DNA of 64,000 nt, taken from Staphylococcus lutrae. Its GTDB lineage: Bacteria; Bacillota; Bacilli; Staphylococcales; Staphylococcaceae. Where the stretch lies: NCBI RefSeq assembly GCF_002101335.1, contig NZ_CP020773.1:1302001-1366000 (forward strand). Reading direction: 5' to 3'. Below, in pieces: positions 1 through 64,000 of this stretch (its first letter is position 1; every line of letters begins with the position of its first letter). The notes under the pieces were generated by a model. The model was not told the origin of the DNA and ran no database searches. It was given only the letters and a program-made list of their open reading frames with translations. The position numbers were made by a program, and so were the translations under genes.

Positions 1-90
1 AATAACGCTCATCGCATAATCTAAAAACGATTCGCGCATCTCTTTGCTGATATTGCGTTCATTAATTCTTGATTCAGATATTTCAGCCAT
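1..90 (-). CDS. gyrA: DNA gyrase subunit A, N-terminal fragment (cut by window edge)
   Basis: Only the first 30 codons are inside the window, read leftwards from an ATG at 90–88. They translate as a typical GyrA start, with [20 protein letters not shown] visible. GyrA is the DNA-breaking and rejoining subunit of gyrase. It follows gyrB by 35 bp in the same direction, and a GGAGGA ribosome site lies just upstream of the ATG, so the two are very probably co-transcribed. The catalytic tyrosine and quinolone-resistance region lie outside the window. Confidence 0.95.
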
Positions 91-125
91 CAAGATATCC
101 TCCTTCTCATTTCCCAATTCTCATT

Positions 126-3182
<3,057 letters not shown>

Positions 3183-3186
<4 letters not shown>

Positions 3187-3422
3187 TGCTCACCGAATTT
3201 GATAATATACGAACCGACTTCAGGAATTTCTAACTGATCTCCGTCTTGCAATTTCTTACCACGACGGTTCTCCAATTCGCCATTTAAGAAAACCTCATGT
3301 TCACTTAAGAACCATTTTGCTTGGCCACCAGATTCAATGATGCCTTCATAATTTAAAAATTGTCCTAAAGTTAGTGCGCCATCAACAATGACTTGCTCAG
3401 CCAAATTCATCACTCCATTCAT
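3183..3422 (-). CDS. yaaA: S4-domain RNA-binding protein YaaA
   Basis: A 79-aa protein consisting almost entirely of an S4 RNA-binding fold. Visible hallmarks are [19 protein letters not shown] and [16 protein letters not shown]. It sits between dnaN and recF as in most Firmicutes and overlaps recF by 4 bp. A ribosome-assembly role has been suggested for the family; nothing in the sequence adds to that. Start: the ATG at 3422 has AGGTGA upstream. A second in-frame ATG four codons later (3410) is possible, because close homologues begin near there. Confidence 0.9.
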
Positions 3423-3493
3423 ATTTGCTCACCTATACATTATACATTTTTATAATGAAAATTTCATTCTCTAGAAAGGATTTTCCTTCTAAA

Positions 3494-3509
3494 AGTTTCA
3501 TGTGGAACG
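3494..3509 (-). promoter_or_regulatory. Candidate parS site (ParB-binding palindrome)
   Basis: On the minus strand this reads CGTTCCACATGAAACT. It matches the Firmicute parS consensus TGTTCCACGTGAAACA at 13 of 16 positions, and two of the three mismatches are the terminal bases. It lies in non-coding DNA between yaaA and the DsbA-like gene, near oriC, where parS sites are expected. parB and noc are both in this window. Binding is inferred. Confidence 0.5.
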
Positions 3510-3530
3510 TTTCAGTCCCATCACTTTTAT

Positions 3531-4220
3531 TTATTGGTCAAGTGCACGATCGATTTCTTTATCTATAGCTTCAACATCAGTCGTATCAGCGACACGTTTA
3601 CCATTGATAAACAGAGAAGGCACTTCTGGTACATTAAACTTTTTCGCTAACGCGTGATCTTGTTGTGCATGGTCAGCAATCTCACCTGTTTTTTTGCGAT
3701 AAGCTGAGATGATTTGTTGACGCTGTTTATCAGTGATGTTTAATTTTTGTAGCTGCTCTTGAATGAGCGCATCTGTTAGCCAATGTTGTTGTCCTACGGC
3801 ATCTTTATTTTTAGGTTGCGCTTGATAGAGCAGATGATGGAATGTCCAATATTGTTCAGATGCATATTGATTGACCGCAAGTGCTGCTTTTGCACCAAGT
3901 ACAGACTCTTCACCGTGTATTAATACATTGACATAGCGAAATTCCACTTTGTCATTATTGATATACTTTTTTTCTAATTCTGGTTTAATATGACGTTCAA
4001 AGTCCCCACAATATGGGCATTTATAATCACCGAATTCAACAAGTAACACTTTTTGACCTTTTTTTCCTTGTACGGGTTGTGACTGAGTCTCTGTTGCGAG
4101 CTGTGATTCAACGAGCTTATTATTTTTAGGTTTCTGGTTAAGAAAAGCGAGGCTTATAATGATAAGTGCAATGACCCCTACAACGGTCAATGAAATCATC
4201 CAAATCTTTTTCTTTGTCAT
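3531..4220 (-). CDS. Membrane-anchored DsbA/BdbD-like thiol oxidoreductase
   Basis: A 229-aa protein with one N-terminal membrane segment (residues about 7–27) followed by a DsbA-type thioredoxin fold. The active site is KCPYCG near residue 70, and the cis-proline region EVPSLFINGK is near residue 198. The family forms or rearranges disulfides in extracytoplasmic proteins; which substrate it serves is not visible. It is inserted between dnaN and yaaA, which are normally neighbours in staphylococci. A strong terminator separates it from dnaN, so it probably has its own promoter. No partner quinone reductase (BdbC/DsbB) lies nearby. Confidence 0.85.
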   Translation of the reverse strand: MTKKKIWMISLTVVGVIALIIISLAFLNQKPKNNKLVESQLATETQSQPVQGKKGQKVLLVEFGDYKCPYCGDFERHIKPELEKKYINNDKVEFRYVNVLIHGEESVLGAKAALAVNQYASEQYWTFHHLLYQAQPKNKDAVGQQHWLTDALIQEQLQKLNITDKQRQQIISAYRKKTGEIADHAQQDHALAKKFNVPEVPSLFINGKRVADTTDVEAIDKEIDRALDQ

Positions 4221-4316
4221 GTATTTCCCTCCGTTCTTTATAACATAATTATACTAAAATTTAGCTACTTTGAATATTACACGTGTAACTGCGACAAATG
4301 ACTTTAAAAAGCATAT

Positions 4317-4352
4317 AAAAAAGCAGTTGCGAAATAATTACAACTGCTTTTT
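4317..4352 (-). terminator. Intrinsic terminator after dnaN
   Basis: Inverted repeat AAAGCAGTTG / CAACTGCTTT with A- and T-rich flanks, located 12 bp beyond the dnaN stop. It can act in either direction. It isolates dnaN from the downstream DsbA-like gene. Confidence 0.85.
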
Positions 4353-4364
4353 GTACATCTCATT

Positions 4365-5498
4365 TTAGTAAGTTCTGATTGGTAAGATAAGTTGTATTAC
4401 TGTGTCGTCATTTTGCGGTTTTAGTATAAATGGCTTCATCGTACCAAAAAATTCAACTTCAACGTTCTCATTATCGATAGCTTTTAGTGCATCCATCATA
4501 TATTTTGAGTTGAAAGAGATTTTTAAATGATTGCCTTCAACATCCTTAGCTGTTACTTCTTCTTTTACAGTACCGATTTCTGGAGACGTAGAAGAGAGTT
4601 CGACTCTATCTTCTCCTGTACTGAGCTTAATCACGTTATTACCCCCTTCACGTGCAAGGAGTGATGCACGATCAATAGCATGATAAAATTCGGAATTATC
4701 GAGCCCCAATTTTGTTTCATAGTTCTCAGGGAATAAACGAGACGTATCAGGATAATGACCTTCGAGTAATCTTGAAATGAAGTTAATATGATTGACACGG
4801 AATAAGACCTGATTAGATGCAAAGAAAATGTCAATATAAGCATCACTGTCCGTCATAATTTTATTTAATTCGGCTAATGCCTTTCCTGGAATAATGACAT
4901 TTTTATCTTCAATCTCTTCTTCAAGCTTTAATTTTCTTACAGCCAAGCGGTGTGAATCCGTTGCTGTGCATATTAATTCATTTTGTTGTATAAGCCAGTT
5001 AACCCCCGTTAGGACAGGTCGTGTTTCTGAGGTGGACACCGCAAAATTAGTTTGTGCAATAATATTTTTTAGCACTTTTACCGGCAATTGTAACGCATCA
5101 TCACTAGAAACTTGTGGTAATAATGGATACTGGTCAGGATCAAGACCACTTAGATTAAATTCTGAATGTGCTGAGGTAATTAATGTTTGAAATTGTTCAT
5201 TTGTTGATAATTTAACTTCTTTACCTGGTAGTTTTTTAATAATATCAACAAAGAATCGCCCTGGTAAGACGACTGATCCAAGTTCATTAACTGTTACAAT
5301 TGTTTCACCTTCTACTTGGTTTGGAATTGTTATTTCAATGGATATCTCTGAATCTGAACCTGTTAATATAATACCTGCTTGGGTTGCTTCAATTTTTATC
5401 CCCGTTAAAATAGGTAAAGTCGCTCTTGGGGAAATCGCTTTTAATGTATCATTTAATTGAGTGATAAAATAATCTCTTTGAATAGAAAACTCCATCAT
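4365..5498 (-). CDS. dnaN: DNA polymerase III beta sliding clamp
   Basis: Ring-shaped processivity clamp of the replicative polymerase. The 377-aa length equals the S. aureus protein. Visible family landmarks include TLPILTGIKIEA, SEFNLSGLDPDQYP, TDSHRLAVRKL and the C-terminal LPIRTY. It lies after dnaA on the same strand, separated by a 175-bp stretch with DnaA boxes. It starts MMEFSIQRDYF, as homologues do. Confidence 0.98.
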   Translation of the reverse strand: MMEFSIQRDYFITQLNDTLKAISPRATLPILTGIKIEATQAGIILTGSDSEISIEITIPNQVEGETIVTVNELGSVVLPGRFFVDIIKKLPGKEVKLSTNEQFQTLITSAHSEFNLSGLDPDQYPLLPQVSSDDALQLPVKVLKNIIAQTNFAVSTSETRPVLTGVNWLIQQNELICTATDSHRLAVRKLKLEEEIEDKNVIIPGKALAELNKIMTDSDAYIDIFFASNQVLFRVNHINFISRLLEGHYPDTSRLFPENYETKLGLDNSEFYHAIDRASLLAREGGNNVIKLSTGEDRVELSSTSPEIGTVKEEVTAKDVEGNHLKISFNSKYMMDALKAIDNENVEVEFFGTMKPFILKPQNDDTVIQLILPIRTY

Positions 5499-5673
5499 TC
5501 TATAAACTCCTTTCAGTCGTTTATATAGTTATATAATTATTATTAAAAATAGTAATCATAGTCATAGGTGCTGTGGATTAGTGGATAACTCAAAAAAATA
5601 CTGATGATAACAGCTTGTACACATGTGGATAACCTGTGTATGGTGTGTACAACTTTTCCTCATTATCCACAAA
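5499..5673. other. oriC, dnaA–dnaN arm: DnaA boxes and AT-rich unwinding candidate
   Basis: Boxes matching or close to TTATCCACA lie at 5572–5580, 5580–5588, 5624–5632 (exact, inverted) and 5663–5671 (exact). A very AT-rich tract at about 5519–5560 sits on the dnaN side and includes TATTATTAAAAATAGTAATC. In Bacillus the unwinding element lies in this same dnaA–dnaN gap, so this tract is the likely unwinding site. That placement is by analogy. Confidence 0.8.
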
Positions 5674-7017
5674 TCAACTTCGAATCTCTTTTTCTAAATT
5701 CTCGATTTCTTGTCGCAATGTTGCATCGTTTTCGATATCTTTTTTTATTTTATCATGGGCATGGATGACTGTTGTATGATCGCGTCCTCCAAATTCTTCA
5801 CCGATTTTAGGAAGTGAAAAGTCTGTTAATTCACGAGACAAATACATTGCGATTTGTCGAGGATATGCAATAGATTTTGTTCTTTTCTTCGCTACAAAAT
5901 CTTCAATGCGTACACTATAGTATTCACCTACAACCTTTTGAATATCTTGGATGGTTATTTTTTTGCTTTTAGTCACCTGAATGATGTCTTTTAATGCATC
6001 AGCAGTTAACTCGGTTGTGATGGGTTTTCCTTGAAGTTTTGAATATGCTAAAACGCGTGTCAAAGCCCCTTCAAGTTCACGAATATTTGTTTGAATTTGG
6101 TTGGCAATGTAAGTTAAAGATTCAATTGGAATATCAAGGTTTTCTTCTTCCGTTTTCTTTTGTAAGATGGCCATTCGTGTTTCGAAATCAGGTGGTGTGA
6201 TGTCAACGATAAGTCCCCACTGGAAGCGAGATTTTAAACGTTCTTCTAAAGTAGAAATTTCTTTTGGTGGACGGTCACTTGATATGACGATTTGCTTCTT
6301 GTTTTGATGTAAATCATTGAAGGTATGGAAGAATTCTTCTTGCGTTTGTTCTTTCTTTTGAATGAATTGAATATCATCAATTAACAAAACATCAATGTTA
6401 CGGTATTTTTCACGGAATGACTCAGTATCGTTATTCCGAATGGATTGAATGAATTCATTCGTAAACTTTTCACTGGATGTATAAAGGACTTTAGCACTTG
6501 GATTATTTTCTAAAACATAATGTCCAATCGCATGCATCAAATGTGTTTTCCCTAAACCTACGCCACCATAGATGAAAAGTGGATTATAGGCATTTGCTGG
6601 AGATTCTGCGACAGCAAGACTCGCAGCATGAGGGAAACGATTACCAGGTCCAATGACAAACGTTTCAAAAGTGTTGTTTGTATTGAACTGCTCACCAGAC
6701 ACAACGTTATCAACAGCCGGTGTTTGTGCGGGTTGATTCGATGATGAAGTGAGATTAAGTTCTTGTAAATCTTCTTCTGCAATGAACTTAATTCGAGCGA
6801 GTTGTCGTCCTGTAACGGCCTCTAAAAACTGCTTGATGAGATCGGTATAGTTGGTCTTGAGCCAATTCGCGATAAAGGGTTGTGCCGCGATGACAACAGC
6901 TTCTTCATCAGATAGAGTGTAGAGCGTTGTGTCTTTGAGCCAAGTGTCGTATGAAACATTAGTGACGTTTTCTTTACATAAGTTGAGAACGTTTTCCCAA
7001 ATTTCTTGTTCTGACAT
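5674..7017 (-). CDS. dnaA: Chromosomal replication initiator DnaA
   Basis: AAA+ initiator that binds DnaA boxes and opens oriC. Domain III shows Walker [10 protein letters not shown] and Walker [10 protein letters not shown]. Domain IV carries the DNA-binding signature [15 protein letters not shown]. An ATG four codons further upstream (7029) is open, but 7017 gives [11 protein letters not shown], which matches other staphylococcal starts, and has GGAG six bases before it. The gene is flanked on both sides by DnaA-box clusters, allowing autoregulation. Confidence 0.97.
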
Positions 7018-7029
7018 GTTAAACTCCAT

Positions 7030-7562
7030 CTTCCTAAGTAAAAATTTTTGTTATACACAGTATCCCCATAATATGATTCATTTTAATCACAGGGTGTTAA
7101 CAATTATCCACAACTTAATCACAATCTGTGGATGAATCGCAGTTCATTGTGAGTTATTCACAACTATTTTATGATTATTACATAGTATTTGTGCTATGTA
7201 AAATAAGGGATGAGACCACTTATCCACACAATTATACTTTTTCACATAGGTCCCTGTCAAACGGGTGTGAATATGTTGTTATCATCGATAGTAACTTGTG
7301 CACATTGGAATGTTATCCACAATTTTAAACACTCATGCTGTGAATAAGTGGACAACTTTTTAAACATTGTGATAAGAATTATAAAAAAACAGGCTTGATT
7401 TACAGTGATGATTTTGTTATATTGTAGTAGTTGCTTGAAATGTAGACATTTCATTTTAGTAGAGATACATCGATTTTGAACATATTAAAAATGAAATTAA
7501 CTTAATTTATCTATAATGACGCATATTAGATAATTGAATGATTGAAGATGGAGGTGTTTTGC
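7030..7562. other. oriC, dnaA–rpmH arm: DnaA-box cluster
   Basis: This 533-bp non-coding region between divergent dnaA and rpmH holds exact TTATCCACA boxes at 7104–7112, 7220–7228 and 7313–7321. Close variants lie at 7127–7135 (inverted), 7154–7162 and 7339–7347 (inverted). It also contains the divergent promoters of dnaA and rpmH. The layout matches the incAB side of bipartite Bacillus-type origins. Confidence 0.9.
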
Positions 7563-7700
7563 ATGGTAAAACGTACTTATCAACCAAATAAACGTAAACA
7601 TAGTAAAGTTCATGGTTTTAGAAAACGTATGAGCACTAAAAACGGCCGTAAAGTTTTAGCTCGTCGTCGTCGTAAAGGTCGTAAAGTTTTATCAGCATAA
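7563..7700 (+). CDS. rpmH: 50S ribosomal protein L34
   Basis: A 45-aa very basic protein running from [19 protein letters not shown] to [12 protein letters not shown], full length for L34. GGAGG precedes the ATG by seven bases. It is the first gene on the plus-strand side of oriC and is followed by a terminator before rnpA. Confidence 0.98.
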
Positions 7701-7731
7701 GATCACTGACTCATTCAGTGATCTTTTTTTT
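7701..7731 (+). terminator. Intrinsic terminator after rpmH
   Basis: GATCACTGA – ctca – TTCAGTGATC followed by a run of eight T, starting immediately after the rpmH stop codon. Confidence 0.95.
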
Positions 7732-7830
7732 GAATAAATGATCATCGAATAGTTGATTTTTTGTCGTGGATTGCAGATCGATGTCTCATTTTGTTGTTTT
7801 GGTATTTTGAAGAAAGACGAGTGATATCAC

Positions 7831-8178
7831 ATGGAAAAAGCATATCGGATTAAAAAAAATGCTGATTTTCAATTGATTTATCGAAAAGGAAAATCGGTAG
7901 CTAATCGTCAATTTGTCGTCTATACTTATGAATCACAACATATGACACACTTTAGATTAGGAATCAGTGTTTCTAAAAAAATAGGAAATGCAGTGACGAG
8001 AAATCGTATTAAACGAAGTATACGAGAGTGTTTCAAAGTGCATAAAGCAGACTTTTTACCCAAAGATATAATTGTCATCGCGAGATTTCCAACTAAGACA
8101 ATGTCGACGCAAGAGATTCAGAAAAGTTTAGAGCATGTATTAAAAATTGCGAAAGTCTTTAACAAACGAATAAAGTAG
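7831..8178 (+). CDS. rnpA: Ribonuclease P protein component
   Basis: The 115-aa protein cofactor of RNase P, which trims tRNA 5' ends. It begins MEKAYRIKKNADFQLIYRKG and has the family signature RNRIKRSIRECF near residue 53. Conserved order rpmH–rnpA. A 14-bp perfect inverted repeat without a T-tract follows the stop. Confidence 0.97.
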   Translation: MEKAYRIKKNADFQLIYRKGKSVANRQFVVYTYESQHMTHFRLGISVSKKIGNAVTRNRIKRSIRECFKVHKADFLPKDIIVIARFPTKTMSTQEIQKSLEHVLKIAKVFNKRIK

Positions 8179-8186
8179 CGCTATTT

Positions 8187-8224
8187 AGACTTCGGTTTGT
8201 GTGACTTCAGACAAACCGAAGTCT
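8187..8224 (+). repeat. 14-bp perfect inverted repeat after rnpA
   Basis: AGACTTCGGTTTGT and ACAAACCGAAGTCT are separated by ten bases and begin 9 bp after the rnpA stop. There is no T-tract on either side, so it is not a textbook intrinsic terminator. It could be an RNA processing or stability hairpin between rnpA and mnmE. Confidence 0.8.
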
Positions 8225-8353
8225 AACTTCTAAGCGGGATAAAGATACGTAAGATGTGGATGCAAGGCATGTAAAGACAAGGCATTCGCAATCCTAAGGG
8301 AAACATTTTACAATATTGAAAGAACTATTTGCGTCAAAGGAGGTACGTGAATC

Positions 8354-9736
8354 GTGGAACAACTTGATACAATCACAAGTATTTCAACACCGATGGGGGA
8401 AGGGGCCATTGGTATTGTCCGTTTATCCGGGCATGATGCTGTTGAAATTGCAGATTATTTATATAGAGGGAAACAGTCATTAAAGGATGTCCCGACACAT
8501 ACAATTAATTATGGCCATATTATTGATCCAGAAACCGGAGAAGTGGTGGAAGAGGTTATGGTGTCTATTTTACGCGCACCGCGGACGTTTACACGTGAAG
8601 ATATTGTTGAAATCAACTGTCACGGTGGAATTTTAACCATTAATCGGGTTCTAGAATTGACGATGACGCATGGTGCACGCATGGCCGAACCAGGGGAATA
8701 CACAAAACGTGCATTTTTAAATGGTCGTATCGATTTATCACAAGCTGAAGCGGTGATGGATTTTATACGTTCTAAGACGGATCGTGCTTCAAAAGTAGCG
8801 ATGAATCAACTTGAAGGACGTTTGAGTGATTTGATTAAACATCAACGGCAATTGATTTTAGAAATTTTAGCGCAAGTGGAAGTGAACATTGATTACCCAG
8901 AATATGACGATGTAGAAGATGCGACTACGGATTTTTTACTAGAGCGTGCGCGAGAAATTAAGCAAGATATTGATAAATTATTAGATACAGGCGTGCAAGG
9001 TAAAATCATGCGAGAAGGCTTATCGACGGTTATTGTAGGTAAACCGAATGTTGGAAAGTCGTCTATGCTGAATACGTTAATCCAGGACAATAAAGCCATC
9101 GTTACAGAGATTGCGGGTACGACACGCGATGTGTTGGAAGAGTACGTCAATGTACGTGGTGTGCCATTAAGACTGATTGATACGGCTGGCATTCGTGAAA
9201 CTGAGGACATTGTGGAACGTATCGGTGTGGAACGTTCACGTAAAGCGCTCAGCCAAGCAGACTTGATTTTATTTGTATTGAACTATAATGAAGTTTTAAC
9301 CGAAGATGATCGTAAATTATATGAAGTCATTAAAAATGAAGATGTGATTGTCATCATTAATAAAACAGATTTAGAGCAGCGTATCGATCTTGCAGAAGTT
9401 GAGTCAATGGTAGGAGATATGCCCATCATTCAGACCTCTATGCATGCGCAAGAAGGCATCGATGAGCTAGAGATTCAAATTCGTGATTTATTCTTTGGTG
9501 GTGAAGTGCAAAGTCAAGATATGACTTATGTTTCTAATTCGCGGCACATTGCATTGTTAAAGCAAGCGAAACACACGATTCAAGATGCGATTGATGCAGC
9601 TGAAATAGGTGTGCCAATGGATATGGTACAGATCGATTTGACACGGACATGGGAGATTTTAGGTGAGATTATAGGTGAATCAGCAAGTGAGGAGTTAATC
9701 AATCAACTGTTTAGTCAATTTTGTTTAGGAAAATAA
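8354..9736 (+). CDS. mnmE: tRNA modification GTPase MnmE
   Basis: Works with MnmG to modify the wobble uridine of several tRNAs. The 460-aa product starts at a GTG with AAAGGAGG upstream. It has the N-terminal tetrahydrofolate-binding part, a GTPase domain with GKPNVGKSS and [10 protein letters not shown], and the C-terminal FCLGK whose cysteine is required by the family. It is followed directly by mnmG, as usual. Confidence 0.97.
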
Positions 9737-9754
9737 TTATTGGAGGTCAATGAA

Positions 9755-11629
9755 ATGGTGAAATCATTTGATGTGATTGTAGTAGGAGCTGGGCATTCTG
9801 GTATTGAAGCAGGCCTCGCATCTGCAAGACGTGGTGCACGTACGCTCATGCTTACAATCAATTTAGACAATATCGCATTTATGCCGTGTAACCCATCAGT
9901 TGGGGGCCCCGCTAAAGGTATCGTTGTGCGCGAAATTGATGCACTAGGTGGACAAATGGCGAAAACTATTGATAAGACACATATTCAAATGCGTATGTTG
10001 AATACAGGGAAAGGGCCTGCTGTTCGTGCTTTACGTGCCCAAGCGGACAAAGTCCTTTATCAACAAGAAATGAAACGTGTGTTAGAAAATGAACCGAACC
10101 TAGAAGTGATGCAAGGTATGGTAGACGAACTTATTATTGAAGATAACGAAGTTAAAGGTGTACGCACGAATATTGGTACAGAATATCGTGCGAAAGCGGT
10201 TATTTTGACGACAGGTACATTTTTACGTGGTGAAATTATTTTAGGGAATATTAAATATTCAAGTGGTCCGAACCATCAATTGCCTTCTATTACATTGGCA
10301 GATCATTTACGTGAACTCGGTTTCGAAGTTGTCCGTTTTAAAACAGGGACGCCCCCACGTGTGAATGCTAAGACGATTGATTACAGCAAAACAGAAATTC
10401 AACCCGGCGATGAGATTGGGCGTGCTTTCAGTTATGAAACAACAGAATATATTTTAGACCAACTGCCCTGTTGGTTGACGTATACGAACGGAGAGACGCA
10501 TCGAGTGATTGATGACAATCTACATTTGTCGGCGATGTATTCCGGTATGATTAAAGGAACGGGTCCACGTTATTGTCCATCTATTGAAGATAAGTTTGTT
10601 CGTTTTAATGATAAGCCGAGACACCAACTTTTCCTTGAACCAGAAGGGCGTAATACGCTTGAAGTATACGTACAAGGCCTGTCTACGAGTTTACCGGAAG
10701 CAGTGCAACGTGAAATGTTGGCTACGATTCCAGGATTAGAAAAGGCGGATATGATGCGCGCGGGTTATGCGATTGAGTATGATGCTTTAGTTCCAACACA
10801 ATTATGGCCAACGTTAGAGACAAAAATGATTAAAAATCTATATACAGCCGGTCAAATCAACGGAACATCTGGATACGAAGAAGCAGCAGGTCAAGGTTTA
10901 ATGGCAGGAATTAACGCAGCAGCACGCGTTCTTGGTAAGGAAGAAACGATTCTGCGTCGCTCGGAAGCCTACATTGGTGTGTTGATAGATGACTTAGTGA
11001 CCAAAGGGACGAATGAGCCTTATCGTTTATTGACATCTCGTGCCGAATATCGTTTGCTGTTACGTCATGATAATGCGGATTTAAGGCTAACTGACTTGGG
11101 TTATGAATTAGGACTGATTTCAGAAACACGCTATGAACAATTCAACACGAAACGTCAACAAATTCGTGATGAATTAGAACGGCTAGAACAAATTCGTATT
11201 AAGCCGAGTGAACGTGTTCAACAAATCATTGAAGAAAAAGGGGGGGCACGTCTTAAAGATGGTATTTTAGCAAAAGAACTTTTGCGTCGTCCAGAAATGA
11301 CTTATGCGACGATTATAGACATTTTAGAAGAAATACACCAACTCCCTGCAGATGTTGAAGAACAAGTAGAGATTCAAACAAAATATGAAGGTTATATCAA
11401 TAAATCATTACAACAAGTCGATAAAGTGAAACGAATGGAACAGAAAAAAATACCGGAAAATCTTGATTATAGTAAAATCGATAGTTTGGCGACTGAAGCA
11501 CGTGAAAAATTAAGCGAAGTTAAGCCTTTAAATATTGCACAAGCTTCACGCATTTCTGGTGTCAACCCCGCAGACATCTCGATTTTATTAATCTATTTAG
11601 AACAAGGTAAAATTCAAAGGGTGAAATAA
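9755..11629 (+). CDS. mnmG: tRNA uridine 5-carboxymethylaminomethyl modification enzyme MnmG
   Basis: FAD-dependent partner of MnmE. The 624-aa protein has the dinucleotide-binding [19 protein letters not shown], the family signature [13 protein letters not shown] near residue 45 and a C-terminal helical region ending [14 protein letters not shown]. The frame is open five codons upstream to a TTG. The ATG at 9755 with GGAGG eight bases before it matches homologues and is preferred. rsmG starts at the very next base after its stop. Confidence 0.97.
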
Positions 11630-12349
11630 ATGAGCGTAGAATGGCTAGCGACACAATTAAGTACGCATGGGATTGTATTATCAGCGCATCAAAAGCAACA
11701 ATTTGAAAAGTACTATGAAATGCTTGTAGAATGGAATGAGAAAATTAATTTAACTAGCATTACTGAAAAGCATGAGGTATACTTAAAACATTTTTATGAT
11801 TCAGTGGCGTCAAGTTTTTACTATGATTTTAATCGGACACTCCAGCTGTGCGATGTAGGGGCTGGGGCAGGTTTCCCTAGTATTCCTTTAAAAATTGTTT
11901 TCCCAGAAATTCATGTCACAATTGTTGATGCATTGAATAAGCGGATTCAATTTTTAAATCAATTGGCCGAAGCATTAGATTTGGAAGGTGTTCGTTTTGT
12001 ACACGATCGAGCAGAAACATTTGCGAAAAAAGAAGACTACCGGGCGTCTTTTGATGTTGTAACAGCAAGGGCTGTTGCCCGTATGACCGTGCTGAGTGAG
12101 CTCTGTATACCGCTCGTTAAGAAGCAAGGGATGTTCATTGCTTTGAAAGCTTCAAAAGGTCAAGAAGAGCTTGAAGAAGCCCGTTTTGCAGTCGGCGTGC
12201 TCGGTGGTCGAATTCAACAAGTCAACACGTTTGAATTGCCTGAAGAAGCGGGTGAACGCCAAGTCATTTTGATAGAAAAACGAAGCCAAACACCCAAAAA
12301 ATACCCTCGAAAACCAGGCACACCGAATAAGTCACCACTTGTTGAATAA
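11630..12349 (+). CDS. rsmG: 16S rRNA (guanine-N7)-methyltransferase RsmG
   Basis: A 239-aa SAM-dependent methyltransferase that modifies a conserved guanine of 16S rRNA. The SAM-binding motif is [15 protein letters not shown] near residue 74. It directly abuts mnmG and is followed by noc, the standard order. In other bacteria loss gives low-level streptomycin resistance; this copy looks intact. Confidence 0.96.
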
Positions 12350-12386
12350 AGAAGAGATTATGAAAGATTAAAGGGAGCGAATAGAC

Positions 12387-13235
12387 ATGAAGAAACCCTT
12401 TTCTAAGTTATTTGGTTTAAAAAATAAAGACGAACTATTAACAGTATCGGAAGAAGATAAAAAAGGTGTCGAGTCGATTAAGATTGAAAAAATAGTGCCC
12501 AATCGATATCAACCGCGTCAAACATTTGATACAGCTCGTATTGAAGAACTTGCAGAATCGATTCGTGCACATGGTTTATTACAACCGATTGTCGTGCGAC
12601 CGATCGAAGAAAGCATGTATGAAATCATTGCGGGTGAACGACGTTTTCGAGCGTTACAGCTTAATCAGATGACCGAGGCAGAGGTGATTATCCGCCATTT
12701 AGATGACGAAGAAACAGCGGTGGTTGCATTAATTGAAAATATTCAACGTGAAAACTTATCTGCCATAGAGGAGGCAGAGGCATACAAAAAGTTACTTGCA
12801 TTTGAAGGAATTACACAAGCAGAGTTAGCGAAGAGCGTAGGAAAGAGTCAAAGCTTTATTGCAAATAAATTAAGGTTGTTGAAACTGACACCTGTTGTTC
12901 TTGAAGCGGTGCGTGCACATCGTATTACAGAACGTCATGCACGGGCATTGGTGGGACAAACGCCTCAGTTTCAAGAAGAAATGCTCGAAGTGATCTTGAA
13001 AGAACAGTTGAATGTGAAGCAAACAGAGGAGCGGTTAAAGGAAAGTGTCGTCAAATTAAAGCAAGAGGAAAAAATCATTGCACATCCACCTGAATTTGCA
13101 CAAGACGTTTCTGAAGCACGGGATATGATTGCGGATCGTTTATTAGAAATTCGTGCGAAGGGTATTCGTTATGAGCAAAGAGAAAAAGAGCACGCAGATT
13201 ATGTTGAAATTCAAATCCGTTTATATCGAAAGTGA
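12387..13235 (+). CDS. noc: Nucleoid occlusion protein Noc
   Basis: A ParB-family CTPase/DNA-binding protein that keeps the division ring off the nucleoid. The 282-aa product has the short amphipathic N-terminus MKKPFSKLFGLK expected for membrane tethering. It also has the ParB box IIAGERRFRA and a helix-turn-helix with TQAELAKSVGKSQSFIANKL. It is distinct from the second ParB-family protein at 29925. Its position after rsmG is the standard noc location. Confidence 0.95.
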   Translation: MKKPFSKLFGLKNKDELLTVSEEDKKGVESIKIEKIVPNRYQPRQTFDTARIEELAESIRAHGLLQPIVVRPIEESMYEIIAGERRFRALQLNQMTEAEVIIRHLDDEETAVVALIENIQRENLSAIEEAEAYKKLLAFEGITQAELAKSVGKSQSFIANKLRLLKLTPVVLEAVRAHRITERHARALVGQTPQFQEEMLEVILKEQLNVKQTEERLKESVVKLKQEEKIIAHPPEFAQDVSEARDMIADRLLEIRAKGIRYEQREKEHADYVEIQIRLYRK

Positions 13236-13297
13236 GTCATTTTAGATGCACATTAAAACCAATCTTTTATAAATGTAAGAGAGTTATTTTAAATATA

Positions 13298-13336
13298 GGG
13301 AATTAGGTGATGGGATATTGCTTAATTCTCTTTTTT
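13298..13336 (+). terminator. Intrinsic terminator after noc
   Basis: GGGAATTAGG pairs with CTTAATTCTC (two G–U pairs) across a 13-base loop and is followed by six T. It lies about 60 bp after the noc stop. Confidence 0.75.
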
Positions 13337-13811
13337 ATTAGATGAAATTAACGATAGACTGAGACGTATAAAAGTCAGTATGTAGAGGAATGATATGTAG
13401 ACAACAAGGCATTCTAAGTGGCAATGTGAAAGTTTCATGATTATAAATCTAGGCGAGATGTCTGAAGAAAAGCTAAAGTCTATAATAAACAGACTTAACT
13501 TTAGAAGGGATTACTGTTTAACACACTCGCTGTCTGACTTCTCAATGTGTGTCGCTTTTGAGAAGTCGAGTCAGCTTTGTGGGTGGGGGCATATTATGAA
13601 ATCTTTGTGGTGTACTATATTTCTATATGACTCCCGACAATCCAATTGTGTTTCCTTAACATGGCCTTTTTAATCAAACATAATTAATTTGAGACAAGAC
13701 CTAGCCAAGTGAGACAAAGAGGTCAATCATCAACTCAAGCTCAGAGAAGGATCACGAACATCAATATGCGTTTTCTCTTATTTTATTAAATTGATATTGC
13801 AGTCTCAATTC
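13337..13811. other. Non-coding stretch with one hairpin
   Basis: No convincing gene is present. A 9-bp perfect inverted repeat, GACTTCTCA at 13536–13544 and TGAGAAGTC at 13559–13567, is the only clear structure. A 78-codon open frame from 13437 has no ribosome site and no recognisable family. The stretch lies between convergent noc and mhqD and looks like decayed sequence. Confidence 0.5.
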
Positions 13812-14399
13812 CTATAATATCCCACGTGCGGCTTCGAGGGTTCCTTGTGTCAATTCATGGCCATTCACCCAGTACGTAGTTACATCTGCGCCACGTGATT
13901 CAAAAATAGATTTGACATATTCACTCGCTTCTACTGGAACGAGAGGATCATTTTTACCCATGGACAGGTAGACTGCCTTCTCACTTAAATCAAGGTCAGG
14001 TGAGACATCTAATGGGTAAAGTGGGGCAAATAATAATCCTTTTTTATAAGGCATGTCTTTATTCAACATTAAGCTAATGGCCATATTTGAACCATTTGAA
14101 AATCCAACTAAAATGACATTTTCCAAATCGAAGTGGTATTTTTTAGCGGCACTCTCGAGAAATTCATGAAGTTCTGTTGTACGGAACTTCAAATCTTCTA
14201 TATCATATTGTCCTTCACCATGACGTTTGAAGAAACGATTCATCCCATTTTCTGAAATATTACCACGTACACCTAACGCGTTATAGGAAGGGTCTAATAA
14301 TTCAGCAACAGGAATTAAATCATGTTCATTGCCACCTGTCCCATGTAATAAGACAAATGTCGGTTTTGATGCTTCACCTTGTTTAAAAATATGTTCCAT
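13812..14399 (-). CDS. mhqD: MhqD-like carboxylesterase/phospholipase (alpha/beta hydrolase)
   Basis: A 195-aa alpha/beta hydrolase. It shows the oxyanion-side LLHGTGGNEHDL, the nucleophile elbow VGFSNGSN and a late catalytic NGHEL. It lies last in an operon-like set with a flavin reductase and a ring-cleaving dioxygenase, under a MarR-type regulator. This matches the mhqRED locus that responds to quinones in S. aureus. The substrate is unknown. Confidence 0.85.
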   Translation of the reverse strand: MEHIFKQGEASKPTFVLLHGTGGNEHDLIPVAELLDPSYNALGVRGNISENGMNRFFKRHGEGQYDIEDLKFRTTELHEFLESAAKKYHFDLENVILVGFSNGSNMAISLMLNKDMPYKKGLLFAPLYPLDVSPDLDLSEKAVYLSMGKNDPLVPVEASEYVKSIFESRGADVTTYWVNGHELTQGTLEAARGIL

Positions 14400-14421
14400 T
14401 ATTGTTCACCTCTTTATTACT

Positions 14422-15039
14422 TTATCGGGGTCTTTGAATTGTAAAAAATTCTCCTAATGTTGCATAATCATCTCCTGCCAGTCGACTGACTGCTTTGATT
14501 TTGCCTACTTCAATATACCCTTGTGCGTCATCATATAAAGCATCATCAATCAATACTTTTTGAATTTTTAAAAGTACCAAATCATTAACTATTTCACCGT
14601 CATCATTTTTAATCGTCACATGTTGATGCAGGGTTACTTCAAAACGAATAGGACTTTCGCATAAACTAGGGACAGAAACAGTGTCTGAAGCTGTCGTTGT
14701 AAATTGAGTATGTGACAATTCACTTTCATCTGGTGGTAACGGTGCAGCAGTTTGATTGGCATCATTGACATTGTCTTTTGTTACGACATGAACGACTGCT
14801 TCTTTTGTAGTTAAAAGGTTGCGTGCAGTGTCTTTCAACTTCCCATCTTTACGTCCGATAGAAATCGAAAGTAGGGCAGGTTCAGCTGAGATGATATTGA
14901 AAAAACTGAAGGGGGCAACATTGACAACCCCCGCCTCAGACTGACTACTGACGAGCGCGATAGGTCGAGGTACGACAGATCCGATTAAAAGTTTGTACAT
15001 TTGTTGTTGAGAGATGTCTGATGCGTAAAAAGCGTACAT
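14422..15039 (-). CDS. Flavin reductase-like FMN-binding protein
   Basis: A 205-aa protein of the flavin-reductase-like (FMN-binding split barrel) family. The N-terminal YKLLIGSVVPRPIALVSSQS and VNVAPFSFFNIISAEPALLS are typical. It lies between the dioxygenase (16 bp upstream) and the esterase (22 bp downstream) in one direction. That suggests co-transcription and a role in quinone or aromatic electrophile detoxification. As I recall, the S. aureus mhqRED locus lacks this extra gene. Confidence 0.8.
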   Translation of the reverse strand: MYAFYASDISQQQMYKLLIGSVVPRPIALVSSQSEAGVVNVAPFSFFNIISAEPALLSISIGRKDGKLKDTARNLLTTKEAVVHVVTKDNVNDANQTAAPLPPDESELSHTQFTTTASDTVSVPSLCESPIRFEVTLHQHVTIKNDDGEIVNDLVLLKIQKVLIDDALYDDAQGYIEVGKIKAVSRLAGDDYATLGEFFTIQRPR

Positions 15040-15055
15040 GATTAACCTCCAACCT

Positions 15056-16018
15056 TTATTTTGAATGACGTGTTGTATTGAATGGACGCACTTCAGATTC
15101 GATATATTCTCTTTGATCTTCTAAAAATGGTGGTAGTGATAAAGATTCGCCTAAAGTTTCATATGGTTCATCTTCCATGAAACCAGGACCGTCAGTTGAA
15201 AGCTCGATAAGAATATGACCGATACGTGTGTAAAGTGCTTTGAAGTAAAAACGGTCGATTAAACCGGAACTTCTAACACCCAATTCATTATATCTTTCAA
15301 GCCATTGTTCGATAGCTTCATCGTTTTCAAGACGGAAAGACACGTGGTGGATTTGACCGTACCCTGGACGGCTTTCATTTGTTTCATCTTTACGTAAGAT
15401 GACTTGTCCTCCGTTCCCTCCTTTACCAACTTCTAGGAGTGTTACGTTATCTTCTTCTTTAATCGGTTTCATGTCATAAAGATCGATTAAAGTTTTTTTG
15501 AAATCATCATAATAGCTTACCGTAATTTCAATTGGACCTAGACCATAAATTGCTTTGTCTTCAGGGACAGGGCCGTTTTTCCAAGGAATACCTGGTTCAA
15601 CTCCTGTATTATTTTCGTCAGAGAAGAGTTGGTATTTTTGACCATCCTCTTCTTCAAAACGAAGCACTTTTGTACCAAACACAGTATCAATTTCATCATG
15701 TTTGACACCGAATTCATCAAAACGTGCTTTATAATATTCAAGAGCTGCATCATTAGGTACACGTAAACCTGCACGACTAATTGAGTTTGTTCCTGATGCG
15801 CCTTTTGGATTATTTGGGAAATCGAAGAATGTCATATCAGTGCCAGCATTCCCTTCGTCATCTGCAAAAAATGTGTGGTATGTGTAAATATCGTCTTGAT
15901 TGACTGTTTTTTTCACAAGTCGCATACCGAGCACTTCAGTGAAGAAATGGTAGTTCCGTTCTGCATTATCTGTCATTGCTGTTACGTGGTGAATCCCTTT
16001 TAATGGATGTTGTATCAT
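15056..16018 (-). CDS. mhqE: Ring-cleaving dioxygenase (MhqE/MhqO-like, glyoxalase fold)
   Basis: A 320-aa protein with two vicinal-oxygen-chelate modules. The first begins KGIHHVTAMTDNAERNYHFF, and the second has GQIHHVSFRLENDEAIEQWL. Metal-ligand candidates are the histidines in these HHV motifs and the glutamate in HILIELSTDGPGF. It probably opens hydroquinone or catechol rings. An MhqR-type operator lies just upstream. Confidence 0.87.
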   Translation of the reverse strand: MIQHPLKGIHHVTAMTDNAERNYHFFTEVLGMRLVKKTVNQDDIYTYHTFFADDEGNAGTDMTFFDFPNNPKGASGTNSISRAGLRVPNDAALEYYKARFDEFGVKHDEIDTVFGTKVLRFEEEDGQKYQLFSDENNTGVEPGIPWKNGPVPEDKAIYGLGPIEITVSYYDDFKKTLIDLYDMKPIKEEDNVTLLEVGKGGNGGQVILRKDETNESRPGYGQIHHVSFRLENDEAIEQWLERYNELGVRSSGLIDRFYFKALYTRIGHILIELSTDGPGFMEDEPYETLGESLSLPPFLEDQREYIESEVRPFNTTRHSK

Positions 16019-16041
16019 TTTAAAAACCCCTTTATTAATTA

Positions 16042-16061
16042 ATTATCTCTAATTCGAACTA
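16042..16061 (+). promoter_or_regulatory. Candidate MhqR operator upstream of mhqE
   Basis: ATTATCTCTAATTCGAACTA shares ATTATCTC-n-AATTCGAA with the site upstream of mhqR at 16546–16563 (reverse strand). The same sequence before both transcription units of one MarR regulator indicates its operator. Confidence 0.6.
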
Positions 16062-16095
16062 AATAGAGTGTGAAAGAAAAGTACATGCGTTCAAG

Positions 16096-16527
16096 TTAGT
16101 CTTGAGGTGCTGTACTTAATTTTTTTAGTGTCGTTTGCAATGCATATAATTCGTCGTTTGTAAGTTCTGAAAATGCTTGTTCAATGGCTTTTGTGTGTTC
16201 TGGGAAGATATTTTCCATGAGTTGTTGGCCTTGATCAGTTAACGAAATATAGCTGACACGCCGATCCTTTTTGCATTGGCGACGTTTCAAATATCCTTTT
16301 TCTTCTAATGAGTTAATCACGTAGGTCGTACTGCTACTGGCAATTAAGATGCGCTCTTGAATACGTTGAATAGTGTGCTCGCCTTTATTGTATAAAAGTT
16401 CTAATACTGCAAATGCAGTGACGCTCAGCCCATATGATTTTACGTCTTTACGTATCAATTTGTCTAACATATCATTGGTGCGTTTGATTCCGATTAAAGT
16501 TTTGAGTGCTATCTCACTTCTCTGCAT
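16096..16527 (-). CDS. mhqR: MarR-family regulator MhqR
   Basis: A winged-helix repressor of about 143 aa, starting MQRSEIALKTLIGIKRTND. The DNA-binding part includes HTIQRIQERILIASSSTTYV and the wing KKDRRVSYISLT. The frame extends upstream to 16581, but the ATG at 16527 has GAGGTG eight bases before it and gives a normal MarR N-terminus. Two matching palindromic sites flank the gene, indicating autorepression and control of the downstream detoxification genes. Confidence 0.88.
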   Translation of the reverse strand: MQRSEIALKTLIGIKRTNDMLDKLIRKDVKSYGLSVTAFAVLELLYNKGEHTIQRIQERILIASSSTTYVINSLEEKGYLKRRQCKKDRRVSYISLTDQGQQLMENIFPEHTKAIEQAFSELTNDELYALQTTLKKLSTAPQD

Positions 16528-16545
16528 ATGCCAACACCTCTTTTG

Positions 16546-16563
16546 TTTCGAATTCGAGATAAT
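16546..16563 (-). promoter_or_regulatory. Candidate MhqR operator upstream of mhqR
   Basis: On the minus strand it reads ATTATCTCGAATTCGAAA, with the palindromic core TCGAATTCGA. It matches the site before mhqE at 15 of 16 core positions and lies about 20–35 bp upstream of the mhqR start. Confidence 0.65.
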
Positions 16564-16691
16564 TATAACGTGAATACACAATAAAGTAAAGTACTTAGTT
16601 TAATTTTTATACTTAAATGATTGAAAAACTCTAAAAATGGGTATAAAATCATGGCAAATAATGTAAAGTGATTATTTGAGGAGGAACGATT

Positions 16692-16967
16692 ATGGCAACA
16701 ATTAAAAAAGGACATAATAAATATTATGTGGGTGAGTCTGAAAAACATCCAGAAGCGTTAATGACATACGTACCGGGAGAAACACAAATTATCATTGATC
16801 ATACGATAGTCGGTGAATCGTTAAGAGGGCAAGGTGTTGGTAAACAATTGGTTGAGGCAGCGGTAAAAGATGCGCGTGAGCATCACTTTAAGATTCATGC
16901 AACATGCCCATTTGCAAAAGGGGTTTTAGAGCGTACACCAGAATATCATGATGTTTATGGGGGATAA
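16692..16967 (+). CDS. Small GNAT-type N-acetyltransferase (YjdJ-like)
   Basis: A 91-aa protein of the compact GNAT subfamily. The acetyl-CoA-binding loop is RGQGVGKQLVEAAV near residue 42, and the late motif ATCPFAKGVLERTPEYHDV is typical. GGAGG lies seven bases upstream of the ATG. The acceptor substrate of this subfamily is unknown. It stands alone, divergent from mhqR, and is followed by a bidirectional terminator. Confidence 0.85.
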   Translation: MATIKKGHNKYYVGESEKHPEALMTYVPGETQIIIDHTIVGESLRGQGVGKQLVEAAVKDAREHHFKIHATCPFAKGVLERTPEYHDVYGG

Positions 16968-17071
16968 TGTGTAGTCTATGTTGTAAACATCTAGACCATA
17001 AAGTTTATAAAAAAGAACATATCAAAAAATTTCTATCGAAACGTCATCAAGTGTTGGGGGTAACCCTATAT

Positions 17072-17098
17072 AAAAAGCCGAGCAGAGCTCGGCTTTTT
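17072..17098. terminator. Bidirectional intrinsic terminator
   Basis: AAAAAGCCGAGC and GCTCGGCTTTTT form a near-perfect palindrome with A and T tails. It lies between the GNAT gene (plus) and the DUF5996-like gene (minus) and serves both. Confidence 0.9.
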
Positions 17099-17138
17099 AT
17101 ATATTGCAGAAGTTAGAGCGCATATACATCTTTTAATG

Positions 17139-18056
17139 CTAATGAGGGTAAGGTTTTTGTTGGATTTGATTCGTATTCATTTTTAATGGGACATGGTAAT
17201 GCTCACAGTTTTCCCAAGATAAATGTGATTTGAAAATTTCAAAGCCTTGATTGAAAAAGGCTGAGAGGGCGTTCAAAGTTTCTGAATTCATCGATTTCAT
17301 TTCGTAAATGAGTTCTGTCAATTGTGAATCAAAATAAGCGCCCTCTATTAACGGTTGCTCAAAAGTAAAGCTTTGATCAACAAAAGGATAAGGTAAAATG
17401 AAAAATGTAGGACCTTCAAAGCGATCATCGCCAAACCAGAAGCCGAACTCAATGAAATGTTCATCGAAAGCGGCGTATTCAATGATTTGTGTGGGTTCAA
17501 ACATTTCATGAAATGCATTGTAATGAATTAAACAAGAAATATCAAAAGTCCCCCAAAAAAGACCTGGATTCATCTTACGGGCACGGTAAGGTGCAATAAA
17601 ATATTGAAGTGCACGTGTTGCAAAGGCCATTAGCTGTAAAACGCTACGGCTTGTCTCTTCATTATAATGGCAGTGATGAGTGTCTTTAGAAAATAAAGTC
17701 GTGTCCGTCACTTCTTGAGGGCGTTCATTGATTGTTACTTCAATACCGTTTCGGAAGAGCGCCTGTTGGATTTGTTGATAATAGCTTTGAATGGTAATAC
17801 CATCTTTTAAAGGGATTTTTTCTGAAGCGGTTTGTGTCTCAACTAAAATGAAGTGGTCGACTAAGTTGATACTGATGCTGTATGTGGACGATTGATAAAA
17901 TAAAAGGCCTGTAGAAAATCCAGTTGTTGTTATATCAAGAACAACGTGTCTCCATTGTGGTTCCTGAAAAGCACTTGCCAGCTTATGCTTACCTAAAATT
18001 TGAGATAGGCGATGAAGTGTTTCTTTTTCGTTTTTCCAATCTGCAAGTTTTAACAT
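17139..18056 (-). CDS. DUF5996-like protein of unknown function
   Basis: A 305-aa protein beginning MLKLADWKNEKETLHRLSQI. It resembles DUF5996 in its early LH-x-x-SQI-x-GK region, a central Tyr/Phe-rich core and the FGFWFGDDRFEGPTFFILP segment. It has no signal peptide or membrane segment. The frame opens five codons earlier at a TTG, but GGAGG lies at the right distance only for the ATG at 18056. Function is unknown and the family call is from memory. Confidence 0.7.
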   Translation of the reverse strand: MLKLADWKNEKETLHRLSQILGKHKLASAFQEPQWRHVVLDITTTGFSTGLLFYQSSTYSISINLVDHFILVETQTASEKIPLKDGITIQSYYQQIQQALFRNGIEVTINERPQEVTDTTLFSKDTHHCHYNEETSRSVLQLMAFATRALQYFIAPYRARKMNPGLFWGTFDISCLIHYNAFHEMFEPTQIIEYAAFDEHFIEFGFWFGDDRFEGPTFFILPYPFVDQSFTFEQPLIEGAYFDSQLTELIYEMKSMNSETLNALSAFFNQGFEIFKSHLSWENCEHYHVPLKMNTNQIQQKPYPH

Positions 18057-18639
18057 TTTAAAAACCTCCAATTATCATAGTTGTTATATTGTGTAAATTA
18101 TATCATAAATATCTAAAAATAAATGATGCCGCTTTCTGTTTGTTACAAATGAGTAAGAGATAGTAATAATATTATGATTATAAAGTAATTACATCAAGAA
18201 AATAATAATAAGTTTTAGTAGAATTTTTTTACCGGATTAATCATTCAATCTTATGATGACAACAATCGGACGAACGAAAAAAGATTGCATCACTTTATTT
18301 TAAAAGTAAAAAAGTTTTAAGTTAAAGAGAAAATAGTGTATTTTTTGTTTGTGAAGGCGTATCATAGAATGAGCGAGTCATAAGTTTTAAAATAAAAATT
18401 ATGGTAAATTAAGAGTAAGGAAAACATAAATTGATGCACAGTATAATACTTGTCGATAGATGTTTATATTATTTTGACATAGTATTTTTGTCATGAAGGC
18501 TAGATATCTTTCGATGTTCCGTCTGTAAAGAACGGTGCTACAAGATACGCACATAGAATAGTTTTTTCTGTTTGGCACGATGATAGATGTATAACATGTC
18601 TCAATTTATGTGTGACTTAAGCTTATTCAAGGAGATGAA
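18057..18639. other. Non-coding gap where ureABC would be expected
   Basis: About 580 bp of AT-rich DNA with no credible gene on either strand. In the usual ureABCEFGD operon, ureC would end a few bases before ureE. No trace of the UreC C-terminus or other urease structural sequence is visible in any frame here. Part of the stretch must hold the promoter now serving ureEFGD, but no strong promoter stands out. Confidence 0.7.
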
Positions 18640-18645
18640 ATGCAT

Positions 18646-19101
18646 ATGATAGTAGAAGAAATTCAGGGCAACATTGCTCATTTATCTCAAGATGAAAAAA
18701 ATGTTCATATTGAAAAAGTGTATTTAGAGAACTCTGACTTAGTGAAGCGGATTCAGCGTGTGACATCTGATCACGGTACAGAGATTGGTATTCGTTTAAG
18801 CCAACCTATCGACTTGCAGTATGGTGATATTTTGTATAGAGATGAAAAAAACATGATTATTGTTGATGTGAATTCTGAAGATGTTATTGTGATTCGCCCA
18901 CGTACGATTAAAGAAATGGGAGATATTGCTCATCAATTGGGAAACCGTCATTTACCTGCACAGTTCACGGATGATAATGAAATGCTAGTTCAGTACGATT
19001 ACCTCGTAGAAGATTTGCTAAAAGATAAAGGAATCCCATATCAACGTGAAGATCGTAAAGTCAATCAAGCGTTTAAACATATAGGACATTCTCATGATTA
19101 A
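18646..19101 (+). CDS. ureE: Urease accessory protein UreE
   Basis: Nickel-binding chaperone that delivers Ni to apo-urease. About 151 aa, starting [16 protein letters not shown] and ending in a His-containing tail HIGHSHD. Landmarks [20 protein letters not shown] are intact. An ATG two codons upstream (18640) is closer to AAGGAG, but homologues start at 18646. It overlaps ureF by 8 bp. The structural genes ureABC are not upstream. Confidence 0.93.
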
Positions 19102-19783
19102 TCAAGCATATTTGAAGCTCTTTCAATTTTGTGACTCACAGTTTCCGACCGGCGCGTTTAGCCATTCTTTTGGGTTGGAAACGTATATTCAACGGGGTGA
19201 CATTCATGATGGCGCTTCATTTCAAACATGGTTGAAAGTTTTCTTAACAGAGCAATTGACCTATACAGATGGTTTGGCGATGCGTCTTGTCTATGATGCG
19301 ATTGAATCAGGTGAGAAATCGTCTATTGAAAACTTAGATCAATTGCTTTTTGTACAAAACATACCGCGAGAAACGAGAAATGGAACAAAACAAATGGGCA
19401 AGCGGATGATTCAGCTTGCACGGACACTTTATAAGGATGAATGGCTTGAATGGTATGGTGATAAAGCTGCAGCCTATGAGTTGCATACGCATCCTGCAGT
19501 CGTATTTACTTTGCTAGGTCATCATTTAGGGATTGACATTGAAAAAATTATAGATTATTTCTACTATCAAAATGTTTCCAGTTTGACACAAAATGCTGTT
19601 CGAGCAATTCCACTAGGTCAAACAGAAGGACAGAAAATTGTCGCAGAAATGATTCCTTTTATTACGCAGACACGTGAGAATGTGATGCAGTTGGATGAAG
19701 CGGATTTTGGTTTGACAGCGCCAGGGCTTGAAATGAATCAATTGGAGCATGAAGATGTTGATGTACGTATTTTTATTTCATAG
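19094..19783 (+). CDS. ureF: Urease accessory protein UreF
   Basis: A 229-aa component of the UreFGD activation complex. It has the opening [20 protein letters not shown] and the C-terminal [14 protein letters not shown] typical of UreF. It overlaps ureE and lies 12 bp before ureG. Full length and apparently intact. Confidence 0.94.
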
Positions 19784-19795
19784 GAGGGAACAGAG

Positions 19796-20407
19796 ATGAA
19801 ACCAATTAAAATTGGTATCGGTGGACCTGTTGGCGCAGGGAAAACACAACTCATTGAAAAATTAGTGAAACGTTTATCAGAAGAAAAAAGTATCGGTGTA
19901 ATCACAAATGATATTTACACAAAAGAAGACCAAAAAATATTAGTGAATTCAGGTGTGTTACCTGAAGATCGTATTATTGGTGTGGAAACAGGTGGATGTC
20001 CACATACGGCAATTCGTGAAGATGCCTCCATGAATTTTGCTGCAATTGATGAATTAATGGAACGTCACTCAGATATTGAATTGATTTTTATTGAATCTGG
20101 TGGAGATAATTTAGCTGCGACATTTAGTCCGGAACTGGTTGATTTTTCAATCTATATTATCGATGTTGCACAAGGAGAAAAAATCCCACGTAAAGGCGGA
20201 CAAGGGATGATTAAATCGGATTATTTTGTGATTAATAAAACGGATTTAGCCCCTTATGTGGGTGCTTCTTTAGAACGCATGGCTGAAGATACTGACAAAT
20301 TCCGAAAAAATCGTCCATTCGCGTTTACCAATTTAAAGACGGATGAGGGATTAGACCAAGTTTTAGATTGGATAAAAAAGGATGTCTTTTTTGAAGGATT
20401 AGAATAA
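19796..20407 (+). CDS. ureG: Urease accessory GTPase UreG
   Basis: A 203-aa SIMIBI-class GTPase that powers nickel insertion. P-loop [16 protein letters not shown] lies at residues about 8–23. The nickel/zinc-site motif [15 protein letters not shown] is near residue 64, and the guanine-specificity motif NKTD near residue 145. GGAGGG precedes the ATG. Its stop overlaps the ureD start. Confidence 0.95.
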
Positions 20408-21240
20408 TGGCAATTTCTAAGTGGACAGGTGAATTAGATTTAATATTCAAACATGACGGTAGTCGCACGGTAAATGGCAAAACGTACTTTCAAGGCGGAC
20501 TCAAGGTCATTCGACCGACTTACTTGAATGGAAGTCCTCACCCGACGATGTTTCTGATTAATCTTGGTGGTGGATTTGTTGATGGTGACCGCTACCGTAT
20601 GAACATTCACTTTGAGTCAGGGGCTCATGCGGTATTAACGACTCAAGGTGCAACGATTGTATTTAAAACTTTGGAAGATAAAGTAGAGCAGTATCAAAGT
20701 TTTCAACTTGATGAGGGTGCTTTTATGGAATTTGTGAGCGACCCCATTATTGGTTATTCAGACGCAAAGTATTACCAGGCTAATCGATTTGATTTAAGTC
20801 CGACAGCTTCTATGTTTTATACGGATATTTTAACGCCTGGATACGATGAAGATGGACGTCAGTTTAAATATCATTATTTACATCTCAAAAATGAAATTTA
20901 CGTTGATCATCGATTGGTCGTGTTTGATAATTTAAAGCTGGATACGCAAAAAAATCAAGTGACGCAAATGGGCTATATGGAAGGATTTACGCATATGGGT
21001 TCATGTTATTATATTAGTCCAGGTGTTAATCAGAAAGTAGTTGAGGCTGTACAAAGTGTAGTGATGCCTTATATCAGCGAACGTTGCCGTGTCGGTGTAA
21101 CGTTACTGCCTACCCATGGCTTAACATTTCGTATTTTGGCTTATTCCACGGATGATATTCAACGTGTGATTCATGCGGTACATCAATTTGTGATGGAGAC
21201 GTATCATGAAGAAGAAGCACAATTTTTAAGAAAATATTAG
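20407..21240 (+). CDS. ureD: Urease accessory protein UreD
   Basis: A 277-aa scaffold of the urease activation complex, last in the ureEFGD set. Characteristic LINLGGGFVDGDRY and TTQGATIVFKT segments are present. It overlaps ureG by one base. A hairpin follows the stop. The length is normal. Confidence 0.93.
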   Translation: MAISKWTGELDLIFKHDGSRTVNGKTYFQGGLKVIRPTYLNGSPHPTMFLINLGGGFVDGDRYRMNIHFESGAHAVLTTQGATIVFKTLEDKVEQYQSFQLDEGAFMEFVSDPIIGYSDAKYYQANRFDLSPTASMFYTDILTPGYDEDGRQFKYHYLHLKNEIYVDHRLVVFDNLKLDTQKNQVTQMGYMEGFTHMGSCYYISPGVNQKVVEAVQSVVMPYISERCRVGVTLLPTHGLTFRILAYSTDDIQRVIHAVHQFVMETYHEEEAQFLRKY

Positions 21241-21248
21241 GTTCTCTA

Positions 21249-21293
21249 TTAATTGGACTGATGAAGAAACGCTCACAATTTCTCATCAGTCCA
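21249..21293 (+). terminator. Hairpin after ureD
   Basis: ATTGGACTGATGA and TCATCAGTCCAAT form a long stem separated by about 19 bases, followed by a short T-rich stretch. Probable terminator of ureEFGD. Confidence 0.65.
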
Positions 21294-21463
21294 ATTTTGG
21301 ATTTGAATATAAAAGTGCATAGAAAAATGATATGTTTCGTTACAAACTGTTTCGGTATGTCATACATGTTCTTTCAGTTATGAGATAGGGTGGATATTAG
21401 CAAGGCATCCATTTGTTTTTGAATGGTTAGCATAACGATGATTGCTTTCTTGATGATTTCATC

Positions 21464-22690
21464 CTATTCAATTGTATTCAAATGAGACATCTTTCGGATT
21501 GAGGTTTGTGACAACCAAAATAAGGCCACCCCTATGAATAAACTTGCAAACAAGATGATGACAAAATGACTGTTTAATATATTTCCGATTGTTCCACCTA
21601 AAAGGGCGCCTATAGGTGCTAATGAAGTCGATACACCAATCATTGAGCCCATGGCCATACCTAGCTGATCTGCGTTGACTTTCAACTGTACAATTGTTTG
21701 CGAAAATATATTGAAAATCCCAACAACCATCCATCCAATCAAAAATAATATGAATGTTAATAGCTGGTTATAGATGTTGTGCGCCTCTATCAGTGCACTT
21801 ATCATCCAACACAAACCTATTAGCGCGATACCGATAATATAAAATTTACCTAAATGCCATTTACGAATGAACTGCAAACGTGCAATGAATGCACCAGCGA
21901 GAATGCCTATACCAGATGTAGACATCAGTAGGCTATAATGTAACGGATTCACCGCATAAAATGGTAAGTTCGCAAAAATACCACTGACTGAAAAGTTGAT
22001 GACAATGACCCCTACTAACAAGGGGAATAATAAGTGGTCTTTCCACAGTGCCAGCCCTTTATAAAGCGAAGTGAAATGTGATTTCAAAAATGACTGCTGG
22101 TTAAACGATTTGTTTTGATTCATACGCATGAGCTGTTGACTCAAAAAGATAAACATAATTCCATTAATGAGAAATGTGGCGCTGTCGACGATATAAATCG
22201 CGAATATACCAAATGCAGTGATGATAACCCCAGCTAAAGCATTAAATAATGCATCACTTCCTTGATAAGGCATAGTAAAATACGCATTACCGTCGACTAA
22301 TTCCTCTTTATTTAAAATTTTAGGTAACAAGCTCAATTGAATCGGATAAACCATTTGATTTAATAAACTCACAGCAAACATCGTAGCAAACAGCCAACCT
22401 AAATTAAGATAGCCGTAAGCATTCAAAATCGGAATGCTAATCAATAAGAGGGCTTGTACCAATTGTGACACGATTAGATACTTTTTAGGATTCAGGTGAT
22501 CCATCAGAGGACTTAGCAATACTTGAATCAATGCTGTAGAAGAGGTCAAAAACAAAGCGAAACCCGTATAAAATGGAGAATGACTTAGGCTGTAGACTAA
22601 GAGCATTGTCCCGATGCCATAAACACTATCCCCAAAATTTGAAATTAAGCGCCCTAGAAATAAAAGTGTAAAGTCTCTGTTATGTAGCAC
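21464..22690 (-). CDS. MFS transporter (macrolide-efflux-like)
   Basis: A 408-aa polytopic membrane protein with about 12 hydrophobic segments. The N-terminus MLHNRDFTLLFLGRLISNFG is typical of the Mef/ErmB-like branch of the major facilitator superfamily. Residues around GSMIGVSTSLAPIGALLGG are glycine-rich, as in transporter helices. The substrate cannot be read from sequence. It is a single gene between ureD (convergent) and metE (upstream, same strand). Confidence 0.8.
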   Translation of the reverse strand: MLHNRDFTLLFLGRLISNFGDSVYGIGTMLLVYSLSHSPFYTGFALFLTSSTALIQVLLSPLMDHLNPKKYLIVSQLVQALLLISIPILNAYGYLNLGWLFATMFAVSLLNQMVYPIQLSLLPKILNKEELVDGNAYFTMPYQGSDALFNALAGVIITAFGIFAIYIVDSATFLINGIMFIFLSQQLMRMNQNKSFNQQSFLKSHFTSLYKGLALWKDHLLFPLLVGVIVINFSVSGIFANLPFYAVNPLHYSLLMSTSGIGILAGAFIARLQFIRKWHLGKFYIIGIALIGLCWMISALIEAHNIYNQLLTFILFLIGWMVVGIFNIFSQTIVQLKVNADQLGMAMGSMIGVSTSLAPIGALLGGTIGNILNSHFVIILFASLFIGVALFWLSQTSIRKMSHLNTIE

Positions 22691-23061
22691 ATATATCCCC
22701 TCCGAAAAATTTCTCTAAAAGGATTATATATAAAATTTTCTGAAAAATAAATGCTTTCTGAAAAATAAATACTTGTCGTATGATTGTGATAATCCATAAG
22801 CGAAGGATTTTACATAACAATGCATATGGATTTTTATGATGTTCATCGGTTTGACATGAAAATAAACCGTAAAAGTTTAGCTTTTACGGTTTAAATCAGA
22901 CTATTTTGCTTCCTATGTGATATGGCTTTTGACTGAGCATGCTCAAGTTAATCTATTCTATAGTGAAGTTTGCTATTCAATAATACGCTTGGTGCCGATA
23001 GTCTAGCAATGTCTAATGAAAGAGGCGTCCATTGTGCGTGATGTGACTCAATATTTTATTG
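22691..23061. other. Intergenic region between the MFS gene and metE
   Basis: Non-coding, 371 bp. It contains a hairpin at 22863–22893, AAACCGTAAAA and TTTTACGGTTT around a short loop. On the minus strand this is followed by TTTATTTTC and probably ends the metICFE transcript. Nothing else is recognised. Confidence 0.65.
22863..22893 (-). terminator. Probable terminator of the metICFE operon
   Basis: An 11-bp stem (AAACCGTAAAA / TTTTACGGTTT) with a T-rich tail on the minus strand, 170 bp beyond the metE stop. The distance is longer than usual. Confidence 0.6.
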
Positions 23062-25296
23062 TTATTGTGCGGCATTTTGACGTAATTTGCGTGCACTCTC
23101 CACAAGCACAGTTAAAGCGGCTTTCACTTCATCTTCTTTACGTGTTTTAAGTCCACAGTCTGGATTGACCCAGAATAACGAACGATCAATTTGTTGTAGG
23201 CCACGTTGAATGGCAGTTGTAATTTCTTCCTCAGTCGGGATACGCGGACTATGAATATCATAGACACCTAAGCCAATACCTAAATCATAGTCTACAGATT
23301 CAAAGTCTTTAATCAAATCACCGTGACTGCGTGATGTTTCGATTGAAATAACGTCTGCATCTAAGTCATGGATTGCGTGAATAATTTGACCGAATTGCGA
23401 ATAACACATATGCGTATGAATTTGCGTTTCGTCTGTGACTGAAGAAGTTGCTAATTTAAAGCTATGGACGGCTCTTTCGAGGTAGTCTTCGTGATACGCT
23501 TTACGTAGTGGTAAGCCTTCTCTTAATGCAGGTTCATCGACTTGAATCACTTGAATACCTGCTTTTTCTAATGCTAAAACTTCTTCATTGATGGCAAGCG
23601 CGATTTGATCTTGAACAGTTGCCCGCGGGATGTCGACGCGTTCGAATGACCAGTTTAATATTGTGACTGGCCCTGTCAGCATCCCTTTGACTGGTTTGTC
23701 TGTAAGGCTTTGCGCATATACGGTTTCATCGATTGTTAACGGTGCTGTCCATTTGACATCGCCATAAATGATAGGGGGTTTTACTGCGCGTGAGCCGTAA
23801 GACTGTACCCAACCGAATTTTGTTACGAGGAAACCTTCTAATTTTTCACCAAAAAATTCTACCATGTCATTACGTTCAAATTCTCCGTGTACCAAGACGT
23901 CGAGTCCAATATCTTCTTGAATTTGAATCCATCGTTTAATTTCGTCTTTCACAAATTGATGGTAAGCTTCATCGGAAATGCGTTTTTGCTTCCATGCTGC
24001 ACGTTGTTGACGCACTTCAGTTGATTGTGGGAAAGAACCAATCGTCGTCGTCGGTAAATCTGGTAAGTTTAAACGCGCTTGTTGTACAACTTTTCGCTCA
24101 GCAAATGGCGATTGACGTTGTGCACGAACGCTATCGAAATCATATTCAAGATTTTTAAACGCTTGATTTTGGAAGCGATTGTACTGCGCATGCAAGCGGT
24201 CATAAATTTCTGTATCGTTGTCGTTGATTGCTCGTTTTAATGCGTCTAATGTCTCTAATTTTTCTGTCGCAAAGCTTAACCCATCTCGAATCGCATCGTC
24301 TAATGTCTCATCATCTAATGACACCGGGACGTGAAGTAATGAAGAGGACGGATTAATATACAAATCATCGGAATATTGCGATAATTTTTCGATGAGTGCT
24401 TTTTGTGCTTCAACATCTGCCGCCCATACATTTCGCCCATCGATAATACCCGCAAATAGTGTTTTTGAGTGATCAAAGTCACCATTTTCTAATTGCTTTA
24501 AGTTTTCACCGCGGTCATGAATGAAGTCTAAACCAAGTCCTTTGACAGGAAGTTGACTTAAAAACTTCACATTGGCACGTTCAAAGTAAGTTTGAATGAT
24601 GAGAGACTGTCCGACACCTGCTTCAGCAAACGCTTCGAATGCTTCACGCGTAATATCCTCTAATTCAGCCCCTTGATCAGTCACTAAAATAGGTTCATCG
24701 ACTTGAATTAATGAAGCACCCGCTTGAATGAGCGATTGGAAAACTTCAATGTAAAGCGGTAATAGTGTCCGTACTTTTTCTTCAAATGACTGATCGCCTC
24801 CTTTAGAGAGTGCAACAAAAGTAATCGGTCCTACGATAACAGGGTGTGCGTGAATATTGAGTGACTTTGCTTCATTGAAACGTTCTAATAAATGATTGTG
24901 GTTCAAACGCGGTGTCACATCATCCCACTCCGGCACGATATAGTGGTAGTTCGTGTTAAACCATTTCACCAAAGCACTTGCGACATGTGACGCATTGCCT
25001 CGAGCGATGTCAAAGTATAAATCGTCATTCACTTCACGATCTTGAAAACGTTTTGGAATAATATTGAACAACAATGATGTATCAAGGATGTGATCGTATA
25101 ATGAGAAATCCCCCACAGGCACACTATCTAAATTGTAGCTTTTTTGTAGTAATAAGTTTTCACGATGTAATTGTTGTAGCGTCTTGTCTAATTCTTCTTT
25201 CGTTATTTTATGATTCCAGTAGCTTTCAATCGCTTTTTTCCATTCGCGTTGACGTCCAAGTCTTGGGAATCCTAGGTTTGTTGTTTTAATTGTCAT
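23062..25296 (-). CDS. metE: Cobalamin-independent methionine synthase
   Basis: Transfers methyl from 5-methyl-THF-triglutamate to homocysteine. The 744-aa product is full length: a duplicated barrel starting [20 protein letters not shown]. Zinc ligands in the C-terminal half are in HTHMCYSQF and [10 protein letters not shown]. It is the last gene of metICFE, overlapping metF by 4 bp. Expression is expected to follow the Met T-box upstream of metI. Confidence 0.97.
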
Positions 25297-27134
25297 AATA
25301 TCGCCTCCTGGTGGGATGTTGTAATAGATTTTGAATAAGCTGCAAGTTCTAATGAGTAATCAATACGTTCAAATGGGGTGATTAAGTACAAGCCATTGAA
25401 ATATTGATGGACGGTGTCGATCAGTGACTTACAGATAGATAAGCTCAACGCGTAAGTCGCTTGCTTATCATCAGCCACCGCTTCGTATTGTGCTAACACA
25501 TCGTCTGACATTTTGATACCCGGCACTTCATGATGTAAAAATAATGCATTTTTGTAACTGGTAATTGGCATGATGCCAATGAAAATCGGGACATCAAGAT
25601 GTTGGGTTGCTTCATAAATTTCCACAATTTTTTCTTTCGTAAAGACGGGTTGCGTAATAAAGTAATGCATACCGCTCTTAATTTTACTTTCCATTTTACG
25701 CACGGCCGCATTGATATTACGGACATGCGGATCAAATCCGCCTGCAATGTTAAACTGAGTGGCGATTTTTAAAGTATCGCCATCTGTATTCACCCCCTTA
25801 TTAAATTTGAGTGCCAATTCAGTAAGCCCTTTCGAGTTGACGTCGTACACATTCGTTGCACCAGGGAGATGGCCAATTTTTGATGGATCGCCTGTAATCG
25901 CCAAAATTTCATGAATCCCCAATAGTGAGAGCCCGAGTAGATGGGATTGAAGCCCAATCAAATTACGATCTCGACAAGTAATGTGAACAAGTGGCTCGAT
26001 ACTGAATTGTTGCTTAATGAGACTCGCTGCGGCGATGTTTGAAATTCGTACGGTCGCTAATGAATTATCTGCCAATGTGATTGCATCAATTTTAGCTTCA
26101 TCTAACGCTTTAACATTGTTGAAAAAGCGCGTGGTGTCGAGATGTTTAGGTGTATCAAGTTCGACAATAATTGTGGGTCGTTCTCGTACACGGGCAGCGA
26201 GATTTTGACGCTGTGATTTAGGCGTTTCGGATGTTTGTTTTTGATGAATAGGGATGACCTTTTTCTCTCGAATCGGTTGTAGATGTTTAACAGCCGTTTT
26301 GATTTTATGAATATGTTCAGGTGTCGTGCCACAGCAACCGCCGATGAGTCGGACACCTTCTTGAATGAGCTGTTGTGCCGTATCTCCGAAATATTGGGCA
26401 TTATCACTGTATTTAAAGCTCTGATGATCAATATCTAACAAACTTGCATTAGGATAACAAGATAAGTATGCGTGATCTGGTAAGGCAATGTGGCTAAAGG
26501 TTTGTTTCATATGATGGGGCCCATGATGACAGTTTAGTCCGACAATATTGGCACCAGCCTTTATGAGTTGTTGTAACGCGTCGTTGATTGACTTCCCGTT
26601 CGTTAAATAATGTGTGTTAGAGGCGGTGAGTTGTGCAATAATGGGAATATCATATTTTTGACGTGTTTGCACAATCGCGTTGAGTAACTCTTGATCGTCA
26701 TAGTACGTTTCAAACAATAAGCCATCGACACCAGCGGCTACCAATGTATCCACTTGAATGTCTGTATGATATTGAATGGCAGATAAAGATAATTCACCCT
26801 GTTTCATGCTCCTAAATCCACCGACCGTTCCAAGTATGAACGTTTCTGCATGAGCGGCTCGTTTAGCAATGGCAACGGCAGCTTGGTGAATCGCTTTAAC
26901 TTGATGTTCTAAACCAAATGCTTGTAATTTTTCAAAATTAGCGCCATAGGTATTGGTCTGGATGACGTCTGCGCCAGCTTGAATGTATGAGCGATGAATC
27001 TGTTCTACTTTTTCAGGGTGTGTGAGATTATACGCTTCTGGACAAGTATCCAAACCTTCAGAGTATAAAATCGTGCCCATTGCGCCATCAGCGACTAATA
27101 TTTTATGTTGTAGTGCCTCGAGTAATCGGCTCAT
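25293..27134 (-). CDS. metF: Bifunctional homocysteine S-methyltransferase / methylenetetrahydrofolate reductase
   Basis: A 613-aa fusion. The N-terminal homocysteine methyltransferase domain (residues about 1–290) has zinc-ligand cysteines in VGLNCHHGP and [11 protein letters not shown]. The C-terminal half is a flavin-dependent methylene-THF reductase, with [11 protein letters not shown] and [10 protein letters not shown]. It makes 5-methyl-THF for MetE and can methylate homocysteine itself. It overlaps both metC (32 bp) and metE (4 bp), so translation is tightly coupled. Confidence 0.94.
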
Positions 27135-28263
27135 CGTATCCCTCCTTTAATGCAAAATCAAGGTCGGCAATGAGTTCGTTGACATCTTCTAAACCGACAC
27201 TTAATCGGAATAAGCCAAACGTAATGCCACGTGCTTCCCGAATATGTTGAGGAATCGCCGCATGTGACATCGTATAAGGATGTGAGAGAATCGTTTCGAC
27301 GCCCCCTAAGCTGACAGATACGAGGGGTAAGGTAAGACGATCAACAAACGATTGGGCGTATGACTCATTTTTTAATCGGAAACCAATGACAGCACCGCCG
27401 TGTTTTGCTTGATTGAGATGAATTTCACTGTGTCCAGGGTAGTATACTTGTGCAATCGCCGGATGACGCGCTAAAAATTGAGAGATATGTTGCGCGTTCT
27501 CGACTGACTGCTGGTAACGTACAACTAATGTTTTGAGATGTTGTGTTAAAGTCCAACTGTCGTACACAGAAAGCGCACTTCCCGTGCCATTTTGAATGAG
27601 ATAGAGTGCATCGGCGAGGGCTTTATCGTTGGTCACGACAGCGCCGGCAATCAAATCACTATGCCCACCTAAAAACTTAGTCGCACTGTGAATCACAATA
27701 TCTGTCCCTAACGCCAAAGGGTTTTGACCGAGGGGCGTCATAAACGTGTTGTCGACTGCAAGCAAGAGTTGGTGTGCTTGAGCGAGTTGTGCGACTTTAC
27801 GAATGTCTGTAATCTTAAATAGTGGATTAGACGGTGTTTCAAGATAAATCAATCGTGTTGACGGACGAATGGCCGCTTGAATTTCTGAGAGATGTTCCGT
27901 ATTCACCGTTGAAAAAGTCAATCCAAAGCGTGACAGAATTTGTTCAGTTAAACGAAACGTTCCGCCATATACATCATCTGGTAAAATGATATGATCCCCT
28001 GCGCGTAAAGTTAAAAACACTGATGTAATCGCTGAGATGCCCGAATTGAATGCAAATGCATATTGGCCGTCTTCCAGTTGAGCCAGTTTCTTTTCAAGCA
28101 ATGCGCGATTGGGATTCCCACTTCTAGCGTAATCATATGGGACATGTTCTCCTAAGCGATGTTGGTGATATGTCGAAGCATAATATAGGGGTGGATTCGC
28201 ACTATGATAAGTCTCACCACATTGATCGTCATAAATCAGTTGTGTGGGTTTCGAGTACGTCAT
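27103..28263 (-). CDS. metC: Cystathionine beta-lyase
   Basis: A 386-aa PLP enzyme of the Cys/Met-metabolism family that converts cystathionine to homocysteine. The PLP lysine is in HSATKFLGGHSD, and SLGGVETILSHPYTMSHA is a family signature. Second gene of metICFE, overlapping metI by 35 bp and metF by 32 bp. Lyase versus synthase is assigned by operon position and similarity to the staphylococcal pair. Confidence 0.92.
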   Translation of the reverse strand: MTYSKPTQLIYDDQCGETYHSANPPLYYASTYHQHRLGEHVPYDYARSGNPNRALLEKKLAQLEDGQYAFAFNSGISAITSVFLTLRAGDHIILPDDVYGGTFRLTEQILSRFGLTFSTVNTEHLSEIQAAIRPSTRLIYLETPSNPLFKITDIRKVAQLAQAHQLLLAVDNTFMTPLGQNPLALGTDIVIHSATKFLGGHSDLIAGAVVTNDKALADALYLIQNGTGSALSVYDSWTLTQHLKTLVVRYQQSVENAQHISQFLARHPAIAQVYYPGHSEIHLNQAKHGGAVIGFRLKNESYAQSFVDRLTLPLVSVSLGGVETILSHPYTMSHAAIPQHIREARGITFGLFRLSVGLEDVNELIADLDFALKEGYDEPITRGTTT

Positions 28264-29362
28264 TGCAAATCACCTCTTTTGATTTCTGAAGTGCTTGAAT
28301 AAAATCTTGTTCAATGTCTTCATAAGCTTCAATACCGATGGACAAGCGAATTAAATGTTGATCGATGCCGCGGCGTTCTTTTTCGTCATCTGGCATATCT
28401 ATGTGTGTTTGTGTGAAAGGAAAAGTGACAAATGTTTCAGTGCCGCCAAGGCTTTCTGCAAAACGTAGGACTTGAAGTTGACGTAAAAGTGTATCGACAT
28501 TGTACTGAGGCTCGAGCCGTAAGCTTAACATCCCCGTACGACCACTGTATAAAACCTCTTGAATTCCTGATAATTGTTGACATTTCTCTGCTAAACGTTG
28601 TGCATTTTGTTGTGAACGCTCGACTCTTAAATGCAAGGTTTTGAGTCCGCGTAGCAGAAGATAGCTATCAATAGGTGAGAGTGTCGCACCAATCATGTTA
28701 TGAAATTGTCCTAATGTTTCTGCGAGTTGTGCATCCTTGACAGTCACTACACCAGCAAGGACATCATTGTGCCCGCCAATATATTTCGTCGCGGAATGCA
28801 GTACGATATCGGCACCTTCCTGAAGTGGCGTAGTTAAATAGGGCGTAAGGAAAGTATTGTCAATAATCGTTAATAATTGGTGTTGTGCTGCGAGTCGATA
28901 ATAAGGTGTAAGGTCTATCTCAATCATTAATGGATTCGATAGGGGTTCAATGAATAATGCTTTCGTTCGAGGTGTAATTGCTGCTGCAACGCAATCTGGC
29001 TTTGTAAAGTCAACATACTTAAAATGGATATCGTATTGCGTTTCATAAAATTGAAACAGCCGGAAAGTCCCACCATATAGATCAAAGGAGACGAGTACTT
29101 CATCGTTTGGCTTAAAAAGGTTGCAAACCAATTGAATACTGGCCATACCGCTTGCTGTTGCAAAGGATGCAATGCCACCTTCAAGCTGTGCAAAAGCATC
29201 TTCAAATACTTGGCGCGTGGGATTTTTTGTGCGCGTGTAGTCGTAACCTGTCGATTGTCCGAGTCCTTCATGCTGATAGGCAGTAGAGAGATAAATGGGA
29301 TTCGTGATCGCGCCGGTTGTGTCTTGGGTCAAAGTGATTTGGGCAAGGGTCGTTTCTTTCAT
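28229..29362 (-). CDS. metI: Cystathionine gamma-synthase / O-acyl-homoserine thiolyase MetI
   Basis: A PLP enzyme of about 377 aa that joins an activated homoserine with cysteine. It starts MKETTLAQITLTQDTTG, has the PLP lysine in HSATKYIGGHND and ends with a typical GTETFVTFPFTQTH region. The frame runs on upstream to 29515, but that part lies inside the T-box leader. The ATG at 29362 has GAGGAGG eight bases before it. First gene of metICFE. Confidence 0.95.
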   Translation of the reverse strand: MKETTLAQITLTQDTTGAITNPIYLSTAYQHEGLGQSTGYDYTRTKNPTRQVFEDAFAQLEGGIASFATASGMASIQLVCNLFKPNDEVLVSFDLYGGTFRLFQFYETQYDIHFKYVDFTKPDCVAAAITPRTKALFIEPLSNPLMIEIDLTPYYRLAAQHQLLTIIDNTFLTPYLTTPLQEGADIVLHSATKYIGGHNDVLAGVVTVKDAQLAETLGQFHNMIGATLSPIDSYLLLRGLKTLHLRVERSQQNAQRLAEKCQQLSGIQEVLYSGRTGMLSLRLEPQYNVDTLLRQLQVLRFAESLGGTETFVTFPFTQTHIDMPDDEKERRGIDQHLIRLSIGIEAYEDIEQDFIQALQKSKEVICNDVLETHTTDL

Positions 29363-29391
29363 TCGCGTAACCTCCTCATTCAAAAATAAAA

Positions 29392-29761
29392 GCTTTCGCC
29401 CTGAATCTGATGAAAACATCAAATACAAAGGACGAAAGCGCGTTCGTGGTACCACCTTATTTCGTGACTTGATTACGCAAGTCACCTCTTCCAGTACGCT
29501 AAATGGTGCAGACATTATTTCAAGTGGTAAGAAATAAAATGTAAGGGATATTTGGGATTCTCTGTCTTACACACAAATATAAATACTGTGTCGCGATAAC
29601 GGGCGAACCCGGTGATACCTCATATTGGCATCAACACTCCAAGGCCATTTTCAAACGCGCTTTCAATACCTTCTCTCAGCGAACGAAGGCTCTCTGTTAA
29701 AGCAGGGTGCGTTCTACTTTCCTTATTACAGTGTTTGGAATATTTATTGATTGGATTGATA
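29392..29761 (-). ncRNA. Methionine-specific T-box riboswitch of metICFE
   Basis: On the minus strand the T-box core GGTGGTACCACG is present (complement at about 29446–29457). It is followed by a terminator stem GCTTTCGTCC / GGGCGAAAGC (29430–29439 with 29392–29401) and TTTTATTTTT. Upstream in Stem I, AGTAGAACGC pairs with GCGTT next to a loop containing ATG (29648–29646), a Met specifier codon. In staphylococci a Met T-box is known to control metICFE; uncharged tRNA-Met allows read-through. Confidence 0.93.
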
Positions 29762-29767
29762 ACTCAC

Positions 29768-29796
29768 ACTTTACAACAATCAAAAATACTTGTCAA
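29768..29796 (-). promoter_or_regulatory. Promoter of the metICFE T-box transcript
   Basis: On the minus strand, TTGACA (complement 29791–29796) and TAAAGT (complement 29768–29773) are separated by 17 bases. They lie just upstream of the T-box leader. Confidence 0.75.
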
Positions 29797-29924
29797 CATG
29801 TTTTCTGAAAATTTTGATTTAAAAGAATTTATAGTGGTGACGAAATCGTTGAGAAAAGCTTGTGTCTCAATGGTGCAACCAGTAAAATGGAATGGAAAAA
29901 ACATTGTAAAGGTGGGTGATAGAG

Positions 29925-30749
29925 ATGACGTCGCAACAGTACAGTCAGTCGCCTGAATCAGAGCATGTCCAATGGATTGCCTTAACAGAGATCAGACCTA
30001 ACCCGTACCAACCGAGAAAAACGTTTGACGATGAAAAATTAGCTGAACTTGCTCAATCTATCACACAACATGGCGTGCTACAACCGATTATTGTGACACA
30101 GGCCGTTCAGGGTTATTATATTGTCGCAGGGGAGCGACGCTATCGCGCAAGTCTGAGGGCAGAGTTACCGGAGATTCCCGCCATCGTCAAATCTTTTTCG
30201 GATGGTGAAATGCGTGAACTTGCAATCATTGAGAACTTGCAACGAGAAGACCTCAATGCGTTGGAAGAAGCGGAAAGTTATCATCAACTGATGACGCATC
30301 TAAAGTTGACACAAAAAGAAGTGGCTGAACGACTAGGGAAATCGAGACCTTACATTGCGAATATGTTGAGACTTCTCAAATTACCTGTTAAGATTAGAAC
30401 TTTGATACGTGAAGAACAATTATCAGGAGGGCATGGACGTACCTTGTTGGCATTGAAAGATCCGGCAACTATGGTGAAGTATGCCCATTTAGTGATCCGG
30501 GAGTCTTGGAGTGTACGTTACCTTGAACAAAAAGTCGCAGAACATATGGGGACGGTACAAAAAGACACATCGAAGTCGTCAGCGTCAGCGAAAAAGCCTG
30601 CCCGTATTCGTCAGCATGAGCAACAATTAAGTCAGCAATATGGAACGCGTGTCGAGATTTCTACGAAGAAACAAGTGGGCGAAATTACTTTTACATTTCA
30701 TTCTGAAAGAGATTACCATCGTCTCATTCAACAGCTCAAAAACATGTAG
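29925..30749 (+). CDS. parB: Chromosome partitioning protein ParB/Spo0J
   Basis: A CTP-dependent clamp that loads at parS sites and organises the origin region. About 274 aa, starting MTSQQYSQSPESEHVQW. The CTP-binding box is IVAGERRYRAS and the helix-turn-helix TQKEVAERLGKSRPYIANML. The frame opens three codons earlier at a GTG, but AAAGGTGG is spaced for the ATG at 29925. As in staphylococci generally, no parA accompanies it. A parS-like site lies near oriC at 3494. Confidence 0.93.
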   Translation: MTSQQYSQSPESEHVQWIALTEIRPNPYQPRKTFDDEKLAELAQSITQHGVLQPIIVTQAVQGYYIVAGERRYRASLRAELPEIPAIVKSFSDGEMRELAIIENLQREDLNALEEAESYHQLMTHLKLTQKEVAERLGKSRPYIANMLRLLKLPVKIRTLIREEQLSGGHGRTLLALKDPATMVKYAHLVIRESWSVRYLEQKVAEHMGTVQKDTSKSSASAKKPARIRQHEQQLSQQYGTRVEISTKKQVGEITFTFHSERDYHRLIQQLKNM

Positions 30750-30801
30750 TGAAGCAGAATAATAAGTCATATGATACATGTATTAAAGAAGGGAGCGTAT
30801 T

Positions 30802-31692
30802 ATGAATCAATTTAAAGCAGTATTGCAAAGTATGATTCAACCTTTATTAGAACCAGAAACGTATTCAAATTTATTAACGAAACTCATTATCGTTTTAATT
30901 TATGTATTTGCGGCATTTGTAGTGGTTCGCATTTTAAATAAAATCATTGCACAATTTTTCAAAGTGAACAATCGTTCTACCAAAAGTAGCCGTGCCAAAC
31001 GATCGAAAACATTGATTACATTAGTGCAAAACGTTGTAGGTTATATTATTTGGTTTATTACTTTAACGACGATACTGAGTAAGTTTGGTATTAGCGTAGA
31101 AAGTATTTTAGCAGGTGCCGGTGTTGTAGGACTTGCGATTGGTTTTGGTGCACAAACATTAGTGAAGGATATTATTACAGGTTTCTTTATCATTTTTGAA
31201 AACCAATTTGATGTGGGAGATTACGTCAGCATAAAAAATAATAGTGCACCGATTGCTGAGGGAACGGTCAAAGCGATTGGGTTACGTTCAACCCGTATTT
31301 TATCTTTTACTGGTGAGTTATCGATTATTCCAAATGGGACGATGAGTGAAGTGACCAATTTTTCAGTGACCAATGGGGTCTCAATTATTGACATTCCAGT
31401 ATCGATTCATGAGAAAATTGATGAAGTAGAGAAAAAAATGAACCTCTTTTTGAAATCCATTCCTAAGAAATATGACATTTTTACAGCACCACCCGAAGTG
31501 CTAGGCGTCAACACGTTTAATAGTTATGAAGTGATGATTCGTGTGGCCGGTGAAACGATGCCGGGTGAAAGTTTCAGTGGTTCTCGAATTTTGCGACGCG
31601 AGTTAAAGGAGTTTCTTCAATCTGAAGGTATCGAAGCACCAATGCCAACACTTGTTCAGTTATATCAAGAGCAACAAAACAAGAAAACATAG
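30802..31692 (+). CDS. Small-conductance mechanosensitive channel (MscS family)
   Basis: A 296-aa membrane protein. Three hydrophobic helices fall in residues about 25–135, the third being the glycine/alanine-rich pore helix GAGVVGLAIGFGAQTLVKD. A beta domain follows with FDVGDYVSI and SFTGELSIIPNG. It acts as a pressure-release channel during osmotic downshock. It lies between parB and the DUF951 gene, its usual place in staphylococci, and is likely co-transcribed with DUF951 and ychF. Confidence 0.93.
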   Translation: MNQFKAVLQSMIQPLLEPETYSNLLTKLIIVLIYVFAAFVVVRILNKIIAQFFKVNNRSTKSSRAKRSKTLITLVQNVVGYIIWFITLTTILSKFGISVESILAGAGVVGLAIGFGAQTLVKDIITGFFIIFENQFDVGDYVSIKNNSAPIAEGTVKAIGLRSTRILSFTGELSIIPNGTMSEVTNFSVTNGVSIIDIPVSIHEKIDEVEKKMNLFLKSIPKKYDIFTAPPEVLGVNTFNSYEVMIRVAGETMPGESFSGSRILRRELKEFLQSEGIEAPMPTLVQLYQEQQNKKT

Positions 31693-31704
31693 AGGTGAAA
31701 TGGA

Positions 31705-31926
31705 GTGGCTTCAAAGTATGAATTAAATGATATAGTAGAGATGAAGAAGCAACATGCATGTGGAACAAATCGCTTTAAAATCATTCGCATGGGCGCTGAT
31801 ATCCGTATTAAGTGTGAAAATTGTCAGCGTAGCATTATGTTGCCACGTCAAACGTTCAATAAAAAATTAAAAAAAGTACTCGAAAAAGCGAGTCCAAATG
31901 ATAAGGAGAATGAATCATGGCTTTAA
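31705..31926 (+). CDS. DUF951 family protein
   Basis: A 73-aa protein starting at GTG with AGAGGTG upstream. MKKQHACGTNRFKIIRMGAD and IRIKCENCQRSIMLPR are the family core; C at HACG and the CENC pair suggest a small metal-binding fold. It overlaps ychF by 10 bp, a pairing conserved across Firmicutes. Function is unknown. Confidence 0.88.
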   Translation: MASKYELNDIVEMKKQHACGTNRFKIIRMGADIRIKCENCQRSIMLPRQTFNKKLKKVLEKASPNDKENESWL

Positions 31927-33014
31927 CAGCTGGAATTGTCGGCTTACCGAATGTCGGAAAATCAACGTTATTTAATGCAATTACAAAAGCAGGGGCGCTT
32001 GCTGCAAATTATCCATTTGCTACAATTGATCCCAATGTCGGAATTGTGGAAGTACCGGATATACGCCTCTCAAAATTAGAAACAATCGTTAATCCTAAAA
32101 GAACCGTGCCGACAACTTTTGAGTTTACAGATATTGCGGGTATTGTGAAAGGGGCTTCAAAAGGTGAAGGGCTTGGAAATAAGTTTTTATCACATATTCG
32201 TGAAGTGGATGCCATTTGCCAGGTCGTACGTGCATTTGACGATGAAAACGTGACACATGTGGCGGGGCGTGTAAACCCAATCGATGATATTGAAGTCATT
32301 AACATGGAGTTGGCATTAGCCGATTTAGAATCTGTAGATAAACGCTTACCACGTCTCGAAAAGTTAGCGAAACAAAAGGATAAAGCTGCATTGAATGAAG
32401 TGCGTATATTGACTCGAATTAAAGAAGCACTTGAAAATGGTCAACCTGTGCGCAGTTTAGAATTTAATGATGAAGATCAAAAGTATGTCAATCAAGCACA
32501 ATTATTAACATCAAAATCGATGCTCTACATTGCGAATGTCGGTGAAGATGAAGTGAATGATGTTGAAAATGATAAAGTTAAAGCAATTCGAGAGTATGCA
32601 GCGAATGAAGATTCAGAAGTGATTGTGATTAGTGCCAAAATTGAAGAAGAAATCGCAACGTTAGATGACGAGGACAAAGCCATGTTCTTAGAAGAATTAG
32701 GGATTGAAGAGCCTGGATTGAACCGACTCATCCGTAAAGCATATGATTTGTTAGGATTGGCAACGTACTTTACAGCAGGTGTGCAAGAAGTGCGTGCATG
32801 GACATTTAAGGAAGGAATGACTGCCCCACAATGTGCCGGCATTATTCATACAGACTTTGAACGTGGTTTCATTCGTGCTGAAGTGACAAGTTATGATGAT
32901 TTCGTAACGCATAATGGTGAACAAGGTGCAAAAGAAGCGGGGAAAATGCGCTTAGAAGGTAAAGATTATGTGATGCAAGATGGAGATGTCGTGCATTTCC
33001 GTTTTAATGTATAG
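31917..33014 (+). CDS. ychF: Redox-regulated ATPase YchF
   Basis: A 365-aa Obg-family P-loop protein (Ola1/YchF) that hydrolyses ATP rather than GTP and associates with ribosomes. P-loop GLPNVGKSTLF is at residues about 8–18. The C-terminal TGS domain ends VMQDGDVVHFRFNV. Its last 63 coding bases form one half of a 70-bp direct repeat that recurs at 42000, marking it as the integration target of the downstream element. Confidence 0.96.
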   Translation: MALTAGIVGLPNVGKSTLFNAITKAGALAANYPFATIDPNVGIVEVPDIRLSKLETIVNPKRTVPTTFEFTDIAGIVKGASKGEGLGNKFLSHIREVDAICQVVRAFDDENVTHVAGRVNPIDDIEVINMELALADLESVDKRLPRLEKLAKQKDKAALNEVRILTRIKEALENGQPVRSLEFNDEDQKYVNQAQLLTSKSMLYIANVGEDEVNDVENDKVKAIREYAANEDSEVIVISAKIEEEIATLDDEDKAMFLEELGIEEPGLNRLIRKAYDLLGLATYFTAGVQEVRAWTFKEGMTAPQCAGIIHTDFERGFIRAEVTSYDDFVTHNGEQGAKEAGKMRLEGKDYVMQDGDVVHFRFNV

Positions 33015-33021
33015 GAGATAA
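32952..33021 (+). repeat. attL-type direct repeat at the 3' end of ychF
   Basis: These 70 bp cover the ychF 3' end and stop codon. They match 42000–42069 at 67 positions, the differences being A/G, T/A and A/G. The integrase gene lies immediately downstream. Identity across a gene end plus an adjacent tyrosine recombinase identifies the attachment site. Confidence 0.9.
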
Positions 33022-33192
33022 AACCGTCATATCAACGTTTTTGAGCATTTGAAAAAATGGAAAGAATGACAATCAATTTTTATGTGATTCAAAAATTTAA
33101 GCAAATTGCTGAGTTTGTAAAGGTAACATTGCTTGTCGTTCTTGCTGTGGGATTACGTAAACAACAAAATTATGCAATATGTTAATGTATAT

Positions 33193-33238
33193 CACTTCTT
33201 TCACTACTTTTATTAAAGGTGAAAGAAGTGTATTTTTT
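33193..33238 (+). terminator. Hairpin terminator directly before the integrase
   Basis: CACTTCTTTCAC and GTGAAAGAAGTG form a perfect 12-bp stem with a 14-base loop, followed by TATTTTTT. It probably ends ychF transcription arriving from the left; the T-tract touches the likely integrase start codon. Confidence 0.85.
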
Positions 33239-34250
33239 ATGAAGAAAAAGAGGAATAAAGCTTATCAAAAGTTAGATAATCCGAGTATTGAGTTTATCAA
33301 AAAAGAAGTAATGGATTATAAAAAGTCTCAAAATCTGGCGCCTAAAACTTTAGGAATATACAAAAGGCTTTTTACTGAGTTTTATGAGTTTTTCGGCAAA
33401 GATATTGATATTTTAATGATTAATCAAAGACAAGCAAGTGCATTTATCAACTACTTACTCAATGACAAAGTTTATTATTTAGATAGGTTTAACAATAGCG
33501 GTGAAATGCGTGGAATACAGCCGACAACCGTCAACACATATTTAAAAGCTTGTAAATCTGTTTATCAGACACTTATTGAGCTTGAGTATATTGAAGTTAA
33601 TCCGTTTCAAAAGCTAAAGTCAGTTAAAAAGGCAAAAGGAACGTGTTAAAACAATACTGGAAAAGGATATTAAGACGCTTCTGAATAGTTTGGATAAAGA
33701 GTACTATACAGACTTTAGAATGCTAGTAGCAATACACGTACTTTTGGACACAATGGGCAGAATCGAGGAAGTATTAAATATTAAAAGAAATGATATTGAT
33801 TTTGACGCATGCACAATATATTTTGGACAAACTAAAACGAATGAATACAGATTTGTCCCATTTAGTAAGATTACAAAAAAGTTACTGATTGAATTACTGG
33901 AAGAAAACAAATTTTTTGAAAGTGAATATGTATTTTTGACGCAGTACGGGACACAATTAACCACAAACAGCTTTAGAGCTTGCTTAAAAAGATACGTTAA
34001 AACGTTTAATATTAAAACAAACATTACACCGCATATGTTTAGGCATACCGCAGCTACAATGTTTTTACAGAATGGTGGTAATGTGCATATTTTACAAAAA
34101 ATATTGGGACACAAAAAGATAACAACGACTGAGATTTATACGCATTTAACTACAGACGACATCACAAATCAGTCTGAAAAATATGGAGCGGTTGTCAATA
34201 TGTCTAATAAGCGACAATACAATAAAATTAGAAACAAAAGGAGACGTTAA
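33239..34250 (+). pseudogene. int: Tyrosine recombinase/integrase, split by a +1 frameshift
   Basis: Two overlapping reading frames make one integrase of about 336 aa. The first (33239–33649) is the SAM-like core-binding domain. The second (open from about 33640 to 34250) is the catalytic domain, with R in TMGRIEEVLN, HMFRH, LGHKKITTTEIYTH and the final tyrosine. The frame changes near 33633–33636. Removing one A from CAAAAGG restores KKAKERVKT, typical linker sequence. All catalytic residues survive, so either the gene is freshly dead or the assembly has a homopolymer error. It probably catalysed insertion at ychF. Confidence 0.88.
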
Positions 34251-34348
34251 ATTAATTATAGTCATCAATACAACCTAAAATGTAGTAGCAACACAAATAA
34301 AAATTGCGTACAATTAATTATAAATAATTAAACAAAAGGAGAAAATGT

Positions 34349-34681
34349 ATGAAAAAATTATTATTAACGCTTACTGTTTTATTTATTGGAATTGTGTTGA
34401 GTGCTTGCACTGATTCAGAAATTAAGAAGTTAAATGGTAAATGGGAAGGATATGATGGTGCTGACAAGATAGTCATGGATATTAAAAATGGGAAAGTCAA
34501 GATTGTTAATTATGGAGAATCTGCGACAAAAGAAGAGGCAGAGAAGTTACCTTTAGAAGCAAAAATATATAAGGAAAATGAAACTCTGAAAATAATGAAT
34601 GAAGAGGGCGACGGTCAACAGTTTCAGGTAATTAATGACGTTATTGTGTTCGAAGGAGCATCATTCACAAGAGTAGATTAA
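34349..34681 (+). CDS. Small lipoprotein A of the element
   Basis: A 110-aa secreted protein with a lipoprotein signal peptide: MKKLLLTLTVLFIGIVLSAC, with the lipobox cysteine at residue 20. The mature part begins TDSEIKKLNGKWEGYDGADK and is a small, acidic, beta-rich-looking domain of unknown function. AAAAGGAG precedes the ATG. A broken paralogue of the same length and layout lies at 36625. It resembles the short 'NGKWEGYDG'-type lipoproteins of staphylococcal elements; no function is known to me. Confidence 0.85.
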   Translation: MKKLLLTLTVLFIGIVLSACTDSEIKKLNGKWEGYDGADKIVMDIKNGKVKIVNYGESATKEEAEKLPLEAKIYKENETLKIMNEEGDGQQFQVINDVIVFEGASFTRVD

Positions 34682-34881
34682 TTGTAGCTAAATTAAATCT
34701 AGTGCTATCAGTTAATGTTTTTACCTATTTAAAATAACAGTTAACAAACTTATTCCACAAAATTATAAATAATTCGAACTAAGTAGTTGATTTATCACGA
34801 TTTATAGCTTATATTATTCATATAGAACAAATGTTCGCATAAACAGAACAAAAGTTTGTATATAGTGGGAGGAATATTTTA

Positions 34882-35064
34882 ATGGCAAATGTAGCAGTAA
34901 AATTAGAAATCAACAATCAAATGAGTGAACAGGAAGCAAAAAATTTTCAGCAAGAAAAAATTGTTGATGTGATAACGTTGATTAGAGGCAAGTGGGGCAA
35001 TACAATTATTTTGAAGACTGAGGATAATTTTAAGGTTGAGTATGATGAGGGGGAATCAATATGA
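34882..35064 (+). CDS. Small hypothetical protein (60 aa)
   Basis: Begins MANVAVKLEINNQMSEQEAK behind a GGAGG-type site (gtgggaggaatattttaATG). It is soluble and mildly acidic with no recognised motif. Its end overlaps the start of the next gene by 4 bp, so the two form an operon closed by a terminator at 35314. It lies in a phage/plasmid-like context; it may be a regulatory or accessory protein, but nothing proves this. Confidence 0.65.
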   Translation: MANVAVKLEINNQMSEQEAKNFQQEKIVDVITLIRGKWGNTIILKTEDNFKVEYDEGESI

Positions 35065-35294
35065 TTTATAAAATTTATGCAGGTAAATACGAATACTTTA
35101 AGCCTTCAAGTATTGAAGAAGTGGAGTTTAATTTGAAAAAAATTATCGAGTTCAAGCGATACGACATGCTAGAAGTGTTGTTAAAAGATATTGAATCACT
35201 CAAAGCTAATGACTTTGAGCTATTCGAAAAATATGAAATATACGATTTAATGTTGGAAAAAGGGTTGTTTAAACAGTCGGCAAACAAAGATTAA
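35061..35294 (+). CDS. Small hypothetical protein (77 aa)
   Basis: Begins MIYKIYAGKYEYFKPSSIEE. It is helical-looking and rich in Lys/Glu, with the repeated pattern EVEFNLKKIIEF and LEVLLKDIESL. It overlaps the preceding 60-aa gene by 4 bp. There are no motifs and no family is recognised. Confidence 0.65.
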   Translation: MIYKIYAGKYEYFKPSSIEEVEFNLKKIIEFKRYDMLEVLLKDIESLKANDFELFEKYEIYDLMLEKGLFKQSANKD

Positions 35295-35313
35295 TATAAA
35301 AGTATTTAAAATG

Positions 35314-35345
35314 CACTGGCGGTCAAATGACTGTCAGTGTTTTTT
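35314..35345 (+). terminator. Intrinsic terminator after the small two-gene operon
   Basis: A 12-bp stem (CACTGGCGGTCA / TGACTGTCAGTG with two G–U pairs) around two loop bases, then six T, 20 bp after the stop codon. Confidence 0.88.
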
Positions 35346-36624
35346 ATAATGGAGTGATTGTGCATCAGTTACAAGCAAAAATTGAACATCATACATTTAG
35401 TAATCCAATACTACCCCCGTTCATTTACTGTATGCAAAAAGGTGATACCTTTTGAGTACTAAAATGACGTGTAGCAGTGTTTGCATGCAAATAAACAGAT
35501 GCAACAACTCAAAATTATGTGTTTTAATTATTTTTACACTCAATAAAACGTTAAAATGTACCGCTTCAAATGTGAGTTAATCATATCTCACATTGATTGT
35601 GCTTAAATTTTATAAAATGGCTGAAAATTTAGTGAATAAAAACACGCTTAACTTTAGTAGGTTAAAGTGTTAAAGTTTTTTAGCTTAGCATTTTAATTAT
35701 ATTTTTATCAACTTAAAGCTGTTTGTATAACATGTAGTAAGCGCACAAGTGTTAAAACTTGTTATTTTACCTTTTTACACTCTAAAAACAGCAATCTGCA
35801 CAATGATGGACAAAACGGCAAAATGTTGAAAAATATAAACATGGGATATACAAGGGATTTTATCGCCCTAGTTTTCGGATAAAATTGCGATTTTATTTAC
35901 TAACAATTAAAAGGTAAAAAATTAAAGCCGTACAAAGCGATATACTCAAATATAAAGCCATAAAACGATTATGAAAGTTTAATATCCCTCAGCATTAACA
36001 CGCTTATACGTGGCAATATGAGCTTGTAGCAAGCCGAGTGAAGCGGATTGTGTGGCTTGTAGCTTGTCTGTGTGTCTCTCATATCACATATCTGTTGTTG
36101 TGTTATTAATTAAATACAATTGATATATATGTTATTGCATTAAGGCACGTATGCCTATCATACAGTATGAAACTGTCATATATCATTTGTCATTATATCA
36201 CCGCTTCTGTATGCTTCCACACAGCCTCATATACGATGTTTATTAGTTTATAAGTCTAATTAATTAACACGCTCATATCACGTAAATATACGCTGATAGC
36301 CCATTAATTTTAGTTCAATCTTTGTGTCCTAATATTGCAGGTATGTATATCATTCAGACCAATTCAATTGCTTCATATCTTCTGAATCTGTACCTTATTA
36401 ACTTACCGCTTCTCTATGCTTTATTCTGTTGTCGTATACGCTGATATAAGCGATATAGCTTTTTAGTCACATATTAAATAGATGCTTTCTGACGTGCTTA
36501 TACAGCTTAAATAAGCTATGAAATGAAGCGGTATATTATTCTTCTTAAATATTGTATCTTATGTTGTTCGTACAAGTGTCGTACAATTTAGTTATGAATA
36601 ATAATAAATAGGAGGCTATGAATT
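35346..36624. other. 1.3-kb non-coding region with dispersed short repeats
   Basis: No gene-like frame is present on either strand. ACCGCTTC occurs at 35560–35567, 36200–36207 and 36405–36412 and inverted at 36525–36532. Two copies extend to 17 bp (ACCGCTTCTGTATGCTT and one-base variant). TATACGCTGATA occurs at 36287–36298 and 36435–36446. AATGTGAG/CTCACATT forms a hairpin at 35569–35594. A GCTTGTAG motif occurs twice around 36020–36070. Repeat spacing and AT-richness resemble an origin or partition region; this is inference. Confidence 0.6.
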
Positions 36625-36954
36625 ATGAAGAAAAATTGTTTTATCATTTAGTATCATTTTATTATCTATTATTTTAACTGGTTGTGTTGATAAAGAAATT
36701 AAGGAGTTGAATGGTGAATGGGAAAGTTATGATGGTAATAAGTTAAAACTTATAATTAAAAATGACAGCATGAATATTATTGAATATGACGATTATTCAA
36801 CCAAAGAGGAGGCAGAAAAAAGACCTCATAAAGCCAAAATAGTAAAAGAAGATGGGAAACTATACGGGATTGATTCAGAGGGAGATAAGGCTGTTTATAC
36901 CATGTTGGTGATTCGCTTGTTTCAGATGGTATTTTTTTCGAAAGAGTTAAATAG
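36625..36954 (+). pseudogene. Small lipoprotein B, paralogue of lipoprotein A, with two frameshifts
   Basis: Reading frames at 36625, 36707 and 36900–36954 join into a 110-codon relative of lipoprotein A. With one A removed from the run at 36631–36635 the start becomes MKKIVLSFSIILLSIILTGC, a lipobox signal peptide. The middle reads DKEIKELNGEWESYDGNK, matching A. A missing base near 36893–36903 is needed to reach HVGDSLVSDGIFFERVK. GGAGG lies upstream of the ATG. Either a decaying duplicate or sequencing error. Confidence 0.8.
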
Positions 36955-37014
36955 CTTAGTAAATTAAACCAGTCTATCCTCCACTCACAAAACACGTAAA
37001 TGGGCAAAAAGAAA

Positions 37015-37050
37015 AGGGAGTTAAGTTTATATAATTATAAAGCTAACTCC
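37015..37050 (-). terminator. Terminator of the toxin/immunity operon
   Basis: GGGAGTTA and TAACTCCC form a stem. On the minus strand it is followed by TTTTCTTTTT. It lies 60 bp beyond the stop of the immunity-like gene. Confidence 0.7.
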
Positions 37051-37109
37051 CAATTTCCATATGTTTCAATTACTTTTAACCTGTAACAATATAATTTAAA
37101 TATTTACGT

Positions 37110-37532
37110 TTATTGCTCTTGTTCTAATAAAATAATCTGATTAATAAAGTTGTCAAATACTTGCTTTTCTACATTTAGTCTTATTGACAATCCAGAGTCA
37201 GTAGATTCATTTTTATGCTTCAATCCAGAATCTAAGTTAACGTATATACAAAGCTCATCACTCTCATAGTCAATGACTGTCAATGATATATCAGGCTCTG
37301 TGAAATAAATGTCTGTTACAGGGAATGAATACTCTAAGTTTTTCAGAAAATCAATGTCGAAGTCAAAAACAGCTAATTCTGTTTCAGCTTTTTCATTTTC
37401 AAATTCAAGTACAGCGTCTAAATAATAAATCTTACTGTCCTCATCATTTTCTATTCTTTTGAGTTTTAAGGTTAATGAAGTATTACTTGATTCATATGAA
37501 GAATCTTGTAGTTTTATATTTTTTGAAATCAA
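37110..37532 (-). CDS. Acidic protein, putative immunity partner
   Basis: A 140-aa cytoplasmic protein with many Asp/Glu residues (for example ENDEDSKIYYLDAVLEFENE) and no signal peptide. It starts at a TTG one base after the stop of the secreted basic protein, with AAAGGG upstream, so the two are translationally linked. The arrangement (secreted basic C-terminal domain, then an acidic small protein) is that of toxin–immunity pairs. I do not recognise the family; the role is inferred from context and charge. Confidence 0.7.
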   Translation of the reverse strand: MISKNIKLQDSSYESSNTSLTLKLKRIENDEDSKIYYLDAVLEFENEKAETELAVFDFDIDFLKNLEYSFPVTDIYFTEPDISLTVIDYESDELCIYVNLDSGLKHKNESTDSGLSIRLNVEKQVFDNFINQIILLEQEQ

Positions 37533-37533
37533 A

Positions 37534-38043
37534 TTAATGACCCTTTCTCCATACTTTTTTAGGTTTCTTTTGCTTATAAGTTGTCACAACTTTGTTGCCT
37601 TTGATAACTAAAGTAGTACCTGTTTTCTTGTCGTATAAAATTTTAGCTCCTGTTTTCTTATCGGTGTATTTAGTACCATTTTTTAAGGTGTTTGCCATCA
37701 TATGCTTAGTAATACCTCTTTGTCCTGCTCTTTGCAAAGCGTGTTTAGATATTGATTTTACAAAAGTTTTTACACCTTGTTTAGCTAAAATTCCAAAAAC
37801 AGCTGAAGCTACAAAAGGGATTGCTGGAAGAACTCTTGGAATCATTACTGGTTCATCAGTGTCATCAAAAACAATATCTTTATTTTGAGCGATTTCTTCC
37901 TTAGTAAGTTCGATAGTGCGTGGGTCATTTTTTATTTCTTCTTGGCTTGGGTAGCCATTTGCTTCCGCAAAACCAAGAGTCGTGAAACTTACAATTAATG
38001 CAAAAACTATTAAAGTTGTTATGAATTTAGTTATTTTATTCAT
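37534..38043 (-). CDS. Secreted protein with DUF4258/BECR-like C-terminal domain, putative toxin
   Basis: A 169-aa protein. A Sec signal peptide covers residues 1–26 (MNKITKFITTLIVFALIVSF…GFAEA), then an acidic linker and a hydrophobic helix (residues about 69–88). The basic C-terminal domain contains SKHALQRAGQRGITKHMMAN, GAKILYDKKTGTTLVI and VVTTYKQ. That H-x4-R-x3-RGI…G…VVT-x-Y pattern resembles DUF4258 and small RNase-toxin folds. It starts at an ATG behind GGGG. Toxicity is inferred, not shown. Confidence 0.72.
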   Translation of the reverse strand: MNKITKFITTLIVFALIVSFTTLGFAEANGYPSQEEIKNDPRTIELTKEEIAQNKDIVFDDTDEPVMIPRVLPAIPFVASAVFGILAKQGVKTFVKSISKHALQRAGQRGITKHMMANTLKNGTKYTDKKTGAKILYDKKTGTTLVIKGNKVVTTYKQKKPKKVWRKGH

Positions 38044-38231
38044 ATTACACCCCTCGTTTAATCATAGCATATAGCAAACACGATATAAATAATAAATTTA
38101 TTAAAAGACGTTAGTTAATAATCTAAAAACTTTATAGATATTTTGTGAGGATAATAAAATTTTTCAAAAAAATAAAAGCCAAATGATAATAGTTGACTTA
38201 AAGAAAGAATGATGATATAATTAAAAATTTA
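38044..38231. other. Divergent promoter region of the toxin operon and structured RNA
   Basis: AT-rich non-coding DNA between the leftward toxin operon and the rightward RNA promoter at 38232. No further structure is recognised. Confidence 0.5.
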
Positions 38232-38261
38232 TTGACAATAAATGTTGTGTTATGTTATAAT
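38232..38261 (+). promoter_or_regulatory. Consensus sigma-A promoter
   Basis: Perfect TTGACA (38232–38237) and perfect TATAAT (38256–38261), separated by 18 bases. It drives transcription towards the structured RNA and the replication-type gene. Confidence 0.88.
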
Positions 38262-38267
38262 ACTCTT

Positions 38268-38439
38268 GTAATTAATTATGTCGACATTTTAATTGATTAC
38301 ACATACATATTCCCACACCTACTCTCTCCTAAAGGTTTATAAGTCTTTTACATATTTCCCTCTTGATAATTTACCTTTTTGCCAATCCATTACGAATAGC
38401 GCACTCGTAATGAAAGGTTTATATTGAGGGGGCTTTTTT
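38268..38439 (+). ncRNA. Structured RNA/leader ending in a rod-like terminator
   Basis: From the consensus promoter, transcription would run about 170 nt to a nested hairpin: CCCTC / GAGGG (38358–38362, 38426–38430), ACCTTT / AAAGGT (38373–38378, 38413–38418) and CATTACGA / TCGTAATG (38388–38395, 38405–38412). GGC and six T follow. It lies about 310 bp before the replication-type gene. It could be an attenuated leader or a free regulatory RNA. No known class is recognised. Confidence 0.65.
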
Positions 38440-38750
38440 GTATTCATATCTTAAGGGTAAATGTTAATGATAGCAGATTAATATTTGCAGGTAAGCCTTA
38501 TAGCCAACCAGTTTGTCACCTGTTGAGCTAAAGCTCACCAGTGACGCAAAGGGCAAGGGCTAAACAGTAAAGGGCTTAGAGACAAGTTACATAAGGTATA
38601 TGATTGTTTGCTACTGTCTGACAGTGTTATGTTACAAGTTTTGTATTATAAAAAATTAACGTACCATTCATCGACTAAAGGTAATATTATATATTAGAGG
38701 GTGAATGGTACGTTAATTTTCAAATTATATTAAAAAGGAAGTGTTGCGTA
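38440..38750. other. Leader/intergenic region before the replication-type gene, with 19-bp inverted repeat
   Basis: Non-coding. It contains the short palindrome TGAGCTAAAGCTCA (about 38523–38536). It also holds a perfect 19-bp inverted repeat at 38652–38670 and 38702–38720, sharing AACGTACCATTCA, that ends about 30 bp before the start codon. Such an element could be an operator, origin cruciform or attenuator. Confidence 0.65.
38652..38720 (+). repeat. Perfect 19-bp inverted repeat upstream of the replication-type gene
   Basis: Arms at 38652–38670 and 38702–38720 are exact reverse complements with a 31-base AT-rich spacer. The right arm ends in TTTT. Located between the structured RNA and the 444-aa protein. 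Confidence 0.85.
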
Positions 38751-40085
38751 TTGACCAATACACACAGAGTTGTTTTAGGGAACAAAAGAGAGATTGACAT
38801 TTCAATTGACAAGCTCAAGTCATTTGAAAATAATCAGGTTGAATCAAACATAGTATACTCAACAATTGATGAGGAGCTGTGGAGACGTCGAAATGGTAAG
38901 CTAAGCCAAAAGGATTATATTACTTGTGACAAGACAATAAGTCAATTTTTTACAGAATATTATAAGGTTCAGAATCAACAAGACAAACGCAAAAAGGATA
39001 TAATGTTTGGTGTTTTATATAATTCTGACGCAAGCCCAATTAAAAGGGAAGATAAACGAGGCAAAAAACCAGATGAACTGACAATTATTATCAGAATGAT
39101 TGTATTATCGGTACTTAAGAATAAGAAGATATCAACACATAATATGACATTATTCGATTGGCTTAGAAAATTTTATATTATAAATGATGGTTTTTATGCC
39201 GACTACAAGTCAGATAGGAACAACATATATAAATATAATTTGTTAGGATATATTGATAAAAGTGAATACCCATTTGATATTGATAGCTTAACAAAGCAGG
39301 AGAAACACAAAATGGTAAAGCAATATTATAATAATATTGTTGAGCTATTAAAAAATAAATTGAACGTTACGTTGAGAAAGTTTGAAAGTGACGGCTTAAT
39401 CTATTTACAAACTTATATGGTAGGAGTTAAAAAAGATGAAAATAAAAAAGGGAAACATTATGAACCTTATTTACTATCACCAAAAGAACTGAATAAATTG
39501 AAAGAATTAGAGTTAGATATCAAGGAAAAAATGAACCTACATCATTTGATTGGAAAAAGCTTATATGCGCATGAGGGCTTCAAAAAAGAGCTTAACAGAA
39601 GATTATTAGAAGATGGCTTAAAAACCGAGGAAACACATAATCACTTTAAATTTGTTTACAATACATATTCAATCAGTAAAGCATTTACAGATGTACAACT
39701 AAATAATTATATAAATCAAAATACATACATATCAAAAGCTATCGAAATTGAGCCCAAAGAGTTTATACATACATACCGAAATTTATTAAATGAAGCAATT
39801 TGTAACAAATATGATAGAGCTTCCGAAAGATATAAATCAGACATTACAAATAAATACACGTCTAAAACAATTGGTAACTTAGAGAGTCTCAAAGCTTTTA
39901 TCGACGACAAGCATCATATGATTGATACATATAATCAACAGGGCAAACAATTTAGCAAGATGATGTTATCCCAAAGACATCGAGATAATTTGTCGAAATT
40001 ATTTAATTTGCAAGTAGAAACCAAAGAAACAACAAGCACCGATGACAATTCATTTGTGCTAAATGAGAAAGACTTACCCTTTTAA
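38751..40085 (+). CDS. Putative plasmid/element replication protein with SSB-like C-terminal tip
   Basis: A 444-aa lysine-rich soluble protein starting at TTG behind AAGGAAG. I do not recognise a named Rep family, and no Walker motifs or relaxase HUH motif are seen. Residues about 80–130 and 290–380 are helical and basic, compatible with DNA binding. The last residues, VLNEKDLPF, closely resemble the SSB tail (SSB here ends DISDDDLPF) that recruits replication and repair proteins. Position beside repeats, RNA and palindromes suggests an initiator or primosome-loading function. This is inference. Confidence 0.55.
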   Translation: MTNTHRVVLGNKREIDISIDKLKSFENNQVESNIVYSTIDEELWRRRNGKLSQKDYITCDKTISQFFTEYYKVQNQQDKRKKDIMFGVLYNSDASPIKREDKRGKKPDELTIIIRMIVLSVLKNKKISTHNMTLFDWLRKFYIINDGFYADYKSDRNNIYKYNLLGYIDKSEYPFDIDSLTKQEKHKMVKQYYNNIVELLKNKLNVTLRKFESDGLIYLQTYMVGVKKDENKKGKHYEPYLLSPKELNKLKELELDIKEKMNLHHLIGKSLYAHEGFKKELNRRLLEDGLKTEETHNHFKFVYNTYSISKAFTDVQLNNYINQNTYISKAIEIEPKEFIHTYRNLLNEAICNKYDRASERYKSDITNKYTSKTIGNLESLKAFIDDKHHMIDTYNQQGKQFSKMMLSQRHRDNLSKLFNLQVETKETTSTDDNSFVLNEKDLPF

Positions 40086-40123
40086 TAAGCAGGTAATCCT
40101 TTCAGATGCAACATATTAAATTT

Positions 40124-40215
40124 TAAGAAGATGATTTCATATACATATATCATTAATTACATTTCACAACATATTGAACATAATGTCAATTATATTTTAC
40201 GAAATCATCTTCTTA
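40124..40215 (+). repeat. 15-bp inverted repeat with 62-base spacer
   Basis: TAAGAAGATGATTTC (40124–40138) and GAAATCATCTTCTTA (40201–40215) are exact reverse complements. They lie between the replication-type gene and the HNH gene. The right arm ends about 15 bp before the HNH ribosome site, so it could control HNH expression or terminate the upstream transcript. Confidence 0.8.
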
Positions 40216-40246
40216 TTATAAATGAATTTTAAGGAGATTAATACAT

Positions 40247-41071
40247 ATGAACAAACAGAAAATAAAGTGGCTTAATGCTTTAATCAAAAAGAAGAAGGCT
40301 AAAAGATTACACTACTATTCTGATGTTGTTATTACGAATGATAAACAATTTTACGATATTACAACAGGTGAGCAGTTAATATCACATAAAAACAAATTAG
40401 CATTAAAAAAGCAAGTCGGTGAGGTACACACAATTAATGTTAATAATTGTTATAAGTTTTATTTTGAAATCAAGTCGCAAAGAAAGCGAGCAATCATAAA
40501 GAACAAACTTTATATCGCTAAAAATAATAGTGGTGTTAAATGTGAGTGGGACATGCGGACGTATACAGTTACACCACAACATAAGTTGGGTAGTATTGTA
40601 ATACTCGATGAAGATGAGGAAGTACGACAATTAGAACCATACCACGTTAAAGCATTGCTAGCACAAACTAACAGTAAACTTAACGATGAGGAAATCAATG
40701 AAAGTGATATTTACAGATATTTGCAAGTATCGAATAAAGGGCGTCTAATGTATGGTACAGTGTTTAACAAAAAATTAACTGGTTTACACAATAGAAGTCA
40801 TACAGCGCCATACAAAAACCATAATTTAAAAATAGTAAAGGATAAATCAATTTTAATGTATGCACACAGAATCATGGCAATTGTATTTCTATGGGAACAG
40901 TATCAAGCACTATTAGATAAAGGTGTACCGCATCATTTAATTGTTGTTAATCATCGAGACGCCAATAAGCATAATAATAATTTGAGTAATTTGGAGTGGG
41001 TTACAACCGCTGAAAATAACAGACATGCACGTGAATACTATAAAAACAAGCATATTGACGAAAACAATTAA
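40247..41071 (+). CDS. HNH endonuclease (homing-type)
   Basis: A 274-aa protein with AAGGAG before its ATG. The C-terminal part has an HNH_3-type core: IVVNHRDANKHNNNLSNLEW followed by VTTAENNRHA, with the metal-binding His and Asn residues intact. The N-terminal two thirds is basic and may give DNA recognition. Free-standing HNH proteins like this are common in phages and plasmids as homing endonucleases. The target is unknown. Confidence 0.85.
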   Translation: MNKQKIKWLNALIKKKKAKRLHYYSDVVITNDKQFYDITTGEQLISHKNKLALKKQVGEVHTINVNNCYKFYFEIKSQRKRAIIKNKLYIAKNNSGVKCEWDMRTYTVTPQHKLGSIVILDEDEEVRQLEPYHVKALLAQTNSKLNDEEINESDIYRYLQVSNKGRLMYGTVFNKKLTGLHNRSHTAPYKNHNLKIVKDKSILMYAHRIMAIVFLWEQYQALLDKGVPHHLIVVNHRDANKHNNNLSNLEWVTTAENNRHAREYYKNKHIDENN

Positions 41072-41120
41072 TACATACTTACAGTACATTGCCATTTCGG
41101 TAGTGTGCTATTTATTTTGT

Positions 41121-41247
41121 AAAAGTCTAAAAATGTTAAGTTATGGACACTAAATAATACCGCTTCAAATTGCTATATTTAGTGGTTGATTTTAGTCTAA
41201 AAATTAGTTTATAATCAAAAGTTCAAAAATTAGTTATATTTTAGACT
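41121..41247 (+). repeat. Repeats upstream of the resolvase (possible res site)
   Basis: AGTCTAAAA occurs at about 41124–41132 and 41194–41202 and inverted (TTTTAGACT) at 41239–41247. AAAAATTAGTT occurs directly at about 41200 and 41225. One ACCGCTTC copy lies at 41159–41166. Clustered repeats just before a serine resolvase gene resemble a resolution site; function inferred. Confidence 0.5.
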
Positions 41248-41267
41248 TTTAGAAAGAGTGATGAATA

Positions 41268-41850
41268 ATGATTATCGGATATGCACGTGTGAGCACAGTC
41301 GGTCAAAATTTAGACAGTCAAATTGAACAACTTAAAGAGCAAAACGCTGAAAAAAATATATAAAGAGCAGATAACAGCAACAAGCACAAAACAAAGGACT
41401 GAACTAAAATCACTTATTGAACATGTTCGAAATGGTGATATTGTTGTAGTGACTAAAATTGATAGATTAGCACGTTCAATCAGTGATTTAAATAAAATTG
41501 TAACGGAATTAAATAATAAAGGTGTATCAGTAAAATTTATAAAAGAGCAAATGACATTTGAGGCGGGGAACAATAATTCATTAAATACGTTATTATTCAA
41601 CATTTTAGGCTCATTCGCACAATTTGAGCGTGATTTAATCGTTGAGCGTACAAGCGAGGGACGTGAACGTGCAAAAGCGAATGGTAAAAAGTTTGGGCGC
41701 AAGCCAAGTAGTAGCAGAAAAGACATTGATAAAGCGATTGAATTGTATAAAAACAGAAATGAAAACGGCTTGAGTGTAAGCGATATTTTAAAAATGACAA
41801 GCGTCAAAAAAAGCACGTTTTATTATGAGTTGAAAAAGGTGAGTGACTGA
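41268..41850 (+). pseudogene. Serine recombinase/resolvase with +1 frameshift
   Basis: The first frame reads MIIGYARVSTVGQNLDSQIE, with the catalytic serine at residue 9. It stops after a run of seven A at 41350–41356. With six A the frame continues AEKIYKEQITATS into KIDRLARSISDLNKIV, GSFAQFERDLIVERTSEGR and a C-terminal helix-turn-helix LSVSDILKMTSVKKSTFYY. The full product would be about 193 aa, a normal plasmid resolvase/invertase. Either decay, slippage or sequencing error. Confidence 0.88.
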
Positions 41851-41999
41851 AAAGAATGAGTGGTGAAAGAAAAAAGCGTTTTTTACAAAGAACTTGACTG
41901 TAAGCATCACGTTAAGTAAAATTAATTGAAGTAGTGAAAGAAAACGGCGTGAAAACGCTTGATATTGATAGCGTTTGATATAAATACATAGTCACTTTT

Positions 42000-42069
42000 T
42001 TAGAAGGTAAGGAATATGTGATGCAAGATGGAGATGTCGTGCATTTCCGTTTTAATGTGTAGGAGATAA
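42000..42069 (+). repeat. attR-type direct repeat (duplicate ychF 3' end)
   Basis: Contains codons for VMQDGDVVHFRFNV and a stop, with no ychF upstream of it. 67 of 70 bases match 32952–33021. It is the right boundary of the element. Confidence 0.9.
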
Positions 42070-42075
42070 CAAAGG

Positions 42076-42117
42076 AGAGCTAAAGTGTTGAGGTCATCAG
42101 CATGTTAGCTCTTTTTT
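42076..42117 (+). terminator. Probable original ychF terminator
   Basis: AGAGCTAA and TTAGCTCT pair across a 21-base loop and are followed by six T. It lies 7 bp beyond the right attachment repeat, where the terminator of an uninterrupted ychF would be. Confidence 0.85.
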
Positions 42118-42202
42118 GAGTGCGCTCAACATAGGTAAAACCTTGACGCATTGCTACTTCATTTCGTTTAACTGCTTTGATTTCGATGTTAATTTTACTC
42201 AT
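42080..42202 (-). CDS. Small hypothetical protein (40 aa)
   Basis: Reads MSKINIEIKAVKRNEVAMRQ and then GFTYVERTQKRANMLMTSTL from an ATG at 42202 behind GGGGGA. It is divergent from the second argS. Its 3' end overlaps the ychF terminator hairpin, which lowers confidence, but the ribosome site and even composition favour a real small protein. No family is recognised. Confidence 0.42.
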   Translation of the reverse strand: MSKINIEIKAVKRNEVAMRQGFTYVERTQKRANMLMTSTL

Positions 42203-42266
42203 ACATATCCCCCTTTGTATACAAATGTAATTTAATAATAACATAATAATTAAAATATTCGAACTA

Positions 42267-42295
42267 TTGTGTTAAAAAAGAATTGATGGTATATT
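42267..42295 (+). promoter_or_regulatory. Promoter of the second argS
   Basis: TTGTGT (42267–42272) and TATATT (42290–42295) are separated by 17 bases, about 22 bp before the start codon. No T-box leader precedes this tRNA-synthetase gene. Confidence 0.6.
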
Positions 42296-42317
42296 ACTGA
42301 GAAAGAAGGTGAAGTCT

Positions 42318-43981
42318 ATGTTTAAGCAATCTATCGCAAAAGATTTATCAATAATTCTACAAGGCCAGATGTCTTTTGAAGAAATATATCATCTTCTTGA
42401 ACATCCGGCTAATGAGAATCATGGTGAATATTCATTTCCAACATTTCAACTTGCTAAAATTTATAAAAAATCTCCAAATTTGATTGCTAATAGTATCAAA
42501 GAGAAGTTTGATAATGAATATATTCATAAAGCAGAGGTTGTAAACGGTTTTCTTAATTTTTTTTTAGACAGGCAATCCAGTTCACAAAAGATAATTGAGT
42601 GTTTCAACGAAAATGCTTTAAAAAATAATAAACTATTAAGTACAGAGAAAATAGCCATAGATTATTCAAGTCCTAATATAGCGAAACCTTTTTCTATGGG
42701 GCATTTGAGAGCAACGGTTATTGGAGATAGTATCGCTAAAATACTTGAAGCAAACGGAGCAAAAGTGGTTAGAATAAATCATTTGGGAGATTGGGGAACC
42801 CAATTCGGCAAGTTAATTGTTGCTTATAAAAAATGGGGAGAACAAAAAAAAGTTGAAAATAACCCTATACTTGAGCTTTTTCATTTGTATACAAAGTTTC
42901 ATGAATATAGTAAAGATAATCCGTATATTGATGTAGAAGCCAGAGAAGCTTTCAAACGCTTAGAAAGCGGACATAGTGAATACGAACAGTTATGGTCATG
43001 GTTTCGCAATGTTTCTATGGAATCTTTTAATGCTTTATACAAGCTTTTGGATATCAACTTTGATTATATTCAAGGAGAATCTTTTTATAATGAAAGATTA
43101 AAAGAAACTATAAAATTATTAGAAGATAGAGAATTATTAACTCGAGATGATGGTGCCTATATTGTAGATTTAGACGATTTACCACCTGCACTGATTAAAA
43201 AAAGGGATGGGGCATCTCTATATATCACGAGAGACTTATCAGCTGTTTTGTATCGTACCAAAACCTTTAATCCTACACGTATCCTATATGTAGTGGGGCA
43301 AGAACAATCTATTCATTTCAAGCAACTAGACAAACTTACTAGATTATTGGAATTAAAGCCAGTCATAGAACATATTCCTTTTGGTTTGATTTTAAAAGAT
43401 GGTAAAAAAATGTCCACAAGACAGGGCAAGGTAATACTGCTTGAAGACATTATTGCAGAAGTAGAGGAAGCCGTTCTAAAGACTTTAGAAAAGAAAAAGT
43501 CGAACTTAAGGAATAAAAAAGAAACTGCCAAAGAAATTGCTATTGCTTCTATCAAGTTTCACGATTTGAAAAATGATCGCCTTAGTAGCTACGATTTGAA
43601 AATTGATGAGATGTTGGCTTTTGAAGGGGACACTGCATTATACATAATGTATACTTATGCAAGGATTCAATCTATCTTAGGAAGAACCGAATACTCTGAT
43701 GATTTTAAAGGGGATTTCCAGTTTGAGGAAAGTATGTGGCCGATTTTAAAACATTTAAAATCCTATAATGAAGTTTTGGAATTATCTGCTATAAACTATA
43801 CGCCATCTTCAATATGTAGATATTCTTTACAGTTATGTCGTCTTTTTAATAGATACTATAGTGTTGAAAGAATATTAGAAAGTACAAACGAAAAGTCAAA
43901 AATAACTTTATTAAAAATCGTCTCCAAAAACATTGAAAATGCTATGGAGTTACTAGGTATAAATTTAGTAAAAGAGATATA
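42318..43981 (+). CDS. Second (divergent) arginyl-tRNA synthetase
   Basis: A 554-aa class I synthetase that charges tRNA-Arg. The HIGH-type motif is in SSPNIAKPFSMGHLRATVIG (near residue 115) and the KMSK-type motif is KKMSTRQGK. The N-terminal additional domain includes NHGEYSFPTFQLAKIYKKSP. Staphylococci normally have one argS elsewhere; this AT-rich copy beside a mobile element looks acquired. Duplicate synthetases often give resistance to an inhibitor of the housekeeping enzyme; that role is inferred. ATG 42318 is preferred over the GTG at 42309 because AAGGTG is correctly spaced. Confidence 0.9.
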
Positions 43982-44089
43982 GATATATTAATTTAAAATA
44001 TAATTACATCAATAATAGTCTGAAACATTAATATTAGCGGTGAAGAATTTTACGGGTTCTTTGTCAAATGGGATTGATGAGTAAAAACA

Positions 44090-44129
44090 TAGAGATTAAG
44101 CGGTATAAAGTTGCTAATCTCTTTTTTTA
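44090..44129 (+). terminator. Intrinsic terminator after the second argS
   Basis: AGAGATTA and TAATCTCT form a perfect stem followed by seven T, about 110 bp after the stop. Confidence 0.85.
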
Positions 44130-44167
44130 GGGCTCTTTCTCAAAGGCGTTTTTGTGTATAACGTATA

Positions 44168-44196
44168 AAGGAACTGGACATCGCGCCCAGTTCCTT
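44168..44196 (-). terminator. Hairpin after the Sbi-like gene
   Basis: AAGGAACTGG and CCAGTTCCTT form a perfect 10-bp stem about 17 bp beyond the stop codon (minus strand). The T-tail is weak. Confidence 0.65.
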
Positions 44197-44212
44197 AAAC
44201 TAATTATGTTTC

Positions 44213-45649
44213 TTATTTGAAGAATGAGAAAAGACTACCAATTGCATTTTTAACTTTACTTGCTGTATCAGCTACAGTAATAGCCGTTTTTACAACTTCT
44301 GGGTTTTGATACAATGTGTATAAAACTTTTGTTGTATTGATACCACTTGTTACGAAGTTGCGTGTGTTTGCATAACCTTTGTAAAGTACAGTGTCTTCTG
44401 GCTTGATTTCAAGAGGTGAGATATACGAACCTAATGTACCCTTTTCTCCTAAAATACTCAATACACCAAAGTCAACTGTATTTTTATATTTGAAATATAG
44501 ATTAGTATAATATTTAGCATTATTGTACTTTTCAGTTAAACTTTTATAAGTTTCAGTTATATAGTCATAACCGCTTTTCACGCCGCCTTTAATGTACTCA
44601 TAACCTTGTTCAAATGGGTATTTGAATGCATTCCAGTAGTCACCCCAAGTTGATGTTGACGCATTTATGTCTGTTGATGGTACAACTGGCGCTGATGGCT
44701 TTTGAATATTTTGATTAGTGTCTTTTGCTTCTGGTTGTGCTTGTGGTGCTTGAGGTGTCTGTGGTGCTTGTTCTTTTTTCTCTTCTACTTTAGGTGCTTG
44801 TTCTGCCTCTTTTTTGATTTCAGGTTTTTGTTCTTCTGTTTTAGGTGCAGTTTCTTTGTGCTCTACAGCAGGTTTTTCTTCTTTTGCATCCATTTTAGGT
44901 GCTTGAGGTTGTACTTCTGCTGATGGCGCTTCTTCTTTTATTGGACTTTCAATGTTTTTCAATGCATCTTCAAGATTTTCTATTTGTCTTTTAGTTTCTG
45001 CCTCAGCTTTGATCTTAGCATCTCTTGGTCCGTTAATTGCATCTAAAGCTTTTTGGAAATGTGGTGCATTGTCAGGCGTTAATGAGTTCACGGCGCGTTG
45101 TGCAGTACGTCGATTTTGGATAGTATCTTCCTTTTGTAATGCTTGAAGTGCTTCTTTTGCGTTCATTAACTTTCTATTTTGTATTTCAGTCAGACGGCTT
45201 TGTTCAGTTGTTGCATGCAATGACTCCACAAACACATTTTGACTTGCATCTGGATTTTCTTTAATGCGTGAGATGTATTGATCACGTTGTTTATCAGTGA
45301 TGTTCGTATTTTTTAAAATTTCATAAAACGCATTTTGTTGTGCTACACGACGCTCGGGATTACTAGCATCTTTAATAGACTCTGAATAGACATTTTGAGC
45401 ACTGCTTGGATTCTCATGCAGTTGTTTTAAATATTGGTCTCGTTGACTTTCTGAAATACCGTCCATATGAAGGACTTGATAAAATGCTTTTTGCTCTGGT
45501 GAAACCTTTACTGATTCGAAGTTTGCAGGTTGTGTAGGTGCAAGTGTGGATGTTTGCTCGCTTGCTTCTGCTTGACTATTTGATACGACTGTAGCAATAG
45601 ATAATGTTGCTACGCCCATTAATAAACTTGAAATATACTTGTTTTTCAT
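44213..45649 (-). CDS. sbi: Sbi-like immunoglobulin- and complement-binding protein
   Basis: A 478-aa secreted protein. The signal peptide ends near residue 29. Two protein-A-type three-helix Ig-binding repeats follow: QKAFYQVLHMDGISESQRDQ (from residue 53) and QNAFYEILKNTNITDKQRDQ (from residue 105). Residues 160–215 match Sbi domain IV (IQNRRTAQRAVNSL); R181 and N188 align with the Sbi residues reported to bind C3d. A Pro/Glu/Lys-rich linker (about 235–325) and a Tyr-rich C-terminal domain complete it. There is no LPXTG, as in Sbi and unlike protein A. A SaeR-like site lies upstream. Confidence 0.88.
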   Translation of the reverse strand: MKNKYISSLLMGVATLSIATVVSNSQAEASEQTSTLAPTQPANFESVKVSPEQKAFYQVLHMDGISESQRDQYLKQLHENPSSAQNVYSESIKDASNPERRVAQQNAFYEILKNTNITDKQRDQYISRIKENPDASQNVFVESLHATTEQSRLTEIQNRKLMNAKEALQALQKEDTIQNRRTAQRAVNSLTPDNAPHFQKALDAINGPRDAKIKAEAETKRQIENLEDALKNIESPIKEEAPSAEVQPQAPKMDAKEEKPAVEHKETAPKTEEQKPEIKKEAEQAPKVEEKKEQAPQTPQAPQAQPEAKDTNQNIQKPSAPVVPSTDINASTSTWGDYWNAFKYPFEQGYEYIKGGVKSGYDYITETYKSLTEKYNNAKYYTNLYFKYKNTVDFGVLSILGEKGTLGSYISPLEIKPEDTVLYKGYANTRNFVTSGINTTKVLYTLYQNPEVVKTAITVADTASKVKNAIGSLFSFFK

Positions 45650-45727
45650 AATTAATTCCCTTCATAATTTATTTTTTTGTTTGTTGTAAGCATAAAGAAT
45701 ATAGCACGTTTTTATTTTTATATACCA

Positions 45728-45743
45728 TTAACTATTTCTTAAT
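45728..45743 (-). promoter_or_regulatory. Candidate SaeR-binding site upstream of the Sbi-like gene
   Basis: On the minus strand ATTAA-n6-GTTAA, one mismatch from the SaeR consensus GTTAA-n6-GTTAA. It is 79 bp upstream of the start codon and ahead of a TATATT -10. sbi is a SaeRS target in S. aureus. Confidence 0.6.
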
Positions 45744-45917
45744 TGTTTATAAAAGAGTATTAATCTATTTATTTTGTTAATAAGAAAACAATAAAGCGGT
45801 GTATTTTTTGTTTTTTGATGTTGCAGTTATAAAAAAGTGCAGTTCAGTGGATAGATATTGTAATAAGTAATGTAATATGGTACAATCTTTGAATGTGAGT
45901 AATGAAAATTATTCCTT

Positions 45918-45958
45918 GCTTATCATTCACAGTGTATGATAAGCCGCATAGACCATAA
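45918..45958 (+). promoter_or_regulatory. Candidate S6:S18-binding leader RNA of rpsF
   Basis: GCTTATCAT (45918–45926) and ATGATAAGC (45936–45944) form a 9-bp stem, followed by CCGCATAGACC and the ribosome site. The CCG next to the stem fits the known autoregulatory RNA bound by the S6–S18 complex upstream of rpsF. Confidence 0.6.
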
Positions 45959-45975
45959 GGAGGTGCCAATATACA

Positions 45976-46272
45976 ATGAGAACATATGAAGTAATGTACA
46001 TCGTGCGTCCAAATATTGAAGAAGATGCACGTAAAGCAGTAGTTGAACGTTTTAACGGGATTTTAGCTTCTGAAGGTTCTGAGGTGTTAGAAGCGAAGGA
46101 CTGGGGTAAACGTCGCTTAGCTTATGAGATTGAAGACTTCAAAGATGGGTACTACAACATCGTGCGTTTACAGTCTGATAACAACAAAGCAACTGATGAA
46201 TTCCAACGTTTAGCTAAAATCAATGATGATATCATTCGTTTCATCGTTGTCCGTGAAGACGAAAACAAGTAA
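45976..46272 (+). CDS. rpsF: 30S ribosomal protein S6
   Basis: A 98-aa protein beginning [20 protein letters not shown]; it binds 16S rRNA with S18. GGAGG lies upstream of the ATG. First gene of rpsF–ssb–rpsR, with a leader that resembles the S6:S18 autoregulatory RNA. Confidence 0.97.
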
Positions 46273-46293
46273 TTAAATAATGGGGGCGTGTAA

Positions 46294-46797
46294 ATGCTTA
46301 ACAGAGTCGTATTAGTAGGTCGATTAACTAAAGATCCGGAATACAGAACGACACCCTCAGGCGTAAGTGTAGCGACTTTTACTTTAGCGGTTAATCGTAC
46401 ATTTACGAATGCGCAAGGGGAACGCGAAGCAGACTTCATCAACTGTGTTGTTTTCCGAAAACAAGCAGAAAATGTAAGTAATTTCTTATTTAAAGGAAGT
46501 CTCGCAGGCGTTGATGGTCGCTTACAATCACGCAGTTACGAGAATCAAGAAGGCCGACGTGTATTCGTTACTGAAGTCGTTTGTGATAGTGTTCAGTTCC
46601 TTGAACCTAAGTCACAAAACCAACGTCATGCAAACCAAAACCAAGGGCATCAATTTGATAGCTATAACCAAGGATTTGGTGGACAGCAACAAGGCCAAAA
46701 TTCGTCTTATCAAAATAATCATCAACCGGCTAATGATAATCCGTTTGCCAATGCGAATGGACCTATTGATATTAGCGATGATGATTTACCATTTTAA
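46294..46797 (+). CDS. ssb: Single-stranded DNA-binding protein
   Basis: A 167-aa SSB with an OB fold ([37 protein letters not shown]), a Gln/Asn/Gly-rich flexible linker, and the acidic tip DISDDDLPF that docks replication and repair partners. Lies between rpsF and rpsR, the standard arrangement. Confidence 0.97.
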
Positions 46798-46848
46798 TTT
46801 TAAACTGAACGTATAAGAGAAATTTTTTAAAGTAAGGAGGTACTAATT

Positions 46849-47091
46849 ATGGCAGGTGGACCAAGAAGAGGCGGTCGTCGTCGTAAAAAAGTTTGTTATT
46901 TCACAGCAAATGGTATTACACATATCGACTATAAAGATACTGAGTTATTAAAACGTTTTATCTCAGAACGTGGTAAAATTTTACCACGTCGTGTCACAGG
47001 TACTTCAGCTAAATATCAACGTATGTTGACTACAGCGATTAAACGTGCACGTCACATGGCATTGTTACCATTCGTTAAAGACGAAGCGTAA
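46849..47091 (+). CDS. rpsR: 30S ribosomal protein S18
   Basis: An 80-aa protein beginning [20 protein letters not shown], with the signature [27 protein letters not shown] precedes the ATG. Last gene of the rpsF operon, followed by a strong terminator whose near-copy recurs at 50405. Confidence 0.97.
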
Positions 47092-47097
47092 AAACAT

Positions 47098-47143
47098 AGC
47101 CCTTCGTACAACTGATAAAGATGTTGTACGAGGGGCTTTTTTT
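47098..47143 (+). terminator. rpsR terminator (left copy of a duplicated terminator)
   Basis: AGCCCTTCGTACAAC and GTTGTACGAGGGGCT pair around tgataaagat, followed by seven T. The same hairpin with four changes lies at 50405–50448, on the other side of the peptide/ABC cluster. Confidence 0.93.
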
Positions 47144-47422
47144 CATACTTCTCTAAATTTCTTCACCAGTACATAAGTCTTCTATTCAATTTTGACATGC
47201 AATCGATGTCGTCTTACCCATTGATTAAAAATATGATTTTCAACTATTCTTTTATTTCTACTACCATATCTACAAAAAGCTTTGTGGCAAAATTTCTGTT
47301 TCCATATTTCTCTTGAATTAAATATCTAACAGCAAATGGATGATTCAATTGATAGAAATGCAGAAATTAAACAACAGCAACTGATTTCTCAAAACTATAA
47401 TTTAAAAAATATTAAGTTGTTA
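47144..47422. other. Non-coding stretch before the peptide cluster
   Basis: AT-rich, no convincing gene. A 39-codon open frame at 47336–47455 lacks a ribosome site and overlaps the peptide-gene promoter, so it is not called. Confidence 0.5.
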
Positions 47423-47451
47423 TTGACATTTTTAATTTTACCAATTAGACT
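47423..47451 (+). promoter_or_regulatory. Promoter of the 29-aa peptide gene
   Basis: Perfect TTGACA (47423–47428), 17-base spacer, TAGACT (47446–47451). Transcription would start only about 15 bases before the peptide ATG. Confidence 0.65.
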
Positions 47452-47473
47452 TTAATTGAAGGAAATGATAACA

Positions 47474-47563
47474 ATGAAAAAATTATTAGATTTTCTAACT
47501 TTTAATGAAGTAAACCTTTGGATTTTTAAATTTGGTAGAAAAGGTAAAAGATGGTATTTTTAA
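47474..47563 (+). CDS. 29-aa cationic/aromatic peptide (putative exported peptide)
   Basis: The peptide begins MKKLLDFLTF, has NEVNLWIFKF in the middle and ends GRKGKRWYF. A GAAGGAAA ribosome site lies 8–10 bases upstream. It has no double-glycine leader or Sec signal. The N-terminal half is amphipathic/hydrophobic and the C-terminal nine residues carry four or five positive charges plus Trp-Tyr-Phe. It is followed by a hairpin terminator and then a CPBP protease and ABC transporter genes, the standard order for small bacteriocin or signalling-peptide operons. It could be a leaderless bacteriocin, toxin-like peptide or signal precursor. Not an annotated family that I recognise. Confidence 0.68.
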   Translation: MKKLLDFLTFNEVNLWIFKFGRKGKRWYF

Positions 47564-47575
47564 TTAAAAAGTTGT

Positions 47576-47634
47576 AAAGCATCAAAAACATTAAAAAATT
47601 AATCTATTTTTAAGTTTTCGATGCTTTTATTTTT
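47576..47634 (+). terminator. Attenuator hairpin between peptide and protease genes
   Basis: AAAGCATCAAAAAC (47576–47589) with GTTTTCGATGCTTT (47614–47627), plus an inner TTAAAAA / TTTTTAA, make a stem of about 20 bp with one mismatch. TATTTTT follows. This would keep peptide mRNA in excess over the processing and transport genes. Confidence 0.8.
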
Positions 47635-47644
47635 GGTGCTAATA

Positions 47645-48220
47645 ATGAAAAAGTTTGAAAGTTTATTATTATCTGTTGCTGTAGTCGTTATTGTAGGTTT
47701 TTCTTTTAACATAGGTATACTTCTTATATCTTTATTAGACAATGATACATTTTCCAATATATATTTATTTCTATTTGTTTTAGTATTTATTATTAATTTT
47801 ATATTTATCCCTGTATTCTTAATCAATCGAATTTTAGGAATAAAAAATAATGCGCTTTTACATAATTTATTTAACTGGAAAAGAACCATGCTACTATTTT
47901 CGACAGTTTTACTTTTTTCAATTTTTTATGTTGGAAAAGATGCAACGATAGAATATTTTATTGTTGCGTTTGGTGAAGAGTTTTTATTTCGTCACCTCAT
48001 ATTCTTTATTCTTTTGCATGCTTTTAATAAAAAGTGGAGCATATTGATTGGTTCGCTTTTATTTGCTTTACTTTTACATTTAAACGGAAATTTTTTTGTG
48101 AATATATTAACAAAATTTCCTGTTAGTATTTTATTATATTATTTGGCTAATAAATATAAATTACAGGATGCTATTTCTGTTCATTGGTTGTATAATGTGA
48201 TGATTTATAGGCTCACTTAA
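47645..48220 (+). CDS. CPBP (CAAX-type) intramembrane protease
   Basis: A 191-aa polytopic membrane protein with about six hydrophobic segments. The three CPBP motifs are present: EE-x3-R in FGEEFLFRHLIF, F-x3-H in FALLLHLNGNF, and H-x3-N in HWLYN. Such proteins process or give immunity to small bacteriocins and pheromones. The frame extends 8 codons upstream into the hairpin; ATG 47645 is the likely start. It lies between the peptide gene and the transporter genes, so it is a candidate maturation or immunity factor. Confidence 0.85.
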   Translation: MKKFESLLLSVAVVVIVGFSFNIGILLISLLDNDTFSNIYLFLFVLVFIINFIFIPVFLINRILGIKNNALLHNLFNWKRTMLLFSTVLLFSIFYVGKDATIEYFIVAFGEEFLFRHLIFFILLHAFNKKWSILIGSLLFALLLHLNGNFFVNILTKFPVSILLYYLANKYKLQDAISVHWLYNVMIYRLT

Positions 48221-48240
48221 GGCATGGAGGTTATTTTAAT

Positions 48241-48651
48241 ATGAAAATAAAACACAGAAGTCTTTTGATTTCAATTATATTAAATACTATATTTTCAGTC
48301 ATAATGGGTATAATAAATATAAATTTAGGGTTGTTTGTAATGATAATAGGGGTTATTATCATTCCTGTTATGATAAATATCATATGCTTTAAATTAAGCA
48401 ACGAACCTTATAAAATAAAGACAATTTTCTTAATGACTTTATTCAATGTTTTTTACTATGTAATTGTATCTAAGTCTATTATGAGTAACTCCAAGTTTTA
48501 TGAGATAGCTTCAAGATATTCTCATGAAGAAAATGGTTTTTACATTCATATGAATACGAATCTATTATCGCTTTCACAATTAGTATTTATCTCTTTATTA
48601 TACTTTGTTTTAAGCTTTTTATTAATAAGAATTTTTCGAAAAGTGGGATGA
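48241..48651 (+). CDS. Four-helix membrane protein of the peptide cluster
   Basis: A 136-aa protein with four hydrophobic helices (residues about 8–25, 28–50, 60–78, 108–130). GGAGG lies upstream of the ATG. It overlaps the ABC ATPase start (ATGA), so they are translationally coupled. No named family is recognised; probable immunity protein or transporter accessory subunit. Confidence 0.75.
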   Translation: MKIKHRSLLISIILNTIFSVIMGIININLGLFVMIIGVIIIPVMINIICFKLSNEPYKIKTIFLMTLFNVFYYVIVSKSIMSNSKFYEIASRYSHEENGFYIHMNTNLLSLSQLVFISLLYFVLSFLLIRIFRKVG

Positions 48652-49544
48652 AAATGCTAGTATTAAATAATGTTAATAAAAAATTTAATGGTGATGATAC
48701 AAATATTTTGAATGATATCAATTTGAATATTGAAAAAGGTGAAATTGTAGGTTTATTAGGTAAAAATGGTGCTGGTAAAACGACTTTGATGAAAATTATT
48801 GCTAAAACTAAAAGACCAGATTCAGGAACTATTTATATTAATAATGTTAATATTTTTAAAAATGATGACATTTTAAGGAAAGTCGGAATTATGATAGATA
48901 CGGTTTATTACGACCATTTATCGGCAGAGCAAAATTTACTCTATTTTTTAAGAGTAAATAATCAAATTGAATACATAAAAAATATTGATAGAATATTAAC
49001 ATTGGTTGGTTTGTTAGATACAAAAAATAAAAAAGTTAAAAATTTTTCTTTTGGTATGAAGCAAAGACTTTCTTTAGCGATGTGTCTATTAACAGAGCCT
49101 GATTTAGCTATTATGGATGAACCTTTTGTAGGGTTAGATCCCAATGGTGTTAAAATCTTAATAAGTTCTTTAAAAAAATGGGTTGAAAATAGAAATATCT
49201 CTCTTTTGATTTCTAGCCATCAATTAAGTGAATTGGAAGAAGTATGTAATAGGTTTGTGATACTGAAAGATGGTCAGTTACATGACATTTCATTTGATAA
49301 AGAGACAGGAATAAAAATATTAGTAACAAGAAATATTAGTGAAAAAGATGCTCTGTTATTCAAAAAAGATTTTCCTATAATCACTAAAATTCAAGAAAAT
49401 GCCATTTATGTTAGTGATGAAACAAATAGTTTTAATGAATTGATTAAAGAAATCCTCATTAAATACGATTTGTTCAAGATAGAAAATAAATCTAAAGATT
49501 TATATAACGTATTTGATGATTTCGAGAATAAAGGAGAAAAATAA
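48648..49544 (+). CDS. ABC transporter ATP-binding protein
   Basis: A 298-aa nucleotide-binding subunit. Walker A GKNGAGKTT (near residue 38), signature SFGMKQRLSLA, Walker B LAIMDEPFVGLDP and switch His in LISSHQLSELE are all intact. The C-terminal extension (from about 215) resembles drug/bacteriocin ATPases. It is coupled to the small membrane protein and abuts the permease gene. Confidence 0.93.
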   Translation: MKMLVLNNVNKKFNGDDTNILNDINLNIEKGEIVGLLGKNGAGKTTLMKIIAKTKRPDSGTIYINNVNIFKNDDILRKVGIMIDTVYYDHLSAEQNLLYFLRVNNQIEYIKNIDRILTLVGLLDTKNKKVKNFSFGMKQRLSLAMCLLTEPDLAIMDEPFVGLDPNGVKILISSLKKWVENRNISLLISSHQLSELEEVCNRFVILKDGQLHDISFDKETGIKILVTRNISEKDALLFKKDFPIITKIQENAIYVSDETNSFNELIKEILIKYDLFKIENKSKDLYNVFDDFENKGEK

Positions 49545-50297
49545 ATGCTTTTTAAAAATATATTTTTGAATATGTCTTCTCGCACATCAGCTAAATTATT
49601 TTATTCTATTTCTTTATATCCTTTCCTTTATTTAATCACACTAGTTTTACCCACTAATTTTATGCAAATTGGTGGTGTCGAAAATGGTTTATCAGGTTTA
49701 GATTTTTTCTATGGAATATTATTGGCACAGTCTCAATTTGCTATTCCCCTTATATTGATGACATACTTTGTTAGTTTATCTTTCTATGAGGAAATTAATA
49801 GTGGTAAGTTGATTCTATACAAAGATATTAAACGTTCTAGATTGCTCAATGCTAAATTATTTTCATTAATTACAATGTATGCTTTTTATTTTGTTTTATT
49901 GTTTATATCTTCTGTAATTTTATATTATATATACATTAAGAATTTTGATTATGCATCGGGTCATTTTTTACCTTTAGATATAAACGATGTATACTTTGAT
50001 GTATTGAGTATTATGAGTATTATAGGAATTTCTTATATAGCCTTATTTTTTGCTACAACTTTATCGATGAAATTTTCAACTGGTTTTACGATATTAGGCG
50101 TTATTTTGTTATTTATGGTTATATCTATAGCACCTTTAATTGATGGAACGCATTATCTATTCCCTAATGGTTTTACTCATGCTGAAAGTTTAAATATGTT
50201 TTTAATTCAATGTTTAATAATTGCTTCTATGTCTATATTATATATTATGTTATTCTATTTTATTAGTTTGTTAATTTTTAAAAAAATAGAGTATTAA
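49545..50297 (+). CDS. ABC transporter permease (ABC-2 type)
   Basis: A 250-aa protein with six hydrophobic segments, starting right after the ATPase stop. The sequence FYEEINSGKLILYKDIKRSR in the first cytoplasmic loop fits ABC-2 permeases that export peptides or confer immunity. The operon ends shortly afterwards in the duplicated terminator. Confidence 0.85.
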   Translation: MLFKNIFLNMSSRTSAKLFYSISLYPFLYLITLVLPTNFMQIGGVENGLSGLDFFYGILLAQSQFAIPLILMTYFVSLSFYEEINSGKLILYKDIKRSRLLNAKLFSLITMYAFYFVLLFISSVILYYIYIKNFDYASGHFLPLDINDVYFDVLSIMSIIGISYIALFFATTLSMKFSTGFTILGVILLFMVISIAPLIDGTHYLFPNGFTHAESLNMFLIQCLIIASMSILYIMLFYFISLLIFKKIEY

Positions 50298-50327
50298 TTT
50301 TAGGGTTTTATTGCACAATTTCCGATT

Positions 50328-50391
50328 ATAATACGAGGTAATTTAATGGAGTTGAGACACTATGTCTCAGCCATCTATTTGATTGTATTAT
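50328..50391. repeat. Imperfect 64-bp palindrome after the permease gene
   Basis: ATAATAC…ATGG…TGAGAC on the left pairs with GTCTCA…CCAT…GTATTAT on the right, around a 5-base loop. It lies just before the duplicated terminator. It may be a stability hairpin or a MITE-like repeat. Confidence 0.65.
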
Positions 50392-50404
50392 TTCAAAAAA
50401 ATAT

Positions 50405-50448
50405 AGCCCCTCGTGCAACGGATAAAGATGTTGTACGAGGGGTTTTTT
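50405..50448. terminator. Right copy of the rpsR-type terminator
   Basis: AGCCCCTCGTGCAAC and GTTGTACGAGGGG pair around ggataaagat, followed by six T; it matches 47098–47143 at all but four hairpin positions. It lies between the ABC cluster (plus) and the catalase gene (minus) and can serve both. Confidence 0.9.
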
Positions 50449-50467
50449 ACATATCAATATTTTATGA

Positions 50468-52459
50468 TTAGCGATTCCAATATCTTGGTTTATCGAAAGC
50501 TTGTACAATCATTTCAGGTTGATCTGAGGTGAAGACGCCTGGTGCATCTAACTGGATTTTTGAATGGTTCAGTTGTGATGCGGCTTTTTCATTTAGAATT
50601 AATGGTTTTTTGTGTTTATAGGCCATTTCTGCAAAGTCTTCAGCTTCTGGTAAAAGATCTGAGCCATCTGAGTATACAATGACACTGTCAAAGCATGTAG
50701 GGTGTGCAGTGTCATATGTTTCTGTAATACCCAAATCTTCATTAATATCACGCGGTTGTTTGCCAACGAATGCATAGTTCAGTTGATGGTCTACAAATGT
50801 TTGTGCGTAGGATTGAAGTGTATTTTTATCAATTTCCCCACTGATGAGTACCGCAACAGAGTGCCCAGGTAATGGGATATCAAATTTCTCCATAGTTAAT
50901 TGGCTGTCTTTAGCCTCAGATTGAACTTCTTCATTTTCTTCTGGTACGTTGACGCCAACATTAGTGGCAACTTGTTCAGCGAGCGTGCGATCCACTTTGT
51001 TCAATTGATTGACCGCATTTTGTTTAACCATTAACGATTTACATTGACCAATTTCAAATGAGAAGCCTGCAACGGTATGTGCGAATTCTGCCGGTGTTAA
51101 GCTATTTAGATATAGTTTAGCCTGGCTGTAGTAGTCTTCAAAGCTTTCGCTCCGCTTACGTATTTTATGCCCTTCCACTTTTTCTTGATAATGTTCAAAG
51201 CCACCTTCTTCTTTTGGTGTCGTATGTGGCTCATTATTATTTAAGGCATTTTTGTGATAAGCAACTTGACCTTGGTGGACATTCATTTGGTGCATGGCGT
51301 CGCGCTGGTTGTTGTGGACCTCATTGACAGGGCGGTTGATCGGGATTTGGTTAAAGTTAGGACCGCCAAGTCTAGAAATTTGCGTATCAGTATAAGAGAA
51401 TAGGCGACCTTGTAGTAACGGATCATTTGAGAAATCGATACCAGGTACGATATGACCAGGGTGGAAAGCGGCTTGTTCTGTCTCGTCAAATACATTCGAT
51501 ACATTGCGGTTTAATGTCATTTTACCAACAATCTTGACTGGGATTTCGTCTTCTGGCCATATTTTGGTTGGATCTAAAATATCAAAATCAAAGTCGAACT
51601 CTTGTTCCGGACGAATGATTTGAAGGCCTAATTCCCATTCAGGATAGTCTCCTTTTTCAATGGATTCATATAAATCTTTACGATGGAAGTCGATATCTTT
51701 ACCAGATAAGATTTGTGCTTCATCCCACACGAGGGATTCTAATCCGTGCGTAGGTTTCCAATGAAATTTGACAAAATAAGATTGTCCTTCACGATTCACG
51801 AGGCGAAATGTGTGTACACCGAATCCTTCAATTTGTCTAAAGTTTTTAGGGATACCGCGATCACTCATTGCCCAAACCGTTGTATGAGTTGATTCAGGAT
51901 TTTGGGCAAAGAAGTCCCAAAATGTATCATGTGCACTTCCCCCTTGAGGGATTTCATTGTGAGGTTCAGGTTTAACGGCGTGAATTAAATCTGGAAATTT
52001 AATGGCATCTTGAATAAAAAATACTGGAATATCATTACCTACAAGATCAAAAATACCCTCATCTGTGTAAAATTTAGTCGCAAAACCACGAACGTCCCGC
52101 ACTGTATCAGGTGAGCCTTTCGCGCCTTGTACAGTGGAAAATCTTACAAAAACAGGGGTTATTTTTTCGGTATGTGTTAAAAAGTCTGCGGAAGTGTAGT
52201 CTGACAAATTTTCGTAAAGTTGAAATTCACCGTGTGCACCGAAGCCACGCGCATGAACAATTCTTTCAGGGATTCGCTCATGGTCAAAATGCATGATTTT
52301 TTCTCTAAAATGAAAGTCTTCTAACAGACTCGGCCCACGTTCACCGACAGTTAAGGTATTTTCGTCTTCACTGATTTTGGTGCCATGGTTTGTCGTCATT
52401 GCTTGACCGTCATTGTTTTTCTCTACATGTTTCAATTGTTTCAACTTTTTGTTTGTCAT
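50468..52459 (-). CDS. Large-subunit heme catalase (KatE/HPII-like)
   Basis: A 663-aa catalase, longer than the roughly 505-aa KatA of staphylococci. The catalytic His is in PERIVHARGFGAHGEF, the distal Asn region is VGNDIPVFFIQDAIKFPD, and the proximal heme Tyr is in GRLFSYTDTQISRLG. The extra C-terminal part (from about residue 525; PLPGHSVAVLISGEIDK) is the flavodoxin/DJ-1-like domain of large catalases, here shortened. It decomposes hydrogen peroxide. The ATG at 52459 has AGGAG eight bases upstream; the GTG at 52465 is less likely. Confidence 0.92.
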   Translation of the reverse strand: MTNKKLKQLKHVEKNNDGQAMTTNHGTKISEDENTLTVGERGPSLLEDFHFREKIMHFDHERIPERIVHARGFGAHGEFQLYENLSDYTSADFLTHTEKITPVFVRFSTVQGAKGSPDTVRDVRGFATKFYTDEGIFDLVGNDIPVFFIQDAIKFPDLIHAVKPEPHNEIPQGGSAHDTFWDFFAQNPESTHTTVWAMSDRGIPKNFRQIEGFGVHTFRLVNREGQSYFVKFHWKPTHGLESLVWDEAQILSGKDIDFHRKDLYESIEKGDYPEWELGLQIIRPEQEFDFDFDILDPTKIWPEDEIPVKIVGKMTLNRNVSNVFDETEQAAFHPGHIVPGIDFSNDPLLQGRLFSYTDTQISRLGGPNFNQIPINRPVNEVHNNQRDAMHQMNVHQGQVAYHKNALNNNEPHTTPKEEGGFEHYQEKVEGHKIRKRSESFEDYYSQAKLYLNSLTPAEFAHTVAGFSFEIGQCKSLMVKQNAVNQLNKVDRTLAEQVATNVGVNVPEENEEVQSEAKDSQLTMEKFDIPLPGHSVAVLISGEIDKNTLQSYAQTFVDHQLNYAFVGKQPRDINEDLGITETYDTAHPTCFDSVIVYSDGSDLLPEAEDFAEMAYKHKKPLILNEKAASQLNHSKIQLDAPGVFTSDQPEMIVQAFDKPRYWNR

Positions 52460-52728
52460 TTTCACAGCTCCTTTTTAGTTTAATGGTATTACAATCATGC
52501 TATTCCACGATATTAGAGATAAAAACATTTTACACCAATATATTAAATATATACTAAAGGGCTGTGAATATAATTGTTGTATTGTAGAATTGTCGGTTTT
52601 ATTTTAAGACGAAACGTGTCGAACCGTTTAAGTGATGGTATTTGTCAAGAAGAGTTGGCTCGAAGCTCGTATTTGAAAGATGAGCAAGATCGATATTAAG
52701 GAAGCCTAATGATTTAGAAACAAAAAAA

Positions 52729-52752
52729 CTGAGCTTGCAATCATCACTCAGT
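52729..52752 (-). terminator. Terminator after the DUF1801 gene
   Basis: ACTGAG / CTCAGT stem; on the minus strand it is followed by seven T. It lies about 45 bp beyond the DUF1801 stop. Confidence 0.8.
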
Positions 52753-52795
52753 CTTTTGTTTATGTGGTTGTCATGTTTGACGCGGATGCGCATCA

Positions 52796-53176
52796 CTACG
52801 ACTGTCTCCAGAAAAAGCGTGAAGTTTTTTTGTCGTTGATGTTGAAATCAATGATGTCATATAAAAGGGAATAATTCACTTCATCTGTCCACTTTATTTT
52901 CATAAACATTTTTGACATCTGATAGCCAGCGTTACGAATGTCGTCTGCAAATGTATCGAGTGTGTATTTTTCTGGTGCCACAGCAAAATGAGGTTTGGCT
53001 TTGCTGAAACCAAGAATGAACGTACCATTTTCTTTGTATAATAGCATCGGTTGATTCCATTTTATTTCTAAAGTCAGTTCGGGATAAGTATCAAGAATCG
53101 TTTCAACCACTGTTTTCAACTTATCGCGATGGGCAGGTTGCTCGATTGTTTCTAAAAATTCTGCAAGTGTTTCCAT
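52796..53176 (-). CDS. DUF1801 / frataxin-like iron chaperone (YdhG/Fra family)
   Basis: A 126-aa soluble protein beginning METLAEFLETIEQPAHRDKL. Family landmarks are LTLEIKWNQPMLLYKENGTF, FILGFSKAKPHFAVAPE and a C-terminal YDIIDFNINDKK. The Bacillus homologue (Fra) handles iron for Fe–S and heme assembly; the same role here is inferred. GGAGG lies upstream. It is a single gene, divergent from bioB. Confidence 0.82.
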   Translation of the reverse strand: METLAEFLETIEQPAHRDKLKTVVETILDTYPELTLEIKWNQPMLLYKENGTFILGFSKAKPHFAVAPEKYTLDTFADDIRNAGYQMSKMFMKIKWTDEVNYSLLYDIIDFNINDKKTSRFFWRQS

Positions 53177-53326
53177 CTCATACCTCCTATTTTTTAGACT
53201 GCCGTTTGTCTAAATGACTCTTGTTATCCTTTATTATACGTTATTTGACTACACAATGTATGTAGAATTGTTAGCGTTAAATCGATATGTAAAAAGCAGA
53301 CGCATCAAGAGATGAATACACGCATA

Positions 53327-53357
53327 TTGTAAACCTAAATTATAAAATTATTTACAA
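53327..53357 (+). promoter_or_regulatory. Candidate BirA operator upstream of bioB
   Basis: TTGTAAACC and TTTACAA form an inverted repeat with a 15-base AT spacer, about 40 bp before the bioB start. The half-sites match the known BirA operator (TTGTAAACC … GGTTTACAA). Biotin-loaded BirA would repress bioB. Confidence 0.7.
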
Positions 53358-53394
53358 TTGTGATATACTAACTTTTATATGAGGAGGAATGACT

Positions 53395-54384
53395 ATGAAA
53401 ATTGCAGAACAAATATTGGAAGGTCGTGAATTGACTCCGGAGCAAGCGTTAGATTTGTTGGTAAATCCTACATATGAAACGATGGATTTAGTACATGAAG
53501 CGTATCAATTACGTAAACATTATTACGGGCATAAAGTAAAATTGAACATGATTTTAAATGCGAAAAGCGGGATTTGTCCTGAAGATTGTGGTTATTGTGG
53601 TCAGTCACGTGAAATGAAACAGAAGCAGCGCTATGCCTTGATATCAGAAGACGCCATTACCGAAGGGGCAAAAGTGGCAGCTGAAAATGAGATCGGCACA
53701 TATTGTATTGTGATGAGTGGTCGTGGTCCAAGTGATAAAGAAATTGATCATATCACATCTTCGGTTGAACGCATTAAAGCCAATCATCCTCAATTGAAAG
53801 TGTGTGCGTGTCTTGGTTTGACAAATGAATCACAAGCAGCACGCTTAAAGGCGGCGGGAGTGGATCGTTATAATCATAACTTGAACACGAGTGAACATTA
53901 TCATGATGAAGTGGTGACAACGCACACGTACCAAGATCGCGTGAATACGATTGAAATAATGAAAAACAACCATATTTCACCATGCTCAGGTGTGATTTGT
54001 GGGATGGGGGAATCCGATCAAGATATTGTTGATATGGCATTTGCGTTGAAAGCGATAGATGCAGATAGTATTCCGGTCAATTTTTTACATCCTATTAAAG
54101 GCACGAAATTTGGTGACATGGATCAATTGACGCCTATGCGATGTTTGCGCTTGTTAGCCCTTTTCCGTTTAGTCAATCCATCAAAAGAAATCCGAATTGC
54201 AGGGGGAAGAGAAGTGAATTTGCGCTCATTACAAGCAACTGCGTTAATGGTGGCGAATTCTATTTTTGTCGGGGATTATTTAATTACAGGGGGGCAACCG
54301 AATCAACTCGATTACGATATGATTCGTGATATGGGTTATGAAATTGATTATGGCTCATCGTTGACCTCAAGTACTTTGTCATAA
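53395..54384 (+). CDS. bioB: Biotin synthase
   Basis: A radical-SAM enzyme that inserts sulfur into dethiobiotin. It is 329 aa with the 4Fe–4S motif [11 protein letters not shown] near residue 60, later cysteine/arginine ligands of the second cluster in [10 protein letters not shown] and [11 protein letters not shown]. No bioA, bioD or bioF is adjacent; it stands alone behind a BirA-type operator. The ATG at 53395 has GGAGG seven bases upstream; an ATG two codons earlier is too close. Confidence 0.96.
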
Positions 54385-54528
54385 GTAGAAAAGGAAACGT
54401 GTGAAACCTCCTATACCGCACGCTTTGTCTAGCTCAAACCATGTTTCGGTCCTAGGAATGATAGCATTGTCACAGAGACATGTTAAAATGAAAAAAAATG
54501 ACGATGCACGTAGGAGGAAGTGATTGAA

Positions 54529-55479
54529 ATGTATAAAAAAATCTTAGTGAGTGGTGCAATCACATTAATATTAGTGACAGGAATAGGGAGCCAAGTTCAG
54601 GCAGCCAGTGAATTTAAACCCAAAGAGGAAATTTTTCTACAAGGTGCAGACCTTAACGCAAATCAACTGGAACAGACAAAAGAACAATTAGGTGTTGGTA
54701 ACAATGTCACAACATATCGAGTGACAAACATCGATGTCGTCCAATATACGGGTACAGAGTATGACTATATTCACTCCAGTGCTTTAATCAAACCGAAACG
54801 TTTTACAAGGGGTGTCGATGTAGAAATTGAAACACCTAAAAATATCACACGTATTTCACGTGAACAGTATATGAATGCGGCGATTACTTCGGGCATTCAA
54901 GATGCTACAATTAAGATTGCGTCTGTTGATCCTGTTACTGGAGAAGGAGCGCTAACAGGGATTTATAAAGCTTATGAGGCACAAGGTCAGCGCTTGAATC
55001 CGCAAGATATTCAAAATGCCCATCAAGAAATGAATGATTTAGCACGGATTAGTGAGCATCACCAAAATAGTGAAGGATACTCTGACGAAGCATTAAATGA
55101 AGCTGTAGCTGATATGAAAGTGCAAATTGCTGAAGCGAAGGCTGCGCAACAACAAATCAACAGTACAACGATTAATAACATTGTTAATCAAACGTTAAAT
55201 GAACGCGGATTGAATAAAATTTTAAGTGATAATGAAATAGCGATGATACAGAATATCATGATGAATGTGTCGAAATCAGATGTACTGCACCAAGATCCAG
55301 CTGCATTTAAAAAACAGGCGAATCAATTAAAAGATAAGATTCAACATCAAGCCAGTGACAAGTTAGCCCAATTAAAAAAATATGACACTGAAGAAACACG
55401 AAACTTTTTTCAAAAATTATGGGATGCGATTGTCGCCTTTTTTACAAAGTTATGGCATTGGCTCACATCATTTTTGTAA
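54529..55479 (+). CDS. Secreted DUF1002 protein
   Basis: A 316-aa exported protein with a Sec signal peptide ending VQAAS near residue 27. The mature part contains ALIKPKRFTRGVDVEIETP and YMNAAITSGIQDATIKIASV, typical of DUF1002. A long helical C-terminal region ends with a hydrophobic/aromatic tail, FFTKLWHWLTSFL, that may bind membrane. GGAGG lies 11 bases before the ATG at 54529. Function is unknown. Confidence 0.85.
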   Translation: MYKKILVSGAITLILVTGIGSQVQAASEFKPKEEIFLQGADLNANQLEQTKEQLGVGNNVTTYRVTNIDVVQYTGTEYDYIHSSALIKPKRFTRGVDVEIETPKNITRISREQYMNAAITSGIQDATIKIASVDPVTGEGALTGIYKAYEAQGQRLNPQDIQNAHQEMNDLARISEHHQNSEGYSDEALNEAVADMKVQIAEAKAAQQQINSTTINNIVNQTLNERGLNKILSDNEIAMIQNIMMNVSKSDVLHQDPAAFKKQANQLKDKIQHQASDKLAQLKKYDTEETRNFFQKLWDAIVAFFTKLWHWLTSFL

Positions 55480-55580
55480 AGCCAGCGTTTATTTTTCACT
55501 GATGGCAGTGCATTTAAATAGTTCAGAGCAGGAAAGAATCGGATGTTCTGAAACAGAATCAAGCATGTGAGCATTCTTCC

Positions 55581-55630
55581 TAAAAAACACACCCCTGAAA
55601 GTTGGGATGATTTCCAACTTTTGGGGTGTA
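55581..55630 (-). terminator. Terminator of the ahpCF operon
   Basis: ACACCCC / GGGGTGT enclosing AAAGTTGG / CCAACTTT forms a strong hairpin. On the minus strand it is followed by TTTTTT. It lies about 130 bp beyond the ahpF stop. Confidence 0.82.
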
Positions 55631-55760
55631 TGCATGCTATCGACTGGCTTTTATATAGAGACAGATGGGGTAAGGTGAGAAGGGGAAGTTGCAGTAACAA
55701 CCTGCTCAATATCGCCCATTGCATTATAAAAGTCTGAGCGCATCTGAAATGAGTAGCAAT

Positions 55761-57284
55761 TTAATGACGAATCAAGTAATCAAAAGCGGATAATGCAGCA
55801 GTTGCACCTGAACCCATTGAAATGATGATTTGTTTGTAGCGTTGATCTGTACAATCTCCTGCGGCAAACACACCTGGGATGTTCGTGTGACCAAGACGAT
55901 CAACCTCAATTTCACCCATGCGATTGCGCTGTACAGTGTTGCCTAACCATTCCGTATTCGGTGACAGTCCGATTTGGACGAACACGCCATTGAGTTCGAT
56001 ATGTTTTTCTTCATTTGTTGCACGGTCAGTATACGTCAGTCCATTAACACGGTCATCACCTGTAATTTCTTTTGTTGCCGCTTGTGTAATAACCGATGTA
56101 TTGTTTAAGGATTTCAAACGTTCCTGTAGTACAGAGTCTGCTCTGAGTGCTTCGCCAAATTCAAGAACAGTGACACTTTTACATATGCCGGCTAAGTCGA
56201 TTGCTGCTTCTACACCTGAGTTGCCACCGCCGATAACAGCGACATCTTTTCCTTCAAAAAGAGGGCCGTCACAGTGCGGGCAGTATGCCACACCTTTGTT
56301 AGCAAATGTATCTTCGCCTGGTACGCCGAGTTTTCTCCAACGCGCCCCAGTGCCAATGATGAGTGAACGTGTTTGAAGGGTTGCGCCATTATCTAACGTC
56401 AGATGAATCGTGTCATCTACTTTGTTTAATGCATCTGCACGTACACCGGTCATGATGTCCACTTGATAATCTTTTATATGCGCTTCGAGATGCGTGGCTA
56501 ATGATGGCCCTGTTGTTTTCTTCACGCCAATTAAATTCTCAATATCAGCGGTATCGTTCACTTGACCACCGATTCTATCGGCAACGATACCTGTTTTCAA
56601 ACCTTTTCGTGCAGCATAAATGGCAGAACTTGCACTCGCAGGGCCACCACCAACAACAAGCACATCAAACGTTTCTTTTCCTTCAAATTTGGATGCATCT
56701 GGACCTTGACCCAACGCGCTAAGAATGTCGGTTACTGTCATACGTCCACTACCAAAGGATGCCCCATTTAAGAAAATAGAAGGAACAGCCATGATATCTT
56801 CAGCTTCTTTTTTGAATACCGCTCCGTCAATCATTGTATGTGTAATATTTGGGTTTAAAACACTCATTAAGTTTAACGCTTGAACCACGTCCGGACATTT
56901 TTGACACGTTAAGCTGATAAATGTTTCAAAATGGAGCGGTTCATCTATAGATTTGATTTGATCGATTACAGATTGCGTTTCTTTTGGCGCACGACCACTC
57001 ACTTGTAGCAATGCTAGCACAAAAGAATTGAACTCATGACCAAGAGGGACACCAGCAAAAGTAATGCCAGTGTCCTCGTTTGGTCGATTGATACTAAAGC
57101 TTGGTGTCCGCTTTAATTCTACTTGCTCTACTGTAATATGAGATGACATGCCTGAAACCTCATTGACAAGGTCGTTTACCTTTTGAGAATGTGCATCCTC
57201 TCCAGTGCTCACTTTCAGTACGACGTCACCTTCCATCAAATCAAGAAGTTGTGACAATTGCTGTTTTAATTCTTGATTCAACAT
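55761..57284 (-). CDS. ahpF: Alkyl hydroperoxide reductase subunit F
   Basis: A 507-aa flavoprotein disulfide reductase that reduces AhpC. The N-terminal thioredoxin-fold pair has the dithiol CQKC. The FAD site is VVGGGPASASSAIYAARKG, the redox motif is CPHC and the NAD(P)H site is AVIGGGNSGVEAAIDLAG. It lies 14 bp after ahpC on the same strand, the usual operon. Confidence 0.96.
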   Translation of the reverse strand: MLNQELKQQLSQLLDLMEGDVVLKVSTGEDAHSQKVNDLVNEVSGMSSHITVEQVELKRTPSFSINRPNEDTGITFAGVPLGHEFNSFVLALLQVSGRAPKETQSVIDQIKSIDEPLHFETFISLTCQKCPDVVQALNLMSVLNPNITHTMIDGAVFKKEAEDIMAVPSIFLNGASFGSGRMTVTDILSALGQGPDASKFEGKETFDVLVVGGGPASASSAIYAARKGLKTGIVADRIGGQVNDTADIENLIGVKKTTGPSLATHLEAHIKDYQVDIMTGVRADALNKVDDTIHLTLDNGATLQTRSLIIGTGARWRKLGVPGEDTFANKGVAYCPHCDGPLFEGKDVAVIGGGNSGVEAAIDLAGICKSVTVLEFGEALRADSVLQERLKSLNNTSVITQAATKEITGDDRVNGLTYTDRATNEEKHIELNGVFVQIGLSPNTEWLGNTVQRNRMGEIEVDRLGHTNIPGVFAAGDCTDQRYKQIIISMGSGATAALSAFDYLIRH

Positions 57285-57298
57285 GTCGTAAAGCCTCC

Positions 57299-57868
57299 TT
57301 AAATTTTACCTACTAAATCTAATCCTGGTGTTAAAGTTTCGCCGCCTTCTTCCCATTTTGCTGGGCATACTTCACCTGGATTTTGACGAACATATTGTGC
57401 GGCTTTGATTTTATGGATTAACGTACTTGCGTCGCGACCAATACCGTCTGCATTGATTTCCGCTGCTTGTACCACACCATCTGGGTCAACGATAAACGTA
57501 CCGCGTTGTGCAAGGCCAGTCACTTCATCTAATACATCAAATTGGCGTGTAATCGCTTGTGATGGGTCACCAATCATTGTGTATTGTAGTTTGCTGATCG
57601 CGTCTGAATGATCATGCCAAGCTTTATGTACAAAATGCGTATCTGTTGATACAGAAAATACATTTGCACCGAGCTCTTGTAATTTATCGTATTGATTTTG
57701 TACATCTTCTAACTCAGTTGGACATACGAATGAAAAATCTGCAGGATAGAATACAATAACACTCCATTTTCCTTTTAAATCTTCGTGAGTTACTTCAATA
57801 AATTCATCTGCTTTTGCGTTGTAAGCTTGTGCTGAAAACGCTTCGATTTGTTTACCAATCAGTGACAT
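57299..57868 (-). CDS. ahpC: Alkyl hydroperoxide reductase subunit C (peroxiredoxin)
   Basis: A typical 2-Cys peroxiredoxin of 189 aa, starting [20 protein letters not shown]. The peroxidatic cysteine is in [12 protein letters not shown] and the resolving cysteine in [12 protein letters not shown]. It removes hydrogen peroxide and organic peroxides. An open frame six codons upstream (57886) is passed over because GAGGAGG is spaced for 57868. A PerR-like box lies about 80 bp upstream. Confidence 0.97.
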
Positions 57869-58429
57869 AATCAAAATCCTCCTCATTTACTATGAATTAT
57901 TATTTAGATTAGAATTAAGTGATGCTTGCTTATGATAATTCCTTATTAATAATAATTCTAATCTCATTATGTATTATGACATGTCACTATCATTCCGTCA
58001 AACAAATATAAAATGTTTTTATGTGTTTTTTGGTTAAACGTTTTCATAATAAATAAATGATGTAAATTAAATATGTAAATATACTCTAATCCTTGTTTTA
58101 AAAGTATTTCTTTGGGTTTTGAATAGATTAATAATGATATTTTTAATTGTATTTATAAATACTTTTATTTATTTTACTTTATATTGTGTTTGCTTTTTGA
58201 AAGTTATTCTATGTAATTTATGATTAATCTAATATCATTTATACACTATTATTCTCAATTGAAGTCGTCGTATTATTTATTAAATAGGAGAGAAATGAGT
58301 AATATTTCAATGAACATTTACGAGAAGGTGCATTAATCTGATTTGTTTTTAGTAGTGATGCAAGAAGCATGCGTTTCTATTCATTACATGTTAGGATGGA
58401 GAAAAAGGCGTAAGGAGTGGATTGTTGGT
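57869..58429. other. Divergent regulatory region between ahpC and nfrA
   Basis: About 560 bp, very AT-rich, no convincing gene. It holds the PerR-like box at 57947–57961 and presumably the two divergent promoters. An upstream extension of the nfrA frame (58343–58429) lacks homology to known starts and is not counted as coding. Confidence 0.6.
57947..57961. promoter_or_regulatory. Candidate PerR box upstream of ahpC
   Basis: TAATAATAATTCTAA matches the PerR consensus TTATAATnATTATAA at all but two specified positions. ahpCF is a classic PerR target in staphylococci. A Fur-like overlap (tgataatt) precedes it. Confidence 0.6.
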
Positions 58430-59185
58430 ATGTCAGAGTATGTGTACGATTTGGCTAAGCGCCATCATTCGGTAAGAAGCTTTAAAAAATCACCTATTAG
58501 TAGAACCATCATAAAAAAACTGATTGAAGCAGGGCAAATGGCGTCAACGTCAAGTTTTTTACAAACGACTTCATTTATTGGGGTGGAATCTATAGAGAAG
58601 AAAGAGGCGCTACGTGAAGTTTCAGGTCAGCCATACGTAGTCGAGAACGGTTATTTACTCGTCTATGTCATTGATTATCATCGCCATCAACTCGTTAATG
58701 AAAAGATGAACGCGGACATGGAAGTAAGTTTTGAATCGGCTGAAGGGCTATTGGTTGGTACAGTTGATGCAGCGCTAGCCGCTCAAAATATCGCACTCAC
58801 TGCTGAAGATATGGGTTATGGTATTGTTTACCTTGGTTCATTGCGTAACGATATCCAACGTGTACGTGAAATTTTAAATTTACCTGAGCACGTCTTTCCA
58901 TTATTTGGTATGGCAATTGGAGAACCAGCAGACGATGAAAACGGAACACCGAAACCGCGTTTGCCTCTTGAGCATGTCTTTCATGTCGATACGTACAATC
59001 AAGATGACACCAAACTGTCTCAACAAATTGAAGATTATGATAAAATAATTTCCGAATATTATAAAGTACGCACTCAGGGCAGACGTGACGAAACATGGTC
59101 AAGTCAAATTGCGGGCTTTATGAGCAGTAAACAACGATTAGAGATGAACGATTGGTTACAAATGTCAGGATTTAATAAGAAATAA
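58430..59185 (+). CDS. nfrA: NADPH-dependent nitro/flavin reductase NfrA
   Basis: A 251-aa FMN oxidoreductase of the NfsA/Frp family, starting MSEYVYDLAKRHHSVRSFKK. Family landmarks include SGQPYVVENGYLLVYVIDY and NIALTAEDMGYGIVYLGSLR. It reduces nitro compounds, flavins and possibly disulfides. Neighbours ahpCF and tcyP reproduce the S. aureus order, here interrupted by a bacteriocin cluster. The frame is open 29 codons upstream, but homologues start at MSEYVYD. Confidence 0.93.
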   Translation: MSEYVYDLAKRHHSVRSFKKSPISRTIIKKLIEAGQMASTSSFLQTTSFIGVESIEKKEALREVSGQPYVVENGYLLVYVIDYHRHQLVNEKMNADMEVSFESAEGLLVGTVDAALAAQNIALTAEDMGYGIVYLGSLRNDIQRVREILNLPEHVFPLFGMAIGEPADDENGTPKPRLPLEHVFHVDTYNQDDTKLSQQIEDYDKIISEYYKVRTQGRRDETWSSQIAGFMSSKQRLEMNDWLQMSGFNKK

Positions 59186-59207
59186 TATATCGAAAATCAA
59201 ATAAATC

Positions 59208-59242
59208 CTCCCCGTTCAAAATAAATGGATGGGGAGTTTTTT
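59208..59242 (+). terminator. Intrinsic terminator after nfrA
   Basis: CTCCCC and GGGGAG around a 17-base loop followed by six T, about 20 bp after the stop. Confidence 0.88.
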
Positions 59243-59333
59243 AGGATTAAAGATGAAGTCTTCTATTTTTTAGCTATTTTATTTCCGTATATACATAAAA
59301 ACAAAATAATGATAAAATATTTATTTAATGTTG

Positions 59334-59362
59334 TTGAAAACCAGATTGCCATAAACTATAAT
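59334..59362 (+). promoter_or_regulatory. Promoter of the lactococcin-like cluster
   Basis: TTGAAA (59334–59339) and a perfect TATAAT (59357–59362) separated by 17 bases, about 36 bp before the bacteriocin ATG. Confidence 0.8.
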
Positions 59363-59397
59363 AAAAGTGTAATGTTATTACAAAGGAGGATGAAATT

Positions 59398-59688
59398 ATG
59401 AAAAATAAGATTTTGAGTACTTTAGTCGCCGGGTTATTGTTAATAGGTATTGGTTCGTCTAGTTTAGTTAGTGCAGCAACTATCTATACGGACGGAGGAA
59501 CTTGGAGTTATGGTGTAGGAAGTAAATACGTATGGTCATATTATAGTAATAACTATAGATACCATAGTTCAACAGTAATTGGGAAAACAAGATCGTTTAG
59601 TGGATTTAGAAAACCTGGAGTTAGAGCACAGGCATCATCAGAAAAGAGATGGTGGTGGCGTAATGAAGCATATTATAATGTATACTAA
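59398..59688 (+). CDS. Lactococcin 972-family bacteriocin precursor
   Basis: A 96-aa precursor with a Sec signal peptide ending SAA near residue 27. The mature peptide starts with TIYTDGGTWSYGVGSKYVWS, has YHSSTV and a tail NEAYYNVY. These match the lactococcin 972 pattern GGTW-x-YG … YHSS-x-V … YYN-x-[WY]. There are no cysteines, as expected. The prototype inhibits septum formation by binding lipid II. GGAGG precedes the ATG. The three downstream genes complete the known cluster type. Confidence 0.92.
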   Translation: MKNKILSTLVAGLLLIGIGSSSLVSAATIYTDGGTWSYGVGSKYVWSYYSNNYRYHSSTVIGKTRSFSGFRKPGVRAQASSEKRWWWRNEAYYNVY

Positions 59689-59712
59689 GTTTCCAATTTA
59701 TAGAGGTGAGTC

Positions 59713-61680
59713 ATGAAGTGGATGAAACACTTATTAGATGTGGTCATGCTCACACTAATAAGCTTATTTTTAATTCTTGAACTGTACGAAGAGGATAGCG
59801 AAATACTTACTGGAAGTCATGTGATGCTTGAAGTTGAAAGCTGGAATTACCAACATTCGAAAGCAGAAGTTTTTGAGAAGTTTGAAAAGGTTGCGAAAGA
59901 CGCAGATATTGCGATTTTTAAAGTCGTTATCGATCATAAAGAACATCAAGTCGATAAAGCGATTTATGCGTTTAATGAGAAAGCCAATCATCACACTATT
60001 GCGCCGATGAATACGACATATAGTTACCATCATTTAACGCATGATCAACTGATGCAGCGAGATGTACGTGGTGATTATTTTATATTGGATGATATTGCTA
60101 ATAAGGAACAATTAAAAGCAGCTTTAGAAAGTGTCGGTCTAAAGGTGAGGGTGGGATCTGTACAATCATGGATGACCTATGGGGATGTGCTCATTAATCG
60201 AGGCGTACTGCTTCCATTTGTGACATTACTCATTATCTATTTGTTGTATCATTTGCATTATCGAAGTCAAAATTTTAAAACGTATGCGACGATGCGTTTA
60301 CACGGTTACCGCTTTTTTAATATCTTATTTCTGAATATTAAAAAAGTTATTGTCAGATGGTTGATATTAGCCATAAGTATCGGATTCTTTTCGATAGGAT
60401 TGTTGAAATGGTTAGGATTGGACGGTCAACTCGAATATTTTGTAAGTCGTCTCATCGTAGCGGATATTTTATTTTGGATGATTTTATCTATCAGTTCATT
60501 ACTGTCTTGTATCTTACTTATCCGGATAGATATCCCACTGATGATTAAAGGGCTCAAGCCATATCGTCTGTTACGTGCGATGAATCATATCTCTAAGTTG
60601 AGTATGTTAGTTTTACTCACACTGCTCATTTTGCCGAATCTTAATCAAATGAAAAAGTTAGAACAAATTCAAGAAACAGAAGCATGGTGGGGCAAATTAG
60701 ATGATTATTACACAATTGACTTGAAACCCATACGGCGTAGTATGAACGAAGAAATGGAATTTGCGAAACGATATCATCAAATGTTTATATATAGTGAGCA
60801 ACATGAACAAGCATTATTGATGAATCAAAATGTATTGTATGAACCAAGTCAAACAAATTATACGCCAGACGAAGGAAATGTGCTGTTTGTCAATCAAAAC
60901 TTTGTTGATTTTTTTAAGTCTCAATTACGAGAGTTACCGAATTTAGAAGACCGACCTGGACAAATAGAGTTGTATTTACCTCCTCAAGCTAAAAATGAAG
61001 TCTCAGTCATACGTGCAGATTTTCAGGATTGGGTGAACTATCAACTTCCAAATCCAGAATCAGAGACAAAGGTACAGGTGACACAAATAAAAAAACCATA
61101 TCAAGTGTATGCCTTTGATGTGAATACAGGGTTGTCAACAACTTATTTGAAATCACCTGCCATTTTAATGTTAGACGCCACAGATTTAACGGATGATTTT
61201 TACTATGCGACATTATCGCAAGGAGAATTGATTTTTAAAAATTATGAAAATATTGTCCGTAATATCGACCGTTTTGATTTGAAAAATGATGTGCAAGGTG
61301 TAACCAATTATAAAGACCGCGTTATGAAAATGTATCGAGAAGCACAAACGAAATGGATAGTGTATAGTTTTTCTAGTGCAATCGCCATGGCAGTTTTATT
61401 CATAGTGACACTATTAGATGTATTACATTATTTTGAACAACATCGTCAATGGTTGCTCATGAGAAAAATGTTTGGCTTTAGACGTTGGCAAAATTATAAA
61501 AAGCATATCATCCTGAATGGATTGTTTACCGCAATCATTGGTGTGGCTTTGTTTGTAAAGACGCAAAATAGTCATGTGGTGTGGATATTTAGCATGATCT
61601 TGCTTTTTCAATTTATCATTCAATGGGCTTACATTCATTATTTAGAAAAACAATTTAATGCATTGATCAGGGAGGCTTAA
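59713..61680 (+). CDS. Bacteriocin-associated integral membrane protein
   Basis: A 655-aa membrane protein. One N-terminal helix is followed by an extracellular domain (about 25–160), four helices (about 165–310), a second large extracellular domain (about 320–550) and three C-terminal helices. This topology is that of the FtsX-like permease always found beside lactococcin-972 genes, thought to give immunity or transport. It begins 24 bp after the bacteriocin gene behind GAGGTG and abuts the next gene. Confidence 0.87.
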   Translation: MKWMKHLLDVVMLTLISLFLILELYEEDSEILTGSHVMLEVESWNYQHSKAEVFEKFEKVAKDADIAIFKVVIDHKEHQVDKAIYAFNEKANHHTIAPMNTTYSYHHLTHDQLMQRDVRGDYFILDDIANKEQLKAALESVGLKVRVGSVQSWMTYGDVLINRGVLLPFVTLLIIYLLYHLHYRSQNFKTYATMRLHGYRFFNILFLNIKKVIVRWLILAISIGFFSIGLLKWLGLDGQLEYFVSRLIVADILFWMILSISSLLSCILLIRIDIPLMIKGLKPYRLLRAMNHISKLSMLVLLTLLILPNLNQMKKLEQIQETEAWWGKLDDYYTIDLKPIRRSMNEEMEFAKRYHQMFIYSEQHEQALLMNQNVLYEPSQTNYTPDEGNVLFVNQNFVDFFKSQLRELPNLEDRPGQIELYLPPQAKNEVSVIRADFQDWVNYQLPNPESETKVQVTQIKKPYQVYAFDVNTGLSTTYLKSPAILMLDATDLTDDFYYATLSQGELIFKNYENIVRNIDRFDLKNDVQGVTNYKDRVMKMYREAQTKWIVYSFSSAIAMAVLFIVTLLDVLHYFEQHRQWLLMRKMFGFRRWQNYKKHIILNGLFTAIIGVALFVKTQNSHVVWIFSMILLFQFIIQWAYIHYLEKQFNALIREA

Positions 61681-62013
61681 ATGTTTAAGAAAAAGGGTTT
61701 GATTACGATTGCAGTTATCGTTGTTGTATGTGGTTTGTTTTTAGCTTTTGTGCGCATTCCATATGTTGATTACTTTAATCCATTTTTGAAAAAAGAGACG
61801 TCTTATGCTGTAGTGCCATTAGGAACACAATCTCACTTGAATATTCAAGCGTATGACGAATCGGGTGAACCACTCAAATATCGCCTTGATTTCAATGGAT
61901 ATGATGCACAATTTGATCATTTGAAAGTGATACACAAAGGTAAATATGTCTTTGCCATTGAGTATGTTAAAGATCTTTCAAAATGGCCTAAAGAGGTGAA
62001 AGTGAAAGAATGA
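61681..62013 (+). CDS. YxeA-family (DUF1093) protein of the bacteriocin cluster
   Basis: A 110-aa protein with one N-terminal membrane segment and the YxeA pattern NPFLKKETSYAVVPLGTQSH, then a beta-rich domain. It starts immediately after the permease stop and overlaps the ATPase by 4 bp. Role in the system is unknown; it may be an immunity or accessory protein. Confidence 0.8.
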   Translation: MFKKKGLITIAVIVVVCGLFLAFVRIPYVDYFNPFLKKETSYAVVPLGTQSHLNIQAYDESGEPLKYRLDFNGYDAQFDHLKVIHKGKYVFAIEYVKDLSKWPKEVKVKE

Positions 62014-62645
62014 TTGAATTAAAAAATGTAACGATTAAAAAGGGGAAGCGTTCGATTTTTGACAATGTGAATTTGAAATTTGAAGCGGGGAAGTCTTATG
62101 CTTTTGTCGGTCATAGTGGGTCGGGGAAATCTACATTATTGAATACGATTGCAGGATTTGAAACATTGCAACAAGGTGAGGTACGACTCGATCAACAGCG
62201 ATTGAAGGCAGATTATCGTTTTTATCGTCACGTACTCGGCTATGTTTTTCAAAATTATGGTCTCGTTGAATCGATGTCAATCAATCAAAACCTCGACATG
62301 GCTCTAGCTTTCAAGAAAGTATCCAAATCAGAACGGCGACAGTTGAAATCGAGTTGCTTACAAAAAGTGGGGATAGACATAGATAAAAAGCGCAAAGTTG
62401 CGACATTAAGTGGAGGAGAGCAACAGCGGGTAGCCCTTGCACGTTTGTTACTCAAACAGCCGCGACTGATTTTAGCGGACGAACCGACGGGATCCTTGGA
62501 CCAGGCGAATGGTCAAAAAGTCATGGAGTTGTTATTTGATATGGTGGATGATACGCGTACGCTGATAATAGCCACACATGACTTAGCCTTGGCGCAACAA
62601 TGTGACGAGATCATACATGTCGACTTAATTAAAAGCGCTATTTAA
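62010..62645 (+). CDS. Lactococcin-972-type ABC transporter ATPase
   Basis: A 211-aa ATPase of the MacB/LolD-like group. Walker A is GHSGSGKST, signature [16 protein letters not shown], Walker [13 protein letters not shown] and switch His in IATHDLALA. It overlaps the upstream gene by 4 bp. It pairs with the 655-aa permease for export-linked immunity. A hairpin (CGGCAAAC … GTTTGCCG, about 62680–62726) follows. Confidence 0.92.
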
Positions 62646-62679
62646 GGAAAAGAAGGACATCTTCCAATCCATAAGAAAA

Positions 62680-62732
62680 CGGCAAACATCATTGAGGTGT
62701 ATAACCTTTGGTGACGTTTGCCGGTTTTTATA
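62680..62732. terminator. Terminator between the bacteriocin cluster and tcyP
   Basis: CGGCAAACATCA and TGACGTTTGCCG pair, with AAAA before and TTTTT after, so it can stop transcription from both sides. Confidence 0.8.
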
Positions 62733-62745
62733 AGATGTGTACAAC

Positions 62746-64000
62746 TTAATGTTGTGTTGTTAACTCGTTCATATCATTTGAATTGAAGATATCTTCGTCA
62801 AGTTGCTTTGTTAATTTAGCAGTGCCTGTTCCTGCCAAAATCGCGTCGTTCACATTTAATGCTGTCCGACCCATATCAATCAATGGTTCCACAGAAATTA
62901 AGACCCCTGCAAGACCTACAGGTAGGTTTAACGCAGACAATACGAGGATGGAAGCAAACGTTGCACCGCCCCCTACACCTGCGACACCAAATGAGCTTAA
63001 TACGACTACGATGATGACTGTGGCGATGAATTGTAAATTGACTTCAACACCCGCGATCGGTGCAACCATGATAGCAAGCATCGCTGGATAAATTCCGGCA
63101 CAACCATTTTGCCCGATAGACAAGCCGAAAGAGCCCGAGAAGTTAGCAATGGCTTGAGGCACACCAAGGCGATTGGTTTGTGCTTGAACGTTTAATGGGA
63201 GGGTGCCCGCACTTGAACGCGATGTGAATGCGAATAAAATCACTTCGGCTGTTTTCTTCACATATTGAATCGGATTGACTCCGATGACTGCCAATATGAT
63301 TAAGTGGATGATATACATTGTGATGAGCGCAGCATAAGATGCAATGACAAATTTACCTAGTGTCCAAATGGCAGCGAAATCACTGGTTGCAATCGTATTA
63401 ATCATAATGGCTAAAATACCATACGGCGTCAAGCGTAACACAAAGGTTACGATGGCCATGACAAGGGCATCAATGGCATCGATGCCACGTTTTAAAGTTT
63501 GACCTTTTTCAGGTTGTTTACGTGCAACACGCAAGAATGCAAAACCGACGAATGCTGCAAAAATGACAACGGCGATTGTAGAAGTTGCACGCGCCCCAGT
63601 AAAATCTAGAAATGGATTTGCCGGTAACAGTGCTGAAATTTGTGATGGCAACGTTGTCGCAGTGAGGTCTTTCGCTTTATCAGCGAGCTCGGCACTACGC
63701 GCATTTTCCGCTTGTCCCAAATCGATACTAGAGGCATCAAGATTAAAGGCAATGGCATAAATAATACCGACAATTGCGGCAATCGTCACCGTACCGATAA
63801 GGAACATAAAAATGAAGCTCCCCATTTTAGCAAAACTGGCGCTAATATCAATCTTTGCAAATGCTGCAACAATAGAAATAAAAATGAGCGGGATGACAAT
63901 CATTTGTAACAATGAAATGTACCCGTTACCAATGAGACCTACCCATTCAGTCGTTTGTTTAGTGACTTGACCATCTACGCCATAAATCAAATGGAGTAAG
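62746..64000 (-). CDS. tcyP: L-cystine/dicarboxylate symporter TcyP (start outside window)
   Basis: At least 418 aa, reading leftwards from beyond the right edge. It belongs to the sodium:dicarboxylate symporter family, with GFAFLRVARKQPEKGQ, the serine-rich SRSSAGTLPLNVQAQ and the NGCAGIYPAM and GVAGVGGGA substrate-site loops. In S. aureus the homologue at this position imports cystine. It follows nfrA in the ancestral order, with the lactococcin cluster inserted between. The N-terminus is missing. Confidence 0.92.
   Translation of the reverse strand, partial: LLHLIYGVDGQVTKQTTEWVGLIGNGYISLLQMIVIPLIFISIVAAFAKIDISASFAKMGSFIFMFLIGTVTIAAIVGIIYAIAFNLDASSIDLGQAENARSAELADKAKDLTATTLPSQISALLPANPFLDFTGARATSTIAVVIFAAFVGFAFLRVARKQPEKGQTLKRGIDAIDALVMAIVTFVLRLTPYGILAIMINTIATSDFAAIWTLGKFVIASYAALITMYIIHLIILAVIGVNPIQYVKKTAEVILFAFTSRSSAGTLPLNVQAQTNRLGVPQAIANFSGSFGLSIGQNGCAGIYPAMLAIMVAPIAGVEVNLQFIATVIIVVVLSSFGVAGVGGGATFASILVLSALNLPVGLAGVLISVEPLIDMGRTALNVNDAILAGTGTAKLTKQLDEDIFNSNDMNELTTQH

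Follow-up and report, generated by a model that had tools for sequence, protein, structure and literature searches.

A conserved 29-residue peptide gene heads a CPBP–Msa–ABC transporter cluster in staphylococci

A 29-codon open frame in a 64,000-nucleotide window of the Staphylococcus lutrae chromosome (the whole stretch analysed here) codes for a protein and is held by purifying selection. This frame leads a cluster of five genes, and the peptides of such clusters constitute a new family, served by a known kind of toolkit: an intramembrane protease, a small membrane protein and an ABC transporter. All five genes were found at the positions given by a first-pass annotation, made from the sequence alone. 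The coupled arrangement it described, with the peptide gene followed by CPBP, membrane protein and ABC genes, is supported by what we report below.

The peptide gene (47474..47563, + strand) encodes MKKLLDFLTFNEVNLWIFKFGRKGKRWYF, a Cys-free peptide with a net charge of +5. Its ribosome site is AAGGAA at 47459-47464, and the best start of the frame is ATG 47474, the in-frame TTG 47456 and ATG 47465 matching this site less well. Judged by eye from sequence and alignments, peptides of the family (26-30 residues) carry no signal peptide or double-glycine leader, a feature of leaderless bacteriocins, and the window peptide has no clear transmembrane run. Searches of Pfam, NCBIfam and the PDB with the peptide returned no match, queries this short having little power. 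A promoter had been proposed 5' of the gene: the site TTGACA-17-TAGACT is indeed present (47423..47451, + strand), but sites of this sort arise here at the frequency expected by chance, being no commoner in the AT-rich window than in its shuffles (29 seen, 27.8 expected).

A profile built from 12 peptides matched 17 of 84 genomes of the genus at E ≤ 1e-3, and one built from 16 peptides matched 18 of 157 genomes of the order, once per genome and in two of 14 genera. At a loose cut-off of E ≤ 1, some match occurs in 54 of the 84 genus genomes; only the 17 at E ≤ 1e-3 were counted. All 18 matches adjoin cluster genes or their remnants, which for G012 means a permease tail. Two of them are relics, with an in-frame stop in G012 and a stop at the last codon in G055. 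One further peptide, outside the 18, is borne by the mobilizable S. simulans plasmid NZ_CP094708. CPBP relatives are present in 17 of the 84 genus genomes, and a clearly similar 29-codon frame stands upstream of the clusters of ten relatives. The first-pass annotation had staked its proposal on conservation of this frame in related clusters; the frame is conserved there, with low pN/pS. In branch 1a (seven sequences, 21 pairs) the ratio lies between 0.10 and 0.35 in 19 pairs, is 0 in one further pair and has no defined value in the last. Branch 1b (four sequences, six pairs) gives 0.11-0.32 in five pairs and 0.60 in one close pair, a value that comes from one synonymous and three non-synonymous differences.

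When the 16 intact peptides are aligned, all have Gly at the sixth position from the end and Phe or Trp as the last residue; the conservation of amino acids extends to the C-terminal end. Branch 1 peptides have 29-30 residues and end, for example, in GRKGKRWYF or YKGKKHQW. Their carriers include the window, S. nepalensis, S. pseudintermedius, S. equorum and S. caeli; none of ten branch-1 loci has msaA, cspA or lysA nearby, and one (G065) has the same neighbourhood as the window, after ssb-rpsR. Branch 2 peptides, of 26-27 residues, share the core I-G/R-RF-Y/H-x-G-Y/W-R/K-G-R/K, and the five intact members end in KW. Their clusters are placed between msaA-cspA and lysA in seven of seven loci (with a contig gap in between for G046); one of the seven belongs to G152, which is from another genus. 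In four of them (G008, G026, G046, G152) the CPBP start codon falls within the final codons of the peptide, so the C-terminal KW may be maintained in part by the overlap. G061 has its peptide gene placed between those for Msa and the ATPase.

Directly downstream of the peptide gene, the window encodes a CPBP/Rce1-like intramembrane protease of the Abi type (47645..48220, + strand), matching PF02517 with E = 3.2e-10 and 40.6 bits against a cut-off of 22.4. Its catalytic residues are present: E111, E112, R116, H145, H180 and N184 are invariant in an alignment of 11 sequences, which bears out the earlier reading that all three motifs (EExxxR, H and HxxxN) are there. The next gene (48241..48651, + strand) encodes a four-helix membrane protein, as had been predicted and as its AlphaFold2 model displays (mean pLDDT 82.9). 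Positions 2-129 of its 130 residues match the Msa family NF038270 with 71.3 bits, the cut-off being 45; the first-pass annotation had not made this family assignment. The gene overlaps by 4 nt that of the ATPase (48648..49544, + strand), which is of the lantibiotic-protection/DrrA/PmtC kind with the Q-loop Gln replaced by Asp. In G008, membrane protein and ATPase are fused in a single 417-codon open frame. The last gene (49545..50297, + strand) encodes an ABC-2 type permease, whose model has the ABC-2 fold.

The cluster genes are not inherited symmetrically. An intact permease accompanies the intact peptide in 16 of 16 genomes (in G046 on another contig). The permease itself is found in 24 of 157 genomes, seven of which have no peptide (G011, G025, G028, G031, G056, G057 and G069); G028, G056 and G069 retain the ABC genes with no match to peptide, CPBP or Msa. 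At E ≤ 1e-3, Msa is matched in 25 of the 84 genomes of the genus, in 22 of them with a score above the cut-off; nine of these 22 have no peptide. The peptide is intact despite an interrupted CPBP in G065 and G026, where the interruptions could be sequencing errors, and G061 has an intact peptide and no CPBP match. In G030 the CPBP start is doubtful and Msa contains stops; CPBP, Msa and ATPase of G046 lie at contig ends and were left out of this assessment. Since permease and Msa persist without an intact peptide, and the reverse never occurs for the permease, the peptide depends on the transporter and not vice versa. As read from these sequences, such one-way dependence is the pattern of a product that would need export or immunity.

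In the window, the cluster is located between rpsR and a catalase gene of a 2.53-Mb chromosome. The seven flanking genes tested encode Sbi-like, S6, SSB, S18, catalase, DUF1801 and BioB-like proteins. Neither among them nor in the cluster is there a histidine kinase, a regulator or a lanthionine synthetase, and the sole radical-SAM gene of the seven is the biotin synthase-like one at 53389-54384; the cluster has no radical-SAM maturase, as first described. A radical-SAM cousin of the toolkit (CPBP, four-helix protein and ABC pair) lies at another place in this genome. Two copies of a 52-nt direct repeat, 90% identical, flank the cassette, the left one after rpsR (47090..47141, + strand) and the right one after the cluster (50397..50448, + strand), where it is also a terminator-like site. 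The 21-nt core of the repeat occurs twice in the genome at ≤2 mismatches, both times here. Read by eye, post-rpsR sequences differ among 17 relatives; we take the rpsR end to be an integration site for islands in staphylococci. The first-pass annotation mentioned neither the radical-SAM cousin, nor this repeat, nor the relatives at the msaABC locus. The S. nepalensis cluster (L022) is followed after ~2.2 kb, past two other genes, by a response regulator paired with a histidine-kinase-like protein, and the S. equorum cluster (L025) is preceded at ~1.8 kb by a MarR-type regulator.

A hairpin separates the peptide and CPBP genes (47567..47634, + strand; core 47576-47627) and folds better than its shuffles (z -3.3); the terminator scan of the window did not list it. 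It occurs at the same place in 12 of the 12 branch-1 loci folded, with z from -3.3 to -7.7, and its sequences are mostly dissimilar from locus to locus. The position proposed for an attenuator is real; the attenuator role itself is an unproven interpretation.

We favour, at roughly even chances, an explanation in which a leaderless cationic membrane-active peptide is made together with an ABC-2 exporter protecting the producer, Msa and CPBP serving as accessory or immunity proteins. The 29-residue peptide would be the cluster product, translated in its final form and bacteriocin-like or phenol-soluble-modulin-like. By clearing it from the cell or the membrane, the transporter would at the same time shield the producer. 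Msa would be an accessory subunit or modulator of the transporter, perhaps helping it as LugI does for lugdunin (PMC7927808), and CPBP may add self-immunity of the Abi type or trim the peptide. We infer peptide export, membrane activity, toxicity and immunity, as well as the role of each accessory protein. Identity across the ten branch-1 loci is higher for the peptide than for CPBP in 42 of 45 pairs, and bacteriocins often diversify faster than their neighbours; the slow change also fits an internal or signalling role and counts against this explanation. Further points against it are the regulators close to the S. nepalensis and S. equorum clusters and the overlap that may help to maintain the branch-2 KW. 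The peptide also resembles no known bacteriocin or modulin in sequence, as far as searches with such short queries can tell.

A signalling pheromone, cut in the membrane by CPBP, exported by the ABC pair and read by an unlinked receptor, seems unlikely to us. CPBP proteins have a role in AgrD processing (MroQ); here a CPBP with intact catalytic residues comes directly after the peptide, whose conserved C-terminus could be a ligand, and the regulators near the S. nepalensis and S. equorum clusters would suit such a system. Yet in the window the seven flanking genes tested include no kinase or regulator, and a pheromone exporter would hardly explain why G028, G056 and G069 keep their ABC genes when peptide, CPBP and Msa are all without a match. 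The peptide also stays intact where CPBP is interrupted (G065, G026) or unmatched (G061), and because these three genomes keep it without an intact CPBP, the signal cleaved in the membrane that had first been suggested becomes less likely. Slow evolution and co-inheritance with the ABC permease would agree with a peptide that stays in the producer membrane, as a type I toxin-like or stress-sensing small protein acting as a subunit of the Msa/ABC transporter; the seven genomes that keep the permease without it, its strongly cationic character and the lack of a clear transmembrane run by eye make this decidedly unlikely. We regard as highly improbable a regulatory leader peptide, on which ribosome stalling would open the hairpin and turn on a resistance ABC operon. 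The hairpin between peptide and operon in all 12 branch-1 loci folded and the lantibiotic-protection-like ATPase downstream speak for it, but the overlap with the CPBP start in four of seven branch-2 loci leaves no room for a hairpin, the peptide gene of G061 lies between Msa and ATPase, and it is the amino acids that are conserved to the C-terminal end, hairpin sequences being mostly dissimilar.

The Msa protein connects the cluster to msaC of Staphylococcus aureus. Four genomes of the S. aureus complex (G004, G006, G058, G066) have the order msaA-cspA...lysA with Msa alone in between. Database entries identical or 99% identical to the Msa proteins of these genomes come from S. argenteus (G004, P0033), S. 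aureus (G006, P0095) and S. singaporensis (G066, P0041); the Msa of G058 has such an entry too and is 95% identical to that of S. schweitzeri. Across the six pairs of these genomes, the msaC frame has pN/pS of 0.06-0.15 (pS 0.26-0.65), which indicates that it is evolving as a protein. The cspA frame is shortened in G006. PMC4229872 presents msaC as a regulator and non-coding RNA. In that study msaC with a frameshift was still able to complement deletion of the operon, so those phenotypes do not require the MsaC protein, and its authors could not express it. These results, and the shortened Msa proteins present in S. aureus records, count against reading msaC as a protein gene. PMC2099497 found a significant homologue in S. 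epidermidis and nowhere else. The non-coding result and the protein-like evolution of msaC can be reconciled if the phenotypes come from cspA or the transcript and the protein has another, selected role. The term 'Msa family membrane protein' was not found in our literature search; the NCBI family already bears the name Msa.

Altogether, msaC has the look of a remnant left by a cluster of this kind. A joint reading, which we put forward tentatively and with less than even confidence, would make msaC a protein gene, neither non-coding RNA nor dedicated regulator, and all that survives of an ancestral peptide cluster linked to cspA. Its product would be an orphan immunity or transport-modulator protein against the cationic peptides of other staphylococci, the virulence phenotypes would arise via effects on cspA, and the cluster would represent a new family of leaderless membrane-active peptides. 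The findings place MsaC, whose non-coding label came partly from the absence of known relatives, in a family and a genomic setting, and provide a protein function that can be tested. The peptide family, with its own machinery, recurs across staphylococci and on the mobilizable S. simulans plasmid; peptides protecting or arming staphylococci would have a bearing on the colonisers of skin and nose.

Phenol-soluble modulins are leaderless short peptides too, and the window cluster resembles the modulin/PmtABCD system in its short leaderless peptide, its related ATPase and a similar permease fold. It differs in having one ABC pair, not two, together with CPBP and Msa proteins; the peptide matches no family, and the ATPase scores 134.5 bits where the PmtC equivalog cut-off is 375. 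The YydF/epipeptide and Skf layouts combine a small peptide, a membrane protease and an ABC pair, all of which the window cluster shares, without the radical-SAM gene. From Agr-like quorum sensing it is set apart by having no AgrB-like protease and no histidine kinase or regulator. The peptide may resemble in sequence the LsbB-family bacteriocins, which kill through the RseP receptor; a PDB search for likeness to LsbB or EntK1 gave no chain at E ≤ 10, a short query having little power. According to PMC5413573, LsbB and enterocin K1 have 30 and 37 residues and are leaderless, with an amphiphilic helix and an unstructured tail; the short leaderless peptide is what they have in common with the present family, and the gene cluster is different. 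In LugIEFGH (PMC7927808), a small membrane protein with an ill-defined role assists ABC-type export and self-resistance to lugdunin; the likeness of LugI and Msa is one of description, and lugdunin is a non-ribosomal product. The msaABCR locus of S. aureus, finally, shares with the window the Msa family protein, and its place between cspA and lysA is where related clusters sit in other genomes; Msa is the only cluster gene there in the four S. aureus-complex genomes examined.

A 52-nt direct repeat stands at the two flanks of the cluster, with one copy on each side (window positions 47090-47141 and 50397-50448). Its 21-nt core occurs at no other place in the genome at up to 2 mismatches, and the repeat-bounded cluster looks like a cassette of 3.3 kb. 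One S. hominis permease (P0005) is 80% identical to that of the window; none of the relatives aligned in A2 comes as near, which points to strain-level or horizontal spread.

Window positions 44213-45649 on the minus strand encode an Sbi-like protein that binds immunoglobulin and carries B domains; its Pfam matches are B and Sbi-IV. In the S. nepalensis locus (L022), a response regulator and histidine-kinase-like pair occupies 76-1768 on the minus strand, about 2.2 kb 3' of the cluster, with two other genes between.

In L033, from genome G008, a single 417-codon frame (6553-7806) spans Msa and the ABC ATPase; it is perhaps a natural fusion, and inside it there is still an ATG accompanied by a stretch that resembles a ribosome site. 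Some clusters extend beyond the permease: downstream of it lie a frame of 58 aa and another gene for CPBP (L117, 7757-8834; L032, 8426-9499). In one S. aureus genome (G006, L071), cspA (msaB) has lost part of its interior and is reduced to a 34-codon frame (reverse strand, 5707-5811), which adjoins an intact msaC.

A cousin cluster lies elsewhere in the genome that holds the window (L038, G000:C1:417300-429900, at 1948-6585), with a second example in G009 (L039). Both comprise CPBP, a 146-aa four-helix protein, a radical-SAM/SPASM enzyme, an ABC pair and a regulator with a Crp-type domain; the region immediately 5' of CPBP gave no recognisable precursor peptide in either. On the S. epidermidis plasmid NZ_CP009047 (L118, 6129-9177), a related ABC pair precedes three further frames: one for a cationic peptide of 36 aa, CPBP, and one for a membrane protein of 146 aa. 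The 36-aa frame (7907-8017), which contains two cysteines and is missing from the gene table, is perhaps a third peptide type sharing the cluster's toolkit.
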